In this document: in pieces, positions 1-64,000 of the stretch
Numbering within the stretch: the stretch's first letter is position 1
How the letters are laid out: the number at the start of each line of letters is the position of its first letter
Assembly: GCA_020721005.1 (NCBI GenBank)
Contig: DYNP01000007.1
Coordinates: 1 to 64,000, forward strand
Length of the DNA stretch: 64,000 nucleotides
Direction: 5' to 3'
Origin: Thiomargarita sp.
GTDB lineage: Bacteria > Pseudomonadota > Gammaproteobacteria > Beggiatoales > Beggiatoaceae
Notes under the pieces: model-generated
What the model was told of the DNA's origin: nothing
Seen by the model: the letters and a program-made list of their open reading frames with translations, nothing else
The model's database searches: none
Position numbers and translations under genes: made by a program

Positions 1-62
1 ATGCCTACGGCTGACCGGCTAAAGCCTCCACTCCAACCTACCGGCTAAAGCCTCCACTCCAA
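1..62. repeat. Two partial copies of the MITE core arm
   Basis: Two direct copies of a 23-base arm (ACCGGCTAAAG followed by CCTCCACTCCAA) lie side by side. The first is preceded by the same lead-in (ATGCCTACGGCTG) found inside the element at 53143-53366. This is therefore a fragment or the right-hand interior of the same repeat family. No terminal inverted repeat is seen at 1-128; any left part lies outside the window. Confidence 0.75.
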
Positions 63-128
63 CCCACCTTCTAGAACCTCTTCTATCATGGGACCAATTA
101 TGCTAAGTGAGAATTGGACCCCTCAAAA

Positions 129-956
129 TTAGGGAGCTAACTTTAAAGGCACCCAATTTGACCAAGCTTTGCGGGAACCTACTTCTTTAGCGCCTCCCTC
201 CCAAACCGCAAAAGCCATTTCAGTGGCTTGATCAGGGGCCAAGTTGGGACTGTTAATTCCTCCGCCTGACAGAGGTAAAGTAATAATTACCCGCCAAGTC
301 CCTTCCTTCCAAGCGCCCCGTCCATTGCCTTGCTGTTCCGGTTTAACAGTAAGCGTGCCCCAGCCTTCAGCAATTTGATCTAAGACGGGACTGCTGTCTT
401 GATGCGAGACTGGATTGCCCAAACCCAAAGCTCCACTGTAGGGCTTCGCATCGCTGGCGCGCAATATTTTGTCAGGATAAAGATCCACTAAAGCATTGGG
501 ATAGAGGTCTTTTAGAGTCATATTGCCTTGATCCAAATCTCGTTGTAAGGCGGCGCGCCATTGTAAAATATTGACTCGACCTTTGGGATTGCCCATCATG
601 GGACTGGCTGATTTTTCCAACGGCAGTTGGATGGCGACTTGATCTCCATATTGATCAGTGAGGGACCAATCATTTTCTTGAGGATCTGCCCATTCCAATA
701 ATACACCCAACCATTGACCATTGTGGGCAGTTTTCACTTTAAGTTCCGAGACGGCGGGTTTGACATTGAATGGCAACACTACGTTCTGTGGTAACATGGG
801 AACAGTGACAGCAGGAATAGTCTCCCAGATTTTGTCAGCCACGTCCAACATGGGACCTTGACCGGCCACTTTTGTAGCTGTTAACTGGTCCTCAGCCATA
901 CCATTGATTGAGAAACCCAATGTTATCAAGAAGGTCAACAAATTACGCAAGTTCAT
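129..956 (-). CDS. nxrC: Haem-binding gamma subunit of Nxr-like complex (EB_dh/NxrC type)
   Basis: A 275-residue protein, third gene of the molybdoenzyme operon. The start at 956 was chosen because it gives a clean Sec signal peptide (MNLRNLLTFLITLGFSINGM then AED) and has GGAGG 5-6 bases upstream; the frame stays open further upstream but overlaps the beta gene. The mature part matches the general layout of the ethylbenzene dehydrogenase/DMSO reductase type II haem-b subunit family: a beta-rich domain with LGVLLEWAD, a middle LQWRAALQRD and a C-terminal TWRVIITLPL segment. Such subunits carry electrons between the Fe-S beta subunit and a periplasmic cytochrome. The axial ligands (Met and Lys in the family) were not assigned. 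It lies 16 bases after the beta gene. Name by family analogy; function moderately sure. Confidence 0.8.
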   Translation of the reverse strand: MNLRNLLTFLITLGFSINGMAEDQLTATKVAGQGPMLDVADKIWETIPAVTVPMLPQNVVLPFNVKPAVSELKVKTAHNGQWLGVLLEWADPQENDWSLTDQYGDQVAIQLPLEKSASPMMGNPKGRVNILQWRAALQRDLDQGNMTLKDLYPNALVDLYPDKILRASDAKPYSGALGLGNPVSHQDSSPVLDQIAEGWGTLTVKPEQQGNGRGAWKEGTWRVIITLPLSGGGINSPNLAPDQATEMAFAVWEGGAKEVGSRKAWSNWVPLKLAP

Positions 957-972
957 GAAATTCCTCCCAAAT

Positions 973-2100
973 TTAAGTGATGTTGGTGCGATAGGTCTGA
1001 TGTTTGTCATCAAAAATCGCCCGAATATGGATGGGTTCGCGCAATGGCACTCGTACCACTTCCACTCCTTTTTCATCAAATCCCAATGCCTGTCCATTTT
1101 CCACTTTAAAGTGATGTAGAATTTCTGGGGTGGCGCCAAACAGTAACAGGGCGGCCAACAGACGTTGATCATCTTTGGCAGTGCGATAAACTTTCATCGC
1201 CTGTTCCACGTTTTTGCCAAACATTTGATAGAGGTAGGCAGGGGGAACGTGGATGGGGGGAATGTAGTAAGTGTTGGGTTCCAAACCAAATTGTGGATAG
1301 AGTGGCAGGGCCACTTTGGCAATATGAATCAGATAGTCCATAGGACTGTCTTCACGGGCTTTGTCTGGAGTGGTGGTGAAGCCTTGAAGACGAATTTTAC
1401 CAATACAAGTGATGGTGCATTGGGTTTGACGACCACTTTCCACCGCCGGATAGCAACCAATACATTTTTCCGAGACTCGAGTCATGGGATTGAAAAAGGT
1501 CTTCTTGTAAGGACAACCTTTGACACATTCCCGATAACCCCGGCAACGGTTTTGGTCTAAGAGCACGATGCCATCTTCTGGACGTTTGTAGATGACTTGA
1601 CGCGGGCAAGAGCCTAGGCAAGCAGGATAGGTGCAGTGATTGCAAATGCGTGGCAGGTAATACATCCATTGCATGTGGGGACCGTATAAAAAGGCACCTT
1701 GTTCCATCATGCCCAAGGAATCGTCTTCACCAATGTTGGGATGGGCATAGTCTACATCTTCGGGTAGATAGCCCAGAATTTTTTCACCAGAAGGGGCAGA
1801 TTCAAACAGAGTTTTTCCGTTGTAAACATCCCCTCCAATTTCTTGGACGCCATGTTTGTTGAGAATGTTGACATCCCAACCCAATGGATAGAAGCCAAAG
1901 GGTTTGGTCTCTACATTATTCCAAAGCATGGATTCTTGACCGCGGCCGCTGGTCCAGGTGGTTTTGCAAGCAACTGTGCAGGTTTGGCATGAAATACATT
2001 TGTTGGTGTCTAAAATCATTGCAAATTGTTTGGAGGGACGCACACCTTCATAGATATAGTCCATTTCCCGGCCAATTTGCCAGTTATACACTTTGGGCAT
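973..2100 (-). CDS. nxrB: Iron-sulfur beta subunit, NarH/NxrB-like
   Basis: A 375-residue electron-transfer subunit with four Fe-S cluster motifs. C35, C38, C41, C45; C153, C156, C161, C165; C186, Y189, C192, C196; and C213, C216, C228, C232. In the third motif the usual second Cys is a Tyr (CRGYREC), where NarH has Trp. This is the known signature of the [3Fe-4S] site in the NarH/NxrB/SerB group. There is no signal peptide; in the type II DMSO reductase family the beta subunit is exported with the Tat-bearing alpha subunit. AGGAG precedes the start by 7-8 bases. It lies between the alpha and gamma genes, with 31 bases to alpha. It could equally belong to a selenate, chlorate or dimethylsulfide-type enzyme, but the large alpha partner favours Nxr/Nar. 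Confidence 0.9.
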   Translation of the reverse strand: MPKVYNWQIGREMDYIYEGVRPSKQFAMILDTNKCISCQTCTVACKTTWTSGRGQESMLWNNVETKPFGFYPLGWDVNILNKHGVQEIGGDVYNGKTLFESAPSGEKILGYLPEDVDYAHPNIGEDDSLGMMEQGAFLYGPHMQWMYYLPRICNHCTYPACLGSCPRQVIYKRPEDGIVLLDQNRCRGYRECVKGCPYKKTFFNPMTRVSEKCIGCYPAVESGRQTQCTITCIGKIRLQGFTTTPDKAREDSPMDYLIHIAKVALPLYPQFGLEPNTYYIPPIHVPPAYLYQMFGKNVEQAMKVYRTAKDDQRLLAALLLFGATPEILHHFKVENGQALGFDEKGVEVVRVPLREPIHIRAIFDDKHQTYRTNIT

Positions 2101-2131
2101 TTGAGTGATCTCCTGTGGTTAATTAGACCGG

Positions 2132-5100
2132 TTAAGCTTTGCTGACTTTGACAAAGCCACCTTGTAAGTAGTTTTTGAATTCTGCGTTCTCATAAGTGGG
2201 ACGCAAACCCAGAGCTGCAGGTCTCCATAAACCTTGACCGTTTAATCCACCTTCTTCCGCTTTGGTGAATTTGGCAATGGATTCCCGAGGTGCTCCGGTG
2301 ACACAATGGACGTCAACGTTAAAGCCTTTGGTGATTTCATTGGTCCAAGATTTACGGCTGATCAGGGTGGCAGTTTGGTGAGTGGGTTTCAGCCAGCTGC
2401 GGGTTAAACTTTGATGACCCCCACTGCGGAACAGAGACTGGTAGTGAGTTTCTGGGTTTTTGGCTGCTCCATCGGGACGAGTTTCCAGTCCCTTGATAGA
2501 ACCTGGAGTGGCCATGTAACCATTAAACCACATACGAGTGATTCCCATGGGAGTGCCGGGATAGTAACGAGCCCGGGCAATGAGACGAGCCACTTTGTAT
2601 TCGGCTTGGCGAGCGGGATCATTCCAACCGCGGAATGGCAGGTCATTGGGATCGCCATCAATCCAAACATAGTCTCCATCTTCAACACCGAGTTTTTTGG
2701 CGTCCATGGGATGAATGTCAACATACATTTCACCAGTCCCAGGTGTGCGTTTGTCTCGACGGTAGATATCGCCAAAAGGTCCAAATAACATGGACATGAA
2801 GTCAGTATCAATGGGCATGGTGTGTGCACCATGACGGTATTTTGGAGTATGGAACACACGGTCCCAACCTTGTTCCCGTAAAGGATGTTGGGAGGTCAAC
2901 AGATGGGCACTGTCATGAGTAGTGTTGCGCATTTGCCGGGTAATATGAGTCCGATCATCTTCTGCAATTCCCCAATCAGCTGGACGTTTGGGTCGAATTG
3001 CCGGGTGCTCAGCGGCCAGAATGGCGCAGGGTTCATAGAAGGTGGCGTCAGAGGGTTCCCGGTGAACAACGAGATTTTCTCCGGCTTCAACAAATTCCAA
3101 TTCTGGACGGTAGAATTCTAAACGCCCTGTTTTGGTGTACCAAGGTTTGGATTCATGAACTTGTTCATAACTGTTGATGCGAGGATAGGTGCGGGTATTT
3201 AACAGGCAGGGAATGCCTTGTTGACCCAGGCGTTCGATGTCGGTGAAACGGTAGCCTTTGAGCACTCCAGAATTGTCAATGACCCGTTGTAGATAAACCT
3301 CGGCTTGACCTTGGGCGATGAAATGCCAATGTTGTTCAAAGCGGGGCTCTTCGGTGAGTTGGGCCAGTTTACGTGCCACTCCCAAATAGGTCTCATTGTC
3401 AGAAACGGTTTCAAAACTGCGTTTGATGGGAGTTTTGGGATAGGGTTGTAAGAAGGGATTGCTGTTGGACGCGGTCATGTCTGGATATTTGAATTCCATC
3501 CAGGAGTCGACTCCATATACAATGTCACTGAATTCGCAAGAGGCAGTCCACCACCATTCGTTATAGACTACGCATTCGGCTTTGGGTAAGGTGTTGAATA
3601 CCACATCATAGAAGCCTTTCTGGTTGCCCAAACTGGAGTTGGAGTTGACTTGCCAGATGGTTTTGGTGGGAGTGGGTACGTGCTTGCCTGTGGTGATGGT
3701 TTTGTTGCCAGCTTTAACCAAACGTTCTCCATTGGCCCAATAGTGCATGGATTCTGGCCGCAGATAATATTTGGTTTTGATGGGACCGCTGGGATCGGTT
3801 TGTGGGTGAAATGGATCTTCAATAGTGTATAAGGGAATACCTGCAAATAGGGTATTTTTATAAGTTCCCGCATAGCTGCCGACATTGCCACCGTGATTGC
3901 CTAAGCTGCCAGCCAAAGCGGCAACGAGGAAAATGGCTCGGTCTTTGTTGTCATTGTTCCAGAATTGGTTAACACCCATGCCACAAGCAAACAGGGTTTT
4001 GCCCTGGCTGTTGGCAATATCTTTGGCCAAACTGATGACAGAGTCTCGAGGTGCCCAGGTGATTTTTTCAACTTGCTCTGGAGTGCAGTTGCTGTTCAGA
4101 TACTGTTGAGTCAGATCGAATACAGGGCGCACTTCCACTGCAGTCCCATCCAGGGTTTGTACCGTCATAGAGCCAGTCAAAGCCGGTTCAATACCCAAGG
4201 CTGTGAAATGTTCTCCCAATTGGTCATGGCTGATTGCCACTGGTTTTTGGGTTTTGGTGTCCCAAAATACAAAGTCGGCAAATTCTGACAGTAATTCTTC
4301 GGGAATCTGCACACCTTTTTGTTTAAAAGTCGGGTCGGCTTTGCTGCCAGTGGGAATGACTTGGGTCCAATTGCTGGGTTGAGCGTTTTGATGGTTGGAG
4401 AAGAGGTCACTGGCTTTTAGACGTTCCAATGTGTCCATGCGCACCAGGGAAGGTAAATCAGTGTAGCGTTTGACAAAGTCGACATTGAATAGGTTCTCAC
4501 TGATCATGACTTGGGCAATTCCCAAGGCTAAAGCGGGATCGGTGCCGGGTCGAATGACGATGACTTCATCACATTTGGAAGCGGTGGCAGAATATTCCAC
4601 GGAGATGGTCACGGTCTTAGCTCCCTTGAGACGAGCTTCGGTAAGCCAGTGACTGTCAGGCATTTTGGTGGTGATCCAGTTCATGCCCCAAGCAATGATA
4701 AGATTGGCATTCTCGGTGTCACAAAGTTCAAAGTCATTGGTTTGTTCGCCGGTGACCATGGGGTGACCGGGGGGTAGATCCGTGTGGAAGGAATAAGAGT
4801 CCCAAGAGCCTGAGCCTTTGGCTTCTTCCGGGGGAACTTTTCGTATGTGATGATCCAAAAGGGCCATGCTGTTGCCCATGCGGAAGGCACCGAAAATTCG
4901 CACCGCACCTTGTTTGGCCATGCCACCTCGGAATTTGAGTACTCGAGTACCGGCACCTTCAGCGGCTGCCACCATATCTGGATCGTAACCTTGGGCCAGT
5001 AAACGGGCTTGTCCTTGTTCTCCAGAGTAAGTTTCAGCGATATTTTTGAGGGCTTTGGCATGATATTCAAAGGCTTGTTCATGGGGAACTTTGACCCAGC

Positions 5101-5614
5101 TGTCCCAACCGCGACGCATTAATTCCGCAGGTGCAGCTCCTGTATTGGAGTCACGGGGAAAACCGTCATCGACCCATTGTTTGAAGCCTTTGCGTAAAAA
5201 GGCGCCGTTAACACGACGGTCTCCATAGAAGCGGCGGGCAAGAACGAGTCCCTTTTGACAGCAGCGGGGGTCCCAGCGATGGGAGGTTTGATTGCCTTCG
5301 AGATCGGTGGCTTTGCCATATCCGAAGGTGGGTTCGATACGCACCACAATGTTGTTTTTGACAAAAGCGTTGAGTAGGCAGTTGTGGGTGTCATTGGGAC
5401 AGCACATGAATACGAATTTCTTGTCATGGCGGAAAATGTCCCGGTAGATTCGTTCCCAGTCACGATGGGGATATTCTGATAGGGGATTTGCGACGGAAAC
5501 GGGTTGCAGGTATTGATATTCTGCAAACAGTGAGTTGGAAGCCGCTCCTAGGCCAGCTGCACCGGCCATTTTCAGGAAACGGCGTCGTGAGGAGTTGAAA
5601 GGGGATTGAGACAT
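2132..5614 (-). CDS. nxrA: Tat-exported molybdopterin oxidoreductase alpha subunit, NxrA/NarG-like
   Basis: A 1160-residue catalytic subunit. The start at 5614 follows CGGAG with a suitable gap; an upstream TTG would add nine residues without a better ribosome site. Residues 9-15 (SRRRFLK) then AGAAGLGAA form a Tat signal, so the enzyme should be periplasmic. The FS0 region has C71, D75, C79 (CCPNDTHNC) and a Cys pair at 118-119, a CxxxDxxxC register replacing the HxxxCxxxC of cytoplasmic NarG. The segment FHTDLPPGHPMVTGEQTND includes the probable Mo-ligand Asp near 294. Length (about 1150) and these motifs resemble the periplasmic nitrite oxidoreductases of Nitrospira and anammox bacteria more than the roughly 900-residue selenate or perchlorate enzymes. 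The reaction direction (nitrite oxidation or nitrate reduction) cannot be read from sequence. No NarJ/TorD-type chaperone or NarI gene lies beside it. Confidence 0.88.
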   Translation of the reverse strand: MSQSPFNSSRRRFLKMAGAAGLGAASNSLFAEYQYLQPVSVANPLSEYPHRDWERIYRDIFRHDKKFVFMCCPNDTHNCLLNAFVKNNIVVRIEPTFGYGKATDLEGNQTSHRWDPRCCQKGLVLARRFYGDRRVNGAFLRKGFKQWVDDGFPRDSNTGAAPAELMRRGWDSWVKVPHEQAFEYHAKALKNIAETYSGEQGQARLLAQGYDPDMVAAAEGAGTRVLKFRGGMAKQGAVRIFGAFRMGNSMALLDHHIRKVPPEEAKGSGSWDSYSFHTDLPPGHPMVTGEQTNDFELCDTENANLIIAWGMNWITTKMPDSHWLTEARLKGAKTVTISVEYSATASKCDEVIVIRPGTDPALALGIAQVMISENLFNVDFVKRYTDLPSLVRMDTLERLKASDLFSNHQNAQPSNWTQVIPTGSKADPTFKQKGVQIPEELLSEFADFVFWDTKTQKPVAISHDQLGEHFTALGIEPALTGSMTVQTLDGTAVEVRPVFDLTQQYLNSNCTPEQVEKITWAPRDSVISLAKDIANSQGKTLFACGMGVNQFWNNDNKDRAIFLVAALAGSLGNHGGNVGSYAGTYKNTLFAGIPLYTIEDPFHPQTDPSGPIKTKYYLRPESMHYWANGERLVKAGNKTITTGKHVPTPTKTIWQVNSNSSLGNQKGFYDVVFNTLPKAECVVYNEWWWTASCEFSDIVYGVDSWMEFKYPDMTASNSNPFLQPYPKTPIKRSFETVSDNETYLGVARKLAQLTEEPRFEQHWHFIAQGQAEVYLQRVIDNSGVLKGYRFTDIERLGQQGIPCLLNTRTYPRINSYEQVHESKPWYTKTGRLEFYRPELEFVEAGENLVVHREPSDATFYEPCAILAAEHPAIRPKRPADWGIAEDDRTHITRQMRNTTHDSAHLLTSQHPLREQGWDRVFHTPKYRHGAHTMPIDTDFMSMLFGPFGDIYRRDKRTPGTGEMYVDIHPMDAKKLGVEDGDYVWIDGDPNDLPFRGWNDPARQAEYKVARLIARARYYPGTPMGITRMWFNGYMATPGSIKGLETRPDGAAKNPETHYQSLFRSGGHQSLTRSWLKPTHQTATLISRKSWTNEITKGFNVDVHCVTGAPRESIAKFTKAEEGGLNGQGLWRPAALGLRPTYENAEFKNYLQGGFVKVSKA

Positions 5615-5711
5615 GTTTGGCTCCGATACTGGTTTTTTCAATGGAACTGAGTAAGGTCAATGGAGAGCATGTGTACACAATTTTCGGAAAAAATACCCTT
5701 AAAGGTGTATA

Positions 5712-5734
5712 AAACTGGCCAAAGGGGCCAGTTT
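5712..5734 (-). promoter_or_regulatory. Leader stem-loop upstream of nxrA
   Basis: A 9-base-pair perfect stem (AAACTGGCC / GGCCAGTTT) with a 5-base loop, about 100 bases before the nxrA start. On the minus strand it is followed by TATAC after the TTT of the stem, so it is only weakly terminator-like. It could be an attenuator or an mRNA-stabilising 5' hairpin. Confidence 0.45.
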
Positions 5735-5769
5735 GGGTTTCAGTTTAAGGGGGTAATAATGGGTTTGCC

Positions 5770-5783
5770 TTGACCTGGATCAA
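5770..5783. promoter_or_regulatory. FNR/CRP-family binding site (TTGACCTGGATCAA)
   Basis: The site fits TTGAY-N4-RTCAA, the recognition pattern of FNR/DNR/NNR regulators. On the minus strand it reads TTGATCCAGGTCAA and lies 156 bases before the nxrA start. A class II arrangement would put transcription start near 5735, with a weak -10 (TTAAAC) about 22 bases downstream of the box. This suggests control by oxygen or nitrogen oxides. One site only; unproven. Confidence 0.5.
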
Positions 5784-5872
5784 ATGGGGGAATTTTGTTG
5801 GGGAGGAGTTTGCGGGGGAAAATGGCTTTTGGAGGGGATTTTTTTAGGGAGGGGTAGACGCATTTTTGACAT

Positions 5873-5910
5873 AAAAAAAAGGTAAGATTGTCGATTGACA
5901 ATCCTACCTT
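5873..5910 (-). terminator. Rho-independent terminator after the 47-residue gene
   Basis: On the minus strand a 14-bp stem (AAGGTAGGATTGTC / GACAATCTTACCTT, one G-U pair) with a 4-base loop is followed by a run of eight or more T. It lies 40 bases after the stop of the small gene at 5950-6093. It would separate that gene from the nxr operon. Confidence 0.85.
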
Positions 5911-5949
5911 CATAATTTCCCTTATTTAGGGAAGGATAATGTTAGCCGG

Positions 5950-6093
5950 TTATTGAGTTGCCCCAATGGCTTGCTTGGGAAGTGCGCAACTTTTACTGAT
6001 TCCACAATAAATGGCATATCCGAGTATACTGCCTAATACGCCTATGTTCACGAGCATGAGGATGTAAGGGATTAAGATGGCTGGATTTTCCAT
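5950..6093 (-). CDS. Small membrane protein of unknown function (47 aa)
   Basis: The gene encodes a 47-residue protein starting MENPAILIPYILMLVNIGVL. One long hydrophobic segment spans about residues 5-33, followed by a short polar tail with Cys30 and Cys36. AAGGAG lies 7 bases before the ATG, a perfect sigma-70 promoter lies 45-73 bases upstream, and a strong terminator follows. It therefore looks like a monocistronic, well-expressed gene. It is immediately upstream of, and on the same strand as, the Nxr-like operon. I do not recognise the family. A membrane-anchored accessory of a respiratory complex is one guess; nothing in the sequence proves it. Confidence 0.75.
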   Translation of the reverse strand: MENPAILIPYILMLVNIGVLGSILGYAIYCGISKSCALPKQAIGATQ

Positions 6094-6137
6094 GAGTGAC
6101 TCCTTTATAGAGTTTGAGTATGAAAGAATATAATAAT

Positions 6138-6166
6138 ATTATAATATTATAATTTTCTAATGTCAA
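6138..6166 (-). promoter_or_regulatory. Perfect-consensus sigma-70 promoter
   Basis: On the minus strand TTGACA (6161-6166), a 17-base spacer, then TATAAT (6138-6143): a full match to both hexamers at the optimal distance. Predicted transcription start is near 6131, giving a roughly 38-base leader to the 47-residue gene. Confidence 0.85.
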
Positions 6167-6922
6167 GGGCATTAGTTAAAAAATTTTGATCTTGGATATT
6201 GTCAGTTTGTGTGAAGGTGGTTATAACCCTCAAATTGTGAGGAGGCTGACAACATCATAGTGTTTTTTGTTGCAATGCACAAGAGGCAGTGAAAAATTTT
6301 TTAGTTCATATCTTAAGGAGTTAGCCAGAGGGCAGGACAATTTGGACTGTATGGCAACCCTTGATTTAGGTGATCAGCAAAAAAGATACCAACATTTTGA
6401 TTTTGGGATGTATCGGGGAACCACCCCCCTACCCCTCCTTATCAAGGAGGGAAAAAATGGAGACCACGTAGGATGTGCTGAGCGTTTTTTGCGAAGCGCA
6501 TCTGTTGCGTCATTCTCCGGTATGGATTTCAAATTGATCCTCATGAATCACAAAACTGTATTCAAGTCCCCATAAGTAAGGGATGATTTATTTCGCGACC
6601 ATTTATTTCCATTCACAAGGGGAGTGATACAATTTCTCTCCTTAGCAAATAAGGGTAGGACGGGTACCCACAGTTAACTTGACAACTTAATATTGCAAAG
6701 TATATCTAAATAGGTGATGAGATCAGTGGCTCAGTTGGGTTAAATTTCATTCGTCTTGGAAAAGAGTTTTAATGCTTGGAACACCAAAAATAATACCTCC
6801 TGTTAACAAGACTTGATTTTTAACCCTTCAATTTTTTTACAAATTCTTTATACTTTATCCTAATTCTGATTTAATCCCTATTGATGAAAGAATACTTCTA
6901 ATTGTAGTATCAGGACACCCTT
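6167..6922. other. Intergenic region between the nxr locus and the PAS protein
   Basis: About 750 bases with no convincing gene. It contains a short palindrome at 6433-6451 (listed separately). TTGACA at 6679-6684 is followed after 16 bases by TATATC and could be a weak plus-strand promoter. A 102-residue open frame at 6267-6575 has only a TTG start and no ribosome site and is not called. Confidence 0.5.
6433..6451. repeat. CCCTCCTT-ATC-AAGGAGGG hairpin repeat
   Basis: Perfect 8-bp stem with a 3-base loop. Similar hairpins occur at 44371-44391, 46140-46160, 47219-47234 and 54733-54750, all outside genes, often flanked by an ACCACCCC-type stretch. Confidence 0.6.
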
Positions 6923-9900
6923 ATGCCCGTTAATAATCCCCGCCATTCCCGTTTTTTCTGGCGTTCTTCCGCTATGTTTTGTATCTTGGACTCCGACCGG
7001 CAATTTAAAGAAGTGAATGCTGCTTGGGAAAAAACCTTGGGTTTATCCACAGGACAATTACTGGCTAAAAATTATTTGGATTTTATCCACGTCGAAGATC
7101 AACCTTCTACCAAGTATTACTTCGATCAACTGAATGAAGGCTTAACCTCCGTCTCTTTTTCAGCTCGCTTCCGCCACTATGATGGGCAATACCGTAATAT
7201 CCTCTGGGAAATTAATGGTGCCGCTTCAGTAGAATATGCTTATTATGCGGTTGGCATGGACATTACAGCCCGTGAACAACCCATGATTGCGGATGAAATG
7301 ATCAGTGTTTTACAAGAAGGGGTCGTTTTACAATATGCCAATGGTACCATTGGTGCCTGCAATCCCAGTGCGGAACGAATTTTAGGTTTATCAGCGGAAC
7401 AAATGATGGGATGGACCTTGGCCGACCCCGATTGGAGCCTCATTCGAGAAGATGGTAGTCCCTTTCCCACGGAAGCTCATCCTGCTATCTGCACCCTTCG
7501 TACCGGACAATCTTATTCTGACGTGGTCATCGGCATCATTAAAACCGATGAATCACTGATCTGGTTACGGATCAATTCCTACCCTTTGTGGAGAGATGAT
7601 GTCACCACTCCTTATGCAGTAGTTATCTCCTTTTCAGACATCACCTTATTTAAAGAATCTGAACAAGCGTTGCGAAAAAATGCGGAGCAACACCCGTCCA
7701 AGAACAACCTATCTGAAAATAACTATGATTTATGGGATTGGGATTTATCAACCAATGAAGTCAATTTTTCTCCCCGTTGGAAAGCCATGTTGGGCTTTGA
7801 GGAACATGAACTGATCAACCATGTGGAAAGTTGGCACCAACGCATTCATCCTGCAGATTATAAACGCGTTATGGCTGACATTCAAAACCACTTAGAGGGA
7901 CTGACTCAAGTTTGCGATAATATTCACCGTCTACAACACAAAGAAGGCAGCTATCGTTGGATTCTCAATCGTTCAGTCATGGTCAGAGACCCTTCGGGCA
8001 AACCCCATCGTATGGTGGGTACCCATGTCGATGTCACTGAACCTAGGCGCATTGAAGAAGAATTGCAAGAGACTGAAAAGAAATATCGACAACTCATGGA
8101 TACAGAATCGGATGCGGTCTTCATCATCGATGCCGTGACCACCGATATTTTAGACACCAATAAAACTGCTTCCCAAATGTATGGCTACAATCGTAATCAA
8201 CTCCTAAAAACCAAAAAAATTGAATTGTCTGCTCAACCCGATAAAACCATTCGTTCCATTAAAAAAGGCATGAAATACACTTCTCAACAATATCATCGCA
8301 AACAGGATGGCACCGTTTTTCCGGTAGAAGTCACCACCAGTCCCTTTGTTTGGAAAGGCAAACAAGTATTAATGGTCACGGTGCGAGATATTGGGGAACG
8401 TCAAAAAATTGAAACTGCATTATGGGAAAGTGAATCCAAATATCGACAATTGTTTGAAGCAGCTTCTAACCCTATTATTGTCTTCGATGCCAATTCCCAA
8501 CAAATCTTTGATGTCAATCGGGCTGCCATCGATCTCTATGGTTATACTAAGGAAGAATGGTTACAAATGGTAACTGAAGACGTTTCCGCAGAACCCGTAA
8601 AAAAACGAGCCGCTTTTGGCAGTCTCAGCAAGAAAGTTCAAGTTGTCCCTTTGCGCTGGCACAAAAAGAAAGACGGTAATATCTTCCCTGTTGAAATCAG
8701 CACCGGAAATACCTACCTGTTTCAAGGCCGATCGCTGATTTGTGCAACTTTGCGAGACATTACCGAACGTAAAGCTGCAGAAGAAGCCTTGCGTAAAGAA
8801 AAAGACTTCATCAACACCTTGGTACAAGCCTCACCTGCCTTCTTTTTTGCCATCAATCCCGATGGTAAATTGCGCATGATCAACAAGGCCATGCTCACAG
8901 CTTTGGGATACACATTTGAAGAAACCATCAAGATTGACTTTCTCAACACCTTTGTGCCCAAAAATGAACGTCCCCTGGTCTCCACTGAATTTGAAAATCT
9001 CACCCAGTCCCTACAACCCTCTTTGTTAGAATATCACGTACTTGGCAAATCCGGTAAACCCCTGCTTGTAGAATGGCATAGCCGAGCCATCATCAAGGCC
9101 AATGGTGCTTTGGACTTCTTTTTTGCAGTAGGAATTGACGTCACCGAACGCAAAAAAGCCCAAGGACACCTGCGCCTTTTCAAATCCATCATTGAATCTT
9201 CTGAAGAAGCCATTGCAGTCAGCAATACTGAAAACCAATTAATTTACGTAAATCCAGCCTATGAAAAGTTACTGGGTCGGACCTTACGAGAAACTAAACA
9301 ATTGAATTTACTTGATTATTATCCACCTGAAGTGATCAAAATTTGGGAAGAAGACATTTTCAACGCCCTGATCAACAGTAAAAGTTGGGAAGGGGAGATT
9401 GAAATTTTATACCGGGACAATTCCTCAATTCCTATCTGGCAACGGGTAGATGCTGTGCGAGATGCCCAGGGTACCATTTTATTTACTTTCATTCTCATGC
9501 ACGACATTAGCGAACGTCGACGGGCTTGGGAAACCCTGCGCAAACAATGGGAAGAGCATCAAACTATTTTCAACAGCATTCCCGCAATGATTTGGTACCG
9601 GGATAAACACAACCGGTTATTGCGGGCCAATAAACTGGCCACCAAAGTGTTTAAATTGGACAATGAGCCCGCGAAGACTTTCACTAATTGTCAGGATATC
9701 ATTGAGTTGGGCCGACCTCAATATGGACTGTTACAATCTTACCAAACTCCGGCCGGAGATGTTCATTGGCTACAAGTCGATAAAATTCCCTATCGAGATT
9801 TACAAGGGAACGTTATGGGCGCCATTGTATTTGCCGTGGACATCACCGAATACAAACAAACCCAAGTGCATCTGCAAGTCAGTGAAGAGCGTATGCATTT

Positions 9901-10633
9901 GATAGTAGAAAATATGCCAGTTATGCTGATGGCTTTGGACAATGAAGGGCAAATTACCGTTTGGAATCAAGTCTGTGAAGCCGTCAGTGGTTTTTCTTCT
10001 CGGGAAATTCTAAGCAATCCTCAAGCCTTGGAAATGTTATATCCCGACTCCTCGGAACGGCAGAAAATGTTAGAGCAATGGAAGGGAGAAGGGGAAGAGG
10101 TGCGTTGGGAAAGTCAAATGGCTTGCAGGAATTCTCTCATCAAAACCATTCTTTGGACTTCAGTCAGCAAACGTTTCCCAATTCCCGGGTGGAGAGCCTG
10201 GTATTTGGGACAAAATGTGAGTCAATCGGATCAGGCTCTCAGTTCCGAACAAGAGACTTTGGTCACTGCCCTGTTAAGCTCCGCCCGTTTGGGCATTTGC
10301 ATCACGGATGATCGGGGACGATTTCTCCAGGTTAATCGGGCTTATGCGGAATTGTATGGCTATCGAACTGAAGAATTGATTGGGCAACCATTTACGCTGG
10401 TACTGCCCTTGGCTTACCACAATGAGGCAGTGCGGGAATATTACAGTTTATTGATGACTCACGAGGAACCCACTTTGCTAAAAAGGCGTGGTGAACAACA
10501 TCGCAATGGTCAAAGTTTTGATGTACAAATCATGGCCAGTCGGGTTATTTTGGAAGATCGGCGACGTTTATTGTTAAGTGTGGTTAGCAAATGGATAGAG
10601 CCCAAGATTGTGGGGTCTCGACAGACAGAGTAA
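6923..10633 (+). CDS. Multi-PAS sensory protein with about ten PAS domains and no output domain
   Basis: A 1236-residue protein made almost entirely of PAS/PAC repeats. Approximate domains: 14-120, 121-250, 265-380, 385-500, 500-620, 620-745, 745-870, 870-985, 985-1105 and 1110-1230. Most end in the PAC signature (GIDVTERK, LRDITERK, MHDISERR, AVDITEYK) and are joined by short helical linkers (KYRQL, EEAL). No histidine kinase, GGDEF, EAL, HD-GYP or methyl-accepting domain follows; the frame ends cleanly after the last PAS domain. No transmembrane segment or signal peptide is evident, so it is probably cytoplasmic. It may bind cofactors or act as a scaffold for a separate kinase. AGGA lies about 9 bases before the ATG. 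It is monocistronic; the hairpin at 10727-10761 follows. Confidence 0.85.
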   Translation: MPVNNPRHSRFFWRSSAMFCILDSDRQFKEVNAAWEKTLGLSTGQLLAKNYLDFIHVEDQPSTKYYFDQLNEGLTSVSFSARFRHYDGQYRNILWEINGAASVEYAYYAVGMDITAREQPMIADEMISVLQEGVVLQYANGTIGACNPSAERILGLSAEQMMGWTLADPDWSLIREDGSPFPTEAHPAICTLRTGQSYSDVVIGIIKTDESLIWLRINSYPLWRDDVTTPYAVVISFSDITLFKESEQALRKNAEQHPSKNNLSENNYDLWDWDLSTNEVNFSPRWKAMLGFEEHELINHVESWHQRIHPADYKRVMADIQNHLEGLTQVCDNIHRLQHKEGSYRWILNRSVMVRDPSGKPHRMVGTHVDVTEPRRIEEELQETEKKYRQLMDTESDAVFIIDAVTTDILDTNKTASQMYGYNRNQLLKTKKIELSAQPDKTIRSIKKGMKYTSQQYHRKQDGTVFPVEVTTSPFVWKGKQVLMVTVRDIGERQKIETALWESESKYRQLFEAASNPIIVFDANSQQIFDVNRAAIDLYGYTKEEWLQMVTEDVSAEPVKKRAAFGSLSKKVQVVPLRWHKKKDGNIFPVEISTGNTYLFQGRSLICATLRDITERKAAEEALRKEKDFINTLVQASPAFFFAINPDGKLRMINKAMLTALGYTFEETIKIDFLNTFVPKNERPLVSTEFENLTQSLQPSLLEYHVLGKSGKPLLVEWHSRAIIKANGALDFFFAVGIDVTERKKAQGHLRLFKSIIESSEEAIAVSNTENQLIYVNPAYEKLLGRTLRETKQLNLLDYYPPEVIKIWEEDIFNALINSKSWEGEIEILYRDNSSIPIWQRVDAVRDAQGTILFTFILMHDISERRRAWETLRKQWEEHQTIFNSIPAMIWYRDKHNRLLRANKLATKVFKLDNEPAKTFTNCQDIIELGRPQYGLLQSYQTPAGDVHWLQVDKIPYRDLQGNVMGAIVFAVDITEYKQTQVHLQVSEERMHLIVENMPVMLMALDNEGQITVWNQVCEAVSGFSSREILSNPQALEMLYPDSSERQKMLEQWKGEGEEVRWESQMACRNSLIKTILWTSVSKRFPIPGWRAWYLGQNVSQSDQALSSEQETLVTALLSSARLGICITDDRGRFLQVNRAYAELYGYRTEELIGQPFTLVLPLAYHNEAVREYYSLLMTHEEPTLLKRRGEQHRNGQSFDVQIMASRVILEDRRRLLLSVVSKWIEPKIVGSRQTE

Positions 10634-10726
10634 GTGAGTCAGTTCCCTAATCTTTTTTAAACTGGAAATTTGGATTGAGACTATCAAAACCACTCTTGGA
10701 ATTTCCAACCATCTTACTGTGATGTC

Positions 10727-10761
10727 AGGGATAACATTCCTTTAAAGGGAGTGTTATCCCT
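10727..10761. terminator. Stem-loop between the PAS gene and htpX
   Basis: AGGGATAACA pairs with TGTTATCCCT (10-bp perfect stem), with a secondary CCTTT/AAAGG pairing inside. It sits between two convergent genes and may end both transcripts. No clear T-run follows on either strand. Confidence 0.55.
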
Positions 10762-10776
10762 CAAATCCTTCAGGAT

Positions 10777-11655
10777 CTATTGATAGCGATTTTCCTTTAA
10801 GGCAGCAATTCTTTCTTCCAAAGGGGGATGACTTAACAGTAAATAATGCAACAGGTTCCGTTGACGATTGCCACGAATGCCAAAGGTTGCCAATTGTTCG
10901 GGCAACTCTCCGGCTTGGGCTCGTTGCAGCCGTTGTAATGCTTGAATCATTTTTTCTGAGCCCACCAGTTTGGCCGCTCCGGCATCTGCATAGAATTCCC
11001 GACGTCGTGAAAACCACATCACAATTATGCTGGCTAATAGTCCCAATACAAATTCCGCAACCATAGTCGTTACCAAATAGGCTATTCCCACACTGTGTCG
11101 ATTTTTAAAAATCACTTGATCAATCAGGCGACCTATAATTCGAGAAAAAAAGATCACAAAGGTGTTGAGCACCCCTTGAATCAGGGTTAAGGTGACCATG
11201 TCCCCATTGGCAACATGGCTGATCTCGTGCCCTAACACCGCCTCAATTTCTCCTTCTGACATTCCATCTAATAAACCGGTACTGACTGCCACCAAAGCAT
11301 GGTCACGTCTCATTCCCGTGGCAAAAGCATTGAGATCGGAAGATTTGTAAATAGCCACTTCAGGCATTCCAATTCCCATGGTTTGAGATTGAACTTTTAC
11401 CGTGTTGATCAGCCAAGATTCAACTGGATTAGAGGGTTTATCTATAACGTATGCTCCCGTCACCATTTTGGCAATCCATTTTGAGAGGATCAAGGAAAGA
11501 AAAGCTCCAAACATACCCATAAATAGGGCTGCAAATAAGAGGACTTGAAAATCTCCCGGCGGCAGGAGTTGATCGATGCCCAGTAAGCGTAAACTGATAT
11601 TAAGTACAAAAATAATAGCCAGGTTGGTCAGGATAAATAACGTAATACGTTTCAT
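10777..11655 (-). CDS. htpX: Membrane zinc metalloprotease HtpX
   Basis: A 292-residue M48 protease that degrades misfolded inner-membrane proteins. Two transmembrane segments lie at the N terminus (about 5-25 and 36-58), with the zinc motif HEISH at 143-147. Two further hydrophobic segments lie at about 155-180 and 193-215, and the third zinc ligand Glu is in the RRREFYADAGAAKLVG region. The length matches E. coli HtpX (293). The start ATG at 11655 gives the normal MKRITLF start. It is convergent with the PAS gene and alone in its operon. Confidence 0.96.
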   Translation of the reverse strand: MKRITLFILTNLAIIFVLNISLRLLGIDQLLPPGDFQVLLFAALFMGMFGAFLSLILSKWIAKMVTGAYVIDKPSNPVESWLINTVKVQSQTMGIGMPEVAIYKSSDLNAFATGMRRDHALVAVSTGLLDGMSEGEIEAVLGHEISHVANGDMVTLTLIQGVLNTFVIFFSRIIGRLIDQVIFKNRHSVGIAYLVTTMVAEFVLGLLASIIVMWFSRRREFYADAGAAKLVGSEKMIQALQRLQRAQAGELPEQLATFGIRGNRQRNLLHYLLLSHPPLEERIAALKENRYQ

Positions 11656-11766
11656 AATATTTTCAATTGGAGTGAGTAAGGCCTAAAATAAGGAAGTACA
11701 TTCAACAGAAATGAGTTGACTTTAATAAAATTCAAGTATACATTTATCCCAAATCAGTTTGAAAGC

Positions 11767-11808
11767 ATTTTCAGGACCGAATTTAGAGGTTCTTTGCCTC
11801 CTGAAAAT
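11767..11808. promoter_or_regulatory. Stem-loop in the htpX-phoH intergenic region
   Basis: ATTTTCAGGA pairs with TCCTGAAAAT (10 bp) around a 22-base loop that can form an inner GAGG/CCTC helix. It lies between divergent genes (11656-11919) and might be an operator or leader structure. No function can be assigned. Confidence 0.35.
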
Positions 11809-11919
11809 ACTCAAAACCTGCGTTATTCCCCATTTTAACTCCCTTTTTTAAGGAAGTAAATAGCGGATTATGATGCAGTTTAATCCTTAAGTTACCCACT
11901 CACTCACTTATAATTTCAC

Positions 11920-13020
11920 TTGAATAATCTTCTTGATCCTCACGAAATTCATTGCCTTACCCCCAACGACCAGGTTACCAATGATGTGACTTTGGAACCT
12001 TTTGACAATCATCGATTGGCGAATCTTTGCGGCCAGTATGATGAACATCTACGCCAGATAGAAAAACAATTTCGAGTGGTGATTCACAATCGCGGCCATC
12101 AGTTCCAAATCAAGGGCTTAGCAGAAGCCGTGCAAAATGTCACGCATTTGTTGAATCAGTTATACCGAGTCACCGGTCGTGAAGTGCTGAGTCCGGCCCA
12201 AGTGCATTTATTCTCTCAGCAATCTTACGTAGAAACTTTAGGCACTTCTCAAGAAATCGCAGAAGTCAGCATTCGTACCCGCAGAGGGATTGTGCGACCA
12301 AAGGGGATAAATCAAACTAAGTACGTAGAAGCTATTCTGCGTAACGATATTAACTTTGGTATAGGCGTTGCCGGTTCTGGAAAAACTTACTTGGCGGTGG
12401 CTTGTGCCGTAGAAGCCTTGGAACGAGAACAAGTTCGTCGTCTAGTGTTAGTTCGCCCGGCAGTGGAAGCAGGAGAACGCTTGGGCTTTCTTCCTGGAGA
12501 TTTGGCGCAAAAAGTGGATCCCTATCTGCGTCCCTTGTATGATGCTCTCTACGAAATGCTGGGTTTCGATCGTGTCACCAAACTGATTGATCGGCATATC
12601 ATTGAAATCGCCCCCTTAGCTTACATGAGAGGACGTACTTTAAATGATGCGTTCATCATCCTAGATGAAGCTCAAAATACGACGGTGGAACAAATGAAAA
12701 TGTTTCTCACTCGCTTGGGTTTTGGCTCTACCGTGGTTATCACTGGCGACATTACCCAAATCGATTTACCGCGTCACATTCCCTCGGGTTTACGCCAAGT
12801 CATCGACATTTTAAAATCAGTGGAAGGCATCAGTTTTACTTTTTTCGAAGCCCAAGATGTCGTTCGCCATCCCATCGTGGCGAGAATCATTCGGGCCTAT
12901 CAACGGGCGGAACACCAAGTCACTGGACCTCAAACCAATCCTCATTCTCGAGAAACTCTCAATCCAGCATCTACTGATCCTGCCCCCCCTGTCATTCACA
13001 CTTCGGGAGACAATATCTAA
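11920..13020 (+). CDS. ybeZ: PhoH-like ATPase (YbeZ)
   Basis: A 366-residue PhoH-family NTPase associated with ribosome and RNA quality control. The Walker A motif GVAGSGKT is near 149-156 and the Walker B segment AFIILDEAQNTT near 240-250. The segments RPAVEAGERLGFLPGDL and VDPYLRPLYDAL are family hallmarks. The start is a TTG at 11920; no ATG lies upstream in frame and the conserved VTLEP region begins about 20 residues in, so the exact start is uncertain. A proline-rich tail of about 40 residues extends past the conserved end. It is the first gene of phoH-ybeY-corC, with 3 bases to ybeY. Confidence 0.95.
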   Translation: MNNLLDPHEIHCLTPNDQVTNDVTLEPFDNHRLANLCGQYDEHLRQIEKQFRVVIHNRGHQFQIKGLAEAVQNVTHLLNQLYRVTGREVLSPAQVHLFSQQSYVETLGTSQEIAEVSIRTRRGIVRPKGINQTKYVEAILRNDINFGIGVAGSGKTYLAVACAVEALEREQVRRLVLVRPAVEAGERLGFLPGDLAQKVDPYLRPLYDALYEMLGFDRVTKLIDRHIIEIAPLAYMRGRTLNDAFIILDEAQNTTVEQMKMFLTRLGFGSTVVITGDITQIDLPRHIPSGLRQVIDILKSVEGISFTFFEAQDVVRHPIVARIIRAYQRAEHQVTGPQTNPHSRETLNPASTDPAPPVIHTSGDNI

Positions 13021-13023
13021 TCC

Positions 13024-13515
13024 ATGGGCATAGAATTCGATGTCCAATATGCAAGTAAACAGACCCATTTGCCTGATAAAACTCTCTTCCAACACTGGGC
13101 AACTGCCGTTTTGAATTTTCATGAAGCGGCTCAAACCAAAACTCCTCAAATTTCAGCCGTTCCCCCCTCAAAATCTTGGACCATCAGCCTGCGCATTGTT
13201 GACGAAGTTGAAGGTCGCCAACTCAACGATACTTGGCGCCATCGTGACTATCCCACCAATGTCCTGTCCTTTCCATTTGAAAATTTACCCGGCATGCAAC
13301 TCCCATTTTTAGGCGACATTGTCATCTGCGCCCCGATAGTAGTCCAAGAAGCCCAACAACAAGGCAAATCCGTAGAAGCTCACTGGGCTCACTTGGTCAC
13401 CCATGGCATCTTGCATCTTCTCGGTTACGATCACTTGGAAGAAACTCAGGCGCAGATTATGGAAACGCTGGAAACCGATATCTTACACCATTTAGGTTAC
13501 CCAAATCCTTATTAA
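13024..13515 (+). CDS. ybeY: Endoribonuclease YbeY
   Basis: A 163-residue single-strand-specific metallo-endoribonuclease involved in 16S rRNA 3' maturation and 70S ribosome quality control. The zinc motif H-GILHLLGYDH is near 127-137 (preceded by HWAHLVT) and the substrate-binding region RHRDYPTNVLSFPFE near 77-91. It is slightly longer than E. coli YbeY (155). It starts 3 bases after phoH and is followed 12 bases later by corC, so the three genes are probably co-transcribed. Confidence 0.96.
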   Translation: MGIEFDVQYASKQTHLPDKTLFQHWATAVLNFHEAAQTKTPQISAVPPSKSWTISLRIVDEVEGRQLNDTWRHRDYPTNVLSFPFENLPGMQLPFLGDIVICAPIVVQEAQQQGKSVEAHWAHLVTHGILHLLGYDHLEETQAQIMETLETDILHHLGYPNPY

Positions 13516-13527
13516 ATACATCCTGTT

Positions 13528-14373
13528 ATGACTTTTCCTCCGTTTACTCCCGCTTTATCTTGGCTAAACCGATTCAAACAGGCCCTTGCTTCCCAGGAGC
13601 CCCAAGATAAAGCCGAACTCGTCCATGTCCTAAAAGAAGCCCAACTGCGTGAAATCATCTCCACAGAAACCTTAAACATGCTGGAAGGCGCCCTGCAAGT
13701 CTCAGAAATGCATGTGCGAGACGTGATGGTTCCCAGAGCTCAAGTTATATTTTTGGAACTCAATGCCTTACCTGAAAAACTGATCAAGGCCATCATTGAA
13801 TCCGGACATTCCCGTTTCCCGGTCATTGGGGATAATCGAGATGATGTACAAGGAATTTTCCTGGCCAAAGACCTCTTAGAATTTTTTGCCAAGGACAATG
13901 GACATCCCTTTAACATGCGAGAATTCATGCGCCCAGCCATTTTTGTCCCAGAAAGCAAACGGTTAAATGTATTGCTCAAAGAATTTCGGACCCGCCGCAA
14001 TCACATGGCCATAGTCGTCGACGAGTATGGAGGCATTGCCGGGCTGGTCACCATTGAAGATGTCATTGAACAAATTGTGGGAGAAATCGACGATGAATAT
14101 GACATTGACGAAGAAATATTCATCCGCGCAGGCCAACATGGCCGCTATTTGGTACGGGCACTGACCCCGATTGAAGAATTCAACCACTACTTTAAAGCCC
14201 AACTCAGTGACGAAGAATTTGATACCATCGGGGGTTTGGTCATGCAAGCCTTTGGACACCTGCCTAAACGAGGAGAAAGCATTGAATTAGAAGGCTTTTA
14301 TTTTGAAATTGCCCGAGCCACTGGTCGGCGCATTCAATTGTTGAGAGTCCGTTCCATCCCAAAAGAACCTTAA
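13528..14373 (+). CDS. corC: CorC/YbeX CBS-domain protein
   Basis: A 281-residue cytoplasmic protein with two CBS domains (about 65-195; MVPRAQVIFLE and IVDEYGGIAGLVTIEDVIEQ) and a C-terminal CorC_HlyC domain (about 205-275; EEFDTIGGLVMQAFGHLPKR). The family is linked to magnesium/cobalt efflux and, through its place beside ybeY, to ribosome maintenance. Third gene of the operon. The usual next gene, lnt (apolipoprotein N-acyltransferase), is absent here and is replaced by a squalene synthase. Confidence 0.95.
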   Translation: MTFPPFTPALSWLNRFKQALASQEPQDKAELVHVLKEAQLREIISTETLNMLEGALQVSEMHVRDVMVPRAQVIFLELNALPEKLIKAIIESGHSRFPVIGDNRDDVQGIFLAKDLLEFFAKDNGHPFNMREFMRPAIFVPESKRLNVLLKEFRTRRNHMAIVVDEYGGIAGLVTIEDVIEQIVGEIDDEYDIDEEIFIRAGQHGRYLVRALTPIEEFNHYFKAQLSDEEFDTIGGLVMQAFGHLPKRGESIELEGFYFEIARATGRRIQLLRVRSIPKEP

Positions 14374-14421
14374 ACAATCAGGACCAAAAGACTCTATCCC
14401 CCAGTCAAGAGGATTTTCTTT

Positions 14422-15474
14422 ATGACCACCGAATGGAACCTGACTGATCTCTCTTACCAAACCCATATTTTGCAAGGAGTTTCTCGCACCTTTGCCCTCA
14501 CCATTCCCCAACTACCTGATAAAATTCGACAAGTGGTAGAAAATGCCTATTTGCTATGCCGAATTGCCGACACTATTGAAGATGAGCCCACCTTAACTGC
14601 CCTTGAAAAAAATCAATTTTCTCAAGAATTTATACAAGTGGTAGCCGGCCATAGCTGTCCTCATTCCCTAAGCAAAGCCTTACATCCTCACCTGTCCAAT
14701 TCTACCCTAGAAACTGAAAAAGAACTTATTGCCAACATTCCCAGAATCATTCGCTTAACCCATCATTTCAGCTCCCGGCAACAAGCCGCTTTACAACGTT
14801 GTATACACATCATGTCCCGGGGCATGGCAGAATTTCAACAACACAATGATTTACAAGGACTTGCCACCCTGGCTGATTTGGATCGTTACTGCTACTATGT
14901 AGCAGGCGTAGTTGGAGAACTGTTGACTGAATTATTTGTGGACTATTCTCCCCAAATTGCCCAACATGAGTCCCAATTACAAAGCTTAGCTCCTGCATTT
15001 GGTCAAGCCTTACAAATGACCAACATTCTCAAAGACATTTGGGAAGATCGACAACGTGGTGCCTGTTGGTTGCCTCAGGAAATTTTTGCCCCCTATGGTT
15101 TTGAACTGGCCACTTTATCTCCGGAACACCATGATCCAGCTTTTGCCCAAGGACTCCAAGATTTAATTGGCATTACTTACTTCCACTTGGATCGGGCGCT
15201 ACAATACATCCTATTGATTCCTTGCCAAGAAATTGGCATTCGTCGATTCTGTCTCTGGGCACTGGGCATGGCAATTTTAACCCTCAGAAAAATTCACCTG
15301 CACCCGAATTTTAAACGCGGTCAACAAGTGAAGATTTCCCGACGCAGCGTCAAAGCCACCGTAATGATCAGCAATTTATCAGCCTCCAGCAATCGAACCT
15401 TAAAACTCCTGTTCCACTTATTAACCCATTCTCTACCTCGAACTCGAATTTTACCCCATCCCTTGCGCAACTGA
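14422..15474 (+). CDS. Squalene/phytoene synthase family protein (probable squalene synthase)
   Basis: A 350-residue prenyl-diphosphate head-to-head condensing enzyme. Two aspartate-rich motifs bind Mg-diphosphate: DTIED at 50-54 and DIWED at 205-209. The central YCYYVAGVVGELLTELF (about 157-173) is typical of squalene synthases. The probable substrate is farnesyl diphosphate, with squalene as product for hopanoids or sterol-like lipids. The size and single-protein form resemble the classical squalene synthase rather than the HpnC/HpnD pair. No hopanoid cyclase or other hpn gene is in view. It starts 48 bases after corC. The basic C terminus may mediate membrane association. Confidence 0.88.
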   Translation: MTTEWNLTDLSYQTHILQGVSRTFALTIPQLPDKIRQVVENAYLLCRIADTIEDEPTLTALEKNQFSQEFIQVVAGHSCPHSLSKALHPHLSNSTLETEKELIANIPRIIRLTHHFSSRQQAALQRCIHIMSRGMAEFQQHNDLQGLATLADLDRYCYYVAGVVGELLTELFVDYSPQIAQHESQLQSLAPAFGQALQMTNILKDIWEDRQRGACWLPQEIFAPYGFELATLSPEHHDPAFAQGLQDLIGITYFHLDRALQYILLIPCQEIGIRRFCLWALGMAILTLRKIHLHPNFKRGQQVKISRRSVKATVMISNLSASSNRTLKLLFHLLTHSLPRTRILPHPLRN

Positions 15475-15506
15475 CTCACTCCCATTTTAAAAACTTTTAT
15501 TCTATC

Positions 15507-16019
15507 GTGGACACCTATCAACTTCTCAACACCGCCTTACAACACTCTGGGGCTCTTTATAATGCTGCCGAAATTCAAGGACTTTTATGCGGTCTGTCTT
15601 GCGCAACCGAATTTGATGAACAACTGTGGGTCAAACAAATTTTTGGAGATCAAGTTCAATCTCCGGAACCGGAGCAAGTATTTTCCTTATTACAATTGAA
15701 AGAGACCACTTTAACCCAGTTGAATTCTATGGACTGTGATTTTGATCTCTTACTACCGGATGAAGACACTTGTTTGGCAAATCGAGCCCAAACTCTGGGA
15801 AAATGGTGTGATGCCTTCCTATTAGGATTGGGACTGGCCCAGGTTGACTTTTCTGACTCTGCTTTGGGTCAGGAATTTGTCAAAGATCTCACTGCCATTT
15901 CTCGAATTTCAACCGATGAACCAGAAGATGAAGAAGGAGAATTCCACTATATGCAATTGGTTGAATATATTAAGATCGGCATTTTAAACTTACGAGAAGA
16001 ATTGGTTATAACTACTTAA
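15507..16019 (+). CDS. ygfB: YgfB/UPF0149 family protein
   Basis: A 170-residue UPF0149 protein with GTG start. Family features include AEIQGLLCGLSCA near the N terminus, LGKWCDAFLLGLGLA in the middle, the acidic EPEDEEGEFHYMQLVEYIKIG and the C-terminal helix. It is acidic and all-helical. Its function is not established. The pairing with pepP (4 bases downstream) is widespread in gammaproteobacteria. The ubiH and ubiI genes that usually follow pepP are not here. Confidence 0.93.
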   Translation: MDTYQLLNTALQHSGALYNAAEIQGLLCGLSCATEFDEQLWVKQIFGDQVQSPEPEQVFSLLQLKETTLTQLNSMDCDFDLLLPDEDTCLANRAQTLGKWCDAFLLGLGLAQVDFSDSALGQEFVKDLTAISRISTDEPEDEEGEFHYMQLVEYIKIGILNLREELVITT

Positions 16020-16023
16020 TTTT

Positions 16024-17328
16024 ATGGATAAAACTGAATTTGCCCAACGTCGTCAACTGTTAATGGAAATGATGGGCCCCAGTAGCATGGCAATATTGTC
16101 TACCGGTCCCTTAAGAACTCGGAATGGGAATACTGATTACCGTTACCGTCCAGACAGTTACTTTTATTATCTCACTGGTTTTCCAGAGCCAGAGGCTATT
16201 GCTGTCCTCATTCCTGAACGGGAACAAGGTCGTTATATCCTGTTTTGCCGGGAACGGGATCCAGGGAAGGAACTTTGGCATGGCCGTCGAGCTGGTTTAG
16301 AAGGGGCGTGCGACTATTATGGAGCAGATGATGCCTTTCCCATCACTGATATTGATGACATTATACCGGGTCTCATGGAAAGTTGTCGACGTCTTTATTA
16401 TCCCATGGGTCATTATGCCACTTTTGATCAACAGATTATGGATTGGCTCAATCAGTTGCGAGGTCGAATTCGAACCGGGGTGGTCCCACCTCGAGAAATG
16501 GTGGCACTGGATCACCTGTTACAAGAAATGCGTTTGTACAAAAGTCCCGCTGAAATTGCAGTCATGCGCACGGCTGCTGACCTCACTGTGCGAGCTCATA
16601 AACGCGCCATGCAGTGTTGTCGACCGGGCATGTATGAATATCAATTGGCTGCAGAAATTGAATATGAATTTGCCAAGGCGGGTTGTCAGGCGCCTGCCTA
16701 TCCAACTATTGTGGGAGGTGGAGCAAATGGCTGTATTCTCCACTACATAGAGAATTCTGAACCTTTGCAAGAAGGCGATCTTGTCTTGATCGATGCTGGC
16801 GCCGAATTTGATTACTATGCTGCTGACATTACTCGTACTTTTCCAATAAATGGTCGATTCAGTCCTTCCCAAAAAATCATTTATGAACTGGTGCTTAAGG
16901 CTCAAAAAGCCGCTCTGGATACCTTATATCCTGGTCACCATTGGGATGAACCTTATCAAGCAGCGGTGCAAGTAATCACTGAGGGATTGCGGGACCTAGG
17001 ACTGTTGGTTGGCAAACTCGAAGTGTTATTAGAAGAGGAAGCTTATAAACGGTTTTATATGCATCGCATTGGGCATTGGTTGGGTATGGATGTCCATGAT
17101 CCTGGAGAATATAAGGTGGACAATGAATGGCGCCTGTTGGAAGCAGGCATGGTGATGACCATGGAGCCGGGCATTTATATTCCAGCCGCAGATGATATTC
17201 CTCAAGAATGGTGGAACATTGGCGTGAGAATTGAAGATGATGTTCTCATCACTGAGGAAGGTCATGAAGTGTTGACTGCCGAGTTACCGAAATCGGTGTG
17301 GGAAATTGAAGAATTGATGAATAATTGA
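16024..17328 (+). CDS. pepP: Xaa-Pro aminopeptidase P (PepP)
   Basis: A 434-residue M24B metallopeptidase that removes N-terminal residues next to proline. The N-terminal creatinase-like domain (RYRPDSYFYYLTGF) is followed by the pita-bread catalytic domain. The metal ligands are visible in LIDAGAEFDYYAADITRTF (two Asp), HRIGHWLGMDVHD (His), MEPGIYI (Glu) and RIEDDVLIT (Glu). The length equals E. coli PepP (441) closely. It is co-transcribed with ygfB. The hairpin at 17360-17384 is the likely end of transcription. Confidence 0.97.
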   Translation: MDKTEFAQRRQLLMEMMGPSSMAILSTGPLRTRNGNTDYRYRPDSYFYYLTGFPEPEAIAVLIPEREQGRYILFCRERDPGKELWHGRRAGLEGACDYYGADDAFPITDIDDIIPGLMESCRRLYYPMGHYATFDQQIMDWLNQLRGRIRTGVVPPREMVALDHLLQEMRLYKSPAEIAVMRTAADLTVRAHKRAMQCCRPGMYEYQLAAEIEYEFAKAGCQAPAYPTIVGGGANGCILHYIENSEPLQEGDLVLIDAGAEFDYYAADITRTFPINGRFSPSQKIIYELVLKAQKAALDTLYPGHHWDEPYQAAVQVITEGLRDLGLLVGKLEVLLEEEAYKRFYMHRIGHWLGMDVHDPGEYKVDNEWRLLEAGMVMTMEPGIYIPAADDIPQEWWNIGVRIEDDVLITEEGHEVLTAELPKSVWEIEELMNN

Positions 17329-17359
17329 AAACAATCCACTGCGTATTTAGAAAAGGTCA

Positions 17360-17384
17360 AAAAGGGGGCCATTTTCCCCCTTTT
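17360..17384 (+). terminator. Terminator after pepP
   Basis: AAAAGGGGG pairs perfectly with CCCCCTTTT around a 7-base loop, 31 bases after the pepP stop. The U-tract is part of the stem and short, so it is symmetrical and only moderately strong. Confidence 0.65.
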
Positions 17385-17444
17385 GGAGAAATTAACGGCT
17401 ACCCCAATGCCTATTTTAGAAATGAATTTCAACTTTTCTTTTCA

Positions 17445-17453
17445 TGATATAAT
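17445..17453 (+). promoter_or_regulatory. Extended -10 promoter for ctpA
   Basis: TGATATAAT is an extended -10 (TGn plus perfect TATAAT). No good -35 is found at 17 bases. Predicted start of transcription is near 17460, which would make an ATG at 17462 leaderless; this supports the downstream start at 17498. Confidence 0.6.
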
Positions 17454-17497
17454 TGTGACAAATGAACTCTAACGTTAGTTTAGGCACGGAGAAACCC

Positions 17498-18883
17498 ATG
17501 TACATACTGATTCGACATTTACCCGCCCTCGTGATTGGCGCCCTGTTAGGTGCTTTCATTGTATTAGGAACTAGCGTATTGGCGGAGAAAGACGCCAATT
17601 TGTCTATCCCCTTTGAGGAACTTCGTACATTTACCGAAGTATTTTACAAGATAAAAACTGATTATGTGGAAGAAGTGGGGGATAAAAATCTCTTGGAAAA
17701 CGCCATTCAAGGAATGCTTACCGGGCTTGATCCCCATTCTGGCTATTTGACTCCGGATGCTTACCAGGAACTGAGTATAAGTACAGGTGGAGAATTCGGG
17801 GGACTGGGTATTGAGGTAGGCATGGAAGACGGTTTTATCAAGGTCATTGCCCCCATTGATGATACTCCAGCCCAGAGAGCTGGCATCAAAAGTGGAGACT
17901 TAATCATTCGTTTAGATGATACTCCAATCAAGGGCATGAATTTAAATGATGCCGTCAAATTGATGCGGGGCAAACCGGGCACCCCTATCAAGTTGACAGT
18001 AGTGCGGGAAAAAGAAGAGAAACCGTTGACCATTGAGATCATCCGGGACATCATTCAAATTAAAAGTGTTAAATATCAAACACTTGAACCCGGCTATGGC
18101 TATATCCGAGTCAGCCATTTTCAAGCCCACACCACTGATGATCTTAGAAAAGCCACGGAAACATTCAAAAAAGAAAATTCCCAGTTGAAAGGATTAATTT
18201 TAGACTTGCGGAATAATCCAGGGGGCGTTTTGCAAGCCGCAGTGGGAGTTTCCGATGCTTTTTTGAAAGAAGGACTGATTGTTTATACCGAAGGTCGAGT
18301 AGAAGATTCCTCCCTAAAATTCAGCGCTAAGCCTGATGACTGGGTAGACGGTGCCCCTATGGTCGTCTTGGTCAACAATGGCTCCGCCTCAGCCTCCGAA
18401 ATTGTCGCCGGCGCTCTCCAAGACCACAAACGTGCCATCATCATGGGCAATAAAACTTTCGGCAAAGGCTCAGTACAAACCATCATTGCCATGGCCAACA
18501 ATTCTGCCCTCAAATTGACCACGGCCCGTTATTACACTCCTTTAGGTCGCTCCATTCAAGCACAAGGTATTCAACCTGATATCACCTTGAAAAAGGTAGA
18601 AATTGCCTCGGTGGAACATGAAGAGGAACTTGATGATCTCAAAGAATCAGATTTAAGTGGGCATCTTGACAATCCCACACAATCCAAATCCACCTCTCCA
18701 GAAGAAACAACAGAAACCGCTCCCCCTAAAACTCCTCCAAAACCAGTCACAGAGCCTTCAACTCCTGCAAAAACCGAAGAGCCTTTAAGCAAAGAAGAAC
18801 CTCTGATCAAACGAGACTATGCACTTTATGAAGCCCTTAATTTACTTAAAGGGCTTGATATTGTTAGAAAAAATCCCTCTTGA
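17498..18883 (+). CDS. ctpA: Carboxy-terminal processing protease (S41, CtpA/Prc type)
   Basis: A 461-residue S41 peptidase. The start at 17498 was chosen because CGGAG lies 7 bases before it; an in-frame ATG at 17462 has no ribosome site. An N-terminal signal-anchor (about 7-29) places it in the periplasm. A PDZ domain spans about 95-175 (GGLGIEVG, PAQRAGIKSGD). The Ser-Lys dyad is Ser298 in NGSASASEIVAGAL and Lys323 in FGKGSVQT. After the protease domain, about 375-460 is Pro/Glu/Thr/Lys-rich and probably disordered, ending in a short helical segment. It trims C termini of periplasmic proteins. It is followed 17 bases later by yajL. Confidence 0.94.
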   Translation: MYILIRHLPALVIGALLGAFIVLGTSVLAEKDANLSIPFEELRTFTEVFYKIKTDYVEEVGDKNLLENAIQGMLTGLDPHSGYLTPDAYQELSISTGGEFGGLGIEVGMEDGFIKVIAPIDDTPAQRAGIKSGDLIIRLDDTPIKGMNLNDAVKLMRGKPGTPIKLTVVREKEEKPLTIEIIRDIIQIKSVKYQTLEPGYGYIRVSHFQAHTTDDLRKATETFKKENSQLKGLILDLRNNPGGVLQAAVGVSDAFLKEGLIVYTEGRVEDSSLKFSAKPDDWVDGAPMVVLVNNGSASASEIVAGALQDHKRAIIMGNKTFGKGSVQTIIAMANNSALKLTTARYYTPLGRSIQAQGIQPDITLKKVEIASVEHEEELDDLKESDLSGHLDNPTQSKSTSPEETTETAPPKTPPKPVTEPSTPAKTEEPLSKEEPLIKRDYALYEALNLLKGLDIVRKNPS

Positions 18884-18900
18884 CCTAAGGAGAATACGTT

Positions 18901-19458
18901 ATGCCAACTGTATTGGTCCCATTGGCCCAAGGCTGTGAAGAATTGGAAGCAGTAACAATCATCGACCTGTTGCGGCGAGCCGGCATTCAAGTCATCAGTG
19001 CCGGCTTAGATGAACAACCTGTCACTGCCAGCCGTGGTGTCGTGCTGATCCCGGACATGACTTTGGATCAAGCTATACAACAATATTCCTTTGACATGGT
19101 GGCTTTGCCCGGGGGATTGCCGGGCGCTGATCACCTAAATCAAGATCCTCGTATTCAAAAATTGCTAAAAGACATGCACCAACAAGGCAAATATACAGCA
19201 GCCATTTGTGCGGCTCCAAAAGTGCTGGCCACCGCCGGTCTATTAGAAAATCGCACCACCACCAGTTATCCTGGCGTGTTGGAAAGTTTGACCTTACCAA
19301 CCACCCGGATTACCAATGAATCGGTGGTTAAAGATGGTTTTATCATCACCTCGCGTGGACCAGGGACGGCTATGGATTTCGCCCTCACTCTCATAGAAAC
19401 TCTTATGGGACCGAGTGTGCGTAAAAATGTAGAAACTGCTCTGGTTCGAGCGGGATAA
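18901..19458 (+). CDS. yajL: DJ-1/YajL family protein
   Basis: A 185-residue DJ-1/PfpI family protein. The nucleophile elbow is YTAAICAAPKVLA with the conserved Cys, and the acidic partner is the Glu in CEELEAV. GPGTAMDFALTLIE is characteristic of the YajL/ThiJ branch. Members act as redox-sensitive chaperones or protein/DNA deglycases, a disputed role. AAGGAG precedes the ATG. It lies just after ctpA on the same strand. Confidence 0.92.
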   Translation: MPTVLVPLAQGCEELEAVTIIDLLRRAGIQVISAGLDEQPVTASRGVVLIPDMTLDQAIQQYSFDMVALPGGLPGADHLNQDPRIQKLLKDMHQQGKYTAAICAAPKVLATAGLLENRTTTSYPGVLESLTLPTTRITNESVVKDGFIITSRGPGTAMDFALTLIETLMGPSVRKNVETALVRAG

Positions 19459-19543
19459 ACTCTTGGCAATTTGGATTGGAGTTTACAATTTTCTTGAACT
19501 CCAATGCCAAGAGAATTTAATATCCACCCAGAGGAACCACATC

Positions 19544-21514
19544 ATGAGTTTACTGATGGATGCTCTAAAAAAAGCCGATCAAGCCCAAAAAAATCACTCC
19601 TCTCTATCTAACCAATCTCCATTATCTCCTCCCACCTATCAAGAAGATCCGTTAGAATCTCCCCCTTCCCTGCTTGGTAGCAAGGAAGTAACTAAAAATA
19701 ACTCCCTAACAGAAACCACATCAAAAGACTCACCGTCCTCCCCCTTTGTGCTCCAAGAAGAAAAGGACTATACTCTTGAATTTGAAAAATTGGGGGCAGA
19801 GACCGACAATTTTGAAACTCCCATTTCTCAAGAGCATCAGTCGCAAGCCCTTGAATTTGAACTGATAGAATTGATTGAGGACCTTGACACTCCCACAGTG
19901 CTCAAGGTGGAAGAACTCCCCGATTCCAGCACTCATAATTGGGATGAAGAATTGTTGCCGCAATTTCAAAAAGAGGGACCATTGGCAATTGATTCTATGG
20001 CTACACGCAATTCTTCAACCCCAGGTTTTGAAAACGTTGCAAATAATTTTGACACCCCCAAATCCCAAAAATCAATCCCTCTATTCACTCTTCAAAAAAC
20101 AGCCGACGACGACCCTTTGGAGGACAATATCGCTTCTAAATTATTGGGGGACGCCACGGAACTTGAGCACATTCCCAAATCAACTGCTGCCACCTCTCCC
20201 CAAAATTCCCCCAGTCCCGCCAAGGCTCAACGATTGTTAACTGCTCGCCAAAAAACGGGAAGTTCCGGAACATGGCGGAAGAAATTGCTGTATTCCACAC
20301 TTGTTCTCACTCTTATCAGTTTGGGAGGATTTTACTACTATTATGAATTCCTTATTCTCCAAGATCAAGTGGTTCCTTATCGACCTGGGCTCAAATTAAC
20401 CACCCCTTCTCCTTCAAACAGCAATTCCCTTGGTTCCTCCAATCAGCAGTCCCAAGTTCAAAAATTGGCCGTTTCTTCTCCTAAAGCCCCGGTTACCGAA
20501 TCAGTTTCTGCCCCAACAAATCCTTCCCCCCCTATCACCGAATCCATACCCATGGGGGAAATAATTCCTACTGAAACTGAAAAAACAGTTTTGGAACAAT
20601 CTGTTCCCAAACCTTCCAATGCAGGATTAACAGAAACTGAGGCAACAACCAATAATTCCAATTCCGCTGAAACGGTTCGCAATTCTACTGAAATGGCTCG
20701 TTTGAGCGGAATAATTCCTCAAGAGACCGTTCAAGCAATTGATAAAAAACAGTCTACTCAAACTGGAAAATCTGGCAAAACGGTAGAAAAACTTGTTTTA
20801 CCCACCTCAATTCCAAATCCTCCTTTGCCTACTGAATCTTCCAAAACTATTCCCTCTTCTCCTGATTCCCAAACTCCTTCCCCCCAAGAAGAAAAACTTC
20901 AATTGCAGAAAAAATTGAGTTCCATAAATGTTGAACTTACAGAGGCTTACCATGCTTTTCAACAAGGCAACTGGGGATTAGCTCAACAAATTTATACCCA
21001 AATTCTACAGCAAGATGAGCGCAATAAAGATGCATTGTTGGGACTGGCAGCCATCGCTGCTCAACAGGGAGATAAGGGTAAGGCTCAACATTATTATCAA
21101 CAGGTATTGTATTTTTATCCTCAAGATTTTGATGCTCAAGCGGGGTTAGTTGCCAATCTTGGCAATTCTTCAACCACGACTGAAAGTCAGTTAAAATTGC
21201 TTTTAGCCCGTTCCCCGGAAACGGCTCACTTGCATTTTAGTTTGGGTAATCTTTATGCCAATCAAGGACGTTGGCCACAGGCTCAACAGGCTTATTTTGA
21301 GGCTTACCGTTATGAGAATAATCGGGCAGATTATACTTATAACTTGGCTATCAGTTTGGATCAAATTAATCAGCCGCAAGCTGCTTTGGATTATTATCAA
21401 AAAAGTTTGCAATTGGCTCAACATCAGGCAATTAATTTTAATTTACAATCGGTTCAACAACGCATTCGCACTTTACAAAAACAGGTGGCCAGCTCTGCCC
21501 TAAAGGCTAATTAG
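19544..21514 (+). CDS. TPR membrane protein of a type II/IV secretion-like system (MshN/GspB-like)
   Basis: A 656-residue protein. The start at 19544 gives MSLLMDALKKADQAQK, the standard opening of GspB/MshN-type pilus and secretion accessory proteins, with AGAGG upstream. Residues 20-240 are polar and low-complexity. One transmembrane helix lies near 245-267 (YSTLVLTLISLGGFYYYYEF). A Pro/Ser/Thr/Glu-rich periplasmic linker follows (about 275-470). Four or so TPR repeats complete the C terminus (about 480-640; AYHAFQQGNWGLAQQIYTQI, HYYQQVLYFYPQDFDAQ). It is directly followed by a GspE-like ATPase, which supports a role in pilus or secretion assembly. No pilin, GspF or secretin gene is adjacent. 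Confidence 0.75.
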   Translation: MSLLMDALKKADQAQKNHSSLSNQSPLSPPTYQEDPLESPPSLLGSKEVTKNNSLTETTSKDSPSSPFVLQEEKDYTLEFEKLGAETDNFETPISQEHQSQALEFELIELIEDLDTPTVLKVEELPDSSTHNWDEELLPQFQKEGPLAIDSMATRNSSTPGFENVANNFDTPKSQKSIPLFTLQKTADDDPLEDNIASKLLGDATELEHIPKSTAATSPQNSPSPAKAQRLLTARQKTGSSGTWRKKLLYSTLVLTLISLGGFYYYYEFLILQDQVVPYRPGLKLTTPSPSNSNSLGSSNQQSQVQKLAVSSPKAPVTESVSAPTNPSPPITESIPMGEIIPTETEKTVLEQSVPKPSNAGLTETEATTNNSNSAETVRNSTEMARLSGIIPQETVQAIDKKQSTQTGKSGKTVEKLVLPTSIPNPPLPTESSKTIPSSPDSQTPSPQEEKLQLQKKLSSINVELTEAYHAFQQGNWGLAQQIYTQILQQDERNKDALLGLAAIAAQQGDKGKAQHYYQQVLYFYPQDFDAQAGLVANLGNSSTTTESQLKLLLARSPETAHLHFSLGNLYANQGRWPQAQQAYFEAYRYENNRADYTYNLAISLDQINQPQAALDYYQKSLQLAQHQAINFNLQSVQQRIRTLQKQVASSALKAN

Positions 21515-21523
21515 TTTCCGTTT

Positions 21524-23224
21524 ATGAATCCCACTTTACATAATCGCTTGAGTGAAATTTTGCTTGAGCAACGCATTATCACTCCTGATCAGCTTAAAAT
21601 CGCTTTGACTGAGCAGAAAAAAATCGAGGCGCCACTGGATAAAATTTTGGTGCAGTTGGGTTTTGTCTCGGAAGCAGTTATGCGAGATTTGCTCAGTGAG
21701 ACTTTGGGTCAAGACAGTGTTGATCTTTCAAAAATCATTGTAGATCATGAAGTTGTTCTCCTAGTTCCCAAACATCTGGCTTATCGTTACATTTTAGCCC
21801 CCATCAGTTTTGAGAGAAAAACCAATACCTTGATTGTGGCCATGGCTGATGTGTTCAATATTTTGGCCATCGATCAGTTGTCCAGTCATATTGGTAACAA
21901 TGTTAAAATTGAGCCGGTCTTGGCTGGGGAAGCGGAAATTATCAATGCATTGGATAATCTTTATGGTTTTGATCTTTCGATTGATGGGATTTTAAATGAG
22001 ATTGAGACTGGAGAGGTTGATTATCAAAGCTTGCCAACCAATCGTGGAGAATACAGTCAACCTTTTGTGCGTTTGGTGGATGCGTTGTTTTCTGACGCCG
22101 TTAAACGAAGTGCTTCCGATATTCATTTTGAGCCGGAGAAGGGGTTTTTACGGATTCGTTATCGGATCGATGGGGTGCTTCAGCAAATTCGCAGTCTCCA
22201 CCGAAATTATTGGTCAGCTATTGCGGTGAGAATCAAGGTGATGGCCAATTTAAATATTGCTGAGAATCGTATTCCCCAAGATGGCAGAATTACATTGAGT
22301 TTGGTGGGGCGGGCTATTGATTTTCGGGTGTCGGTGCAGCCCACAGTTTATGGAGAGAATATTGTTTTGAGAATTCTCGATAGCGAGAAGGGCATTATGG
22401 ATTTGGATAAGATGGGATTATCTGAGGGTAATTTGATGGCGTTAAAGTTGATGATTGCACGTCCGGAAGGTGTGATTCTCATCACAGGACCTACTGGGAG
22501 TGGAAAGACAACGACTTTGTATTCTATTCTCAGGCATCTTAATCGGGAAGAAGTCAATATCGTAACTTTGGAAGATCCGGTGGAGTATGTGCTGGGTCAG
22601 GTGCGACAGACCGCGGTGAATGAGGCGGTGAAGTTGGATTTTGCCACGGGAATTCGTTCGATGATGCGTCAAGATCCAGATATTATTTTGGTGGGGGAAA
22701 TTCGAGATGAAGATACTGCAGAAATGGCTTTTCGGGCAGCAATGACTGGGCATCAGGTGTATTCGACTTTACATACCAATTCGGCAATTGGGGCAATTCC
22801 CCGGTTGTCCGATATTGGAATTTTGCCGGATATTATGGCGGAAAATATTATTGGAGTTGTAGGGCAGCGTTTGGTGCGCAGGTTGTGTCCTGAGTGCAAA
22901 CAGATCTATTCTCCGGATGATTTGCGGCGTCGTTTGTTGAAATTGCCGGCTGGACAAGAGTGTATGATTTATGCTCCTGATCAATGTGAGCGTTGTTCTC
23001 AAAGAGGTTATAAGGGGCGATTTGCATTGATGGAAATTTTTCGCCTTGAGGAGTCATTGCAGGATTTGATTGCCCATCGAGCCACTACTTCTGATATTCG
23101 CAAACATGCCCAACAGGTGGGTTTTCATACTTTAGCCCAAGATGGAATTCGACGCATTTTGGAGGGAGTTACCAGTTTGGAAGAGGTGTCTAGGGTGGTG
23201 GATTTGACCAGCCATTATGGATGA
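21524..23224 (+). CDS. Type II secretion/type IV pilus assembly ATPase (GspE/MshE/PilB family)
   Basis: A 566-residue assembly ATPase. The N-terminal region (about 1-150) resembles the MshEN c-di-GMP-binding domain: RLSEILLEQ...QLKIAL is degenerate, while LDKILVQLGFVSEAVMRDLL fits better. The ATPase part has Walker A GPTGSGKTT (about 325-333), the Asp box and Walker B DPDIILVGEIRDEDT, the His box TGHQVYSTLHTN and a C-x2-C...C-x2-C zinc element (CPEC, CERC). It lies 9 bases after the TPR protein. The partner inner-membrane protein GspF/MshG is missing; a MITE begins 74 bases after the stop. Confidence 0.9.
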   Translation: MNPTLHNRLSEILLEQRIITPDQLKIALTEQKKIEAPLDKILVQLGFVSEAVMRDLLSETLGQDSVDLSKIIVDHEVVLLVPKHLAYRYILAPISFERKTNTLIVAMADVFNILAIDQLSSHIGNNVKIEPVLAGEAEIINALDNLYGFDLSIDGILNEIETGEVDYQSLPTNRGEYSQPFVRLVDALFSDAVKRSASDIHFEPEKGFLRIRYRIDGVLQQIRSLHRNYWSAIAVRIKVMANLNIAENRIPQDGRITLSLVGRAIDFRVSVQPTVYGENIVLRILDSEKGIMDLDKMGLSEGNLMALKLMIARPEGVILITGPTGSGKTTTLYSILRHLNREEVNIVTLEDPVEYVLGQVRQTAVNEAVKLDFATGIRSMMRQDPDIILVGEIRDEDTAEMAFRAAMTGHQVYSTLHTNSAIGAIPRLSDIGILPDIMAENIIGVVGQRLVRRLCPECKQIYSPDDLRRRLLKLPAGQECMIYAPDQCERCSQRGYKGRFALMEIFRLEESLQDLIAHRATTSDIRKHAQQVGFHTLAQDGIRRILEGVTSLEEVSRVVDLTSHYG

Positions 23225-23297
23225 TTTTATTCAGGTTTAGAGAGAGAATATTGGCCGTGGGCACATGTTCCTACTGGATTTTATTGTGATTAGCCAT

Positions 23298-23633
23298 TAG
23301 ACTTCTTGCAAAAGAAAATGATGCGATAAAGATGAGATATGAAAAAATAAAGGGGAAATCTCCGTTGGAGTGGAGGCTTTAACCGGCCAGCGGTAGGCCC
23401 TTGCAATTTATGTATGTGGGGTGATGCTTACGTCTGAGGAGTTGGAGTGGAGGCTTTAGCCGGCCAGCGGTAGTCCTTTGCAATTTATGTATGTGGGGTA
23501 ATGCTTACGTCTGAGAAGTTGGAGTGGAGGCTTTAGCCGGCCAGCAGTACCGGCTAAAGCCTCCACTCCAAGGTATCTTAACTGAGGGGCAATTCTCATT
23601 TTTTGATGATCGCATATTTTTGCAAGAGGTCTA
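23298..23633. mobile_element. MITE-like element with TIRs and internal 77-bp repeats
   Basis: The ends are inverted repeats (left TAGACTTCTTGCAAAAG, right TAGACCTCTTGCAAAAA in reverse complement). Inside are two full 77-bp units starting at 23364 and 23441 and a third start at 23518. The third arm, TTGGAGTGGAGGCTTTAGCC plus GG, snaps back on a perfect 22-bp inverted copy at its right. No transposase frame is present. TA flanks both ends. A shorter relative lies at 53143-53366 and a fragment at 1-62. The TIR resembles IS5-group ends, by inference only. Confidence 0.82.
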
Positions 23634-23638
23634 TTGTT

Positions 23639-24361
23639 TTATTCAGAGATAATTTTAAAGCGAGAAGAGGATTGGCCGCGGGCATATCCATATAAAATGT
23701 CGACCGTGATGGGCAGTTGGCCATTGGGAAGACGATAATGTTCATAATTTTCATACAGGTGTTGAAGAGCTTGTTTTCCAGCCAAGTGGGTGGCTGGAGT
23801 GATTAAGCGAATGGCTTTTATTTTTTTGAGCAGGCGTTGCAAGTCTTTCACTTGGGAACAGTGCAGTTCAAAATGATCCAGGTCCACCACTGGATCGACA
23901 AACTGGGCGGTAAGCAGGGCATCTCCTAAGGTGGGTAGGTCTGGCAAGTAATTGGGCAGAGGAGTTATCCAGCTGTTTCGTAACTCCATCAGGGTGTTGG
24001 TGCCGTGAGTGATAAACAGGAGGACGCCTTCTGGAGCCAGTACTCGGGACCATTCGGCCAGTAAGGGACCAAAGTTTTGGCTCCAAGGGAATAGACCTTG
24101 AGCAAGGAGTAAGTCGACGCTGTGATCTTGAAAAGGCAGGGGGGAATTGGGTAGGTGAAGTGGTTGATCGTTAGGCGGGTTTAGGGTATTCAAGCGGGCG
24201 TTTGGATACAGTCCCTGTATCTGGAGTAGCAGGGGGTTGGAATCAATGCCTAGATAAAGTATTGATTGTGGGTGCAGGGTTAACCATTCGAGGCGAGTGA
24301 TGAGGGATTGATGGGTGTTGTTGACGATGAACTGTGGCAGGGATTCATGGGGAAAGGTCAT
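23639..24361 (-). CDS. BioC-like SAM-dependent methyltransferase, degenerate motif I
   Basis: A 240-residue protein with the Methyltransf_11/BioC layout. The motif I position reads ILYLGIDSNPLLLQ instead of a Gly-rich loop, motif II/III-like LPFQDHSVDLLLAQGLFPWS and WSRVLAPEGVLLFITHG are good, and the C terminus LPITVDILYGYARG resembles that of malonyl-ACP methyltransferases. The SAM-binding Gly residues are largely lost, so activity is doubtful. No other bio genes are nearby. The MITE's right end is 5 bases beyond its stop codon. Confidence 0.65.
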   Translation of the reverse strand: MTFPHESLPQFIVNNTHQSLITRLEWLTLHPQSILYLGIDSNPLLLQIQGLYPNARLNTLNPPNDQPLHLPNSPLPFQDHSVDLLLAQGLFPWSQNFGPLLAEWSRVLAPEGVLLFITHGTNTLMELRNSWITPLPNYLPDLPTLGDALLTAQFVDPVVDLDHFELHCSQVKDLQRLLKKIKAIRLITPATHLAGKQALQHLYENYEHYRLPNGQLPITVDILYGYARGQSSSRFKIISE

Positions 24362-24484
24362 CGAGTCAAGTCTTTAGTCTTGAAAAGGGGGGAAAGAGAG
24401 TGATTTAGGAATTTATAGCGAAGGTTGTTGATAGCGACAACTGGAGGGGAATTTCAAATGAAAGGGAGGGTACAATCAAAAAGG

Positions 24485-24560
24485 TGGTGGCCAGACCGTG
24501 AATCGAACACGGGACACAGGGATTTTCAGTCCCTTGCTCTACCAACTGAGCTATCTGGCC
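24485..24560 (-). tRNA. tRNA-Phe (GAA)
   Basis: A 76-base cloverleaf on the minus strand begins GGCCAGATAGCTCAGTTGGT. It has anticodon loop CTGAAAA (anticodon at 24525-24527 on the plus strand as TTC), T-arm GTGTTCGATTCAC and encoded CCA. The acceptor stem GGCCAGA pairs with TCTGGCC. Confidence 0.97.
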
Positions 24561-24582
24561 CCTTTCAAATAATTGAGACAAT

Positions 24583-24611
24583 ATTAAATCAGTTTTTTAA
24601 GAGCTTGTCAA
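24583..24611 (-). promoter_or_regulatory. Promoter of tRNA-Phe
   Basis: On the minus strand TTGACA (24606-24611), a 17-base spacer and TTTAAT (24583-24588; 5 of 6). The predicted start lies about 15 bases before the mature tRNA. Confidence 0.7.
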
Positions 24612-24655
24612 GTGTTTTATGCAAATCTAAGCCGACAATAAGTTAGGGACAGAAG

Positions 24656-24901
24656 TCAGTTGTTGAGGGGGTCTCCAAACAAAAATTTTCTCATTTCCTC
24701 TTCCAACATTTTCCGGACTTTGGGATCGACTGGGGAGATGCGGTATTCATTGATAATCATGGTTTGTTGGCGTAACCACATTTGCCAAGCTTCTTGAGAA
24801 ATGTGCTCATAAATTTGTTTGCCTAATTCCCCTGGATAAGGCAGGAATTCTAATCCTTCCGCTTCTTTGGCAAGTTTAACACAGTTAACCCTACGTGTCA
24901 T
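24656..24901 (-). CDS. yggX: Probable Fe(2+)-trafficking protein YggX
   Basis: An 81-residue protein with the YggX signature: [35 protein letters not shown] and [14 protein letters not shown]. It protects Fe-S clusters and is thought to move iron. The conserved Cys is at position 7. Its start overlaps the end of mutY by 11 bases, the usual gammaproteobacterial pairing, implying translational coupling. Confidence 0.97.
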
Positions 24902-25952
24902 GGTGAAATTTCTCCTGTAATTGGGTGAGTAAACGACTAACCGGCGCGGCTAATCCTCCTGTTTGAAGTTGAGAGTGATACCAAATACCATTGCTCAGGA
25001 TATTGTGTTGGGAGTAATTGTTGGGCAATGGGATATGAATCGGGGTGATATCGAGTTGAAAGTGGGTCAATCCATGTAGAAATGAAGGCCAAGTGTAACA
25101 TGTGGGTGTCGAAATGTTAAGATGATGCTGGCACCACTTTGTGATTTCAAGGGCTGTTGCACATTCGGGAAAACTCCACAATCCGCCCCATATACCTTTG
25201 AGGGGACGTTTTTCTAAAAAGATTTGTCCGTCCTCGGTTTGACACATGAGTAAAAACAGTGTTTTTAAAGGACGTATTTTAACTGGTTTAGGGGTAGGAT
25301 AGTGAGTTGCTTGGCCCTGTTGATGAGCAGCACAATGGGAATGAACCGGACAGAGAGCACATTTTGGGTGTTGTCGTGTACACACGGTGGCACCCAGATC
25401 CATGATAGCTTGTGTATATTTATCCACTTGCAATAAAGGAGTGAGATCCGCAGCTAATTTCCAAAGTTTTTCTGTAATTGGAGTTTGCCCTGGCCAGCCT
25501 TCTATTGCATAATAACGACAGAGAATTCGTTTCACATTCCCATCTAAGATTGGGTAAGGTTGTTGATAGGCCAGGGCTAAAATGGCGCCAGCGGTGGAAC
25601 GGGCAATGCCGGGCAATTGTATGAGTTGTGCATAATCGGTTGGTATTTGACCTTGATGTTGACTACAAATTTGTTGAGCAGTTTGATGAAGATGTCGAGC
25701 TCTGGCATAATATCCTAGACCAGACCAGTAATGCAATACATTTTCCAGTGAAGAATTTGCCAAGGAGAATATATCTGGGAATTGTTCCAGGAAACGTTGA
25801 TAATAAGGAATGACTGTATTGACTTGAGTTTGTTGCAACATGATTTCAGAAATCCAAATTCGGTAAGGCGTGGGCATTTGTTGCCAAGGCAAATTGTGAC
25901 GACCTTGTTGGGCAAACCAAGACAGCAGTGCTTGACTGAATTGAGAAGTCAT
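24891..25952 (-). CDS. mutY: A/G-specific adenine glycosylase MutY
   Basis: A 353-residue base-excision repair enzyme that removes adenine paired with 8-oxoguanine. The catalytic Glu is in [10 protein letters not shown], the HhH-GPD motif in [16 protein letters not shown], and the catalytic Asp in [12 protein letters not shown]. The [4Fe-4S] ligands follow C-x6-C-x2-C-x5-C ([17 protein letters not shown]). The C-terminal NUDIX-like domain carries GLWSFPE. The ATG at 25952 (MTSQFSQ) matches family starts; a TTG 18 bases upstream is possible. Neither has a clear ribosome site. It is followed by overlapping yggX. Confidence 0.96.
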
Positions 25953-26047
25953 AGAGGGTTGTTTAAGCAAGATTTTTTGGAGTGATGTTTTTGTTTGAAT
26001 CAGAATTCACAGGATTTTCATTCCCACATTCTATTGCGGGAATGAAG

Positions 26048-26095
26048 GGGGTGGAAGGATATTTTTTACCAGGTTAAGGTTTTTGTATTTTCCTT
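26048..26095. repeat. 48-bp direct repeat, orphan copy
   Basis: Identical over 48 bases to 26372-26419. The other copy contains the last nine codons and stop of the dsrE-like gene; this one lies on the far side of the inverted-repeat element and belongs to no gene. Confidence 0.9.
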
Positions 26096-26097
26096 TT

Positions 26098-26360
26098 CTC
26101 GTTCCCAAGTTACACTTGGGAATGCAGTCTTGACCGCGCCACGGTCAATTATTCATCAGTCTATCCTTCTGTGTAGCCAGGAATCAGCCCCTGTTATCGT
26201 GTAGTAAACAAGGGCAGCCAGTCAATGACAGTGTAGGTCGAAAAATAGGGGGCTTGATTTTTATAGAGTTGGTAACGACTGTGTCCCCTTTTTCCTGTTT
26301 TTATTCGTACAGACCGCGGCGCGGTCAAGACTGCATTCCCAAGTGTAACTTGGGAACGAG
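26098..26360. repeat. REPIN-like element with 49-bp terminal inverted repeats
   Basis: The left arm 26098-26146 (CTCGTTCCCAAGTTACACTT, then GGGAATGCAG...) and right arm 26312-26360 are inverted copies with one mismatch in 49 bases. Each arm has internal small palindromes (CCCAAGTnACACTTGGG and GACCGCGnCnCGGTC). The 165-base centre has no coding potential. Shorter members of the same CTCGTTCCCA family occur at 34560-34584, 42912-43057 and 50600-50650. Confidence 0.85.
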
Positions 26361-26389
26361 AAACGAGAAAAGGGGTGGAAGGATATTTT

Positions 26390-26812
26390 TTACCAGGTTA
26401 AGGTTTTTGTATTTTCCTTAAACAAGGCTGTCCCAGTCAGTTCAGGATTGCCCACTTTTAAACCCGACAGCAGATTTTCCTCTTTGATTTCATAGTGTTT
26501 CATGCACATTGGGCACATGATCACAGTGGCACCTTGAGCCACCAATTCTGTCAAAAGTTTTTGGTGTTCAGCAAACCGTGCAGTTTGGCTCACATCTCCC
26601 ACAAATACCCCTTTGTCATTTAAAAAGATGGTCAAGGGATGCCCGCGTTTCAATTGGTTTTTGCCAAAGGTAATCGCCATGTTGGCCCGATGGGGATCAT
26701 CAGTGGTCATGTTGATAAATAAGGGGTCAGAGTCACCGGCCAAACTGGGCGCTGTGATCACGCCCATCATTAGGGTTAAAGTCAATAACCAGTAGTAAGA
26801 AAGGGATTTCAT
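26390..26812 (-). CDS. Secreted DsrE-family protein with CxxC
   Basis: A 140-residue protein with a Sec signal peptide (about 1-25, ending LAG) and a DsrE/DsrF-like fold: FINMTTDDPHRANMAITFG, LTIFLNDKGV, ATVIMCPMCMKHY. Cys100 and Cys103 form a CPMC pair in the position where DsrE-type proteins carry their sulfur-binding Cys. The family handles protein-bound sulfur; export suggests a periplasmic thiol or sulfur-carrier role, by inference. AAGGAA precedes the ATG. The last nine codons are part of the 48-bp direct repeat. No dsr or sox genes are in the window. Confidence 0.85.
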   Translation of the reverse strand: MKSLSYYWLLTLTLMMGVITAPSLAGDSDPLFINMTTDDPHRANMAITFGKNQLKRGHPLTIFLNDKGVFVGDVSQTARFAEHQKLLTELVAQGATVIMCPMCMKHYEIKEENLLSGLKVGNPELTGTALFKENTKTLTW

Positions 26813-26929
26813 CTTGTTCCTTGTAAAGTTGGGTGAAATAAAGTAGCGATTGGAATTTTAAAACTTTGTGGTTAAAAAAGCAACTCTTCTGTTTTCAGGA
26901 TGTGTGTTCTAAATTTGGGAAAATGGGGT

Positions 26930-28081
26930 TTAAGTGGCTTGAGGAAATTCAATGAAAAAAGTAGAGCCTTTTCTCAATTGACTGTTGCACCACACTTTGC
27001 CATTCATGCTTTCAACTAACTTTTTTACGATAAAGAGCCCCAAACCTGTGGAATGTTCTTTACCGGTGGGTTTTGGGGTCAGACGAGTAAATTTTTGGAA
27101 TAAGCATTGTTGATCCAAATCACTGAGTCCGGGTCCCTCATCCTTAATTGCGCAGCAGACCCAGTGATTTTCTCGAGACAGTTTGAGTTGTATTAAACTA
27201 TGATGGGGAGAATATTTGATGGCATTGGAAATCAGATTGTCTAATATCTGATGTAATTTATGTCTATCAGCCAATACAGGATAAATAAGATCTTGATGTT
27301 GCAGTTGTAAATGGATGTGTTTGGCTTTGGCCCATCGGGTGTGACAGGTGATCAACATTTGGATGATGGGTAAAATGTCGACTGGGCTCAATTTGATCTT
27401 GGATTGTCCAGATTCAATTTGATGCACATCCAATAAGTTTCGGATGAGTTCAAACATCTGATGGGAACTTGCTAAAATATGATGCGTGACTTCCAACACT
27501 TCTTTTTTGTCCATCTGGTCATAGTCGCTGAGGATCATTTCAGCCCAGCCTTGAATAGCTGATAAGGGATTTTTCAAATCATGCGCAGCAATTCCCAAAA
27601 ATTCATCCTTTTCTTGGTTTAATTGTCGCAACACTTGATTGGTACATTCCAATTCTTCCGTATGTTTGGCTAACAATTTGGTTTGATGGTAACTTTGTAA
27701 GGCTTCTTGAATGGTTAATTTTAGATCATCGGTTTGCCAAGGTTTAGACAGGTAACGATAAAGATTGGCGTATTGAACCGCTTTACGAATGCTGTCCAAA
27801 TCTGCCTGACCTGTTAACATCACCTTTAAAGTGTCTGGGGATAAGAGATGAATACGTTTCAATACCTCATCACCTCGCATATTGGGCATGAGGGAATCTG
27901 AAATAACCAAGGCAATATCATGTCCCTCAGTCATTAATTCTTCGCAAATTTCCAATGCCTCCATCCCATTTTCAGCCAGCTCAATCAAGTAATTATCTTT
28001 GATAACATGTCTGATTTCCACTTCTAAGCTGTTGAGAATTGTGAGATCGTCATCAATACACATGATTACGGGTTTACTCAT
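26930..28081 (-). CDS. Hybrid receiver-histidine kinase
   Basis: A 383-residue soluble signalling protein. The N-terminal receiver domain (1-125) has Asp10-Asp12, phospho-acceptor Asp62 (SDSLMP) and Lys113 (LSKPW). A coiled linker (125-157) leads to HisKA with His167 (AAHDLKNPLSA), then HATPase_c (about 270-380) with N box DNLISNAIKYSP, G1 DEGPGLS and G2 GLGLFIVKKL. The receiver-first layout is typical of kinases whose activity is set by a separate upstream kinase. No membrane segment. The cognate partners are not in view. Confidence 0.93.
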   Translation of the reverse strand: MSKPVIMCIDDDLTILNSLEVEIRHVIKDNYLIELAENGMEALEICEELMTEGHDIALVISDSLMPNMRGDEVLKRIHLLSPDTLKVMLTGQADLDSIRKAVQYANLYRYLSKPWQTDDLKLTIQEALQSYHQTKLLAKHTEELECTNQVLRQLNQEKDEFLGIAAHDLKNPLSAIQGWAEMILSDYDQMDKKEVLEVTHHILASSHQMFELIRNLLDVHQIESGQSKIKLSPVDILPIIQMLITCHTRWAKAKHIHLQLQHQDLIYPVLADRHKLHQILDNLISNAIKYSPHHSLIQLKLSRENHWVCCAIKDEGPGLSDLDQQCLFQKFTRLTPKPTGKEHSTGLGLFIVKKLVESMNGKVWCNSQLRKGSTFFIEFPQAT

Positions 28082-28397
28082 AATGGTTATCCTATTGGGG
28101 GAGGATACTACAGTAAGTGATTATTTTTATTGAATTACATCGCAAAACAGGAAGATTGATAGGATATAAAATCGTAGGGTATAACTCAAGCGTAAAAATC
28201 AAAGTTATATTTTGGGAAATAGCGTAGTAGCCACTTGGAATGTGAAAATTTCAGTTGGAGGGAAAGACAGGAGGGAGTATACTGACTCGATCCATAACGA
28301 GAAACACCAGATCAGTCACGTGTTCGAGTCAGTACGCTATAACTATTCAGGTGGGAATTTTAATACCTTGTTAATACTTGAATTGACAGTGATCTGC
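28082..28397. other. Intergenic region with an 11-bp inverted repeat
   Basis: The region between the kinase gene and the OmpA-domain gene holds TACTGACTCGA (28280-28290) and its inverse TCGAGTCAGTA (28324-28334), separated by 33 bases. No gene is supported; a 65-residue open frame at 28212 is not convincing. Confidence 0.5.
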
Positions 28398-28922
28398 CTA
28401 TTTTCTTAAAGCTTCTTCAATTTCTTCACATTCACCTTCATACGGTTTGGTATCGCCACGTTTGATCTCAGAGTAAGGAGGAGGATAGTTGGCGGGGAAG
28501 AAGGCTAAATCAACCCGACGATTGCGTGGTCGATCCTGTTCACAAGCATCGATTGAGACTGGACGTTGCTCAGCCAAATTTTGGGTGTGTAAACGTGCCA
28601 ATTCCACCCCCTGCCTGACCAAATAGTCCCGAATAATGTAAAGACGTTTGAGGCTAAGTCGACGATTGTATTCTAAATTTCCAGTGTTATCAGTGCGCCC
28701 GGTCAATAAAACACTGACATTGGAATTACGACGCAGACTGTCAGCAAGCCGAGTCAGTAATGGGATATATTGCTCCGACAGTTGAGCTTTATCAAAATCA
28801 AATAAAACTTCCCCCTGCCATCCCCAATAAATTCCATCTGGGGGAGGAGGATATTGATCAGCCGGTGCTGCCCAGCCAGAATTTGCAAGAATTAAATATA
28901 GGAAAACCAGCACATATCTCAT
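28398..28922 (-). CDS. OmpA-family C-terminal domain protein
   Basis: A 174-residue exported protein. The signal peptide spans about 1-18 (ending GWA). The OmpA/MotB peptidoglycan-binding domain (about 35-140) has VLFDFDKAQLSEQY, LLTGRTDNTGNLEYNRRLSL and RPRNRRVDLAF, with the Asp/Arg pair that binds diaminopimelate. A short acidic tail contains a Cys pair. There is no beta-barrel and no lipobox, so it is probably a soluble or loosely bound periplasmic protein. AGGAAGG precedes the ATG. About 90 bases separate it from the bactofilin. Confidence 0.9.
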   Translation of the reverse strand: MRYVLVFLYLILANSGWAAPADQYPPPPDGIYWGWQGEVLFDFDKAQLSEQYIPLLTRLADSLRRNSNVSVLLTGRTDNTGNLEYNRRLSLKRLYIIRDYLVRQGVELARLHTQNLAEQRPVSIDACEQDRPRNRRVDLAFFPANYPPPYSEIKRGDTKPYEGECEEIEEALRK

Positions 28923-29014
28923 AATTCAACCTTCCTGTTGTTTTGAATGTTAAAGGGATAAAACCAGGGAATTTAACCACAATGGAGTTTGAGCACAACA
29001 ATTTATTAAACGTT

Positions 29015-29422
29015 TCATCCCCCAGTTTTTTCATGCTCTATGGGTAAAGCCGGCTGATTGGTCATGTCTGATGCATGAATCAAACTGCCATTGACTTCTG
29101 CCCCCATCGCCATTTCTATCAAGTTATAATAAACATTGCCAATAATGCGCGCATTCAAGGCTAATTCCACATGCTCCTCAGCATATACATTGCCAGTGAC
29201 CAGACCATTTAAAATAACATTGGGAACTCGAATCTCTCCCATAATGCTGCCTTGCTCACTTAAAGTTAACACAGATCCGGAATCTGCTGGAGCAGTGATA
29301 TTCCCCTCTATTTTGCCATCGACATGGAGACCTCCGCTAAAAGTGATATTCCCTTGAATTTTGGTTTGTTGACCGATGAGTGAATCGATGCGAGTAACTT
29401 TTCTTTTACGATTTCCCCACAT
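29015..29422 (-). CDS. Bactofilin
   Basis: A 135-residue bactofilin (DUF583): IDSLIGQQTKIQGNITFSGG, HVDGKIEGNI, then repeating beta-helix turns (GSIMGEIRVPNVILNGLVTG). It forms cytoskeletal filaments linked to cell shape or envelope synthesis. The start at 29422 (MWGNRKRK) has AGGAG 11 bases upstream; the open frame continues 12 codons further but overlaps the preceding gene. It starts 2 bases after the DUF6776 protein, and the argC-DUF6776-bactofilin order is seen in other gammaproteobacteria. Confidence 0.93.
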   Translation of the reverse strand: MWGNRKRKVTRIDSLIGQQTKIQGNITFSGGLHVDGKIEGNITAPADSGSVLTLSEQGSIMGEIRVPNVILNGLVTGNVYAEEHVELALNARIIGNVYYNLIEMAMGAEVNGSLIHASDMTNQPALPIEHEKTGG

Positions 29423-29424
29423 AA

Positions 29425-30201
29425 TTACGGTTGCTCCTGTTGTTGCACATTGGCCCATTGAAAAGTTTTTTCTAGAGTGGAAGCAGACGCTTTGGGTGAA
29501 AGACGCACCACTACTTGGGCAGGTGAAAAAGTTTTGGGTAAAGTGAATTGGCCAGTGAGTTTATCAAAGTAAAAAAATTTATAATTTTTAAATGCTTGAC
29601 CAGTCAATTGTGAAAAATTAACGCGTTGTTTGGGAGAAGTGCCCAACACTTCCAAAGTCAATTTTCCCTCATTCACGGTCGGCATTTTTGCAAAATGAGT
29701 CAGGGTAACTTGATAGTGATATTGATTTTGAGCTTCTCCTTTTTGGATGAGCAAATTTTCAATCGCCAACTGTCCAGTTACAGAATCTTCTGCGATCAGC
29801 AACCGTTTGTAGAAATTAATTTCCTCAATAATACCTTGTTGTTCAACCCGAGTTTGCTTTAAAGTGTCCAGCACTTTAGCATAAGTTTCTTGATCAGTTT
29901 GGGCTGTATTGATGATTTCGGCCATTTGCTGTTGCAATTGAGCATTTTGAGTTTGCAGTTGCTCAGAATATTCATTAGCAACCTGCAATTCCTCATTTTT
30001 CTGAGCCAACAGTTCCCGTAAAGTTTGATCCAATAGCTGAGTGCTACTGCGGCACCAATGCAAGGCCGCCACACTGAATACCAAGAGGAGAACCACAATT
30101 AACAGTGGACATATCCAAGGCCGGTGCGGAGTGATGTTTAAAACTGTTGGCGCTGGTTTTGGTTTGGTAGGAGGAGGAGGTTGGTAAAATATTTTGACCA
30201 T
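29425..30201 (-). CDS. DUF6776-like membrane protein with coiled coil
   Basis: A 258-residue inner-membrane protein. A short Pro-rich N terminus precedes one transmembrane helix (about 31-50, CPLLIVVLLLVFSVAALHWC). A coiled coil follows (about 55-125; LLAQKNEELQVANEYSEQLQ) and then a beta-rich periplasmic domain (about 130-258). The ATG at 30201 overlaps the argC stop (TAATG), so it is translationally coupled. Function unknown; its placement before bactofilin suggests it anchors or organises that filament. Confidence 0.82.
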   Translation of the reverse strand: MVKIFYQPPPPTKPKPAPTVLNITPHRPWICPLLIVVLLLVFSVAALHWCRSSTQLLDQTLRELLAQKNEELQVANEYSEQLQTQNAQLQQQMAEIINTAQTDQETYAKVLDTLKQTRVEQQGIIEEINFYKRLLIAEDSVTGQLAIENLLIQKGEAQNQYHYQVTLTHFAKMPTVNEGKLTLEVLGTSPKQRVNFSQLTGQAFKNYKFFYFDKLTGQFTLPKTFSPAQVVVRLSPKASASTLEKTFQWANVQQQEQP

Positions 30202-31232
30202 TAGGGTAATAAAGCTGGGTTTACCAGTCCCAAATTCTCTGGCAAACCGCACATGATATTCATATTCTGTATCGCCTGTCCAGCAGCACCTTTGACCAAG
30301 TTGTCAATCACCGACAAGACAACCACCGTGTTTTGGTGTTGAGGACGATGCACTGCAATTCTGCAAAAATTACTGCCCCGGACGCTGCGAGTTTCTGGAT
30401 GACTGTTGGCTGGCAAAACGTCTACAAAAGGCTCTTGCTGATAATATTCTGTAAATAAGCCTTGTAAATCAAATTCTGGTTGTGTACAAACCGCATATAA
30501 AGTGGCCTGAATGCCCCGAATCATAGGCACCAGGTGTGGCACAAAGGTCAATTGAACCGGTTGAGTTGAACACTGGTTGAGCAATTGTTGGATTTCTGGA
30601 AGGTGACGATGACCAGGCACGCTATAGGCTTTGAAATTATCACCAGCTTCTGCCAACAAAATAGGTACACTGGCTTTACGACCCGCGCCACTGACTCCGG
30701 ATTTGGCATCTGCAATTAGGTTATTAACTTCTATCACATTAGCCTTAAGCAGAGGTAAAAATCCCAATATCACTGCAGTAGGATAACAACCCGGATTAGC
30801 TACCAAACGTGCCTTAGCAATGGCGGAGCGATTCAGTTCCGGAAGACCATAGACAGCTTCTGCGAGAAGCTCCGGACATTGATGGGGGATATTGTACCAT
30901 TGTTGATAAATTTCTACTTGACGTATCCTAAAATCTGCAGCCAGATCGATCACTTTAACTCCGGCATTCAACAAATCTGGAGTGCTTTGCATCGCAGTGC
31001 CGTTGGGAGTGGCGAAGAAAACCAGATCGCAGGCAGTCAGATTGGCAAGATCCGGAGCGGTGAAGGGAAGGTCAATATACCCACGCAAATTGGGAAATAA
31101 ATCTGCAACCTTGATGCCCACTTCAGATCGAGAAGTGATGACTTCAACTTGGACTTGGGGATGTACGGATAGAAGACGTAATAGCTCTACTCCAGTATAA
31201 CCTGTTCCGCCTACAACACCCACTTTGAGCAT
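30201..31232 (-). CDS. argC: N-acetyl-gamma-glutamyl-phosphate reductase ArgC
   Basis: A 343-residue NADPH-dependent enzyme of arginine biosynthesis. The N-terminal nucleotide-binding motif is [18 protein letters not shown], the catalytic Cys is in [10 protein letters not shown], and the conserved His region is [10 protein letters not shown]. First gene of argC-DUF6776-bactofilin, overlapping the next gene by one base. AGGAG lies upstream of the ATG. Confidence 0.97.
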
Positions 31233-31468
31233 GAGGATCTCCTAAAAGAGTTTAAATTCAAAAGGTATTTTTTTAATTTTACTATAAAAATCTGGAGTTT
31301 GTGAAGTGCTCCTTAAATTACATTAAAAAGTCATCCATTCCAAGATCGGTTTACAAAATGAGAGTATTGAGGAATGAAGCAAACCACTTCCCATTTTTGC
31401 AAGTTGAGAATCTGATTTTTGCAAGTTGGGATCAAATTCCACATCAGGAAATCACTATTCTGAATGAA

Positions 31469-31510
31469 GGAGTGTTGATTTTCAATAGATCTGTTGAAAA
31501 TCAGCACTCC
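31469..31510. repeat. 42-bp near-perfect palindrome centred on AGATCT
   Basis: GGAGTGTTGATTTTCAATAG and its inverse meet at AGATCT with two mismatch pairs. Transcribed, it would form a long hairpin with almost no loop. Both strands therefore encode the same short open-frame peptide, which is an artefact. Confidence 0.8.
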
Positions 31511-31665
31511 GTTACTATTCAAACCATTAAATAGGAATTATAAACAATTAATAATAATTAGAGGTCATTAAAACACATTTTCTTTTAAAAAGAGTTTGCT
31601 ATGATTAAACCAGGTTTGGAGCGGATGATACTGTTTTACCTAAGATAGGCAAATGTGCTTATTTC

Positions 31666-31696
31666 TTGCATGGTACCTACAAATATCCAATATAAT
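31666..31696 (+). promoter_or_regulatory. Promoter of the secreted acidic protein
   Basis: Perfect -10 TATAAT at 31691-31696 with TTGCAT at 31666-31671 (19-base spacer, longer than ideal). The predicted leader is about 70 bases and contains the two TGTACATT boxes. Confidence 0.45.
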
Positions 31697-31773
31697 GTTT
31701 AAAAATGTACATTAAAGTATTCAGAGTGTACATTATTTGGGGTACTGAATTCTCAATTTTAAGGACGGTTTGT

Positions 31774-34506
31774 ATGAAAAGCATTAATTTTTTGGGGTTG
31801 CTACTTGGACTGATGATTCTGGGCAGTAATCCCGTCTATGCAGAATGTTGGGACTGCTCAGAAAGCATTTCCCAAAAATCTAGGACTCCTCTTTTGCTGG
31901 CTGCTTATGAGGAGGAAGAAGAATACTATGGGGATGATGAGGAAGAGGAAGATGAAGACGCCAATGAGCAACAGTACTGGCAAGAAATAACTGACGGAAG
32001 TGTAGAAGGGACCGCTGTCCCTCTCAATCCCAGTTCTGAAGAAGAGGAAATAATTACTCCTGATCAAGAGGAAGAAATAACCATTGATCCCGATAAGGAA
32101 GATGCCGAAATTTCAACCCCTCAAGATTCAGAAGAAACCAACAAAAATGATTCACCAAATAAAAATACTGAAAAATCCCCAACTCCTCAACCCGTTGCAG
32201 AAACTGTCATTCCAGATAAGATAACTGAAAAACCCTCAGACACCTCTAATTCCCAAGAAGATAAAGATTCTGCCAAGACCCCCGATGAAAAGGAACAAAA
32301 ACCTTCCGATTCCAAAACTGAAACAGTAAAACCGGAACCAACCCCACTCGTTCAAAATCAAGAGTCCAACAAAGAAGATAAGGAAACTGCCGGAAAAGGA
32401 ACAACCCCCAGTGATGACAACACTGAAGTTAATAATCAACAAATAGTGATCGACAATTCCTTTATAACCAACCCTCTCAATTTGGGCACTGGGCAAAGCA
32501 TTGAAGACATCATGTTGACCCCTTTTCAAACCAATTACACCTTTTACGAACGTTATCCCCTTAACCTGGCTGACTATGCAGATCATTGGGTCATGGCCAA
32601 CCCCAATCGACTCACCTTCTTTGACCTACGCGGGCTCATGAAACAAGACTATAAACTCAACCTTTATGTCTCTCGTAACAGCACCTTGGTTAACAATGGA
32701 GACGGCACTCTCTCTTACACCTCTAATCCCCGATTTCAAGGCGTGGACACCTTTATCTACAGTCTAACTGACAATACAGGTAAATCAATCAGTTACACCG
32801 TAAAAGTCAACGTAACCAACAACTATTTGGGTTATGATTACTGGAATTTTAGCAATTCAATGAAGGGTTACGATTACTCAGGTCAACAAGGACAAACACT
32901 TTATAACGAATGGGAACCCAGCAAAATTTGCAATGTCATCTACGCGATCAATGACCAAGGAGTAGGCAATTCCCAAATGCTGTATATTGACCCCATCGAA
33001 AAAACCGCTAAAGCCTTTGGCGATCTGCATCGGGGCTATGATTTGGAAGGTTTAGAAATTGACCCGGTCAGCTACCAACTGTACACAGTCTCTGGTGGAA
33101 GTGCCGACAAAACCAAACGCGGCTACCTACACACCATCAACCCTTATACAGGAAAAGTCACCACTGTAGGCAACACCGGCTTTAAAGACGTGGCCGCTCT
33201 AGCCTTCCGCAATGATGGCAGCCTATGGGGCTGGGCTTCTGGTAAGGGAATTATCATGATCAACCCAGAAACTGGTCACAGTTATGTTAGAGTCCCATTT
33301 AAAGCGGTTGACGCCGAAGGTTTAGCTTGGACCTCCAATGGCAAATACTTATATGCTGCCGAAGGCAATTACCTCTGGTGGTGGCGTTATGGGAACGATT
33401 CCACTGTCGAAAGAAAATGTGAAAATTTACCTGGGGAAGTGGAAGCCTTGGAAACGCTAGGAGATGGCATGATCATGTTTGCTGTGCACAACGGTCCCGA
33501 AAACAAACTTTATGCTTATGACCCTTGGCAATGTAGAATCATTGACGAACAAAGTTTTGTCACCCATTATCCAGACGTGGAAGGCATCGCCTGGTCAATC
33601 AAATGTCAACCGGAACCTGCACCCCTGCCCAAAGCCACGGGTTGGAGTGGTGCCTTTAAAGAGGATAAAAAAGCCGATCCAGAATGTCGAAAAAAACCCG
33701 GCTGGATCACAGTCAATGGGAATATCTCCGTACAACCCACCAACACCCAAGCTGTGGTTAAAACCAACTGGCAAGTTATCAAAGTCAACGCCCAAGGCGA
33801 AATTGTTGAGACCACGGCTTTATGCCCCGATTCCGACAAATCATGCTTTGAACCCCATTACAAGAAAGAAATCTTCACTGACAGCACCCTTTTTCAAATT
33901 CAAGCCTGGTGGCCTGGCGTCACCCTTCCCCTTGAAAAAGGCAGCTTACAAGGACTGCGATTCACCGCAGAAGTCTTAGACCTTGACGGGAATAATTTGC
34001 CAGGTCAACCTTACCTCAGCAAGAATTTACTATGGTCCGAAAGCGTTTGTGGCGATGACAAAAAGAATAAAAACCAAAAGCCAGCTAAAAACTCAACCAC
34101 TGAAATTTCATTGCCTCCTGGTTTGGAAGAAATGACCGACACCACTCTCCCACTCGATTCTGCCAAAGAAGATAATTCTGACCAGGCTACAGACGACTCT
34201 GACCAGGCTACAAAAGAAATGATTGCTGACGAAGAAACAGTTATCGAATCGGGTGACGATTCTGAATCATTGGACAATTCTGTGGACTCTGAATCTTCCT
34301 CAAAAGAGAATTCTGATAACACTGAACCTAACCAAGAATCTGAGGAGGAGCTAACTGCTGCTGATCAAACGGAAGAAATCAATGCCAATGCGTCTGAAGA
34401 AACTGTCAAACAAGATGAAACTGTTGAACAAGATCAAGAGAAAAAGACCGACAAGTCCCAAAAAACTCAAGAAGACGAAAACTCTTCCTCAAAAAATCAA
34501 GATTGA
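31774..34506 (+). CDS. Large secreted acidic protein with Ig-like and propeller-like domains
   Basis: A 910-residue protein. The start at 31774 gives a Sec signal peptide (MKSINFLGLLLGLMILGSNP, cleaved after YAE or VYA) and AAGGA 8 bases upstream. Residues about 35-235 are Glu/Asp/Pro/Lys-rich and disordered. About 290-350 resembles a bacterial cadherin/Ig-like repeat (NNGDGTLSYTSNPRFQGVDT). About 385-610 has repeated LxTINPYTGKVTTVGNTG and YLYAAEGNYLWWW motifs, like a YncE/DUF6923-type beta-propeller. A cysteine-containing beta region follows (610-775). The last 130 residues are very acidic (E/D/S/N/Q). No LPXTG, lipobox or autotransporter barrel is seen. Possibly a surface, sheath or cation-binding matrix protein; function unknown. 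Confidence 0.82.
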   Translation: MKSINFLGLLLGLMILGSNPVYAECWDCSESISQKSRTPLLLAAYEEEEEYYGDDEEEEDEDANEQQYWQEITDGSVEGTAVPLNPSSEEEEIITPDQEEEITIDPDKEDAEISTPQDSEETNKNDSPNKNTEKSPTPQPVAETVIPDKITEKPSDTSNSQEDKDSAKTPDEKEQKPSDSKTETVKPEPTPLVQNQESNKEDKETAGKGTTPSDDNTEVNNQQIVIDNSFITNPLNLGTGQSIEDIMLTPFQTNYTFYERYPLNLADYADHWVMANPNRLTFFDLRGLMKQDYKLNLYVSRNSTLVNNGDGTLSYTSNPRFQGVDTFIYSLTDNTGKSISYTVKVNVTNNYLGYDYWNFSNSMKGYDYSGQQGQTLYNEWEPSKICNVIYAINDQGVGNSQMLYIDPIEKTAKAFGDLHRGYDLEGLEIDPVSYQLYTVSGGSADKTKRGYLHTINPYTGKVTTVGNTGFKDVAALAFRNDGSLWGWASGKGIIMINPETGHSYVRVPFKAVDAEGLAWTSNGKYLYAAEGNYLWWWRYGNDSTVERKCENLPGEVEALETLGDGMIMFAVHNGPENKLYAYDPWQCRIIDEQSFVTHYPDVEGIAWSIKCQPEPAPLPKATGWSGAFKEDKKADPECRKKPGWITVNGNISVQPTNTQAVVKTNWQVIKVNAQGEIVETTALCPDSDKSCFEPHYKKEIFTDSTLFQIQAWWPGVTLPLEKGSLQGLRFTAEVLDLDGNNLPGQPYLSKNLLWSESVCGDDKKNKNQKPAKNSTTEISLPPGLEEMTDTTLPLDSAKEDNSDQATDDSDQATKEMIADEETVIESGDDSESLDNSVDSESSSKENSDNTEPNQESEEELTAADQTEEINANASEETVKQDETVEQDQEKKTDKSQKTQEDENSSSKNQD

Positions 34507-34559
34507 AACAGAGTCGTGTAAAAACTGTATAAATCACTGAATTACACAATAGTTTTTCT

Positions 34560-34584
34560 CGTTCCCATGTTTTGCATGGGAACG
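34560..34584. repeat. REP-like CGTTCCCATG hairpin
   Basis: CGTTCCCATG pairs perfectly with CATGGGAACG over 10 bp with a 5-base loop. It is a single-arm member of the CTCGTTCCCA repeat family and may also end transcription of the preceding gene. Confidence 0.75.
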
Positions 34585-34645
34585 ATCACATGTTAAAATA
34601 TTTCAGCACAGTCATTAACTGCCCAATTCACAGCACATCTACCAC

Positions 34646-35986
34646 TCATAAAATGTTGTACAACATTCCCACCACAGCGCCTATACCAATCAATGCTATC
34701 ATGTTCATTTTCAAGCGGAATAGGGCTATGAAAGCCAACGCTGTCAATCCCACCGAAAACCATTCCACCTGACCTGCCAACCCTTGCGGGAAAAAAACGT
34801 GATAGGCAAAAAATACTGCCAAATTCAATATCACCCCAACTACAGCTGCGGTGATGCCGACCAAGGGGGCACTGAACTTGATATCATGACGCGTGGTTTC
34901 CACCAATGGAGCGCCCAGCAAAATAAACAGAAATGAGGGCAAAAAAGTAAAAAAAGTCGCAATCACCCCCCCAATAATTCCTGCCTCTATCAACATCTCC
35001 GGTCCCAAAGCCGTCTGCGTCCATCCCCCTACAAAACCCACAAAAGCCACAATCATGATCAAAGGTCCCGGTGTGGTTTCCCCCAAAGCCAAACCGTCAA
35101 TCATCTGGGTCGCTGTCAACCATCCATAATGTTCCACTCCTCCCTGATAAACATAGGGTAACACAGCATAAGCACCCCCAAAAGTCAACAAAGCCGCTTT
35201 GGTGAAAAACCAGCCCATTTGGGTAAATATTCCCGACCAATCATACCATAAAGTCAACAGTCCCATGACTCCTGCCCAAATACCCAATCCCACAAGCAAC
35301 TGCAAAATAAAACGTTTTCTCTGAAATTGCATGGACATTGGCAAAGGTGTATCGTCATTGATCAAGGCGGTCCCAATATTTTTCCCTGTTTCAGCATGAG
35401 CACTTCCACTGCGAAATTGATCGGGAATAAGGTAAGCCCCAGCAAGACCAATCAAACCTGCACTTAACACAATGATAGGAAAGGGAATTTTAAATACAAA
35501 CATGGCGATAAAAGCCACAATGGACAAGGTCCATAACACTGCATTTTTTAAAGTTCGAGATCCAATCCGATAGGCAGCATGAATGACAATGGCCACCACC
35601 ACTGGTTTAATCCCATACAAAATGCCAGCCACAATGGGCAACTGTCCAAAAGCCAGATAAACCCAAGTCAGCCCTAACAAAATGAGCAGGGAAGGCAGCA
35701 CAAATAAAACTCCCGCCATAATTCCACCCCAAGTCCCATGCATTAGCCAACCTATGTAGGTTGCCAACTGTTGCGCTTCGGGACCGGGTAATACCATACA
35801 ATAGTTTAAGGCATGTAGAAAGCGATGTTCAGAAATCCAACGACGCTTTTCTACCAATTCCTGGTGCATCATACTGATTTGTCCGGCAGGTCCCCCAAAA
35901 CTGATAAATCCCAAGATTAACCAATATTTGAACGCTTGCCAAAATGATAAATTAACGGTATAGTCTTCATTCGATAATGTGTTCAT
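34646..35986 (-). CDS. chrA: Chromate transporter ChrA
   Basis: A 446-residue two-domain chromate efflux protein with 11-13 hydrophobic segments. Both halves carry the family signature: FGGPAGQISMMHQELV and LPGPEAQQLATYIGW in the first, FGGAYAVLPYVYQGGVEHY and GETTPGPLIMIVAFVG in the second. It exports chromate and protects from Cr(VI) and perhaps mimics sulfate transport. The start at 35986 (MNTLSNEDYT) is 8 bases after the chrB-domain gene; a longer frame would overlap that gene. Confidence 0.95.
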   Translation of the reverse strand: MNTLSNEDYTVNLSFWQAFKYWLILGFISFGGPAGQISMMHQELVEKRRWISEHRFLHALNYCMVLPGPEAQQLATYIGWLMHGTWGGIMAGVLFVLPSLLILLGLTWVYLAFGQLPIVAGILYGIKPVVVAIVIHAAYRIGSRTLKNAVLWTLSIVAFIAMFVFKIPFPIIVLSAGLIGLAGAYLIPDQFRSGSAHAETGKNIGTALINDDTPLPMSMQFQRKRFILQLLVGLGIWAGVMGLLTLWYDWSGIFTQMGWFFTKAALLTFGGAYAVLPYVYQGGVEHYGWLTATQMIDGLALGETTPGPLIMIVAFVGFVGGWTQTALGPEMLIEAGIIGGVIATFFTFLPSFLFILLGAPLVETTRHDIKFSAPLVGITAAVVGVILNLAVFFAYHVFFPQGLAGQVEWFSVGLTALAFIALFRLKMNMIALIGIGAVVGMLYNIL

Positions 35987-35994
35987 AACCAAAC

Positions 35995-36459
35995 TTAAGC
36001 CGCCTCCCAAGTATGTATTTCCTGTTGCGCTTCTCGGCACCAAGTGTACAATGCATCATATACAATCAGTCCCTGTTGTAACATTTCCCAATCGTTGGAA
36101 AAATTACGAGACAGTCCCAATGAAATAGCCAACAATCCAGCCGCTTGCGGGGCTAAATCCAAATGATCGGTGTCTGCAGCTCGTACAATTGTAGCCACCT
36201 GAGCCAAAGCGGGATCATTCAATTGTGGACAAGTAGAAGCATATTTTTGCAAAAACGCATCAAAACTACACAATTCTCCCACATGGCTCAATTCAACTCC
36301 TTGAATATCAAAGGGAATTGCTCCAGTATTTTTAGCGATTTCTAAAACTCGATCAGTTGGAGCATACAAAATTTCAGCCGCCTTATCGATGAAACGCAAA
36401 ATCAACCAGGGACAAGCAATACGATCAATTTTAGGCCGTTCTCTAGTAATCCAGCGCAT
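35995..36459 (-). CDS. Stand-alone ChrB C-terminal domain protein
   Basis: A 154-residue protein matching only the C-terminal domain of ChrB: MRWITRERPKIDRIACPWLI, IPFDIQGVELSHVGELCSFD, RAADTDHLDLAPQAAGLLAIS. Found with chrA in many bacteria, it is thought to sense or help process chromate. It is paralogous to the second half of the divergent full-length ChrB at 36622, where the matching motif is WVTRSRPWIDRLASAWLIQR. Confidence 0.92.
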   Translation of the reverse strand: MRWITRERPKIDRIACPWLILRFIDKAAEILYAPTDRVLEIAKNTGAIPFDIQGVELSHVGELCSFDAFLQKYASTCPQLNDPALAQVATIVRAADTDHLDLAPQAAGLLAISLGLSRNFSNDWEMLQQGLIVYDALYTWCREAQQEIHTWEAA

Positions 36460-36575
36460 AACATTCGCCTTTTTAAGGGTGATACCTTTTACTTAAGTCG
36501 AGAAAGTTCATTTCCCTCTTTTTAAAAGGGAGATGCCTTATTCCTCCAATTATCCCACAAAATAAATTGTGATTA

Positions 36576-36591
36576 TGTAATGAATATTACA
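36576..36591. promoter_or_regulatory. Candidate operator TGTAAT-N4-ATTACA between divergent chr genes
   Basis: A 6+6 inverted repeat with a 4-base centre lies in the divergent intergenic region upstream of chrB. It is a plausible site for ChrB itself, whose N-terminal part resembles the PaaX-type regulator domain. Unproven. Confidence 0.45.
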
Positions 36592-36621
36592 AGTAATGTA
36601 GCTTACTCTACAAAAATAATT

Positions 36622-37581
36622 ATGTCAAGTCCAGCTTGGTCAGTATTTGTCATGGCTTTGCCCAATCAAAACAATACCTTGCGTATGAGAGTATGGCGGC
36701 ATCTTAAAACTCGGGGTGCTGCAGTACTTAGAGATGGAGTCTATTTATTACCCTTTGAAGAAGGATTGCATACCTACTTATTAGAGCAACAAACTGAAAT
36801 TAATAATATGAAAGGAAGTAGTTGGGTATTGGATTTGCCTCCTCAAACAGAGGAACAAACTGCTGCCTTTCAGTCCCTTTTCAATCGCAATGAGGATTAT
36901 GCTCAATTTCTTAAACAAGTGGATATCCTTAAACAAGAATTGAAAAATATTGAAGAGACCGATGTGCGTCGTCAATTTCGACAATTGCAGCGGGATCTCA
37001 ATGCTCTAATCGCCATTGATTACTTTCCTAACCAAATCCAAATTTTGGCTAAACAACAATTATTTCAACTGGAACAATTGGTTAACCAACATTTTTCTCC
37101 TCAAGAACCAGGTCCCAATCTTCAAATATTGTATCCCCTAAATAAAGCTGATTTTCAGCAACAACTGTGGGTAACACGGTCTCGACCATGGATAGATCGA
37201 CTGGCCAGTGCTTGGTTAATTCAACGCTTTATTGATTCTCATGCCCAATTTTTGTGGTTGGATAATCTTAACGATGCTCCCCCGCATGCCATTGGTTTTG
37301 ATTTTGAAGGGGCTGCTTTTACTCATACCGAGCAACAAGTTACTTTTGAGGTATTGTATTTGCGTTTTGAATTGACCCAAGATTGGGCACTTAAAAAAAT
37401 AGCCAATTTGGTTCATTATTTAGATGTGGGGGGAAATTATGTGCCTGAAGCGGCTGGGATTGAAAAAATTTTGGCTGGAATGCGTCGACAAGCCAGTAAT
37501 GATGATGAATTGTTGGCAGAAAGTGTTCGATTATTCAATCAGTTATATCTGGCTGAATCTGAAATTAATAATTCCCAATAA
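36622..37581 (+). CDS. chrB: Chromate resistance regulator ChrB
   Basis: A 319-residue protein. The N-terminal domain (about 1-180) has SVFVMALPNQNNTLRMRVWR and LKTRGAAVLRDGVYLLPF, the ChrB regulator domain; the C-terminal ChrB domain (about 190-310) has RSRPWIDRLASAWLIQRFID. In characterised systems ChrB represses or activates chrA in response to chromate. The start at 36622 (MSSPAW) was preferred to an ATG at 36580, which lies inside the candidate operator; neither has a good ribosome site. It is divergent from the chrB-domain/chrA pair. Confidence 0.92.
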   Translation: MSSPAWSVFVMALPNQNNTLRMRVWRHLKTRGAAVLRDGVYLLPFEEGLHTYLLEQQTEINNMKGSSWVLDLPPQTEEQTAAFQSLFNRNEDYAQFLKQVDILKQELKNIEETDVRRQFRQLQRDLNALIAIDYFPNQIQILAKQQLFQLEQLVNQHFSPQEPGPNLQILYPLNKADFQQQLWVTRSRPWIDRLASAWLIQRFIDSHAQFLWLDNLNDAPPHAIGFDFEGAAFTHTEQQVTFEVLYLRFELTQDWALKKIANLVHYLDVGGNYVPEAAGIEKILAGMRRQASNDDELLAESVRLFNQLYLAESEINNSQ

Positions 37582-37604
37582 ATTTAGGTATAAGGTTATT
37601 TGTC

Positions 37605-38036
37605 ATGAGATTATGGTCCCTACATCCCAAACATCTGGATGTAAAAGGTTTAGTCGCTGTGTGGCGAGAAGGTTTATTGGCTCAAAAAGTTTTGCAGGGG
37701 CTGACTCAAGGTTATCGCCATCATCCGCAACTCTTGCGTTTTCGAGAACTTTCCGATCCTGTCGCCGGTTTGGCCACTTATCTGGATGCCGTTTATCAGG
37801 AAGCCAAACAACGCAATTATCGGTTTTTTGCAGATAAAATTGCAGTTTTTCGCACTTCTCAATCAATTTCAGTGACTGAGGGTCAATTGTCTTATGAATG
37901 GCAGCATTTTAAAGCCAAGTTAGCGGTTAGAGATCCCTCTCATTTGGCTCAACTGCCTGAATTTCCGGAAGTTCATCCCTTGTTTAAAATCGTTCCCGGT
38001 CCTGTTGCCGATTGGGAAATTGTAATTCCCAAGTGA
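37605..38036 (+). CDS. Pyrimidine dimer DNA glycosylase family protein
   Basis: A 143-residue member of the T4 endonuclease V-like family (PF03013): MRLWSLHPKHLDVKGLVAVW, QGYRHHPQLLRF, LATYLDAVYQEAKQRNY. The catalytic Glu of the phage enzyme has a counterpart in WRE (Glu22), but the Thr2 nucleophile is Arg here, so the glycosylase/lyase chemistry may differ. It starts 23 bases after chrB. The hairpin AATTCCCAA...TTGGGAATT just after it (about 38024-38048) may end transcription. Confidence 0.82.
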   Translation: MRLWSLHPKHLDVKGLVAVWREGLLAQKVLQGLTQGYRHHPQLLRFRELSDPVAGLATYLDAVYQEAKQRNYRFFADKIAVFRTSQSISVTEGQLSYEWQHFKAKLAVRDPSHLAQLPEFPEVHPLFKIVPGPVADWEIVIPK

Positions 38037-38080
38037 TTTTGGGAATTAAGTTGAGTTTACTGCACAACAAATAAATGAAT

Positions 38081-39490
38081 TTACTTTTTCTGCAAGGCAA
38101 ATTGTTTGGCAATTTCCCGCCCTATATATAAGGCATGACTGATGTCAGAAATAACTTGATTCTCCACCAGTTGAGACTCAATTTCTAAAGAGGTTTTACC
38201 TCGATATTCTCCTAAGTTTGCTCCTTGGTAACTGTGTTGAACTACCACCTCTTGGGTTTGCTCATCCCAGGTGATATTGACTTCTCCATGCGGGTCTAAA
38301 CGCAGTTTGGACTTGGGTTGGGGCACTGCTTTGGCTCTATTCATCACTTCTTCACTGAGACTGATGGAGTGAGAAATCAGGGTTAAATTCCCGGCAGATA
38401 AATTGCTGTGTTGAGCCACATAGTTGAGAATTCCACCCAATCCAAAGGCATTTTCCAACCAAGCATCCATGGCATTGTGAGTGCGAAAATTGGCAGTTAA
38501 ATTCAATTTTTCTTCGGATAGCCTAAAAAATAATGAAACTAAGCAAGGACAGCCTCGCCCCTCCACAGTGTCTCTTCCCCCATCCCATAAACTTAAGTAA
38601 GCGTGGCGGGTATTGGGATCGGTTTGCAAGCGTTGAATGACCGCGGCTAAACCATCGACCAGTTGACTTTGATGTGCAAAATATCCGCGCAATCGATTGC
38701 CATAAGTGTAAGTTTGTTCACCCAATTCGGCCTGCAATAATCGAGATTGATAGTCCATAATGTGTTTCACATTGAAACCAAATTGTTCAACTTCAACAGT
38801 CGGTGGTGCAGTGCCTTGTTCAATGATTGCCTTGACGTTAAGTAATTCATAACGTTTGCCTTTTTTCAGTTGGATTGGTTTTCCAAAACGCAGCAATCGT
38901 GTCACCAGAGACTGCCAGGCCAGCAGGGGGGTTAAGTCGTAAATAGTATGAATTTGAGGGTGACTGGGGTAATGAGTGGGTTGGAAAGTGGACAGTGGTT
39001 TTTCTTGTCTGGGTAAATTCAAGTTTAATGGGCTTGGCAATTGTTGGAGGAATTCTTGCAGTGGGTGTTGACATTCGGTTAGTTTGCCGAATGGATGCAG
39101 TTGAATGGGGTGTAGAAAATCAGTTGGAGTGACTTCACCATCGATAATACGTTGAGTTCCCTTAATTCTAAAAGTAGGGGTACCACAGTATTCGACTGGT
39201 TCAATTCCCAATTGAAAGAAATTGATCAATTCTTGTCGAGAATTGGATAAATCTTGTCCCAAAATGACTAAATGGACGATTTGTGGATTATACAGTAAAT
39301 TGCGTAATAATTGGGGCAGTCCATTTCCATACAGATTGCCCAACACAGCTACTCTGGATAGATCCAGTTGCCATTCGGTTAATTTTTTAAGCACTTGGCT
39401 TACAGGGGACCAGAGCGTAATAATCCCAATATCCCCTTTTACATGCAGGTAGTGCAGTCGATCTGCATAATATAAAGCTTGAAATTTCAT
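38081..39490 (-). CDS. DUF4346-thymidylate synthase-like fusion protein
   Basis: A 469-residue protein. About 1-130 resembles the DUF4346/MtrA-like domain (HVKGDIGIITLWSPVSQVL, RVAVLGNLYGNGLPQLLRN, HLVILGQDLSNSR). About 185-400 has the thymidylate synthase fold, with RHAYLSLWDGG and the catalytic Pro-Cys at 315-316 (GRGCPCLVSLFFR) followed by NFRTHNAMDAW, equivalent to the phosphate-binding RSCD loop of ThyA. The Asn that orients dUMP in ThyA is not evident (FGLGGILNYVAQ). It may be a dUMP methylase or act on another pyrimidine nucleotide. It is alone in its transcription unit. Confidence 0.82.
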   Translation of the reverse strand: MKFQALYYADRLHYLHVKGDIGIITLWSPVSQVLKKLTEWQLDLSRVAVLGNLYGNGLPQLLRNLLYNPQIVHLVILGQDLSNSRQELINFFQLGIEPVEYCGTPTFRIKGTQRIIDGEVTPTDFLHPIQLHPFGKLTECQHPLQEFLQQLPSPLNLNLPRQEKPLSTFQPTHYPSHPQIHTIYDLTPLLAWQSLVTRLLRFGKPIQLKKGKRYELLNVKAIIEQGTAPPTVEVEQFGFNVKHIMDYQSRLLQAELGEQTYTYGNRLRGYFAHQSQLVDGLAAVIQRLQTDPNTRHAYLSLWDGGRDTVEGRGCPCLVSLFFRLSEEKLNLTANFRTHNAMDAWLENAFGLGGILNYVAQHSNLSAGNLTLISHSISLSEEVMNRAKAVPQPKSKLRLDPHGEVNITWDEQTQEVVVQHSYQGANLGEYRGKTSLEIESQLVENQVISDISHALYIGREIAKQFALQKK

Positions 39491-39526
39491 TCAGTTATGT
39501 TCTACATTTCATTTTTGGGAATTAAG

Positions 39527-39991
39527 TTATTTGCTCCAATTTAAAGCCACGGTGCCTTGGTAATTGAAAGGCAGTTTGGGGACCCAATTGGTGATCTGTA
39601 ATCCCCCCGACAGTTGATAGTTAAGTTGCCGGCTGAATCCACTTTCCCAGCCGCGCCACTGGTCGATAATTTTCCATAAGTTGCTGCTTACTTTAATCTC
39701 TAAAGTTTCTTCACCCAACGCGGGTAAAATCAAGGATTGTTGGCTGTCACCTCGATTAAATTCTTGATTATTAATGGATAAAACATAGTCAAGACGTGTG
39801 ATGGGCAGGGGAAAGGGGTTGGGATTTTTGAGTCTCAATTGCACTAAAAAATCTTGTTGCAAGATTCCCAAATTGCTCAAACGGAAATTGGCAATGCTGA
39901 TTTCTGGGGATAGGGGGGCTAGAGGTTGATTGGCACAACTGATTAATCCGCAAGTCAGCCATAGCATGATTAACCGATACACTTTGATCAT
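39527..39991 (-). CDS. LEA type 2/WHy-domain lipoprotein
   Basis: A 154-residue probable lipoprotein with a hydrophobic leader and lipobox LISC at about 16-19. A single LEA14-like water-stress domain follows (ISIANFRLSNLGILQQDFLV, LRLKNPNPFPLPITRLDYVL). Such proteins are outer-membrane-linked and of poorly known role. It lies just upstream, on the same strand, of the DUF4346-ThyA gene (36-base gap), so the two may be co-transcribed. Confidence 0.88.
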   Translation of the reverse strand: MIKVYRLIMLWLTCGLISCANQPLAPLSPEISIANFRLSNLGILQQDFLVQLRLKNPNPFPLPITRLDYVLSINNQEFNRGDSQQSLILPALGEETLEIKVSSNLWKIIDQWRGWESGFSRQLNYQLSGGLQITNWVPKLPFNYQGTVALNWSK

Positions 39992-40161
39992 AAATGTTGT
40001 TTCCTTTACAATGGAGCGCGACAGAGCTCAGGCTACTTTTTATTGGTAGCTTATTGACAATCTAAGTAATCATTGACGCAATGATAAACCATTGCAGATG
40101 ACTGTTTTATCGCCAAATTTTATGATACCATAATGACTTGGCAATCTAAGGAATCTATTAT

Positions 40162-40962
40162 ATGCCTTTAACTCATTGGTGGCAATCTTTTGTACAGGTC
40201 CTGCGCCGACCTTTTTCGCCTAATTTGTTGATTGCACAAGTTTCTGATATGCATATCTCTGCCACGGATGCTCCTTATCGTGGGATTCATGTGCGTCAAC
40301 AATTCGAGCAAGTGTTGATCCAGTTAGAACAGCAACCCTTGGATTTGCTGGTGTTGTCTGGGGATTTGGCGGCAGTTGCTGGAGAAGCAGAGGCCTATGA
40401 GTGGTTGAAAACGAGACTGGAGCATTTTCCTCATCCTTATGTGTTGATGGCAGGTAATCATGATCATGTGGGCAGAATGATGGAAATTTTTAAATTATCC
40501 ACTTCTGATTTGACAACAGGTATGTTGTGTTTTACGCGTCGTCTAAAAGGTCGCTTGCTTATTTTCCTTGACAGTTCAAGCAATTATATTCCAGCTCAAC
40601 AATTGTTGTGGTTGCAGGAACAGCTGGCATCCAGCCGGGAAGAAGTGTTGTTATTTATGCATCATCCCCCGGTATTTGGCAATTGTCGTTTTATGGACAC
40701 TTACCATCCTCTGCGTAATCTTGATGAAGTGTGGTCAATCTTGCAACAATTGCCCCAGATCAAAACTATTTTTTGTGGTCACTATCACACCGAGAAAACT
40801 ATTCTCAGAGAGGGCAAAACGGTGCATTTAACTCCTTCCACTGTTTTTCAAATTGACACTCAGTATCCTAAATTTCAAATGTCCAGCACCCAACCCGGGT
40901 GGAGAATCATCGAATGGCAAGGGGAGCGGCTCAACACCCATGTCAAGTATCTTGGTCAATAA
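40162..40962 (+). CDS. Metallophosphoesterase (CpdA-like)
   Basis: A 266-residue calcineurin-like phosphoesterase. All five metal motifs are present: DMH (QVSDMHIS), GD (LSGDLAA), GNHD (MAGNHDHV), H (MHHPP) and GHYH (FCGHYHTE). This layout matches the class III cyclic nucleotide phosphodiesterase CpdA/Icc, but substrate specificity cannot be read. It is followed 17 bases later by a dehydrogenase and then a sugar kinase. Confidence 0.9.
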   Translation: MPLTHWWQSFVQVLRRPFSPNLLIAQVSDMHISATDAPYRGIHVRQQFEQVLIQLEQQPLDLLVLSGDLAAVAGEAEAYEWLKTRLEHFPHPYVLMAGNHDHVGRMMEIFKLSTSDLTTGMLCFTRRLKGRLLIFLDSSSNYIPAQQLLWLQEQLASSREEVLLFMHHPPVFGNCRFMDTYHPLRNLDEVWSILQQLPQIKTIFCGHYHTEKTILREGKTVHLTPSTVFQIDTQYPKFQMSSTQPGWRIIEWQGERLNTHVKYLGQ

Positions 40963-40979
40963 AGTCTGAGGACAAACAA

Positions 40980-41969
40980 ATGAGACCCCAAATATTTTTT
41001 TATGAAACTTTTGTAGAGGAACAGCAAGCCTTACAACATTACCTTGGAGCGGAGATAACAGCGGAATTTGTGGAGGGAACAATTCAAGAAACTCGACACA
41101 TTGAGCCCCCTGCGCCTTTGATTAGCACCCGAACTCAGTCTATTATACCGATCAGTTGGCATTCTCGATTGACTGGAGTGCTAACTAGAAGTACAGGTTA
41201 TGAACATTTACACTCCTTTCTGCACACTGCCGAATTGAGATCGGCTAAAAATATTGCCTGTGGTTATCTGCCCGATTACTGCTCTCGAGCAGTGGCTGAA
41301 CAAACTGGGCTGTTATGGCTGGCATTGTTGAGAAAATTACCTTTGCAATTGAAGCAGTTACCTACTTTTCAGCGCAATCATCTGACTGGTAGAGAATGTT
41401 ATCAAAAGACTTTATTGGTGGTGGGAGTGGGGAACATTGGTTATGCGGTGGCTCAATTGGGAATAGGATTGGGAATGCGAGTTTTGGGAGTGGATATTGA
41501 TCCCAGACATGAGGATGTTGATTATGTACCCTTGGCGATTGGGTTGCGACAAGCTGATGTGGTGGTCAGTGCCATGAATTTGACGTCAGCCAACCGAGGT
41601 TATTTCAATTATCCCACTTTAAAGCAAGCTCCAAAAGGGACTGTGTTTATTAATGTTGCTCGTGGAGAATTATCTCCAATTGCCGATTTATTGCGACTGT
41701 TAAAGGAGCAACATTTGGGAGGGGTGGCCTTGGATGTGTATGAGGATGAGAAGCAGTTGGCAGTGGCATTGCGATATGGTGAGATTGGAAAGGAAGTTGA
41801 TGAATTAAGGGCATTGGGCAGTTTTGAGAATGTATTGTTGACGCCCCATAATGCCTTTAATACTCAAGAGGCTTTGGCAAGAAAGGCAGAGCACAGTGTT
41901 TTGCAGATCAAGCATTTTTTGGAACGTGGTAAATTTCTATGGTCAGTGCCTGGAGCAAATGGGGAATAG
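40980..41969 (+). CDS. D-2-hydroxyacid dehydrogenase family protein
   Basis: A 329-residue NAD-dependent dehydrogenase. The start at 40980 has GAGGA 8 bases upstream. The Rossmann motif is VVGVGNIGYAVAQLG, and catalytic residues lie in NVARGE (Arg), VALDVYEDE (Glu) and LTPHNAF (His). It is related to D-lactate, glycerate and phosphoglycerate dehydrogenases; the substrate is unknown. It is followed 3 bases later by a PfkB kinase, suggesting a shared sugar-acid pathway. Confidence 0.9.
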   Translation: MRPQIFFYETFVEEQQALQHYLGAEITAEFVEGTIQETRHIEPPAPLISTRTQSIIPISWHSRLTGVLTRSTGYEHLHSFLHTAELRSAKNIACGYLPDYCSRAVAEQTGLLWLALLRKLPLQLKQLPTFQRNHLTGRECYQKTLLVVGVGNIGYAVAQLGIGLGMRVLGVDIDPRHEDVDYVPLAIGLRQADVVVSAMNLTSANRGYFNYPTLKQAPKGTVFINVARGELSPIADLLRLLKEQHLGGVALDVYEDEKQLAVALRYGEIGKEVDELRALGSFENVLLTPHNAFNTQEALARKAEHSVLQIKHFLERGKFLWSVPGANGE

Positions 41970-41972
41970 GAG

Positions 41973-42851
41973 ATGGCACGGATATTGGCAGTGGGAATTG
42001 TCACTTTGGATGTGATTCAGGTGGTAGAGCATTATCCAGTGGAGGATAGTGAGACCCGATGTCTGGAGCAACGCTTGAGTCGGGGAGGGAATGCTACCAA
42101 TACTTTGGTGGTGCTCAGTCAGTTGGGACATGTTTGTGCTTGGGCTGGGGTATCGGTATCTCGGCCTGGCTATGAGTTGGTGTGGGCAGATTTACAGCGT
42201 TACCAAATTGAATCGGTGGGAGGGCGAATAGAGACTGAAGGCAGTTTGCCGACTTCACATATTATTCTCAATCGGCAAAATGGCAGTCGTACCATTCTCC
42301 ATTATCGAGATTTACCAGAATTTACCGCAGCAGATTTGCAAAAGATTGGGTTGGATAATTATGATTGGCTGCATTTTGAGGGTCGGGCAGTGCCAGAATT
42401 GCTGAAAATGGTGGGTTGGGCGCGTCAAATTTGTCCTAATTTGCCAATTTCTTTGGAAGTAGAAAAGCCACGCCTGGGAATTGCGCAAGTGTTTCCAGAA
42501 GTAGATATCGTGTTATGTTCCCGGCACTTTGCTCAAAGTCAGGGGTATGAAAAGGGATCGGATTTTTTGCGGGCGATGTGGACTCAAGTGCCTGAAGTGG
42601 ATTGGATTTGTGCTTGGGGAGCAGAAGGTGGGTATGGGATGTCTAAAGAGGGAATGGCTGTAGCCAGCCCGGCTTATTCACCGTTATCCGTGGTGGACAC
42701 GCTGGGGGCTGGGGATACATTCAATGCTGGGATTATTGATGGTTATGTGCGAGGACAATCGTTGGAACAGGCTTTGTCAGGGGCTTGTCAGTTGGCTGGG
42801 CGCAAATGTGGACAATGGGGATTGGCAGGACTTCAGACACATTTTCCTTAA
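41973..42851 (+). CDS. PfkB-family sugar kinase (ketohexokinase-like)
   Basis: A 292-residue ribokinase-fold kinase. The N-terminal signature is LSRGGNATNTLVVLSQLG, and the C-terminal PfkB signature with anion hole and catalytic Asp is VVDTLGAGDTFNAGIID. Similarity in layout to ketohexokinase suggests a ketose or related substrate, by inference only. AGGAG overlaps the end of the dehydrogenase gene, so it is translationally coupled. Confidence 0.9.
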   Translation: MARILAVGIVTLDVIQVVEHYPVEDSETRCLEQRLSRGGNATNTLVVLSQLGHVCAWAGVSVSRPGYELVWADLQRYQIESVGGRIETEGSLPTSHIILNRQNGSRTILHYRDLPEFTAADLQKIGLDNYDWLHFEGRAVPELLKMVGWARQICPNLPISLEVEKPRLGIAQVFPEVDIVLCSRHFAQSQGYEKGSDFLRAMWTQVPEVDWICAWGAEGGYGMSKEGMAVASPAYSPLSVVDTLGAGDTFNAGIIDGYVRGQSLEQALSGACQLAGRKCGQWGLAGLQTHFP

Positions 42852-43284
42852 ATTTCTTTAATCCGGGAAAAATTAATTTGTTTTTCTTATTAATTGATGT
42901 CACGCAATGGTTTCTCTCGTTCTCAGGCTCTGTGTGGGAATACGTACGGTGATGTTTCGCATCACAAAACAGGAAGATTTTTCTATCAGGTATCCATCGA
43001 TTCACATCGCGGAACGGTGTCATATGCATTCCCATGGAGAACGTGGGAACGAGAGAATACTGGAATATCACACTCAGACAGTTTGCATCTAGTGATAGGC
43101 AGTTGATTTTCGTCTTCTCATTATATGATAATTGTCTCTACATTGCGTAACATCAGTGATTAATTCTACTTCATAATTCCCAAATCATTCACCTATCTAT
43201 AGGTAATGATGGTTTTCGCCGATTTTTTTAATACAAATCTTTATTCGGGTAATTATTTGTAATTAAGATAATTTTTTGTATTCT
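42852..43284. other. Intergenic region with a REPIN-like element
   Basis: About 430 bases between convergent genes. The left third holds the element at 42912-43057 (listed separately). The remaining 43058-43284 is AT-rich with no supported gene or clear terminator. Confidence 0.6.
42912..43057. repeat. REPIN-like 146-bp inverted-repeat element
   Basis: The ends are TTCTCTCGTTC and its inverse GAACGAGAGAA (left TTCTCTCGTTCTCA, right TGGGAACGAGAGAA). The pairing continues imperfectly for about 35 bases into both arms (GTGGGAATACGTACG and its counterpart CATATGCATTCCCATGG). It belongs to the same family as 26098-26360. Confidence 0.7.
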
Positions 43285-44196
43285 TCAGTATAATTCCTGC
43301 CGAATGGCTGCAGCAAGTTCCTCAGCTTCCGCTTTGGATTGAAAGCGTACATAGTGTAAACGGGGTCGACGCCTTTCTAAATAGGACATGCCCTGACAAG
43401 GGTTGGTGTGAGCAAGAATGATCAGGCATCCCTTATTAGGTTTAAGGAGACTGGCTTGGTGGATGGCTTGAGTGTCATGCCCATCCACTTCAATAACATG
43501 TCCCCCAAAAGCGCTGAGCTTGGCGCTAATATTGCCTAATGATAGCACTGAGTCAATAGTCCCATCACATTGTTGCCCATTCATATCGATGATGATAACC
43601 AGATTGTTGAGGTTGTAATGACGAATGACTGATAGAGCTTCCCAGGTTTGACCTTCTTGTAATTCCCCATCTGATAGTAATACCCATATTCTCCCTACTT
43701 CCTTCTTGGCTAAGCGAGCCCAAGCGACTCCAGCGGCTTGACTTAAGCATTGTCCTAAGGATCCACTGGTCACTTCCATGCCAGGGGAATGTTCAGCGCC
43801 TATCATTTCAACGCTGCTGCCATCTTGATTGAATAGGTTCAGGCCTTCAACAGCCATGCGTCCGGTTTCGACTAGGGCGGCATAGATGACAAGGGCATAG
43901 TGGGCCGGGCTGATAAAAAATCGGTCCCAAATGGGATTTTGTTGTCCATGATAGCCAGCCCCAGTGAAGCTGTGGGGATTTTGGGGGCTTGGGGGGCCTG
44001 CAAAGGATTTGGGAATTGGAGAGGCGATGCTGGGTCCTAGGTTGAGACTGTGTACATAGAGGGTGGCTAAGAAGTCGGCTGAGGAGCAGGCTTGACTTAG
44101 GTAGCCACCTTGGTGTTGTAGGGTGTGTTCAAAAACACGACGTCGAATGCCCAGAGCGGTTTTTTTGACGGTTTCTTGCCAGGTGGAGGGGGACAT
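43285..44196 (-). CDS. Transketolase N-terminal subunit
   Basis: A 303-residue protein covering only the thiamine-diphosphate-binding half of transketolase. Seen: YLSQACSSADFLATLYVHSL, SPAHYALVIYAALVETG, GMEVTSGSLGQCLSQAAGVA, and the TPP/Mg motif LLSDGELQEGQTWEA with IIIDMNGQQCDG. Split transketolases need a separate C-terminal subunit, which is not adjacent; downstream is a repeat region and a convergent kinase gene. The usual KGH in the pocket is PAH. No ribosome site is evident before the ATG. Confidence 0.92.
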   Translation of the reverse strand: MSPSTWQETVKKTALGIRRRVFEHTLQHQGGYLSQACSSADFLATLYVHSLNLGPSIASPIPKSFAGPPSPQNPHSFTGAGYHGQQNPIWDRFFISPAHYALVIYAALVETGRMAVEGLNLFNQDGSSVEMIGAEHSPGMEVTSGSLGQCLSQAAGVAWARLAKKEVGRIWVLLSDGELQEGQTWEALSVIRHYNLNNLVIIIDMNGQQCDGTIDSVLSLGNISAKLSAFGGHVIEVDGHDTQAIHQASLLKPNKGCLIILAHTNPCQGMSYLERRRPRLHYVRFQSKAEAEELAAAIRQELY

Positions 44197-44370
44197 GGAG
44201 TGTTCTCATGGAGGGTCAGGGAATGGTAGGTACCTGTGCAGAACGAATTCAGTATTTAGTCAGATCTGCCCTGTTTTTAAGGTTGGGCAGGTTTTATATA
44301 TTGTTTTAAAAATCATAGCTTAGGTGCTTAAATGGTTGGGTTGAGGGCAAGAGTTTCATCCTCATTCTAG

Positions 44371-44391
44371 CCCTCTCCTAAGTGGAGAGGG
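44371..44391. repeat. CCCTCTCC/GGAGAGGG hairpin
   Basis: An 8-bp stem with a 5-base loop in the 279-base gap between hisF and the transketolase gene. It is a member of the short pyrimidine-purine palindrome group and may act as a terminator for hisF. Confidence 0.55.
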
Positions 44392-44475
44392 AATTGTCGG
44401 GATTTCTTCTAAGGTGAGAGGAAAGGGAATAATGGGCCTTTTTTTCCAAAGCGAGGGATTGGGGGGAATGGTGGG

Positions 44476-45243
44476 TTACAGTCTCACTTCAATTCCTTGG
44501 GCTGCCATAGCGGCTTTGGCTTGTTGAATGGTGTATTCTCCAAAGTGGAAAATGCTGGCTGCTAATACTGCATCGGCTTTACCAAGGAGAATGCCATCGA
44601 CGAGGTGTTGCAAATTCCCGACTCCTCCTGAGGCAATTACAGGGACATTGACTGCTTCGCTGAGAGTGCGGGTGAGGGTGAGGTCAAAGCCATTGCGGGT
44701 GCCATCTCGATCCATGCTGGTTAGTAGGAGTTCTCCAGCGCCTCGTTTGACCATGTTGTGGGCCCATTCTAGAGCATCCAGTCCGGTGCGTTTGCGACCC
44801 CCGTGGGTGAAGACTTCCCAGCGAGGGGGGTCAATTTGGGTTTGTTTGGCGTCGATGGCAACGACTATGCATTGGGAGCCGAAATGTTCGCTGGCTTGGT
44901 TGACAAAGTCTGGATTGAAAACAGCGGCTGTGTTAATGGAGACTTTGTCAGCGCCGGCATTGAGGAGACGACGAATATCAGTCATTTGTCGAATGCCTCC
45001 GCCTACAGTGAGGGGAATGAAGACTTGACTGGCGACTTCTTCAACAACGTGAATGAGGGTATCTCGGGCATCTGAGCTGGCAGTGATGTCCAAGAAGGCA
45101 AGTTCATCTGCGCCTTGTTCATCGTAGCGTTGCGCAATTTCTACGGGATCGCCAGCGTCTCGAATGTTGATGAAGTTGATGCCTTTGACTACTCTGCCTG
45201 CATCGACGTCGAGGCAGGGGATAATGCGTTTTGCTAGGCCCAT
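44476..45243 (-). CDS. hisF: Imidazole glycerol phosphate synthase cyclase subunit HisF
   Basis: A 255-residue (beta/alpha)8 barrel that closes the imidazole ring in histidine synthesis. Catalytic Asp residues are in [15 protein letters not shown] (Asp11 type) and [15 protein letters not shown] (Asp130 type). The length matches the family (258). It lies 59 bases after hisA on the same strand. The partner glutaminase HisH is not in the window. Confidence 0.98.
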
Positions 45244-45302
45244 GATGTTTATAGTGAGGGGAAAGTGGTGCTGGGAAAAAGGGGTGTTGGGGGAGGGGGG
45301 AA

Positions 45303-46049
45303 TCAGTAGGGTGAGGGAACTAGGTGATCGGCCAGGGCTTGTGCTGCCTTGAGGTCAAGAGTACCTTCATAGATGGCGCGACCGGTAATGGCGCCACTGA
45401 TTCCTTCATGGGCAACTTTGCAGAGGGCAGTGATGTCGTCCAGAGTGGTGATACCACCGGCGGCAATGACTGGAATGGTGATGGCGCGGGCCAGTTCAAC
45501 GGTGGCTTCTACGTTAAGTCCCTGCATCATGCCGTCCCGACTGATGTCAGTGTAGATGATTGCCTCCACTCCATTTTGTTCAAATTGTTTGGCTAAATCA
45601 GTGACTTGGTGATGGGAAAGTTTGGACCAGCCATCAGTGGCAACTTTGCCTTGTTGGGCGTCTAGGCCAACGAGGATGTGTCCGGGGAATTCTAAACAGG
45701 CATCGGCTACAAAGTGAGGGGTTTTTACGGCTTTGGTGCCGATGATGACATAATCAACTCCCGATTCTAGGTAGATTTGTATGGTATCTTCGTCCCGGAT
45801 ACCACCGCCTACTTGAATAGGTAGGTTTGGAAAAGTTTGGGCAATGGTTTTGATAACTTCTGCATTGACAGGTTTTCCTGCGAAGGCGCCATTGAGATCG
45901 ATGATGTGGAGACGGCGAGCACCTGCGTCAACCCAGCGTTGGGCGGTGGCGATCGGATCGTCTGAGAATAGGGTGTCTTCCTGCATGCGACCTTGCCTAA
46001 GGCGTACGCAATGTCCATCTTTTAGGTCGATGGCTGGGATGATCAGCAT
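45303..46049 (-). CDS. hisA: Phosphoribosylformimino-5-aminoimidazole carboxamide ribotide isomerase HisA
   Basis: A 248-residue barrel enzyme. The start at 46049 ([12 protein letters not shown]) has GAGGA 8 bases upstream; the frame runs 21 codons further without support. The catalytic Asp pair is in [14 protein letters not shown] and [14 protein letters not shown], with phosphate sites in QVGGGIRD and AAGGI. It performs the step before HisF/HisH. Confidence 0.98.
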
Positions 46050-46139
46050 GATTGATGTCCTCAGTTCAGTTAGTAGGGGTAGGCTAATTCCCCTGTGTTT
46101 CTTCCTTGTCAAGGGAAATATTGTTGAGTTAACGGTCCT

Positions 46140-46238
46140 CCTCTCCTTGATAAGGAGAGGTGATTTTTCCTTTTTTAAGGGAAGTAGAGGTGCGATTAGT
46201 CGCTTAAACGGGGGTAGAGACGCGATTAATCACGTCTA
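46140..46238. repeat. Palindrome and tandem GTAGAG-type repeats before hisA
   Basis: CCTCTCCTT-GAT-AAGGAGAGG (46140-46160) is a perfect 9-bp hairpin. It is followed by two imperfect 20-base copies, GTAGAGGTGCGATTAGTCGC (46184) and GTAGAGACGCGATTAATCAC (46214), each containing a GCGATTA-centred dyad. The end of the second copy supplies the stop codon of rppH. Confidence 0.65.
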
Positions 46239-46796
46239 AGCATAGTAGATTTTGGCAGTTTTGGGAGAAATTCTCTTTTTGGGAGTGGAATTGGCAACAC
46301 CACTTTTTTCCTGCTGAGTGGCAAATTGGGTGGCTAGGGGATATAACTCCTTTAAGGCAGTTTCATAAACTTTATGTTTGAAGTAAACGACTTCAGATAA
46401 AGGATGCCAGTAGTCTACCCATGACCATTGGTCAAATTCTGGGGTGGTATTGTTGTGGAGTTGGATATCAGTTTCTTGACCCGTGAATCCAAGCAGATAC
46501 CAGACTTGTTTTTGTCCAATGCAGAGGGGTCTTTGATGGTAGCGTATTAAATGAGAGGGAAGTCGATAATACAACCAACCTTTAGTAGTACCCAAGACGT
46601 GAACGTGTCTGCCAGTGAGGCCCAGTTCTTCATGAAGTTCACGCAGTAGAGCTTGTTGAGGGGTTTCATACACTTTTATACCCCCCTGTGGGAACTGCCA
46701 TGCCGATTGTCCGATACGTTTCGCCCAGAGGACTTGTTTGGCTCGATTGGTTAGGATAATCCCTACATTCAGCCTATATCCGTCATTATCAATCAT
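46236..46796 (-). CDS. rppH: RNA pyrophosphohydrolase RppH
   Basis: A 186-residue NUDIX hydrolase that removes pyrophosphate from mRNA 5' ends to start decay. [17 protein letters not shown] is diagnostic for RppH/NudH. The NUDIX box runs from [11 protein letters not shown] to [11 protein letters not shown] basic tail (about 150-186) resembles other gammaproteobacterial RppH. It is upstream of hisA on the same strand, but about 187 bases of repeats lie between. Confidence 0.96.
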
Positions 46797-46912
46797 GTGT
46801 ATGTACTCTAAGGTCGATTTTTAAATGGGTTATTAATTAATTTTAGAGGATTTAAGTGGCTGTGACAAGTTAAATAGGGCAGCGGATGGGTCAAAATAGC
46901 ATGTTTAGGTTC

Positions 46913-46941
46913 TTTACGAGACTTGCAAAATACTCTATGAT
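46913..46941 (+). promoter_or_regulatory. Candidate promoter of rpmG
   Basis: TTTACG (46913-46918), 17-base spacer, TATGAT (46936-46941). The predicted leader is about 55 bases. A second possibility (TTGTCT...TACTAT) lies just before the ribosome site. Confidence 0.4.
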
Positions 46942-47001
46942 GACCTACCATCAACAGTTGTCTTGAATTGTTCAACCAATACTATTTGAGGAATTACCTA
47001 A

Positions 47002-47157
47002 ATGCGCGATAAAATTAAGTTAGTGTCTTCTGCAGGTACGGGTCATTTTTACACCACCGATAAGAATAAACGCACTTCAACTGAGAAATTGGAGATGAAA
47101 AAATATGATCCAGTGGTCCGTAAGCATGTGGTTTACAAAGAGGCTAAAATAAAGTAG
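47002..47157 (+). CDS. rpmG: 50S ribosomal protein L33
   Basis: A 51-residue L33 of the cysteine-free type: [20 protein letters not shown], then [25 protein letters not shown] lies about 10 bases before the ATG. rpmB (L28), which usually precedes rpmG, is not found in the 200 bases upstream. Confidence 0.96.
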
Positions 47158-47218
47158 TTTAGTCATCAAGTTTGGGGTGGCTAAAGGGTTACCTCAATGC
47201 TGTTTAAGCGGGCATTAG

Positions 47219-47234
47219 CCTCCTGATAAGGAGG
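47219..47234. repeat. CCTCCT-GATA-AGGAGG hairpin
   Basis: A 6-bp stem with GATA loop between rpmG and pgk, belonging to the group of short Shine-Dalgarno-like palindromes. It could act as a weak terminator of rpmG; no T-run follows. Confidence 0.4.
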
Positions 47235-47361
47235 AAACTTATGACACTTAGACAGCATCAATCCGGCAAATTTTCCTTAAAGGGATGAGCAAACGAGTAT
47301 TTTTCAACCCTTTTCATCAAAAAAAAGCAAAATCCTTACCAAATGAACTCAAGGAGACAGT

Positions 47362-48540
47362 ATGGCAATTATCAAAATGACTGATTTACAGTTGAAGGGT
47401 AAGCGGGTATTGATTCGGGAAGATTTAAATGTCCCAATCAAGGACGGTAAAATCACCAGTGATATACGTGTTCAAGCCTCTTTACCCACCATTCGTCACG
47501 CGATGGAGGCAGGCGCTAAAACCATGTTGATGTCTCACTTGGGACGTCCCAAAGAGGGAGTTTATGATCCGGAAGCTTCTATGGCTCCAGTGGCGGAGCA
47601 TCTGCAAAAGTTACTGGGGAAACCTGTAAAACTCGTCAGGAACTGGCTAGATGGCGTGGACATGCAAGAAGGCGAAGTCGTCCTGTGTGAAAATGTTCGC
47701 TTCAATGCCGGTGAAGGTAAAAATAATGATGACTTGGCGAAGAAAATGGCCGCCATCTGTGACATTTACGTGATGGATGCCTTTGGCACCGCCCACCGCG
47801 CTCAAGCATCCACTCATGGGGTTGCAAAATATGCTCCCATTGCCTGTGCAGGACCTCTATTGGCAGCAGAATTAGAAGCCTTAGGCAAAGCCTTACACAA
47901 TCCCGCCCGCCCAATGGTCGCTATTGTCGGCGGCTCTAAAGTATCAACTAAATTGACGGTATTGGAATCCTTATCCAAAATTGTCGACCAATTGATTGTG
48001 GGGGGAGGGATTGCCAACACTTTTATTGCTGCAGAGGGACATCAGATTGGTAAATCTTTGTATGAGGAGGATTTGGTCGAGACCTCGAAAAAACTCATTG
48101 CCGACGCCAAAAACCGTAATAGAAGCATTCCTATACCAGTCGATGTCGTAGTTGGTAAGGAATTTAAGGACACAAGTCCTGCTGTTTTGAAAAAAGTCAA
48201 TCAAGTTTCTGCAGATGATATGATCTTTGACATTGGTCCGGAAACTGCTAAAGAATATGCTGAAATTCTCAAAAAAGCCGGCACCATTGTTTGGAATGGT
48301 CCAGTCGGCGTTTTTGAATTTGACCAATTCGGCGCAGGTACCAAAGCCTTGTCCGAAGCCATCGCAGACAGTTCTGCTTTCTCTATCGCAGGGGGTGGTG
48401 ATACCTTAGCCGCGGTTGATAAATATGGAGTGGAAAAGAAAATTTCCTACATTTCAACCGGAGGTGGTGCTTTTCTGGAGTTTTTAGAAGGCAAAATATT
48501 ACCCGCAGTGGCTATTTTGGAAAAACGCGCTGAAGAGTAA
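47362..48540 (+). CDS. pgk: Phosphoglycerate kinase
   Basis: A 392-residue glycolytic/Calvin-cycle enzyme. Substrate-binding N-terminal motifs are [11 protein letters not shown] and [10 protein letters not shown]. The hinge and nucleotide-binding C-terminal domain has [26 protein letters not shown] and [21 protein letters not shown] precedes the ATG. First gene of the pgk, pyk, fba set, though each is separated by 150-530 bases of repeats. Confidence 0.98.
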
Positions 48541-48629
48541 TTAACTCTCTTGACAAGTTTACCCAACCTGTCAGTTGTAGCGACAGCTTCGTTCCCCAAC
48601 CTTGGCTGCTCGAAACCCTGCGGTTATTA

Positions 48630-48905
48630 GGGCCTGTCATCAAATAACTAAAATGAATGAGAAAACAAAGAAGCAGAAAAAATAGTGTGCACGCTTGTCG
48701 TATTTAGTGACAAACGTAGGGTGTGTTAGGCGCGTTTTTTGCGCTGTAACGCACCTTTATTGGGATTTCTTGTTACTTTTCCCTCAGAGTATTTTTTGGA
48801 ATACGGGAAAAATAGTGCATCACGTTATCACTGACGCATCCTACTCCCTTTACTTTTTTACTGTTTCCATAACTTCTCTTTTTCACCCTTTTTGATGACA
48901 CGCCC
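48630..48905. mobile_element. Second MITE-like element with TIR GGGC(C/G)TGTCATCAAA
   Basis: A 276-base element. Left end GGGCCTGTCATCAAA and right end, inverted, GGGCGTGTCATCAAA (14 of 15). Inside are two hairpins: GGTGTGTTAGGCGC with GCGCTGTAACGCACC (48720-48755), and GTGCATCACGTTATC with a counterpart around 48815-48841. No transposase gene. It occupies most of the 527-base gap between pgk and pyk (48541-49067), which has no other gene. Confidence 0.7.
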
Positions 48906-48953
48906 CGGTAAGTCTAGTTTATAGATGGATTAACAAATAATACTCTAAAAGGA

Positions 48954-49010
48954 TGGGCTTCCCGTTGATCAACCTATCCTACATGTGTCTATTAACCCAC
49001 CCATGAAATA
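48954..49010. repeat. Diverged 57-base repeat (partner at 62435-62492)
   Basis: The segment ending in TATT-AACCCACCCATGAAA lines up by eye along about 57 bases with 62435-62492 (TATTTAACCCACCCATAAAA), roughly three quarters identical. Both lie upstream of genes in intergenic DNA. Origin unknown. Confidence 0.5.
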
Positions 49011-49067
49011 GATCCACTTATAGATTCTTTAAATATGCAGTTAGTTTAAAAACTGCCCAATTATCCC

Positions 49068-50540
49068 ATGCTCAGACGCACTAAAATTATTGCCACCTTA
49101 GGTCCAGCCACGGACGATCCTAAAACTCTCGATAAAGTTATCAAAGCGGGGGTCGATGTCGTACGCCTGAATTTTTCTCATCAAACCGCTGAAATTCATC
49201 AACAACGACTGAATGCAATTAAACGCACTTGCATCAATATCTACGGTCGCCCGGTCGGAGTGATTGCCGATTTACAGGGTCCCAAAATTCGCATTGAACG
49301 CTTTACCGAGGGTAAAATCATCCTTAAAAAAGCCGACATTTTCACTTTGGATGCCGCTTGGCCCAGTGAAGGAGGCAATCAAGACTGCGTTGGTCTCACG
49401 TATAAACAATTGCCCAAGGATGTTAAAAAAAGCGATGTTCTCTTATTGGATGATGGGCGCATTGAACTCAAGGTGACTCATGTTCAAGGTACCCAAATCA
49501 AATGCAAGGTGATCGTCGGGGGAGCACTTTCCAATGGCAAAGGCATCAATCGCCAAGGAGGAGGACTGTCGGCTGCCGCCTTGACTCACAAAGATCGCTC
49601 AGATATTGCCGTGGCAGCCGCCATGCAAGTTGACTATATCGCGGTCTCTTTTCCCCGTAATGCTGATGACATTCATGAAGCTCGGGAATTGCTGTATGCC
49701 GCTGGTGGAAAGGGCGGAGTTATCGCCAAGATTGAACGGGCAGAAGCCTTAACCCATCATGAAGAAATCATTCGGGCTGCAGACGCCATTATGGTCGCTC
49801 GGGGGGACCTTGGCGTTGAAATTGGGGATGCTAACTTGCCTCCTGTGCAAAAAATGCTGATTAAAAAAGCCAGAGACCTCAACAAACTCGTCATCACGGC
49901 CACCCAAATGATGGAATCCATGATTGAAAGTCCGATTCCCACCAGAGCCGAAGTATCCGACGTAGCCAATGCAGTTTTTGACGGCACTGATGCCGTCATG
50001 TTGTCAGCAGAAACTGCCATGGGCAAATATCCAGAAGAAGCCGTAGCAGCCATGTCTCGAGTGTGTCGAGAAGCGGAAAAACAACCCATTGTTCGAGTCT
50101 CTTCTCACCGTTTAGACAGCCAGTTTGGACGCATTGATGAAGCCGTTGCCATGGCCACCATGTACACTGCCAATCACCTGCTCAACATCAAAGCCATTGC
50201 TGCCCTCACTGAATCCGGTTCCACTCCCCTATGGATGTCTCGTATTCACTCTGGCATTCCCATTTTTGCCTTTTCTCGCCAAGTAGGCACTTGTCGGCGC
50301 GTTACCCTGTATCGAGGCGTCTATCCCATTCACATGGAATCCATTTCCGAAGTGGACACTGTACAAGTCAATCAAATTGTCATCGATGAACTACTACAAA
50401 GGGGAGCAGTCAGTAAGGGAGACTTGGTTATCATCACCAAAGGAGACCTCAAAGGTATTTCCGGTGGCACTAATTTGATGAAAATAGTATGTGTTGGCGA
50501 AACCAACTTTGAACTGCCCATTCCACCGACTGTTTTATAA
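49068..50540 (+). CDS. pyk: Pyruvate kinase
   Basis: A 490-residue enzyme converting phosphoenolpyruvate and ADP to pyruvate and ATP. It starts LRRTKIIATLGPATDD; RLNFSHQ and the substrate/metal segments AKIERAEAL, MVARGDLGVEIG and TATQMMESMIESPIPTRAEV are intact. The length and sequence fit the PykA branch common in gammaproteobacteria. No clear ribosome site lies before the ATG. Confidence 0.97.
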   Translation: MLRRTKIIATLGPATDDPKTLDKVIKAGVDVVRLNFSHQTAEIHQQRLNAIKRTCINIYGRPVGVIADLQGPKIRIERFTEGKIILKKADIFTLDAAWPSEGGNQDCVGLTYKQLPKDVKKSDVLLLDDGRIELKVTHVQGTQIKCKVIVGGALSNGKGINRQGGGLSAAALTHKDRSDIAVAAAMQVDYIAVSFPRNADDIHEARELLYAAGGKGGVIAKIERAEALTHHEEIIRAADAIMVARGDLGVEIGDANLPPVQKMLIKKARDLNKLVITATQMMESMIESPIPTRAEVSDVANAVFDGTDAVMLSAETAMGKYPEEAVAAMSRVCREAEKQPIVRVSSHRLDSQFGRIDEAVAMATMYTANHLLNIKAIAALTESGSTPLWMSRIHSGIPIFAFSRQVGTCRRVTLYRGVYPIHMESISEVDTVQVNQIVIDELLQRGAVSKGDLVIITKGDLKGISGGTNLMKIVCVGETNFELPIPPTVL

Positions 50541-50599
50541 ATTCCCCCCTGTCTCAAGTTCAGAGTTCAGAACGATTCAGGGAACTGCGACTGCCCATT

Positions 50600-50650
50600 C
50601 TCGTTCCCATTATTCAATATGGGAATGTAGACCGGGACGCCTTGGCGTCC
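50600..50650. repeat. REP-like doublet (CGTTCCCAT... and GGACGC/GCGTCC)
   Basis: CGTTCCCAT pairs with ATATGGGAATG, followed by a second perfect hairpin GGACGC-CTTG-GCGTCC. It is the same CTCGTTCCCA repeat family as 26098-26360. It lies in the pyk-fba intergenic region. Confidence 0.7.
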
Positions 50651-50694
50651 AGACCCATTTTAAATAAACAACAAACACCATCTAAGGAGTACCT

Positions 50695-51759
50695 ATGCTG
50701 ATATCTTTGCGTCAATTGCTCGACCATGCTGCCGAACATAACTATGGCATTCCCGCCTTCAATGTCAACAACATGGAACAAATTCATGCCATTATGCAGG
50801 CAGCTCATGCCACGGACAGTCCCGTGATCATTCAAGCCTCTGCTGGAGCTCGTTCATACGCTGGAGAACCTTTTTTACGTCATCTCATGTGGGCAGCAGT
50901 TGAAATGTATCCTAACATTCCCATTGCCATGCACCAAGATCACGGCTCTGAACCTGCCGTGTGCATGCGTTCCATTCAAAGCGGTTTCACCTCAGTTATG
51001 ATGGATGGCTCCCTAATGCCGGACATGAAAACCCCTTCCAGCTATGAATACAATATCGACGTCACCAAACACGTCGTGGACATGGCTCACAGCTGCGGAG
51101 TTTCAGTAGAAGGGGAATTAGGCTGCTTGGGATCTTTGGAAACAGGGATGGCAGGTGAGGAAGACGGCTCTGGAGCAGAAGGTAAATTATCTCACGATCA
51201 ACTGCTGACTGACCCGGAACAAGCTGCTGATTTTGTTAAGAAAACTGGAGTTGATGCGTTGGCTATTGCCATCGGCACCAGCCATGGGGCTTACAAATTC
51301 ACCAGACCCCCCACTGGTGACATTTTGGCCATCAAACGCATTAAGGAAATTCATACCCGAATTCCTGACACCCATCTGGTCATGCACGGTTCCTCTTCAG
51401 TCCCTCAAGATTGGTTGCACATTATCAACAACCACGGAGGAGACATGGGACAAACTTACGGAGTACCGGTTGAAGAAATTGTGGAAGGCATCAAGAATGG
51501 CGTGCGGAAAATCAATATTGACACGGATTTGCGCATGGCTTCCACGGGAGCGATTCGTAAATATCTGCATGATAACCGCTCCGTTTTTGATCCCCGCAAA
51601 TATCTTAAGGAAACCACTAAAGCCATGGTGCAAATTTGTAAGGCCCGTTATGAAGCTTTTGGATGCGCGGGAACTGCTTCCAAGATGAAACCCATTTCTT
51701 TAGAGGACATGAGTAAGCGCTATGCCAAAGGGGAATTAGCTCCTCGTATCAACAACTGA
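50695..51759 (+). CDS. fba: Class II fructose-bisphosphate aldolase
   Basis: A 354-residue zinc-dependent aldolase of the CbbA type. Metal and substrate motifs are [35 protein letters not shown] and [11 protein letters not shown]. It works in glycolysis, gluconeogenesis and, with pgk, the Calvin cycle. AAGGAG lies 7 bases before the ATG. No RuBisCO or phosphoribulokinase is in the window. Confidence 0.98.
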
Positions 51760-51928
51760 TTTCATCCTGTTAAATCTTAAAGACTAGAGTGTGGGTTTTG
51801 CTTACAAATAAGCAAAGTTCGCACTCTGTTCTCACTTATAAAATGAGTTTTACCAGTAAGTTACCAACAATTGTTAGAAAAATTTGATCATTATTATTGG
51901 ATGGACGGTTTAATTTGGAGAACTGATT

Positions 51929-52447
51929 ATGCCTGATAAAAATTATAAAATCATTCTGTTAGGCCAAATTGCCAGCGGCTTTGATCCACAAGAAGTCAAA
52001 GAGAAATTGGCACTCATCTTTGAGAAAAGTGAAAAGAAAATTGATAAATTGTTCAAAAAACCCAAGCCCTTGGTGATTAGAAAGAATTTGACTCAAGAAA
52101 TTGCCCTACGATACAAAGCCGGTTTGGAAGGAATTGGAGTGCTTTGTGAAATTCAGAATGGACAGACGAGAATAGCAGAAAAGGTGCCCATTGCTGAAGC
52201 GGTGGCAATACCTGCCGAAGAATTTGCCTTAGTGGGTATGGAAGGCAGTTTTGGGGGGACAATGCACGGTCCATTAAGGGTGAAGGGAATTAGGATATCG
52301 TGGGGGGCGGCTTTTGTCTTCTTGATCAAACTTGCCTTGGCAGCTGTTCCCGCACTGATAATGTTGGGCCTATTTTTCTATGGAATTAGTCAATTCTTAG
52401 AGGATATCAAAACTTTTTTAAAGGCTTTTTTGCCGGATTTGGGTTAG
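51929..52447 (+). CDS. Hypothetical protein with C-terminal transmembrane helix
   Basis: A 172-residue protein. The N-terminal part (about 5-75; YKIILLGQIASGFDPQEVKE, KPKPLVIRKNLTQEIALRYK) looks like a small soluble domain seen at the start of various membrane proteins, which I cannot name with certainty. One transmembrane helix lies at about 127-152 (FVFLIKLALAAVPALIMLGL), with a short amphipathic tail. Its C-terminal part resembles the next gene (IKxxLAAxPAL), so the two are probably related by partial duplication. Confidence 0.72.
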   Translation: MPDKNYKIILLGQIASGFDPQEVKEKLALIFEKSEKKIDKLFKKPKPLVIRKNLTQEIALRYKAGLEGIGVLCEIQNGQTRIAEKVPIAEAVAIPAEEFALVGMEGSFGGTMHGPLRVKGIRISWGAAFVFLIKLALAAVPALIMLGLFFYGISQFLEDIKTFLKAFLPDLG

Positions 52448-52601
52448 TAAGCGTAAACTGGGCAAAACATCTTTTTACCTTGCCCACTCGCGGAGTTTAA
52501 GTAAACTGGTTGCCCGGCTTCTCATTGGGAAAAAAGCATTGTATATGATCCATAAAAAAACCGAATCAATTGTGCGTCAACTTTCTACAGGAGTATCAAT
52601 A

Positions 52602-52814
52602 ATGGAAGAACCTCAAGATGTTATTATTACAAATATTAAGATTCCCTTTTTTTCACTGGTGGGTTTAATGATCAAATGGGGACTGGCCGCCATTCCTGCG
52701 TTACTCGTGTTAGGGGTGATTGGAGGGGGACTTGTGATAGGTGTTCAATTTGGGTTGGAAACTCTGGGAATAGAAATAGGTAGCTTATTCAGTGGCTTAT
52801 TGCCAGGTCCCTAA
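52602..52814 (+). CDS. Small membrane protein related to the preceding gene (70 aa)
   Basis: A 70-residue protein. The start at 52602 (MEEPQDV) has CAGGAG 8 bases upstream; the frame continues 21 codons further without support. One hydrophobic segment lies at about 18-46 (LVGLMIKWGLAAIPALLVLG). It matches the transmembrane region of the 172-residue protein and lacks its N-terminal domain. Function unknown. Confidence 0.68.
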   Translation: MEEPQDVIITNIKIPFFSLVGLMIKWGLAAIPALLVLGVIGGGLVIGVQFGLETLGIEIGSLFSGLLPGP

Positions 52815-53142
52815 GGGTTGTTAACTCGATTAGAGTTTATCGGGAACACCTTTTTATCAGTTCAAACACTGGAATTGGATTGATTCCTGCTGACTCTCTT
52901 ACAAAAGCTCAAATTGTGATGAAGTTGTCTATTTTTGAAGATGGTTTACACTGATTGTTCCCTCCTTTTTGTTCCCATGCTCAATTTGTCAAAGGTTGGG
53001 CTTCTGACAAACCAGCCTTTGATAATTAAAATCAAACTGATCAATACATCATTTATTGACCAATTCCCAATCATTTTCCAGTCCGAGTCATTCCTCACCT
53101 TTGCCTCTCGACCCAATTGCCTATTGCTTTTTATTTCAATAA
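52815..53142. other. Intergenic region before the second MITE
   Basis: About 330 bases of AT-rich sequence with no supported gene, promoter or terminator. A 75-residue open frame starting at 52935 has no ribosome site and runs into the MITE. Confidence 0.5.
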
Positions 53143-53366
53143 TAGACCTCTTGCAAAAGTAAATGATGCGATAAGATGAGATACGAAAAAATAAAACGGA
53201 AATCCCCGTTGGAGTGGAGGCTTTAGCCGGTCAGCAGTCGGCCCTTGCAATTTGTGTATGTGGGGGGGGATGCCTACGGCTGACCGGCTAAAGCCTCCAC
53301 TCCAACTATCTTAACTGAGGGGCAACTCTCATTTTTTCATTGTTGCATATTTTTGCAAGAGGTCTA
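53143..53366. mobile_element. MITE-like element, short form
   Basis: A 224-base relative of 23298-23633 with ends TAGACCTCTTGCAAAAG and the inverse of TAGACCTCTTGCAAAAA. It has one core whose arms, GTTGGAGTGGAGGCTTTAGC plus CGGTCAGC and its inverse, pair over 28 bases across a 42-base loop. TA flanks both ends. The right end lies 22 bases before the cheB start, so it carries or replaces the cheB promoter region. Confidence 0.85.
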
Positions 53367-53388
53367 ATTTCAAAAGGAAAATGAGAAT

Positions 53389-54435
53389 ATGGATAAACTG
53401 ATACGAGTACTTATTGTAGACGATTCTGCTTATATTCGCAAAGTTATGAAGAAAATGTTGTCCCGCAGTCCATTTATCGAGGTGGTGGGAGCGGCTTGTG
53501 ATGGGGAAGAAGCATTAGAATTGGTCGAAAAGTTGAATCCAGATGTGGTAACTTTGGATTTGGTCATGCCTCGCATCGATGGAATTGCCTTTTTGCGACA
53601 ACAAATGCCCAAAAAATTGGTGCGGGTGATCGTGGTCAGTATTTCCAGTGAGAGCAGTGAGCGAGTGTTGGAAGCATTGGATCTAGGGGCCATTGATTTT
53701 GTCCATAAACCCACTTCATTAGCCACTGATAAATTGTTGGAAATCAACGATGAATTGTTGACTAAGGTTAAATCAGCAGCCAATGTTGATCTCAAAAACG
53801 TCCAACCTCAAAACATTTCAAAATTGAATTCTTCTCCCCCCCAAAAAATTTATTTCAACAATAAGAAAGTTGATATTGTCGTATTGGGTATTTCTACCGG
53901 GGGTCCCCAAGCTTTACGATTTTTAGTCCCCCAATTGCCTGCCAATTTCCCAGTCCCAATGGCTATCGTGCTCCATATGCCAATTGGTTATACTCGCATG
54001 TATGCTGAAAAACTGGATGAAATTTCCACTTTAAAGGTGCAAGAAGCTGAGGAAGGTCAGGAGTTGTGCGCAGGAACAGTTTTTTTGGCACCGGCAGGTC
54101 GACATTTAAAGGTTATACCAGGATCTCAAGGTATTCCGGTCACCCATTTAGATTTCACTCCCTCTAATACTTTGCACAGACCTGCAGTGGATGTACTGTT
54201 TCAATCCGCTTCAGAAGTGTATAAAAATCGAGTATTGGGAGTAGTAATGACGGGGATGGGCTGTGATGGTAAGCAGGGATCAGCATGGATCAAATCTCAG
54301 GGAGGCAGTATTTTGACCGAAGCGCAGCAATCTTGCGTGGTGTATGGGATGCCTTCTTCCGTGGATGAAGCAGGACTGAGTGATCGCAGTGCACCTTTGG
54401 ATCAACTTTGTCGTTGTATTTTAGAAATGATTTGA
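53389..54435 (+). CDS. cheB: Protein-glutamate methylesterase CheB
   Basis: A 348-residue chemotaxis adaptation protein. Its receiver domain (1-120) has Asp11, Asp12 and phospho-acceptor Asp57 (TLDLVMP). The CheB methylesterase domain (about 160-348) carries the catalytic Ser in GISTGGPQAL, His in VLHMP and Asp in TGMGCDG. It removes methyl groups from (or deamidates) chemoreceptors. AAGGAAA lies before the ATG. No cheR, cheA or receptor gene is nearby, and a MITE sits directly upstream. Confidence 0.96.
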   Translation: MDKLIRVLIVDDSAYIRKVMKKMLSRSPFIEVVGAACDGEEALELVEKLNPDVVTLDLVMPRIDGIAFLRQQMPKKLVRVIVVSISSESSERVLEALDLGAIDFVHKPTSLATDKLLEINDELLTKVKSAANVDLKNVQPQNISKLNSSPPQKIYFNNKKVDIVVLGISTGGPQALRFLVPQLPANFPVPMAIVLHMPIGYTRMYAEKLDEISTLKVQEAEEGQELCAGTVFLAPAGRHLKVIPGSQGIPVTHLDFTPSNTLHRPAVDVLFQSASEVYKNRVLGVVMTGMGCDGKQGSAWIKSQGGSILTEAQQSCVVYGMPSSVDEAGLSDRSAPLDQLCRCILEMI

Positions 54436-54446
54436 GTTAAGAGGAC

Positions 54447-54475
54447 AAAAAAAAGGCACTACCAAAGGTAGTGCC
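54447..54475 (-). terminator. Strong terminator on the minus strand
   Basis: GGCACTACC-TTT-GGTAGTGCC followed by eight T on the minus strand. It faces transcripts coming from maf (306 bases away) or from an unannotated small transcript in between. On the plus strand the same hairpin follows cheB by about 20 bases without a T-run. Confidence 0.8.
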
Positions 54476-54780
54476 ACTGAGGGATAGGATAGCTCTCTCT
54501 AAAAAACTCTAAGTCTAAAGAAAACAAGGAATTCTAAGGTTAAAGAGTGAACAATTACAACAAGTTAAGCCATCGTACAGTGCCTAATGAAGACAGTTTA
54601 ATGCAATCTTTTTGCCAGATCTCTAATCCTTTGTTTTTAAAGGGGAGTAAGTTTTAAGACCAGTGGAATAATTGCACTATAAGATGCTATTTGCATTGCA
54701 AAATGCAAATTTCAGCATACCTACTTATACTTCCTTCTTTATAAAGGAGGGCAGGGGTGGTTCTAAAAGTTTAGTGATTT
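54476..54780. other. Intergenic region between cheB and maf
   Basis: About 305 bases without a supported gene. It contains the short palindrome CCTTCTTT-AT-AAAGGAGG (54733-54750), and a 16-base string (AAAACAAGGAATTCTA) that recurs near 55446. It ends at the minus-strand terminator and could encode a small RNA, which is speculation. Confidence 0.4.
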
Positions 54781-55380
54781 TTATCCAATAGGGTGGATTC
54801 CTTCATGTTCTAACATTCTGATCAGTCGAATCAGGGGAAGACCGATAATTGCGGTAGGATCACTGCCCAACATCCTTTCTAAAAGGATTATTCCCAGTCC
54901 TTCAGATTTAAAGCTTCCTGAACAATGGTAGGGTTGTTCTAATTTTAGGTAATTTTCTATCTGTTTGAAGGAGAGTTGTCGGAAGATGACACCGAAGCGT
55001 ATAACATCAATTTGGCAATTTCGAGTATGAGCATTGTAGACGCATAATCCAGTTAAAAAATCAACTTGTTGACCACTGAGCATTTGTAGTTGTTGAACGG
55101 CTCGTTCGTGAGTGATCGGTTTGCCCAAAATGGTATCCCCTATCACAGCGACCTGATCGGAGCCAATGATCAGGCTGTGTGGGTGATGATTTTCCGCAGA
55201 GCGCGCTTTCAATTCAGCGAGACGTCCTACTAAATTAGTGGGCATTTCTTGAGGATGGGGGGTTTCATCCACATGGGGAGAAAAGCATTCAAAAGGCAAG
55301 AGTAGTCGTTTAAGCACTTCCTTTCTATAAGGGGATGTGGAGGCTAATATTAAGGGATAAGGGAGAGAAGAATTCGTCAT
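54781..55380 (-). CDS. Maf-family nucleotide pyrophosphatase (YceF-like)
   Basis: A 199-residue Maf/Ham1-fold enzyme of the YceF branch, which hydrolyses 7-methyl-GTP. Seen: LILASTSPYRKEVLKRL, FSPHVDETP, LIIGSDQVAVI, KPITHERAVQQL, SEGLGIILLERM and DPTAIIGLPLI. The ATG at 55380 is preferred over a TTG one codon upstream. It is divergent from yceD, the standard arrangement beside the fab operon. Confidence 0.95.
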   Translation of the reverse strand: MTNSSLPYPLILASTSPYRKEVLKRLLLPFECFSPHVDETPHPQEMPTNLVGRLAELKARSAENHHPHSLIIGSDQVAVIGDTILGKPITHERAVQQLQMLSGQQVDFLTGLCVYNAHTRNCQIDVIRFGVIFRQLSFKQIENYLKLEQPYHCSGSFKSEGLGIILLERMLGSDPTAIIGLPLIRLIRMLEHEGIHPIG

Positions 55381-55460
55381 CAAAGGGTAAACCTATTTGA
55401 GAAAGTAATGTTTAAATGGGGAAATAGAATGGAAAAGTATACAGAAAACAAGGAATTCTA

Positions 55461-55490
55461 TTGACAATCTTGGTTTGATTATTATATCAT
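55461..55490 (+). promoter_or_regulatory. Promoter of the yceD-fab operon
   Basis: TTGACA (55461-55466), 18-base spacer, TATCAT (55485-55490). Predicted start is near 55497, only a few bases before the yceD ATG at 55500, implying a leaderless or nearly leaderless message. Confidence 0.6.
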
Positions 55491-55499
55491 TGTGACTAA

Positions 55500-55937
55500 A
55501 TGCGAGAGAAAACACCCAAATTGGTTAACCCGGTCAACCTAGCCCGGCAAGGTTGCAAATTGCAGGGTTCTATTGCTTTGACGCAGCTAAAACGTTTGCA
55601 AGACCGTTTATTAAATACTCAAGGAGAGGTGAATTTTGCGTGGCAGTTTGGTTTGGATAAGAAACAACGTCCGCTGATCACCGGAGAAATCGCAACCCAG
55701 TTAACTTTGCAATGTCAACGTTGTTTGCAACCGTTGTGTTGGCCACTGCAAGTATCTACCGCCTTGATTGTGTTATCCGAAGGGGAACGTGAGGAGGATT
55801 TGCCACCCGATTATGAAGTACTTACTTTGGAAAAACCGGAGGTGCCTTTGCTTTCCCTAATTGAGGATGAATTAATTTTAGCCTTGCCCATGGTTGCCAA
55901 ACATTCAGTTTGTTCCATATTCATTCCCATTTCTTGA
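55500..55937 (+). CDS. yceD: YceD/DUF177 protein with short C terminus
   Basis: A 145-residue protein of the YceD family, widely found just before rpmF and linked to 23S rRNA accumulation. KLVNPVNLARQGCKLQG at the start, LQCQRCLQPLCWPL with a CxxC in the middle, and SLIEDELILALPMVAKH near the end are family features. The E. coli protein runs about 30 residues further, through an acidic stretch and a conserved NPFAVL segment. This one stops soon after LALPMVAKH and is followed by 165 non-coding bases, so the C terminus is probably lost or frameshifted. Confidence 0.85.
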   Translation: MREKTPKLVNPVNLARQGCKLQGSIALTQLKRLQDRLLNTQGEVNFAWQFGLDKKQRPLITGEIATQLTLQCQRCLQPLCWPLQVSTALIVLSEGEREEDLPPDYEVLTLEKPEVPLLSLIEDELILALPMVAKHSVCSIFIPIS

Positions 55938-56102
55938 TGGATGGAAGAAATGAGTTTCATCTTAGGTCCTGTAATCCTGTTAAATGTGGCGGGAACAGTT
56001 GACTTCCAAGAGATTGATAATGAGCAATCCGGGTGCAATAAATCCAGATCGAAGTCGATATTATAACCAATTTCATTTCATTTTACTTTAGGAAAATTAC
56101 CC

Positions 56103-56282
56103 ATGGCTGTGCAACAAAATCGTAAGACCCGTTCTAAAAGGGGAATGCGTCGGGCTCATGATGCCTTGAAGATGCCCACTTTTTCGATTGAACCTCATAC
56201 TGGCGAAACCCACCGGCGTCACCATATCAGTCCAGATGGGTATTATCGGGGTCGCGAATTCAATACTAATAAGGGTACTTAA
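56103..56282 (+). CDS. rpmF: 50S ribosomal protein L32
   Basis: A 59-residue L32: [20 protein letters not shown], then [16 protein letters not shown] and DGYYRGREF. Cysteine-free type. It sits between yceD and plsX; plsX starts 3 bases after its stop. Confidence 0.97.
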
Positions 56283-56285
56283 ACG

Positions 56286-57323
56286 TTGACCCTTTGTATC
56301 GCTCTGGATGCTATGAGTGGGGACCATGGACCGGCAATCATCGTTCCTTCAGCCCTCCAAGTGTTGGCTGAACATCCTGATCTACATCTCATTTTAGTAG
56401 GGGACAAATCTGTACTCGAAGAAATGTTGCGTTCTCAACAGGCTCAAGAAAATACTCGTCTGACAATTCATCATGCCAGCCAAGTGGTAGAAATGAGCGA
56501 ATTGCCTTCTCATGCGTTGCGTTTCAAAAAAGATTCGTCTATGCGAGTGGCCATCAATTTGGTCAAGGCAGGAGAAGCTCAAGCCTGTGTCAGTGCCGGC
56601 AACACTGGTGCCCTGATGGCCACTGCCCGTTATGTGCTCAAGACTTTGCCGGGAATTGATCGGCCGGCAATCATCACTGCATTACCCACCATACAGGGTC
56701 ATGACACCCATGTTTTGGATTTAGGCGCGAATGTTGATGCCAGTCCCGAACATCTTTTCCAATTTGCGGTCATGGGCAGTGTGTTGGCTCAAGCGGTACA
56801 CAATTTACCCAATCCCAAGGTGGGACTGCTTAATATTGGTCAAGAAGAAATTAAAGGCATAGAAAAGGTCAAGGAAGCGGGTCGGTTGTTATCCAACAGC
56901 GCGTTGATCAACTATGCCGGTTTTGTAGAAGGGGATGGCATTTTCAGTGGCAATGTAGATGTAGTCGTGTGTGATGGCTTTGTCGGTAACATCGCTTTAA
57001 AAACTACCGAAGGTGTGGCCCACATGATCAGCCACTATGTTAAACAAAGTTTTAACCGCACAGTATTCACCCGGTTGGCAGCCCTAATTGCCCTTCCTGT
57101 TATCAAAAGGTTACGAGAACAGATCGACCCTCGCCGTTATAATGGTGCCAGTTTGTTGGGTCTGCGAGGCATCGTCATTAAAAGCCACGGCAGTGCAGAC
57201 ACTTTATCCTTTGCATACGCTATCCGTGAAGCTATCCTAGAGGTGCAAAAGAATGTTCCCATGCGAATCAGTGAACAATTAGAAAAAATGTTATTAACTC
57301 CAGAAAAAAGGCAGGTTGGGTGA
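56286..57323 (+). CDS. plsX: Phosphate acyltransferase PlsX
   Basis: A 345-residue enzyme making acyl-phosphate from acyl-ACP for phospholipid synthesis. The start is TTG ([19 protein letters not shown]), with [12 protein letters not shown] diagnostic. Other blocks include [31 protein letters not shown] and GAPLLG-like [18 protein letters not shown]. Its stop overlaps the fabH GTG start (GTGA). Confidence 0.97.
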
Positions 57324-58282
57324 ACTATTCTCAAATACTTGGCACTGGGGGTTATCTTCCGTCACGGGAATTGACTAATCACCAGTTGGCCACCCAAATT
57401 GGCAGCAGTCATGAATGGATAGTGGAACGTACAGGTATACATTCTCGGCGTTTGGCTGCTCCAGAAGAAGGTACCTGTGATTTAGCCCTGCAAGCAGCCA
57501 CTCAAGCCTTACAAGCTGCCAATTGCCCTGCAGAAGAATTGGATTTGATCGTGCTTGCAACCACCACTCCAGATATGATCTATCCAAGCACGGCCTGCCT
57601 ATTACAAGCTCGATTGGGCAACCAAGGGGCAGCTGCTTTTGATGTACAGGCTGTTTGCAGTGGTTTTATTTATGCCCTGACCATCGCTGATAAATTCATC
57701 AAAACGGGCGCTGCTCAACGTGCTCTTGTCGTGGGTGCTGACACTTATTCCCGTCTTTTGGATTGGGAGGATCGACGAACCTGCGTCCTGTTTGGAGATG
57801 GCGCTGGCGCCTGCGTGTTGGGACCCAGTGACCGCCCGGGAATTTTAGCCACTCGTTTACATGCTGACGGTGCTCATCAACACAAACTTAAAGTGCCTGG
57901 CATGGTTGCCGCCGGGCAATTACAAAATGGCGATGGTTATACCAAGATGGCTGGCCAAGAAGTCTTCAAATTCGCTGTTAAAGCACTCAGTGAAGTTGTT
58001 GAAGAAGTACTCAGCGCCCAACACCTTCCCAAGGAATCTGTTGACTGGTTAATTCCCCATCAGGCCAATCTGCGCATCATTGAAGCCACTGCCAAAAAAC
58101 TGAAAATTCCCATGGAAAAGGTCATCGTCACTCTTGCCCAACAAGGGAATACTTCGGCTGCTTCCATTCCCTTGGCACTTAACCAAGCGGTGCGAGATGG
58201 ACGCATTCGGCCGCAACAAACCCTTCTGTTAGAAGCGGTAGGCGGTGGATTTACATGGGGTGCTGTGTTGATGAAATATTAA
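57320..58282 (+). CDS. fabH: 3-oxoacyl-ACP synthase III FabH
   Basis: A 320-residue condensing enzyme that starts fatty-acid synthesis from acetyl-CoA and malonyl-ACP. The catalytic Cys is in [13 protein letters not shown], His in PHQANLRI and Asn in [10 protein letters not shown]. The GTG start overlaps plsX by 4 bases, implying coupling. There is a 128-base gap to fabD. Confidence 0.97.
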
Positions 58283-58410
58283 ATTCAGACGGTCTTAAGC
58301 AACCTTTGTTTAAGCAATAAACGGATTGAATTTCTTATAAACCAACCCCTTTATCAACCCATCAAGCATGATCTGCGACTTGCAACCATCTATTCAATTA
58401 AACATCTGAC

Positions 58411-59373
58411 ATGAAACACGCATTCACCTTTCCTGGGCAAGGCTCACAAAAAGTAGGCATGTTGGCAGAATTGGGTAATCACTATTCTATAGTTAAACAA
58501 ACCTTTGAAGAAGCCAGCAATCAACTCAACTATGACTTGTGGAAATTAGCTCAACAGGGACCAGAAGAAGAGTTGACTCAAACCGAAAAAACCCAGCCAG
58601 TACTATTGGCTAGCAGTGTATCCATTTGGAGAGTCTGGAAACAACAAGGGGGGATTCAACCAGTCCAATTGGCTGGACACAGTTTTGGAGAATACAGTGC
58701 CTTAGTTTGTGCAGGTGCTTTATCATTCCCTGAAGCCGTTCTTTTGGCTGAAGCCCGTGGCCAATTCATGCAACGTGCTATTCCCGTTGGTCAGGGAGCA
58801 ATGGCAGCCATTTTGGGACTCAGTGCCCAGCAAGTGACTGCAATTTGTGAACAAGTGGCGGAAGGCGATTGTGTGTCCCCAGCCAACTTCAATGCTCCAG
58901 AACAAATAGTCATCGCTGGCCATCAACTGGCGGTGGAAAGAGCACTTGCTGAAGCCAAACAACTGGGGGCGAAGAGAACAGTATTACTGGCAGTCAGCGT
59001 CCCAGCCCACTGCCAACTCATGCAACCGGCTGCTTTGCACATGGCAGATCGTTTGATCGAAACCTCATTCACTCCTCCCCAAATACCAGTTATCCACAAC
59101 GTGGATGTGGCCTCTCATTTTTCCCCCCCTGCCATTCGACAAGCCTTAGTTGAACAATTGACCCATCCAGTCCGTTGGACTGAAACTATACAATATATGG
59201 CTGCTCAAGGCATCACTTGCTTTATAGAAGCCGGTCCCGGTAAGATATTGGCCGGTCTCAATAAAAGAATTTCCCCTCAAACTAAAACCTTACCTGTGTT
59301 CGATTTGGCCACTTTAGATAACGCGTTGCGCCATGTGACCGAATCTGCAGAATTAACCCCTTGTGACTGCTGA
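58411..59373 (+). CDS. fabD: Malonyl CoA-ACP transacylase FabD
   Basis: A 320-residue transacylase. FPGQGSQKVGM opens the protein, the nucleophile Ser is in AGHSFGEYSALV, and the catalytic His in SVPAHCQLM. The C-terminal EAGPGKILAGLNKRI is typical. It is followed 9 bases later by fabG. Confidence 0.97.
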   Translation: MKHAFTFPGQGSQKVGMLAELGNHYSIVKQTFEEASNQLNYDLWKLAQQGPEEELTQTEKTQPVLLASSVSIWRVWKQQGGIQPVQLAGHSFGEYSALVCAGALSFPEAVLLAEARGQFMQRAIPVGQGAMAAILGLSAQQVTAICEQVAEGDCVSPANFNAPEQIVIAGHQLAVERALAEAKQLGAKRTVLLAVSVPAHCQLMQPAALHMADRLIETSFTPPQIPVIHNVDVASHFSPPAIRQALVEQLTHPVRWTETIQYMAAQGITCFIEAGPGKILAGLNKRISPQTKTLPVFDLATLDNALRHVTESAELTPCDC

Positions 59374-59382
59374 GGAAAATCA

Positions 59383-60126
59383 ATGCACTTGAATTTACAG
59401 GGCGAATTGGCATTGGTTACCGGTGCCAGCCGCGGCATTGGACGCGCCATTGCCTTGACTTTGGGACAAGCCGGTGCCACAGTGATCGGCACAGCCACCA
59501 CAGAATCGGGAGCTGAGCAGGTCACCCACTTCCTGAAAGAGCACCAAATTACAGGAATCGGTGCCCTTTTGGACCTCCAATCAATCCCCTCCATAGAGGG
59601 ATTGATTACCCAACTCAATAGTCAACCGCCTTCCATTCTGGTTAACAATGCAGGCATTACTCGAGATGCCCTACTGATGAAAATGTCTGATCAGGATTGG
59701 GAACAGGTCATCACCACCAATTTAACCGGAGTTTATCGACTGACCAAGGCCTTGATTCGACCCATGATCAAAGCCAGACATGGCCGCATCATCACCTGCA
59801 CTTCCCTAGTTGCTCTCACTGGGAATGCTGGCCAGGCCAACTATGCCGCAGCCAAGGCTGGGGTTATTGCTTTCAGCAAATCGTTGGCAAAGGAGGTTGG
59901 AGGACGTGGAATTACCGTAAATACGGTTGCCCCTGGCCTGATTGAGACTGATATGACCCAACGTTTGCCAGAGTCCCAACGTCAGCAACTGCTCCAGCAA
60001 GTTCCCTTGGGTCGTCCAGGTCAAGCCGACGAGGTTGCTGCAGCTGTGCTATTTTTAGCTTCCAAGGCAGCGGCTTACATTACAGGAGAAACCCTGCATG
60101 TCAATGGAGGCCTGTATATGGCATAA
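59383..60126 (+). CDS. fabG: 3-oxoacyl-ACP reductase FabG
   Basis: A 247-residue SDR enzyme. The NADPH site is TGASRGIGRAIA, then NNAGITRD. The catalytic Ser-Tyr-Lys is visible as CTSLVALTGNAGQANYAAAKAG; the E. coli VGTMGN is VALTGN here. The C terminus GETLHVNGGLYMA is family standard. GAGGAAA lies before the ATG. Confidence 0.97.
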   Translation: MHLNLQGELALVTGASRGIGRAIALTLGQAGATVIGTATTESGAEQVTHFLKEHQITGIGALLDLQSIPSIEGLITQLNSQPPSILVNNAGITRDALLMKMSDQDWEQVITTNLTGVYRLTKALIRPMIKARHGRIITCTSLVALTGNAGQANYAAAKAGVIAFSKSLAKEVGGRGITVNTVAPGLIETDMTQRLPESQRQQLLQQVPLGRPGQADEVAAAVLFLASKAAAYITGETLHVNGGLYMA

Positions 60127-60248
60127 TTGATCTATAAAGATGACATGAATCAAAACGGAACACTGGGTGTTCCGAAATTGTCCCACAGTTTCTTGTAAAT
60201 TGATAGTTCCGAAAACGGTGTGTGTTACTTTAGAGGATAACCTAAATT

Positions 60249-60506
60249 ATGAATAGCAAAGTTACATGTAGCATGGCAGAGATCGAAGAAAAGGTTAAGA
60301 AAATTGTCATTGAACAACTCGGCGTCAGTGATGAAGAGGTCAGCAATGAGTCCTCTTTTGTTGATGACCTGGGTGCAGATTCCCTCGATATAGTGGAATT
60401 GGTGATGACCCTAGAAGAAGAATTCACGTGTGATATTCCAGATGATGAAGCCGAAAAAATCACCACTGTGCAACAAGCAATTGACTTCATACACAAGCAT
60501 CAATAA
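60249..60506 (+). CDS. acpP: Acyl carrier protein
   Basis: An 85-residue ACP with phosphopantetheine Ser in [12 protein letters not shown] and the usual acidic helices ([15 protein letters not shown]). The ATG at 60249 has GAGGA 11 bases upstream; starting there adds eight residues compared with typical ACPs, and the internal ATG at 60273 (MAEIEE) would give the standard length but has no ribosome site. Confidence 0.97.
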
Positions 60507-60561
60507 GTTTTTTCACCCTGCGGTAACTTCTTGATCTTAAAGCAATTTTATTAAGATAACG

Positions 60562-60628
60562 TTGGAGTTGCCGCTCCAAAATTAAGAACTTGTCATGATG
60601 GACATTTATGACCTGACAATGACAAGTT
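60562..60628. promoter_or_regulatory. Two stem-loops between acpP and fabF
   Basis: TTGGAG/CTCCAA (60562-60579 region) and AACTTGTCAT with ATGACAAGTT (60587-60628, 10-bp perfect stem, 22-base loop). The lack of a T-run argues against intrinsic termination. They could stabilise the acpP message, which is usually needed in excess. Confidence 0.4.
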
Positions 60629-60678
60629 ACTAAGTCTCATCATCAAGCCAGAGCAATTTAAAAACTTGAGATTTTTTC

Positions 60679-61920
60679 ATGACAGATAGACGGATTGTTG
60701 TGACAGGAGTGGGTGCTGTTTCCCCAGTAGGGTTAACTGCCATGAGCAGTTGGCGAGCGGTTTTGGCTGGGAAAAGTGGTATCGAAAGAATTACCGCCTT
60801 TGATGTTTCACAATTCCCAAGCCAAATTGGAGGCACAATCAAAGGCCTTGACATCCACCACTACATTTCCTCCAAAGACACCAAAAAAATGGATCCCTTT
60901 ATCCACTATGGTTTAGCAGCCAGCATTCAAGCCATTGAAGATGCAGGGTTAGAAGTGCGGGAAGACAATGCCGAACGCATTGGCATTGCCATTGGCTCTG
61001 GAATTGGAGGATTGCCAGGCATTGAAAAAGGCCACCTTTCCTATTTACAAGGCGGAGCTCGTAAAATATCCCCCTTTTTTGTACCCAGCAATATCATCAA
61101 CATGATTGCAGGCAACCTGTCCATCAAATATGGGATCAAGGGACCTAATTACGCCATTGTCACCGCTTGCTCCACCGGCACTCATAATATTGGAGATGCC
61201 GCCCGACTCATCAAATATGGGGATGTTGATATCATGATTGCAGGCGGCGCAGAAATGGCCACTTGTCCTATGGGGCTCGGAGGCTTTTCCGCCGCCCGTG
61301 CCCTTTCCACCTGCAATCATGCTCCAGAAACAGCCAGTCGCCCTTGGGACAAAGATCGAGACGGATTTGTACTGGGAGATGGCGCTGGTGTTTTAGTTTT
61401 GGAAGACTACGAACTGGCCAAAAAACGAGGCGCTAGAATTTATGCCGAACTCATTGGTTATGGAATGAGTGGAGATGCCTTCCATATTACTGCTCCTCCG
61501 GAAAGTGGAGAAGGTGCCAGCCGTTGCATGACCAATGCCCTCAGAGACGCCAAATTGAATCCGGAACAAATTGACTACATCAATGCCCACGGCACTTCAA
61601 CGCCTACTGGGGATAAAGTGGAAACTCGCGCCATTCAACACACCTTTAGAGAACATGCCAGTCATCTTGCCATCAGCTCCACCAAATCCATGACAGGCCA
61701 CCTATTGGGAGCCGCAGGAGGATTGGAAGCCGTATTCACAGTACTTGGTCTCTATGAACAAGCAATTCCCCCCACCATCAATTTGGACAACCTAGACCCA
61801 GATTGTGCCGGCTTAGACTATGTTCCCCATCAAGCTCGAAACATGAAAATCAATCTTGCCCTCTCCAACTCCTTTGGATTTGGCGGCACCAATGGCACCT
61901 TGGTATTTAAACGCTTTTAA
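60679..61920 (+). CDS. fabF: 3-oxoacyl-ACP synthase II FabF
   Basis: A 413-residue elongating condensing enzyme. The catalytic Cys is in [14 protein letters not shown], the two His in [11 protein letters not shown] and [12 protein letters not shown], and the C terminus reads [15 protein letters not shown]. The length equals E. coli FabF (413). It is the last gene of the fab run; a long hairpin follows. Confidence 0.98.
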
Positions 61921-61926
61921 CCCCCC

Positions 61927-61965
61927 AACGTTCCCCTCTTTTCCCAACTGGAAGAGGGGAACGTT
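61927..61965 (+). terminator. Long hairpin after fabF
   Basis: AACGTTCCCCTCTT pairs perfectly with AAGAGGGGAACGTT (14 bp, 11-base loop) starting 7 bases after the stop. Only TTTC-type bases follow, so termination efficiency is uncertain. Confidence 0.65.
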
Positions 61966-62023
61966 TCACAATGAACTGAGATCACTCAACCAATCTCCCC
62001 TCTAACACTTCATCAACAACACC

Positions 62024-62386
62024 ATGTTATTACGCCTATTACTGCTACTCATTCTGCTCAGTATCGCTTTCAGCATAATAGGCTATTGGCTATTTGAAAA
62101 CAAACTCACGCGCCCCTTTCCCATCATCAACGACACCCACTACTTAGTCCTGCCTGGCAGCCATCTTTCCCAAGTGGCCATGGACCTTATGGAAAAAGAA
62201 TTATTAGACTATCCCAGTGCATTAACTTGGGTCACCTTAGCCCGCCTCCAAGACCGGGCTCACCTGATCAAAGCCGGGCACTATATAATCCCGGTGGGCA
62301 CCACCCCTCAAAAATTCCTTGACACTCTAATCAAGGGAGCTGTTTATTCCCAACCCATTCGACAACCCCCACCAACCCCCCGCTGA
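62024..62386 (+). CDS. Truncated MltG paralogue (anchor plus LysM-like domain only)
   Basis: A 120-residue protein matching the first third of the full MltG at 62642. It has a transmembrane anchor (about 2-25), then the LysM-like region with LPGSHLSQVAMDLMEKELL and RLQDRAHLIKAGHYIIPVGT, ending after FLDTLIKGA with a short Pro-rich tail. The catalytic YceG domain is absent. The family resemblance to the next gene indicates tandem duplication with loss of the 3' part. The intergenic 62387-62641 shows no remnant of the catalytic domain by eye. Confidence 0.8.
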   Translation: MLLRLLLLLILLSIAFSIIGYWLFENKLTRPFPIINDTHYLVLPGSHLSQVAMDLMEKELLDYPSALTWVTLARLQDRAHLIKAGHYIIPVGTTPQKFLDTLIKGAVYSQPIRQPPPTPR

Positions 62387-62434
62387 CCACAGCATATCTG
62401 TTTTATAAGTAAATTATAATAAGCACATGTAAGA

Positions 62435-62492
62435 TAGGACTCCTGTTGTTCAATCCATCCCATATATATCTATTTAACCCACCCATAAAAAT
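62435..62492. repeat. Diverged 57-base repeat (partner of 48954-49010)
   Basis: Lies between the two mltG-related genes. It ends in TATTTAACCCACCCATAAAA and aligns with the copy before pyk at about three quarters identity. Confidence 0.5.
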
Positions 62493-62641
62493 CCAAAAAT
62501 GGTTCTATTGGCACCCTTACCTAAATTTAACTCTGCTCTAAAAGCCTGACAAACCTCCGGTCCCCCCTGCTGACCAAAAAACAGGGAAAACCCTTACCCC
62601 ATCGCAACCCCACAAATGACCCTTTTGAAACCTTCAACTAA

Positions 62642-63760
62642 ATGACGTTAGTACCCCTCTTCTTAAAACAACTTTCCCCCTCGAAAAAACGTATTCTGCT
62701 CAGCCTGATGTTGGGAATAATGTTGGGAATTACTATAGCAGGGACCCTTTACTGGACATATCAAGAATACCTGCTCAAACCTCTATCTTTAAGTCGGGAA
62801 TGGCGCTATACTTTAGCTCCTAAAGCCACCCTTTCTGACCTTTCCCAAGAACTTATAGCCCAGGGACTGTTACCCCTATTACCTGCCTTAATGTGGGTGG
62901 CACTGGCCCGCTTTGAAAACAAAGCCCATCGGATCAAAGCAGGAGAATATGCAATTTCAGTAGGGACCACCCCCCAAAAATTACTTGACCTGCTGATTCA
63001 AGGTAAAACGATTCACTATATCCTTACCATTCCCGAAGGCTGGACATTTCGCCAAATGATGGAAGCCATCCATGCCCATCCTATCCTATCTCACACCCTC
63101 GCTGGCCTAGACGATGCTGCAATCATGAAGAAGATCGGTCATCTGGGACAACATCCAGAAGGACGTTTTTACCCGGACACCTATCATTTTCCCAAGGGCC
63201 GATCCGATGTCGAACTCCTACAACGAGCCTATCGCATGATGGAAAAACAACTGGCCACAGCTTGGAAACAACGACATCGGGACCTGCCCTTGAAAACCCC
63301 TGATGAAGCGCTCATTTTAGCCTCTATTATTGAGAAAGAAACCGGGGCTCCAGAGGAACGTGCCCGAATTGCTGGCGTGTTTGTACGCCGATTACAAAAA
63401 GGCATGTTACTACAAACTGACCCCACCATAATTTACGCCTTAGGCAACCAATTTGATGGGAACATTCGCAAACGAGACCTGAAAGTAAACAGTCTCTATA
63501 ATACCTATGTCAACCCTGGCTTACCCCCCACCCCCATCGCTTTGCCAGGATATGCCGCCTTACAATCAGCCTTACAACCGGAATCGGGAAATGCCCTGTA
63601 TTTTGTCGCCACTGAAAACGGTCGCCACTACTTTTCAGCCACTTATGAGGAACATAACTGTGCTGTAAACAAATACCAGAGAAAGCGGCCGTTGACCAAA
63701 AACTGTCAACGTTACCCACAATTATTAGAAACAGACAAATCCCAACCACCACCTTCCTGA
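62642..63760 (+). CDS. mltG: Endolytic murein transglycosylase MltG (YceG)
   Basis: A 372-residue inner-membrane lytic transglycosylase that cuts nascent peptidoglycan strands. The transmembrane helix spans about 17-40, the LysM-like domain about 50-125 and the YceG domain about 130-345. The catalytic Glu lies in LASIIEKETGAPEERARIA; FYPDTYHFPKG, LQTDPTIIYALG and YNTYVNPGLPPTPIALPG are hallmarks. No good ribosome site precedes the ATG. The usual downstream tmk and holB are absent; pheS lies convergently 4 bases beyond. Confidence 0.96.
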   Translation: MTLVPLFLKQLSPSKKRILLSLMLGIMLGITIAGTLYWTYQEYLLKPLSLSREWRYTLAPKATLSDLSQELIAQGLLPLLPALMWVALARFENKAHRIKAGEYAISVGTTPQKLLDLLIQGKTIHYILTIPEGWTFRQMMEAIHAHPILSHTLAGLDDAAIMKKIGHLGQHPEGRFYPDTYHFPKGRSDVELLQRAYRMMEKQLATAWKQRHRDLPLKTPDEALILASIIEKETGAPEERARIAGVFVRRLQKGMLLQTDPTIIYALGNQFDGNIRKRDLKVNSLYNTYVNPGLPPTPIALPGYAALQSALQPESGNALYFVATENGRHYFSATYEEHNCAVNKYQRKRPLTKNCQRYPQLLETDKSQPPPS

Positions 63761-63764
63761 ACGG

Positions 63765-64000
<236 letters not shown>

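Follow-up and report, generated by a model that had tools for sequence, protein, structure and literature searches.

The window analysed here is a 64,000-nucleotide stretch of a Thiomargarita sp. contig (DYNP01000007.1, positions 1 to 64,000). It contains a small gene that lies just upstream of nxrA on the same strand, and next to this gene in the window lie a PAS sensor and the Nxr-like ABC operon. The operon at 129-5641 is of the type II DMSO-reductase family, with alpha, beta and gamma subunits, and the score of its alpha subunit stays well short of the cut-offs for NarG, EbdA and type II enzymes in general. The features of the locus are as follows:

6138..6166, minus strand: promoter TTGACA-N17-TATAAT, 12/12 to the sigma-70 consensus
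6166-6161 and 6143-6138, minus strand: -35 (TTGACA) and -10 (TATAAT) elements, spacer of 17 nt
6125..6146, minus strand: AT-rich block TATTATAATATTATTATATTCT, conserved, which covers the -10 and the sequence immediately downstream; candidate operator
6105-6100, minus strand: ribosome binding site AAGGAG, 6 nt before the ATG at 6093, read from the sequence
5950..6093, minus strand: 47-aa single-helix membrane protein MENPAILIPYILMLVNIGVLGSILGYAIYCGISKSCALPKQAIGATQ, supported by homologues, pS far above pN and a predicted helix
5878..5911, minus strand: intrinsic terminator from the terminator scan, 15-pair stem, 4-nt loop, then T8
5783-5770, minus strand: FNR/DNR-like box TTGATCCAGGTCAA, upstream of the Nxr-like operon, past the terminator of the small gene

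The open reading frame (6093-5950) comprises 47 codons and a TAA stop, and the predicted transcript is about 260 nt long. The earlier note had described a complete stand-alone unit with a perfect promoter, an AAGGAG ribosome site and a terminator, and all of these elements were recovered on the minus strand between 6166 and 5878; the terminator is present as claimed, but its stem has 15 pairs by the scan and not 14. Terminators of comparable strength are located 3' of the homologous gene in two related genomes, G007 and G028.

That the unit encodes a protein is indicated by comparison with these relatives. Conservation of the reading frame, which had been set beforehand as a refutable point, was borne out by homologue searches and by codon-level selection: between homologues, pS ranges from 0.58 to 0.82 against a pN of 0.14 to 0.37, the differences are concentrated at third codon positions, and these comparisons show clear purifying selection at the codon level. 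A short unit with so strong a promoter and terminator could also be a noncoding or regulatory RNA in which the reading frame is incidental. The whole transcript does fold strongly (z -4.07), but when only the stretch between the start site and the stop codon is taken, the RNA folds no differently from shuffled versions (z 0.12), so that the fold is due to the terminator region, and Rfam gave no match for the unit. An RNA whose structure rather than its codons is conserved, the other refutation that had been named, is thus contradicted, and an RNA-only unit was rejected as extremely improbable, given the codon-level selection and the unstructured coding RNA.

Clear homologues were found among 58 relatives in G007 (60%), G023 (two tandem copies), G028 and G020. 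Profile searches extended this to 12 of the 43 Beggiatoales genomes, 10 of them with strong matches; these 43 genomes represent one family, the whole order in the collection searched. No homologue was detected in about 365 other Gammaproteobacteria sampled. Named carriers are Thiotrichaceae bacterium S06.Bin195 and one Thiomargarita MAG, and it is from these two that the order was taken to be Beggiatoales. The gene is lacking from 31 of the 43 genomes, and this patchy presence argues against a core role. The protein had gone unrecognised in the earlier note, and searches of Pfam, NCBIfam, PHROGs and PDB produced no significant hit (nothing below E 0.99 in the PDB profile search); an origin as a phage or plasmid gene was also considered and dropped, as no credible match was found. 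This is a genuine small gene, lineage-restricted to Beggiatoales, and its predicted product is a membrane microprotein of a known kind that forms a new family.

AlphaFold2 predicts one helix covering residues 4-33 (mean pLDDT 78.7), in agreement with the one-helix protein with two cysteines that had been described; the Cys pair is C30 and C36. M1, P9, N16, Y26, C30 and C36 are retained in the homologues, with E2, N3, Y10 and M13 conserved as well in the close ones. The more divergent paralogues retain a P-N-G-Y core while the cysteines give way to His-rich or other tails, and the Cys pair is therefore not essential to the wider family. Conservation along the helix follows a heptad periodicity at 102.9 degrees (p 0.0014 in the core set, 0.0029 in the wide set), compared with p 0.06 and 0.11 at the plain 100-degree angle. 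The conserved face has a mean of 0.86 against 0.38 elsewhere, the face having been read off the same alignment. This periodicity suggests that the helix packs with a partner or with itself. In nearly all members the N-tail is acidic and the C-tail basic. The positive-inside rule relates the charge of the flanking segments to membrane topology, and the acidic N-tail and the lysine after the helix accordingly point to a protein that is probably oriented N-out/C-in in the inner membrane.

A small hydrophobic protein of this kind invites comparison with the toxins of type I toxin-antitoxin loci, whose features we took from the literature (PMC8309996) and in which a membrane-depolarising hydrophobic peptide is checked by an antisense RNA. 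Like Hok, TisB, Ldr and Ibs, the protein is small (under 60 residues), hydrophobic and present in tandem duplicates (in G023, G036, G011 and G030); its one transmembrane helix, its cysteines (compare HokB) and its stand-alone gene also fit. It differs from them in that no antisense RNA element was found and the mRNA has no special structure: no antisense promoter stood out in sequence scans of the homologous loci, the Shine-Dalgarno sequence is not deeply sequestered, the terminator-less mRNA folds no better than shuffles, and Rfam gave no match. There is also no plasmid or phage homologue, and one face of the helix is conserved. We consider a toxin unlikely.

The promoter is rare, as the earlier note had proposed for the window. 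The exact string occurs at four sites in the 4.05-Mb genome, against two for the reversed-pattern control, and the three other sites precede tRNA-Met, 16S rRNA and tRNA-Arg, so that outside the small gene the string precedes only tRNA and rRNA genes in this Thiomargarita genome. G028 carries the same string 20 times (control 2), mostly before open reading frames, and the association with stable RNAs is therefore particular to the genome of the window. An equivalent promoter precedes the homologues in G028 (12/12), G007 (11/12) and G023 (10/12), where the -35 is kept at the same 17-nt spacing; this spacing is not kept in G020. From its promoter the small gene is likely to be highly expressed, and if expressed as predicted, its product would count as one of the cell's more abundant membrane proteins. 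Abundance predicted from a promoter of the stable-RNA class, restriction to Beggiatoales and the presence of a Thiomargarita MAG among the carriers would all suit a structural protein of a membrane compartment specific to this order, such as the sulfur-globule or vacuole membrane. Its absence from 31 of the 43 genomes speaks against this, no compartment-linked neighbours were seen and direct evidence is lacking, which makes such a role very unlikely.

Five genomes share the 22-bp block at the -10, which lies 25-35 nt before the ATG of the small gene. It scores 100/110 across the five, whereas shuffles reach 78.5 +/- 1.3 (maximum 82 in 60 shuffles), and it is conserved though the synonymous sites of the gene are near saturation. 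The exact block occurs once in each of the five genomes, always at the small gene; since the block itself defines the search pattern, only its absence elsewhere is informative. A wider regulon was rejected, as exact matches occur only at the small gene in these five genomes and looser sites come in about control numbers. The block may serve as an operator through which the small gene is switched; resemblance alone suggested a candidate ArsR/BigR operator responsive to sulfide.

The position of the gene beside nxr raises the question of whether it serves the adjacent molybdoenzyme. Small membrane subunits are known from TorE/NapE and CydX (PMC6134056), and the protein could be a regulator or accessory subunit dedicated to the Nxr/NarG-like enzyme, acting as a TorE/NapE-like crutch. 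Its place just upstream of nxrA on the same strand is consistent with this, as is the distribution of the Nxr-like alpha subunit: of the 10 genomes that carry a strong homologue of the small protein, 8 also encode this subunit, against 14 among all 43 (naive p 0.0007). The tree, however, leaves only two independent pairs, so this co-occurrence is not separable from phylogeny, and linkage on this ground was rejected; G007 (99% complete) moreover has the protein and no Nxr match. The terminator stem (5911-5878) lies between the two genes, which upholds the separation from nxr that had been claimed. The gene is not upstream of nxrA in any other genome examined, including G028, where it lies apart from nxr despite 77% identity of the alpha subunit. 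Shared neighbours within several kb occur only within genus g12 and between the two members of genus g8, the latter sharing one FolC-like open reading frame, named by eye. Most nxr-like operons have upstream FNR-type boxes of their own, such as TTGATCTAAATCAA, which match the box in the window. With synteny not conserved and such boxes present, the small gene and the operon are probably independent, the relevance to nxr at which the earlier note had hinted finds no support, and the link is probably incidental. A dedicated Nxr subunit is thus quite unlikely. In the nxrA leader, a second 9-bp stem, AAACTGGCC...GGCCAGTTT, is found at 5712-5734 with a short T-run.

The protein nonetheless resembles TorE/NapE in its roughly 50 residues, its single transmembrane helix, one face of which carries the conserved residues, and, in the Thiomargarita window genome only, its gene beside a molybdoenzyme. 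It differs in having no NapE/TorE profile match in Pfam and NCBIfam at E <= 1 and in its stand-alone promoter and terminator; among the family-annotated neighbours, those in the window, no torC/napC synteny was seen. With CydX, KdpF and AcrZ it shares size, a single helix and probable partner packing, but it is lineage-restricted, matches no profile, and has no recognised partner encoded beside it. The best inference by analogy is that it would pack in the manner of TorE/NapE/CydX without being a member of those families.

The computations establish coding selection, one transmembrane helix with one conserved face, a strong conserved promoter and independence from the neighbours. On balance, we favour an abundant Beggiatoales-specific inner-membrane microprotein whose conserved face packs on itself or on a partner. 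The small gene would yield an abundant 47-residue inner-membrane protein, possibly switched through the block at its -10, and the face P9-M13-N16-L20-I23-(Y26)-A27-C30 would serve for self-packing or for packing against a membrane enzyme or transporter, the putative partner then being stabilised or tuned. C30 and C36, at the cytoplasmic edge, could provide a redox- or metal-responsive spot or a disulfide link. A search for candidate partners by neighbourhood found none, the neighbourhoods differing between genera. A more specific version, in which a new highly expressed lineage-specific family forms a membrane oligomer with a Cys/His redox- or metal-sensing C-tail and a dedicated promoter operator, is conceivable although we hold it to be rather improbable.

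We contend that the giant sulfur bacteria and their relatives keep an undescribed membrane-microprotein family that profile libraries have missed. Related microproteins occur in tandem in the sister genomes G011 and G030 (L061:3750-4221; L062), with 37-38 and about 55 residues, the longer ones having His-containing C-tails. Paralogues of 54-55 residues in G032 and G016 (L039, L040) end in GHFHH C-tails, with possible metal binding, and an AT-rich promoter-like block lies about 140-160 nt upstream of them.
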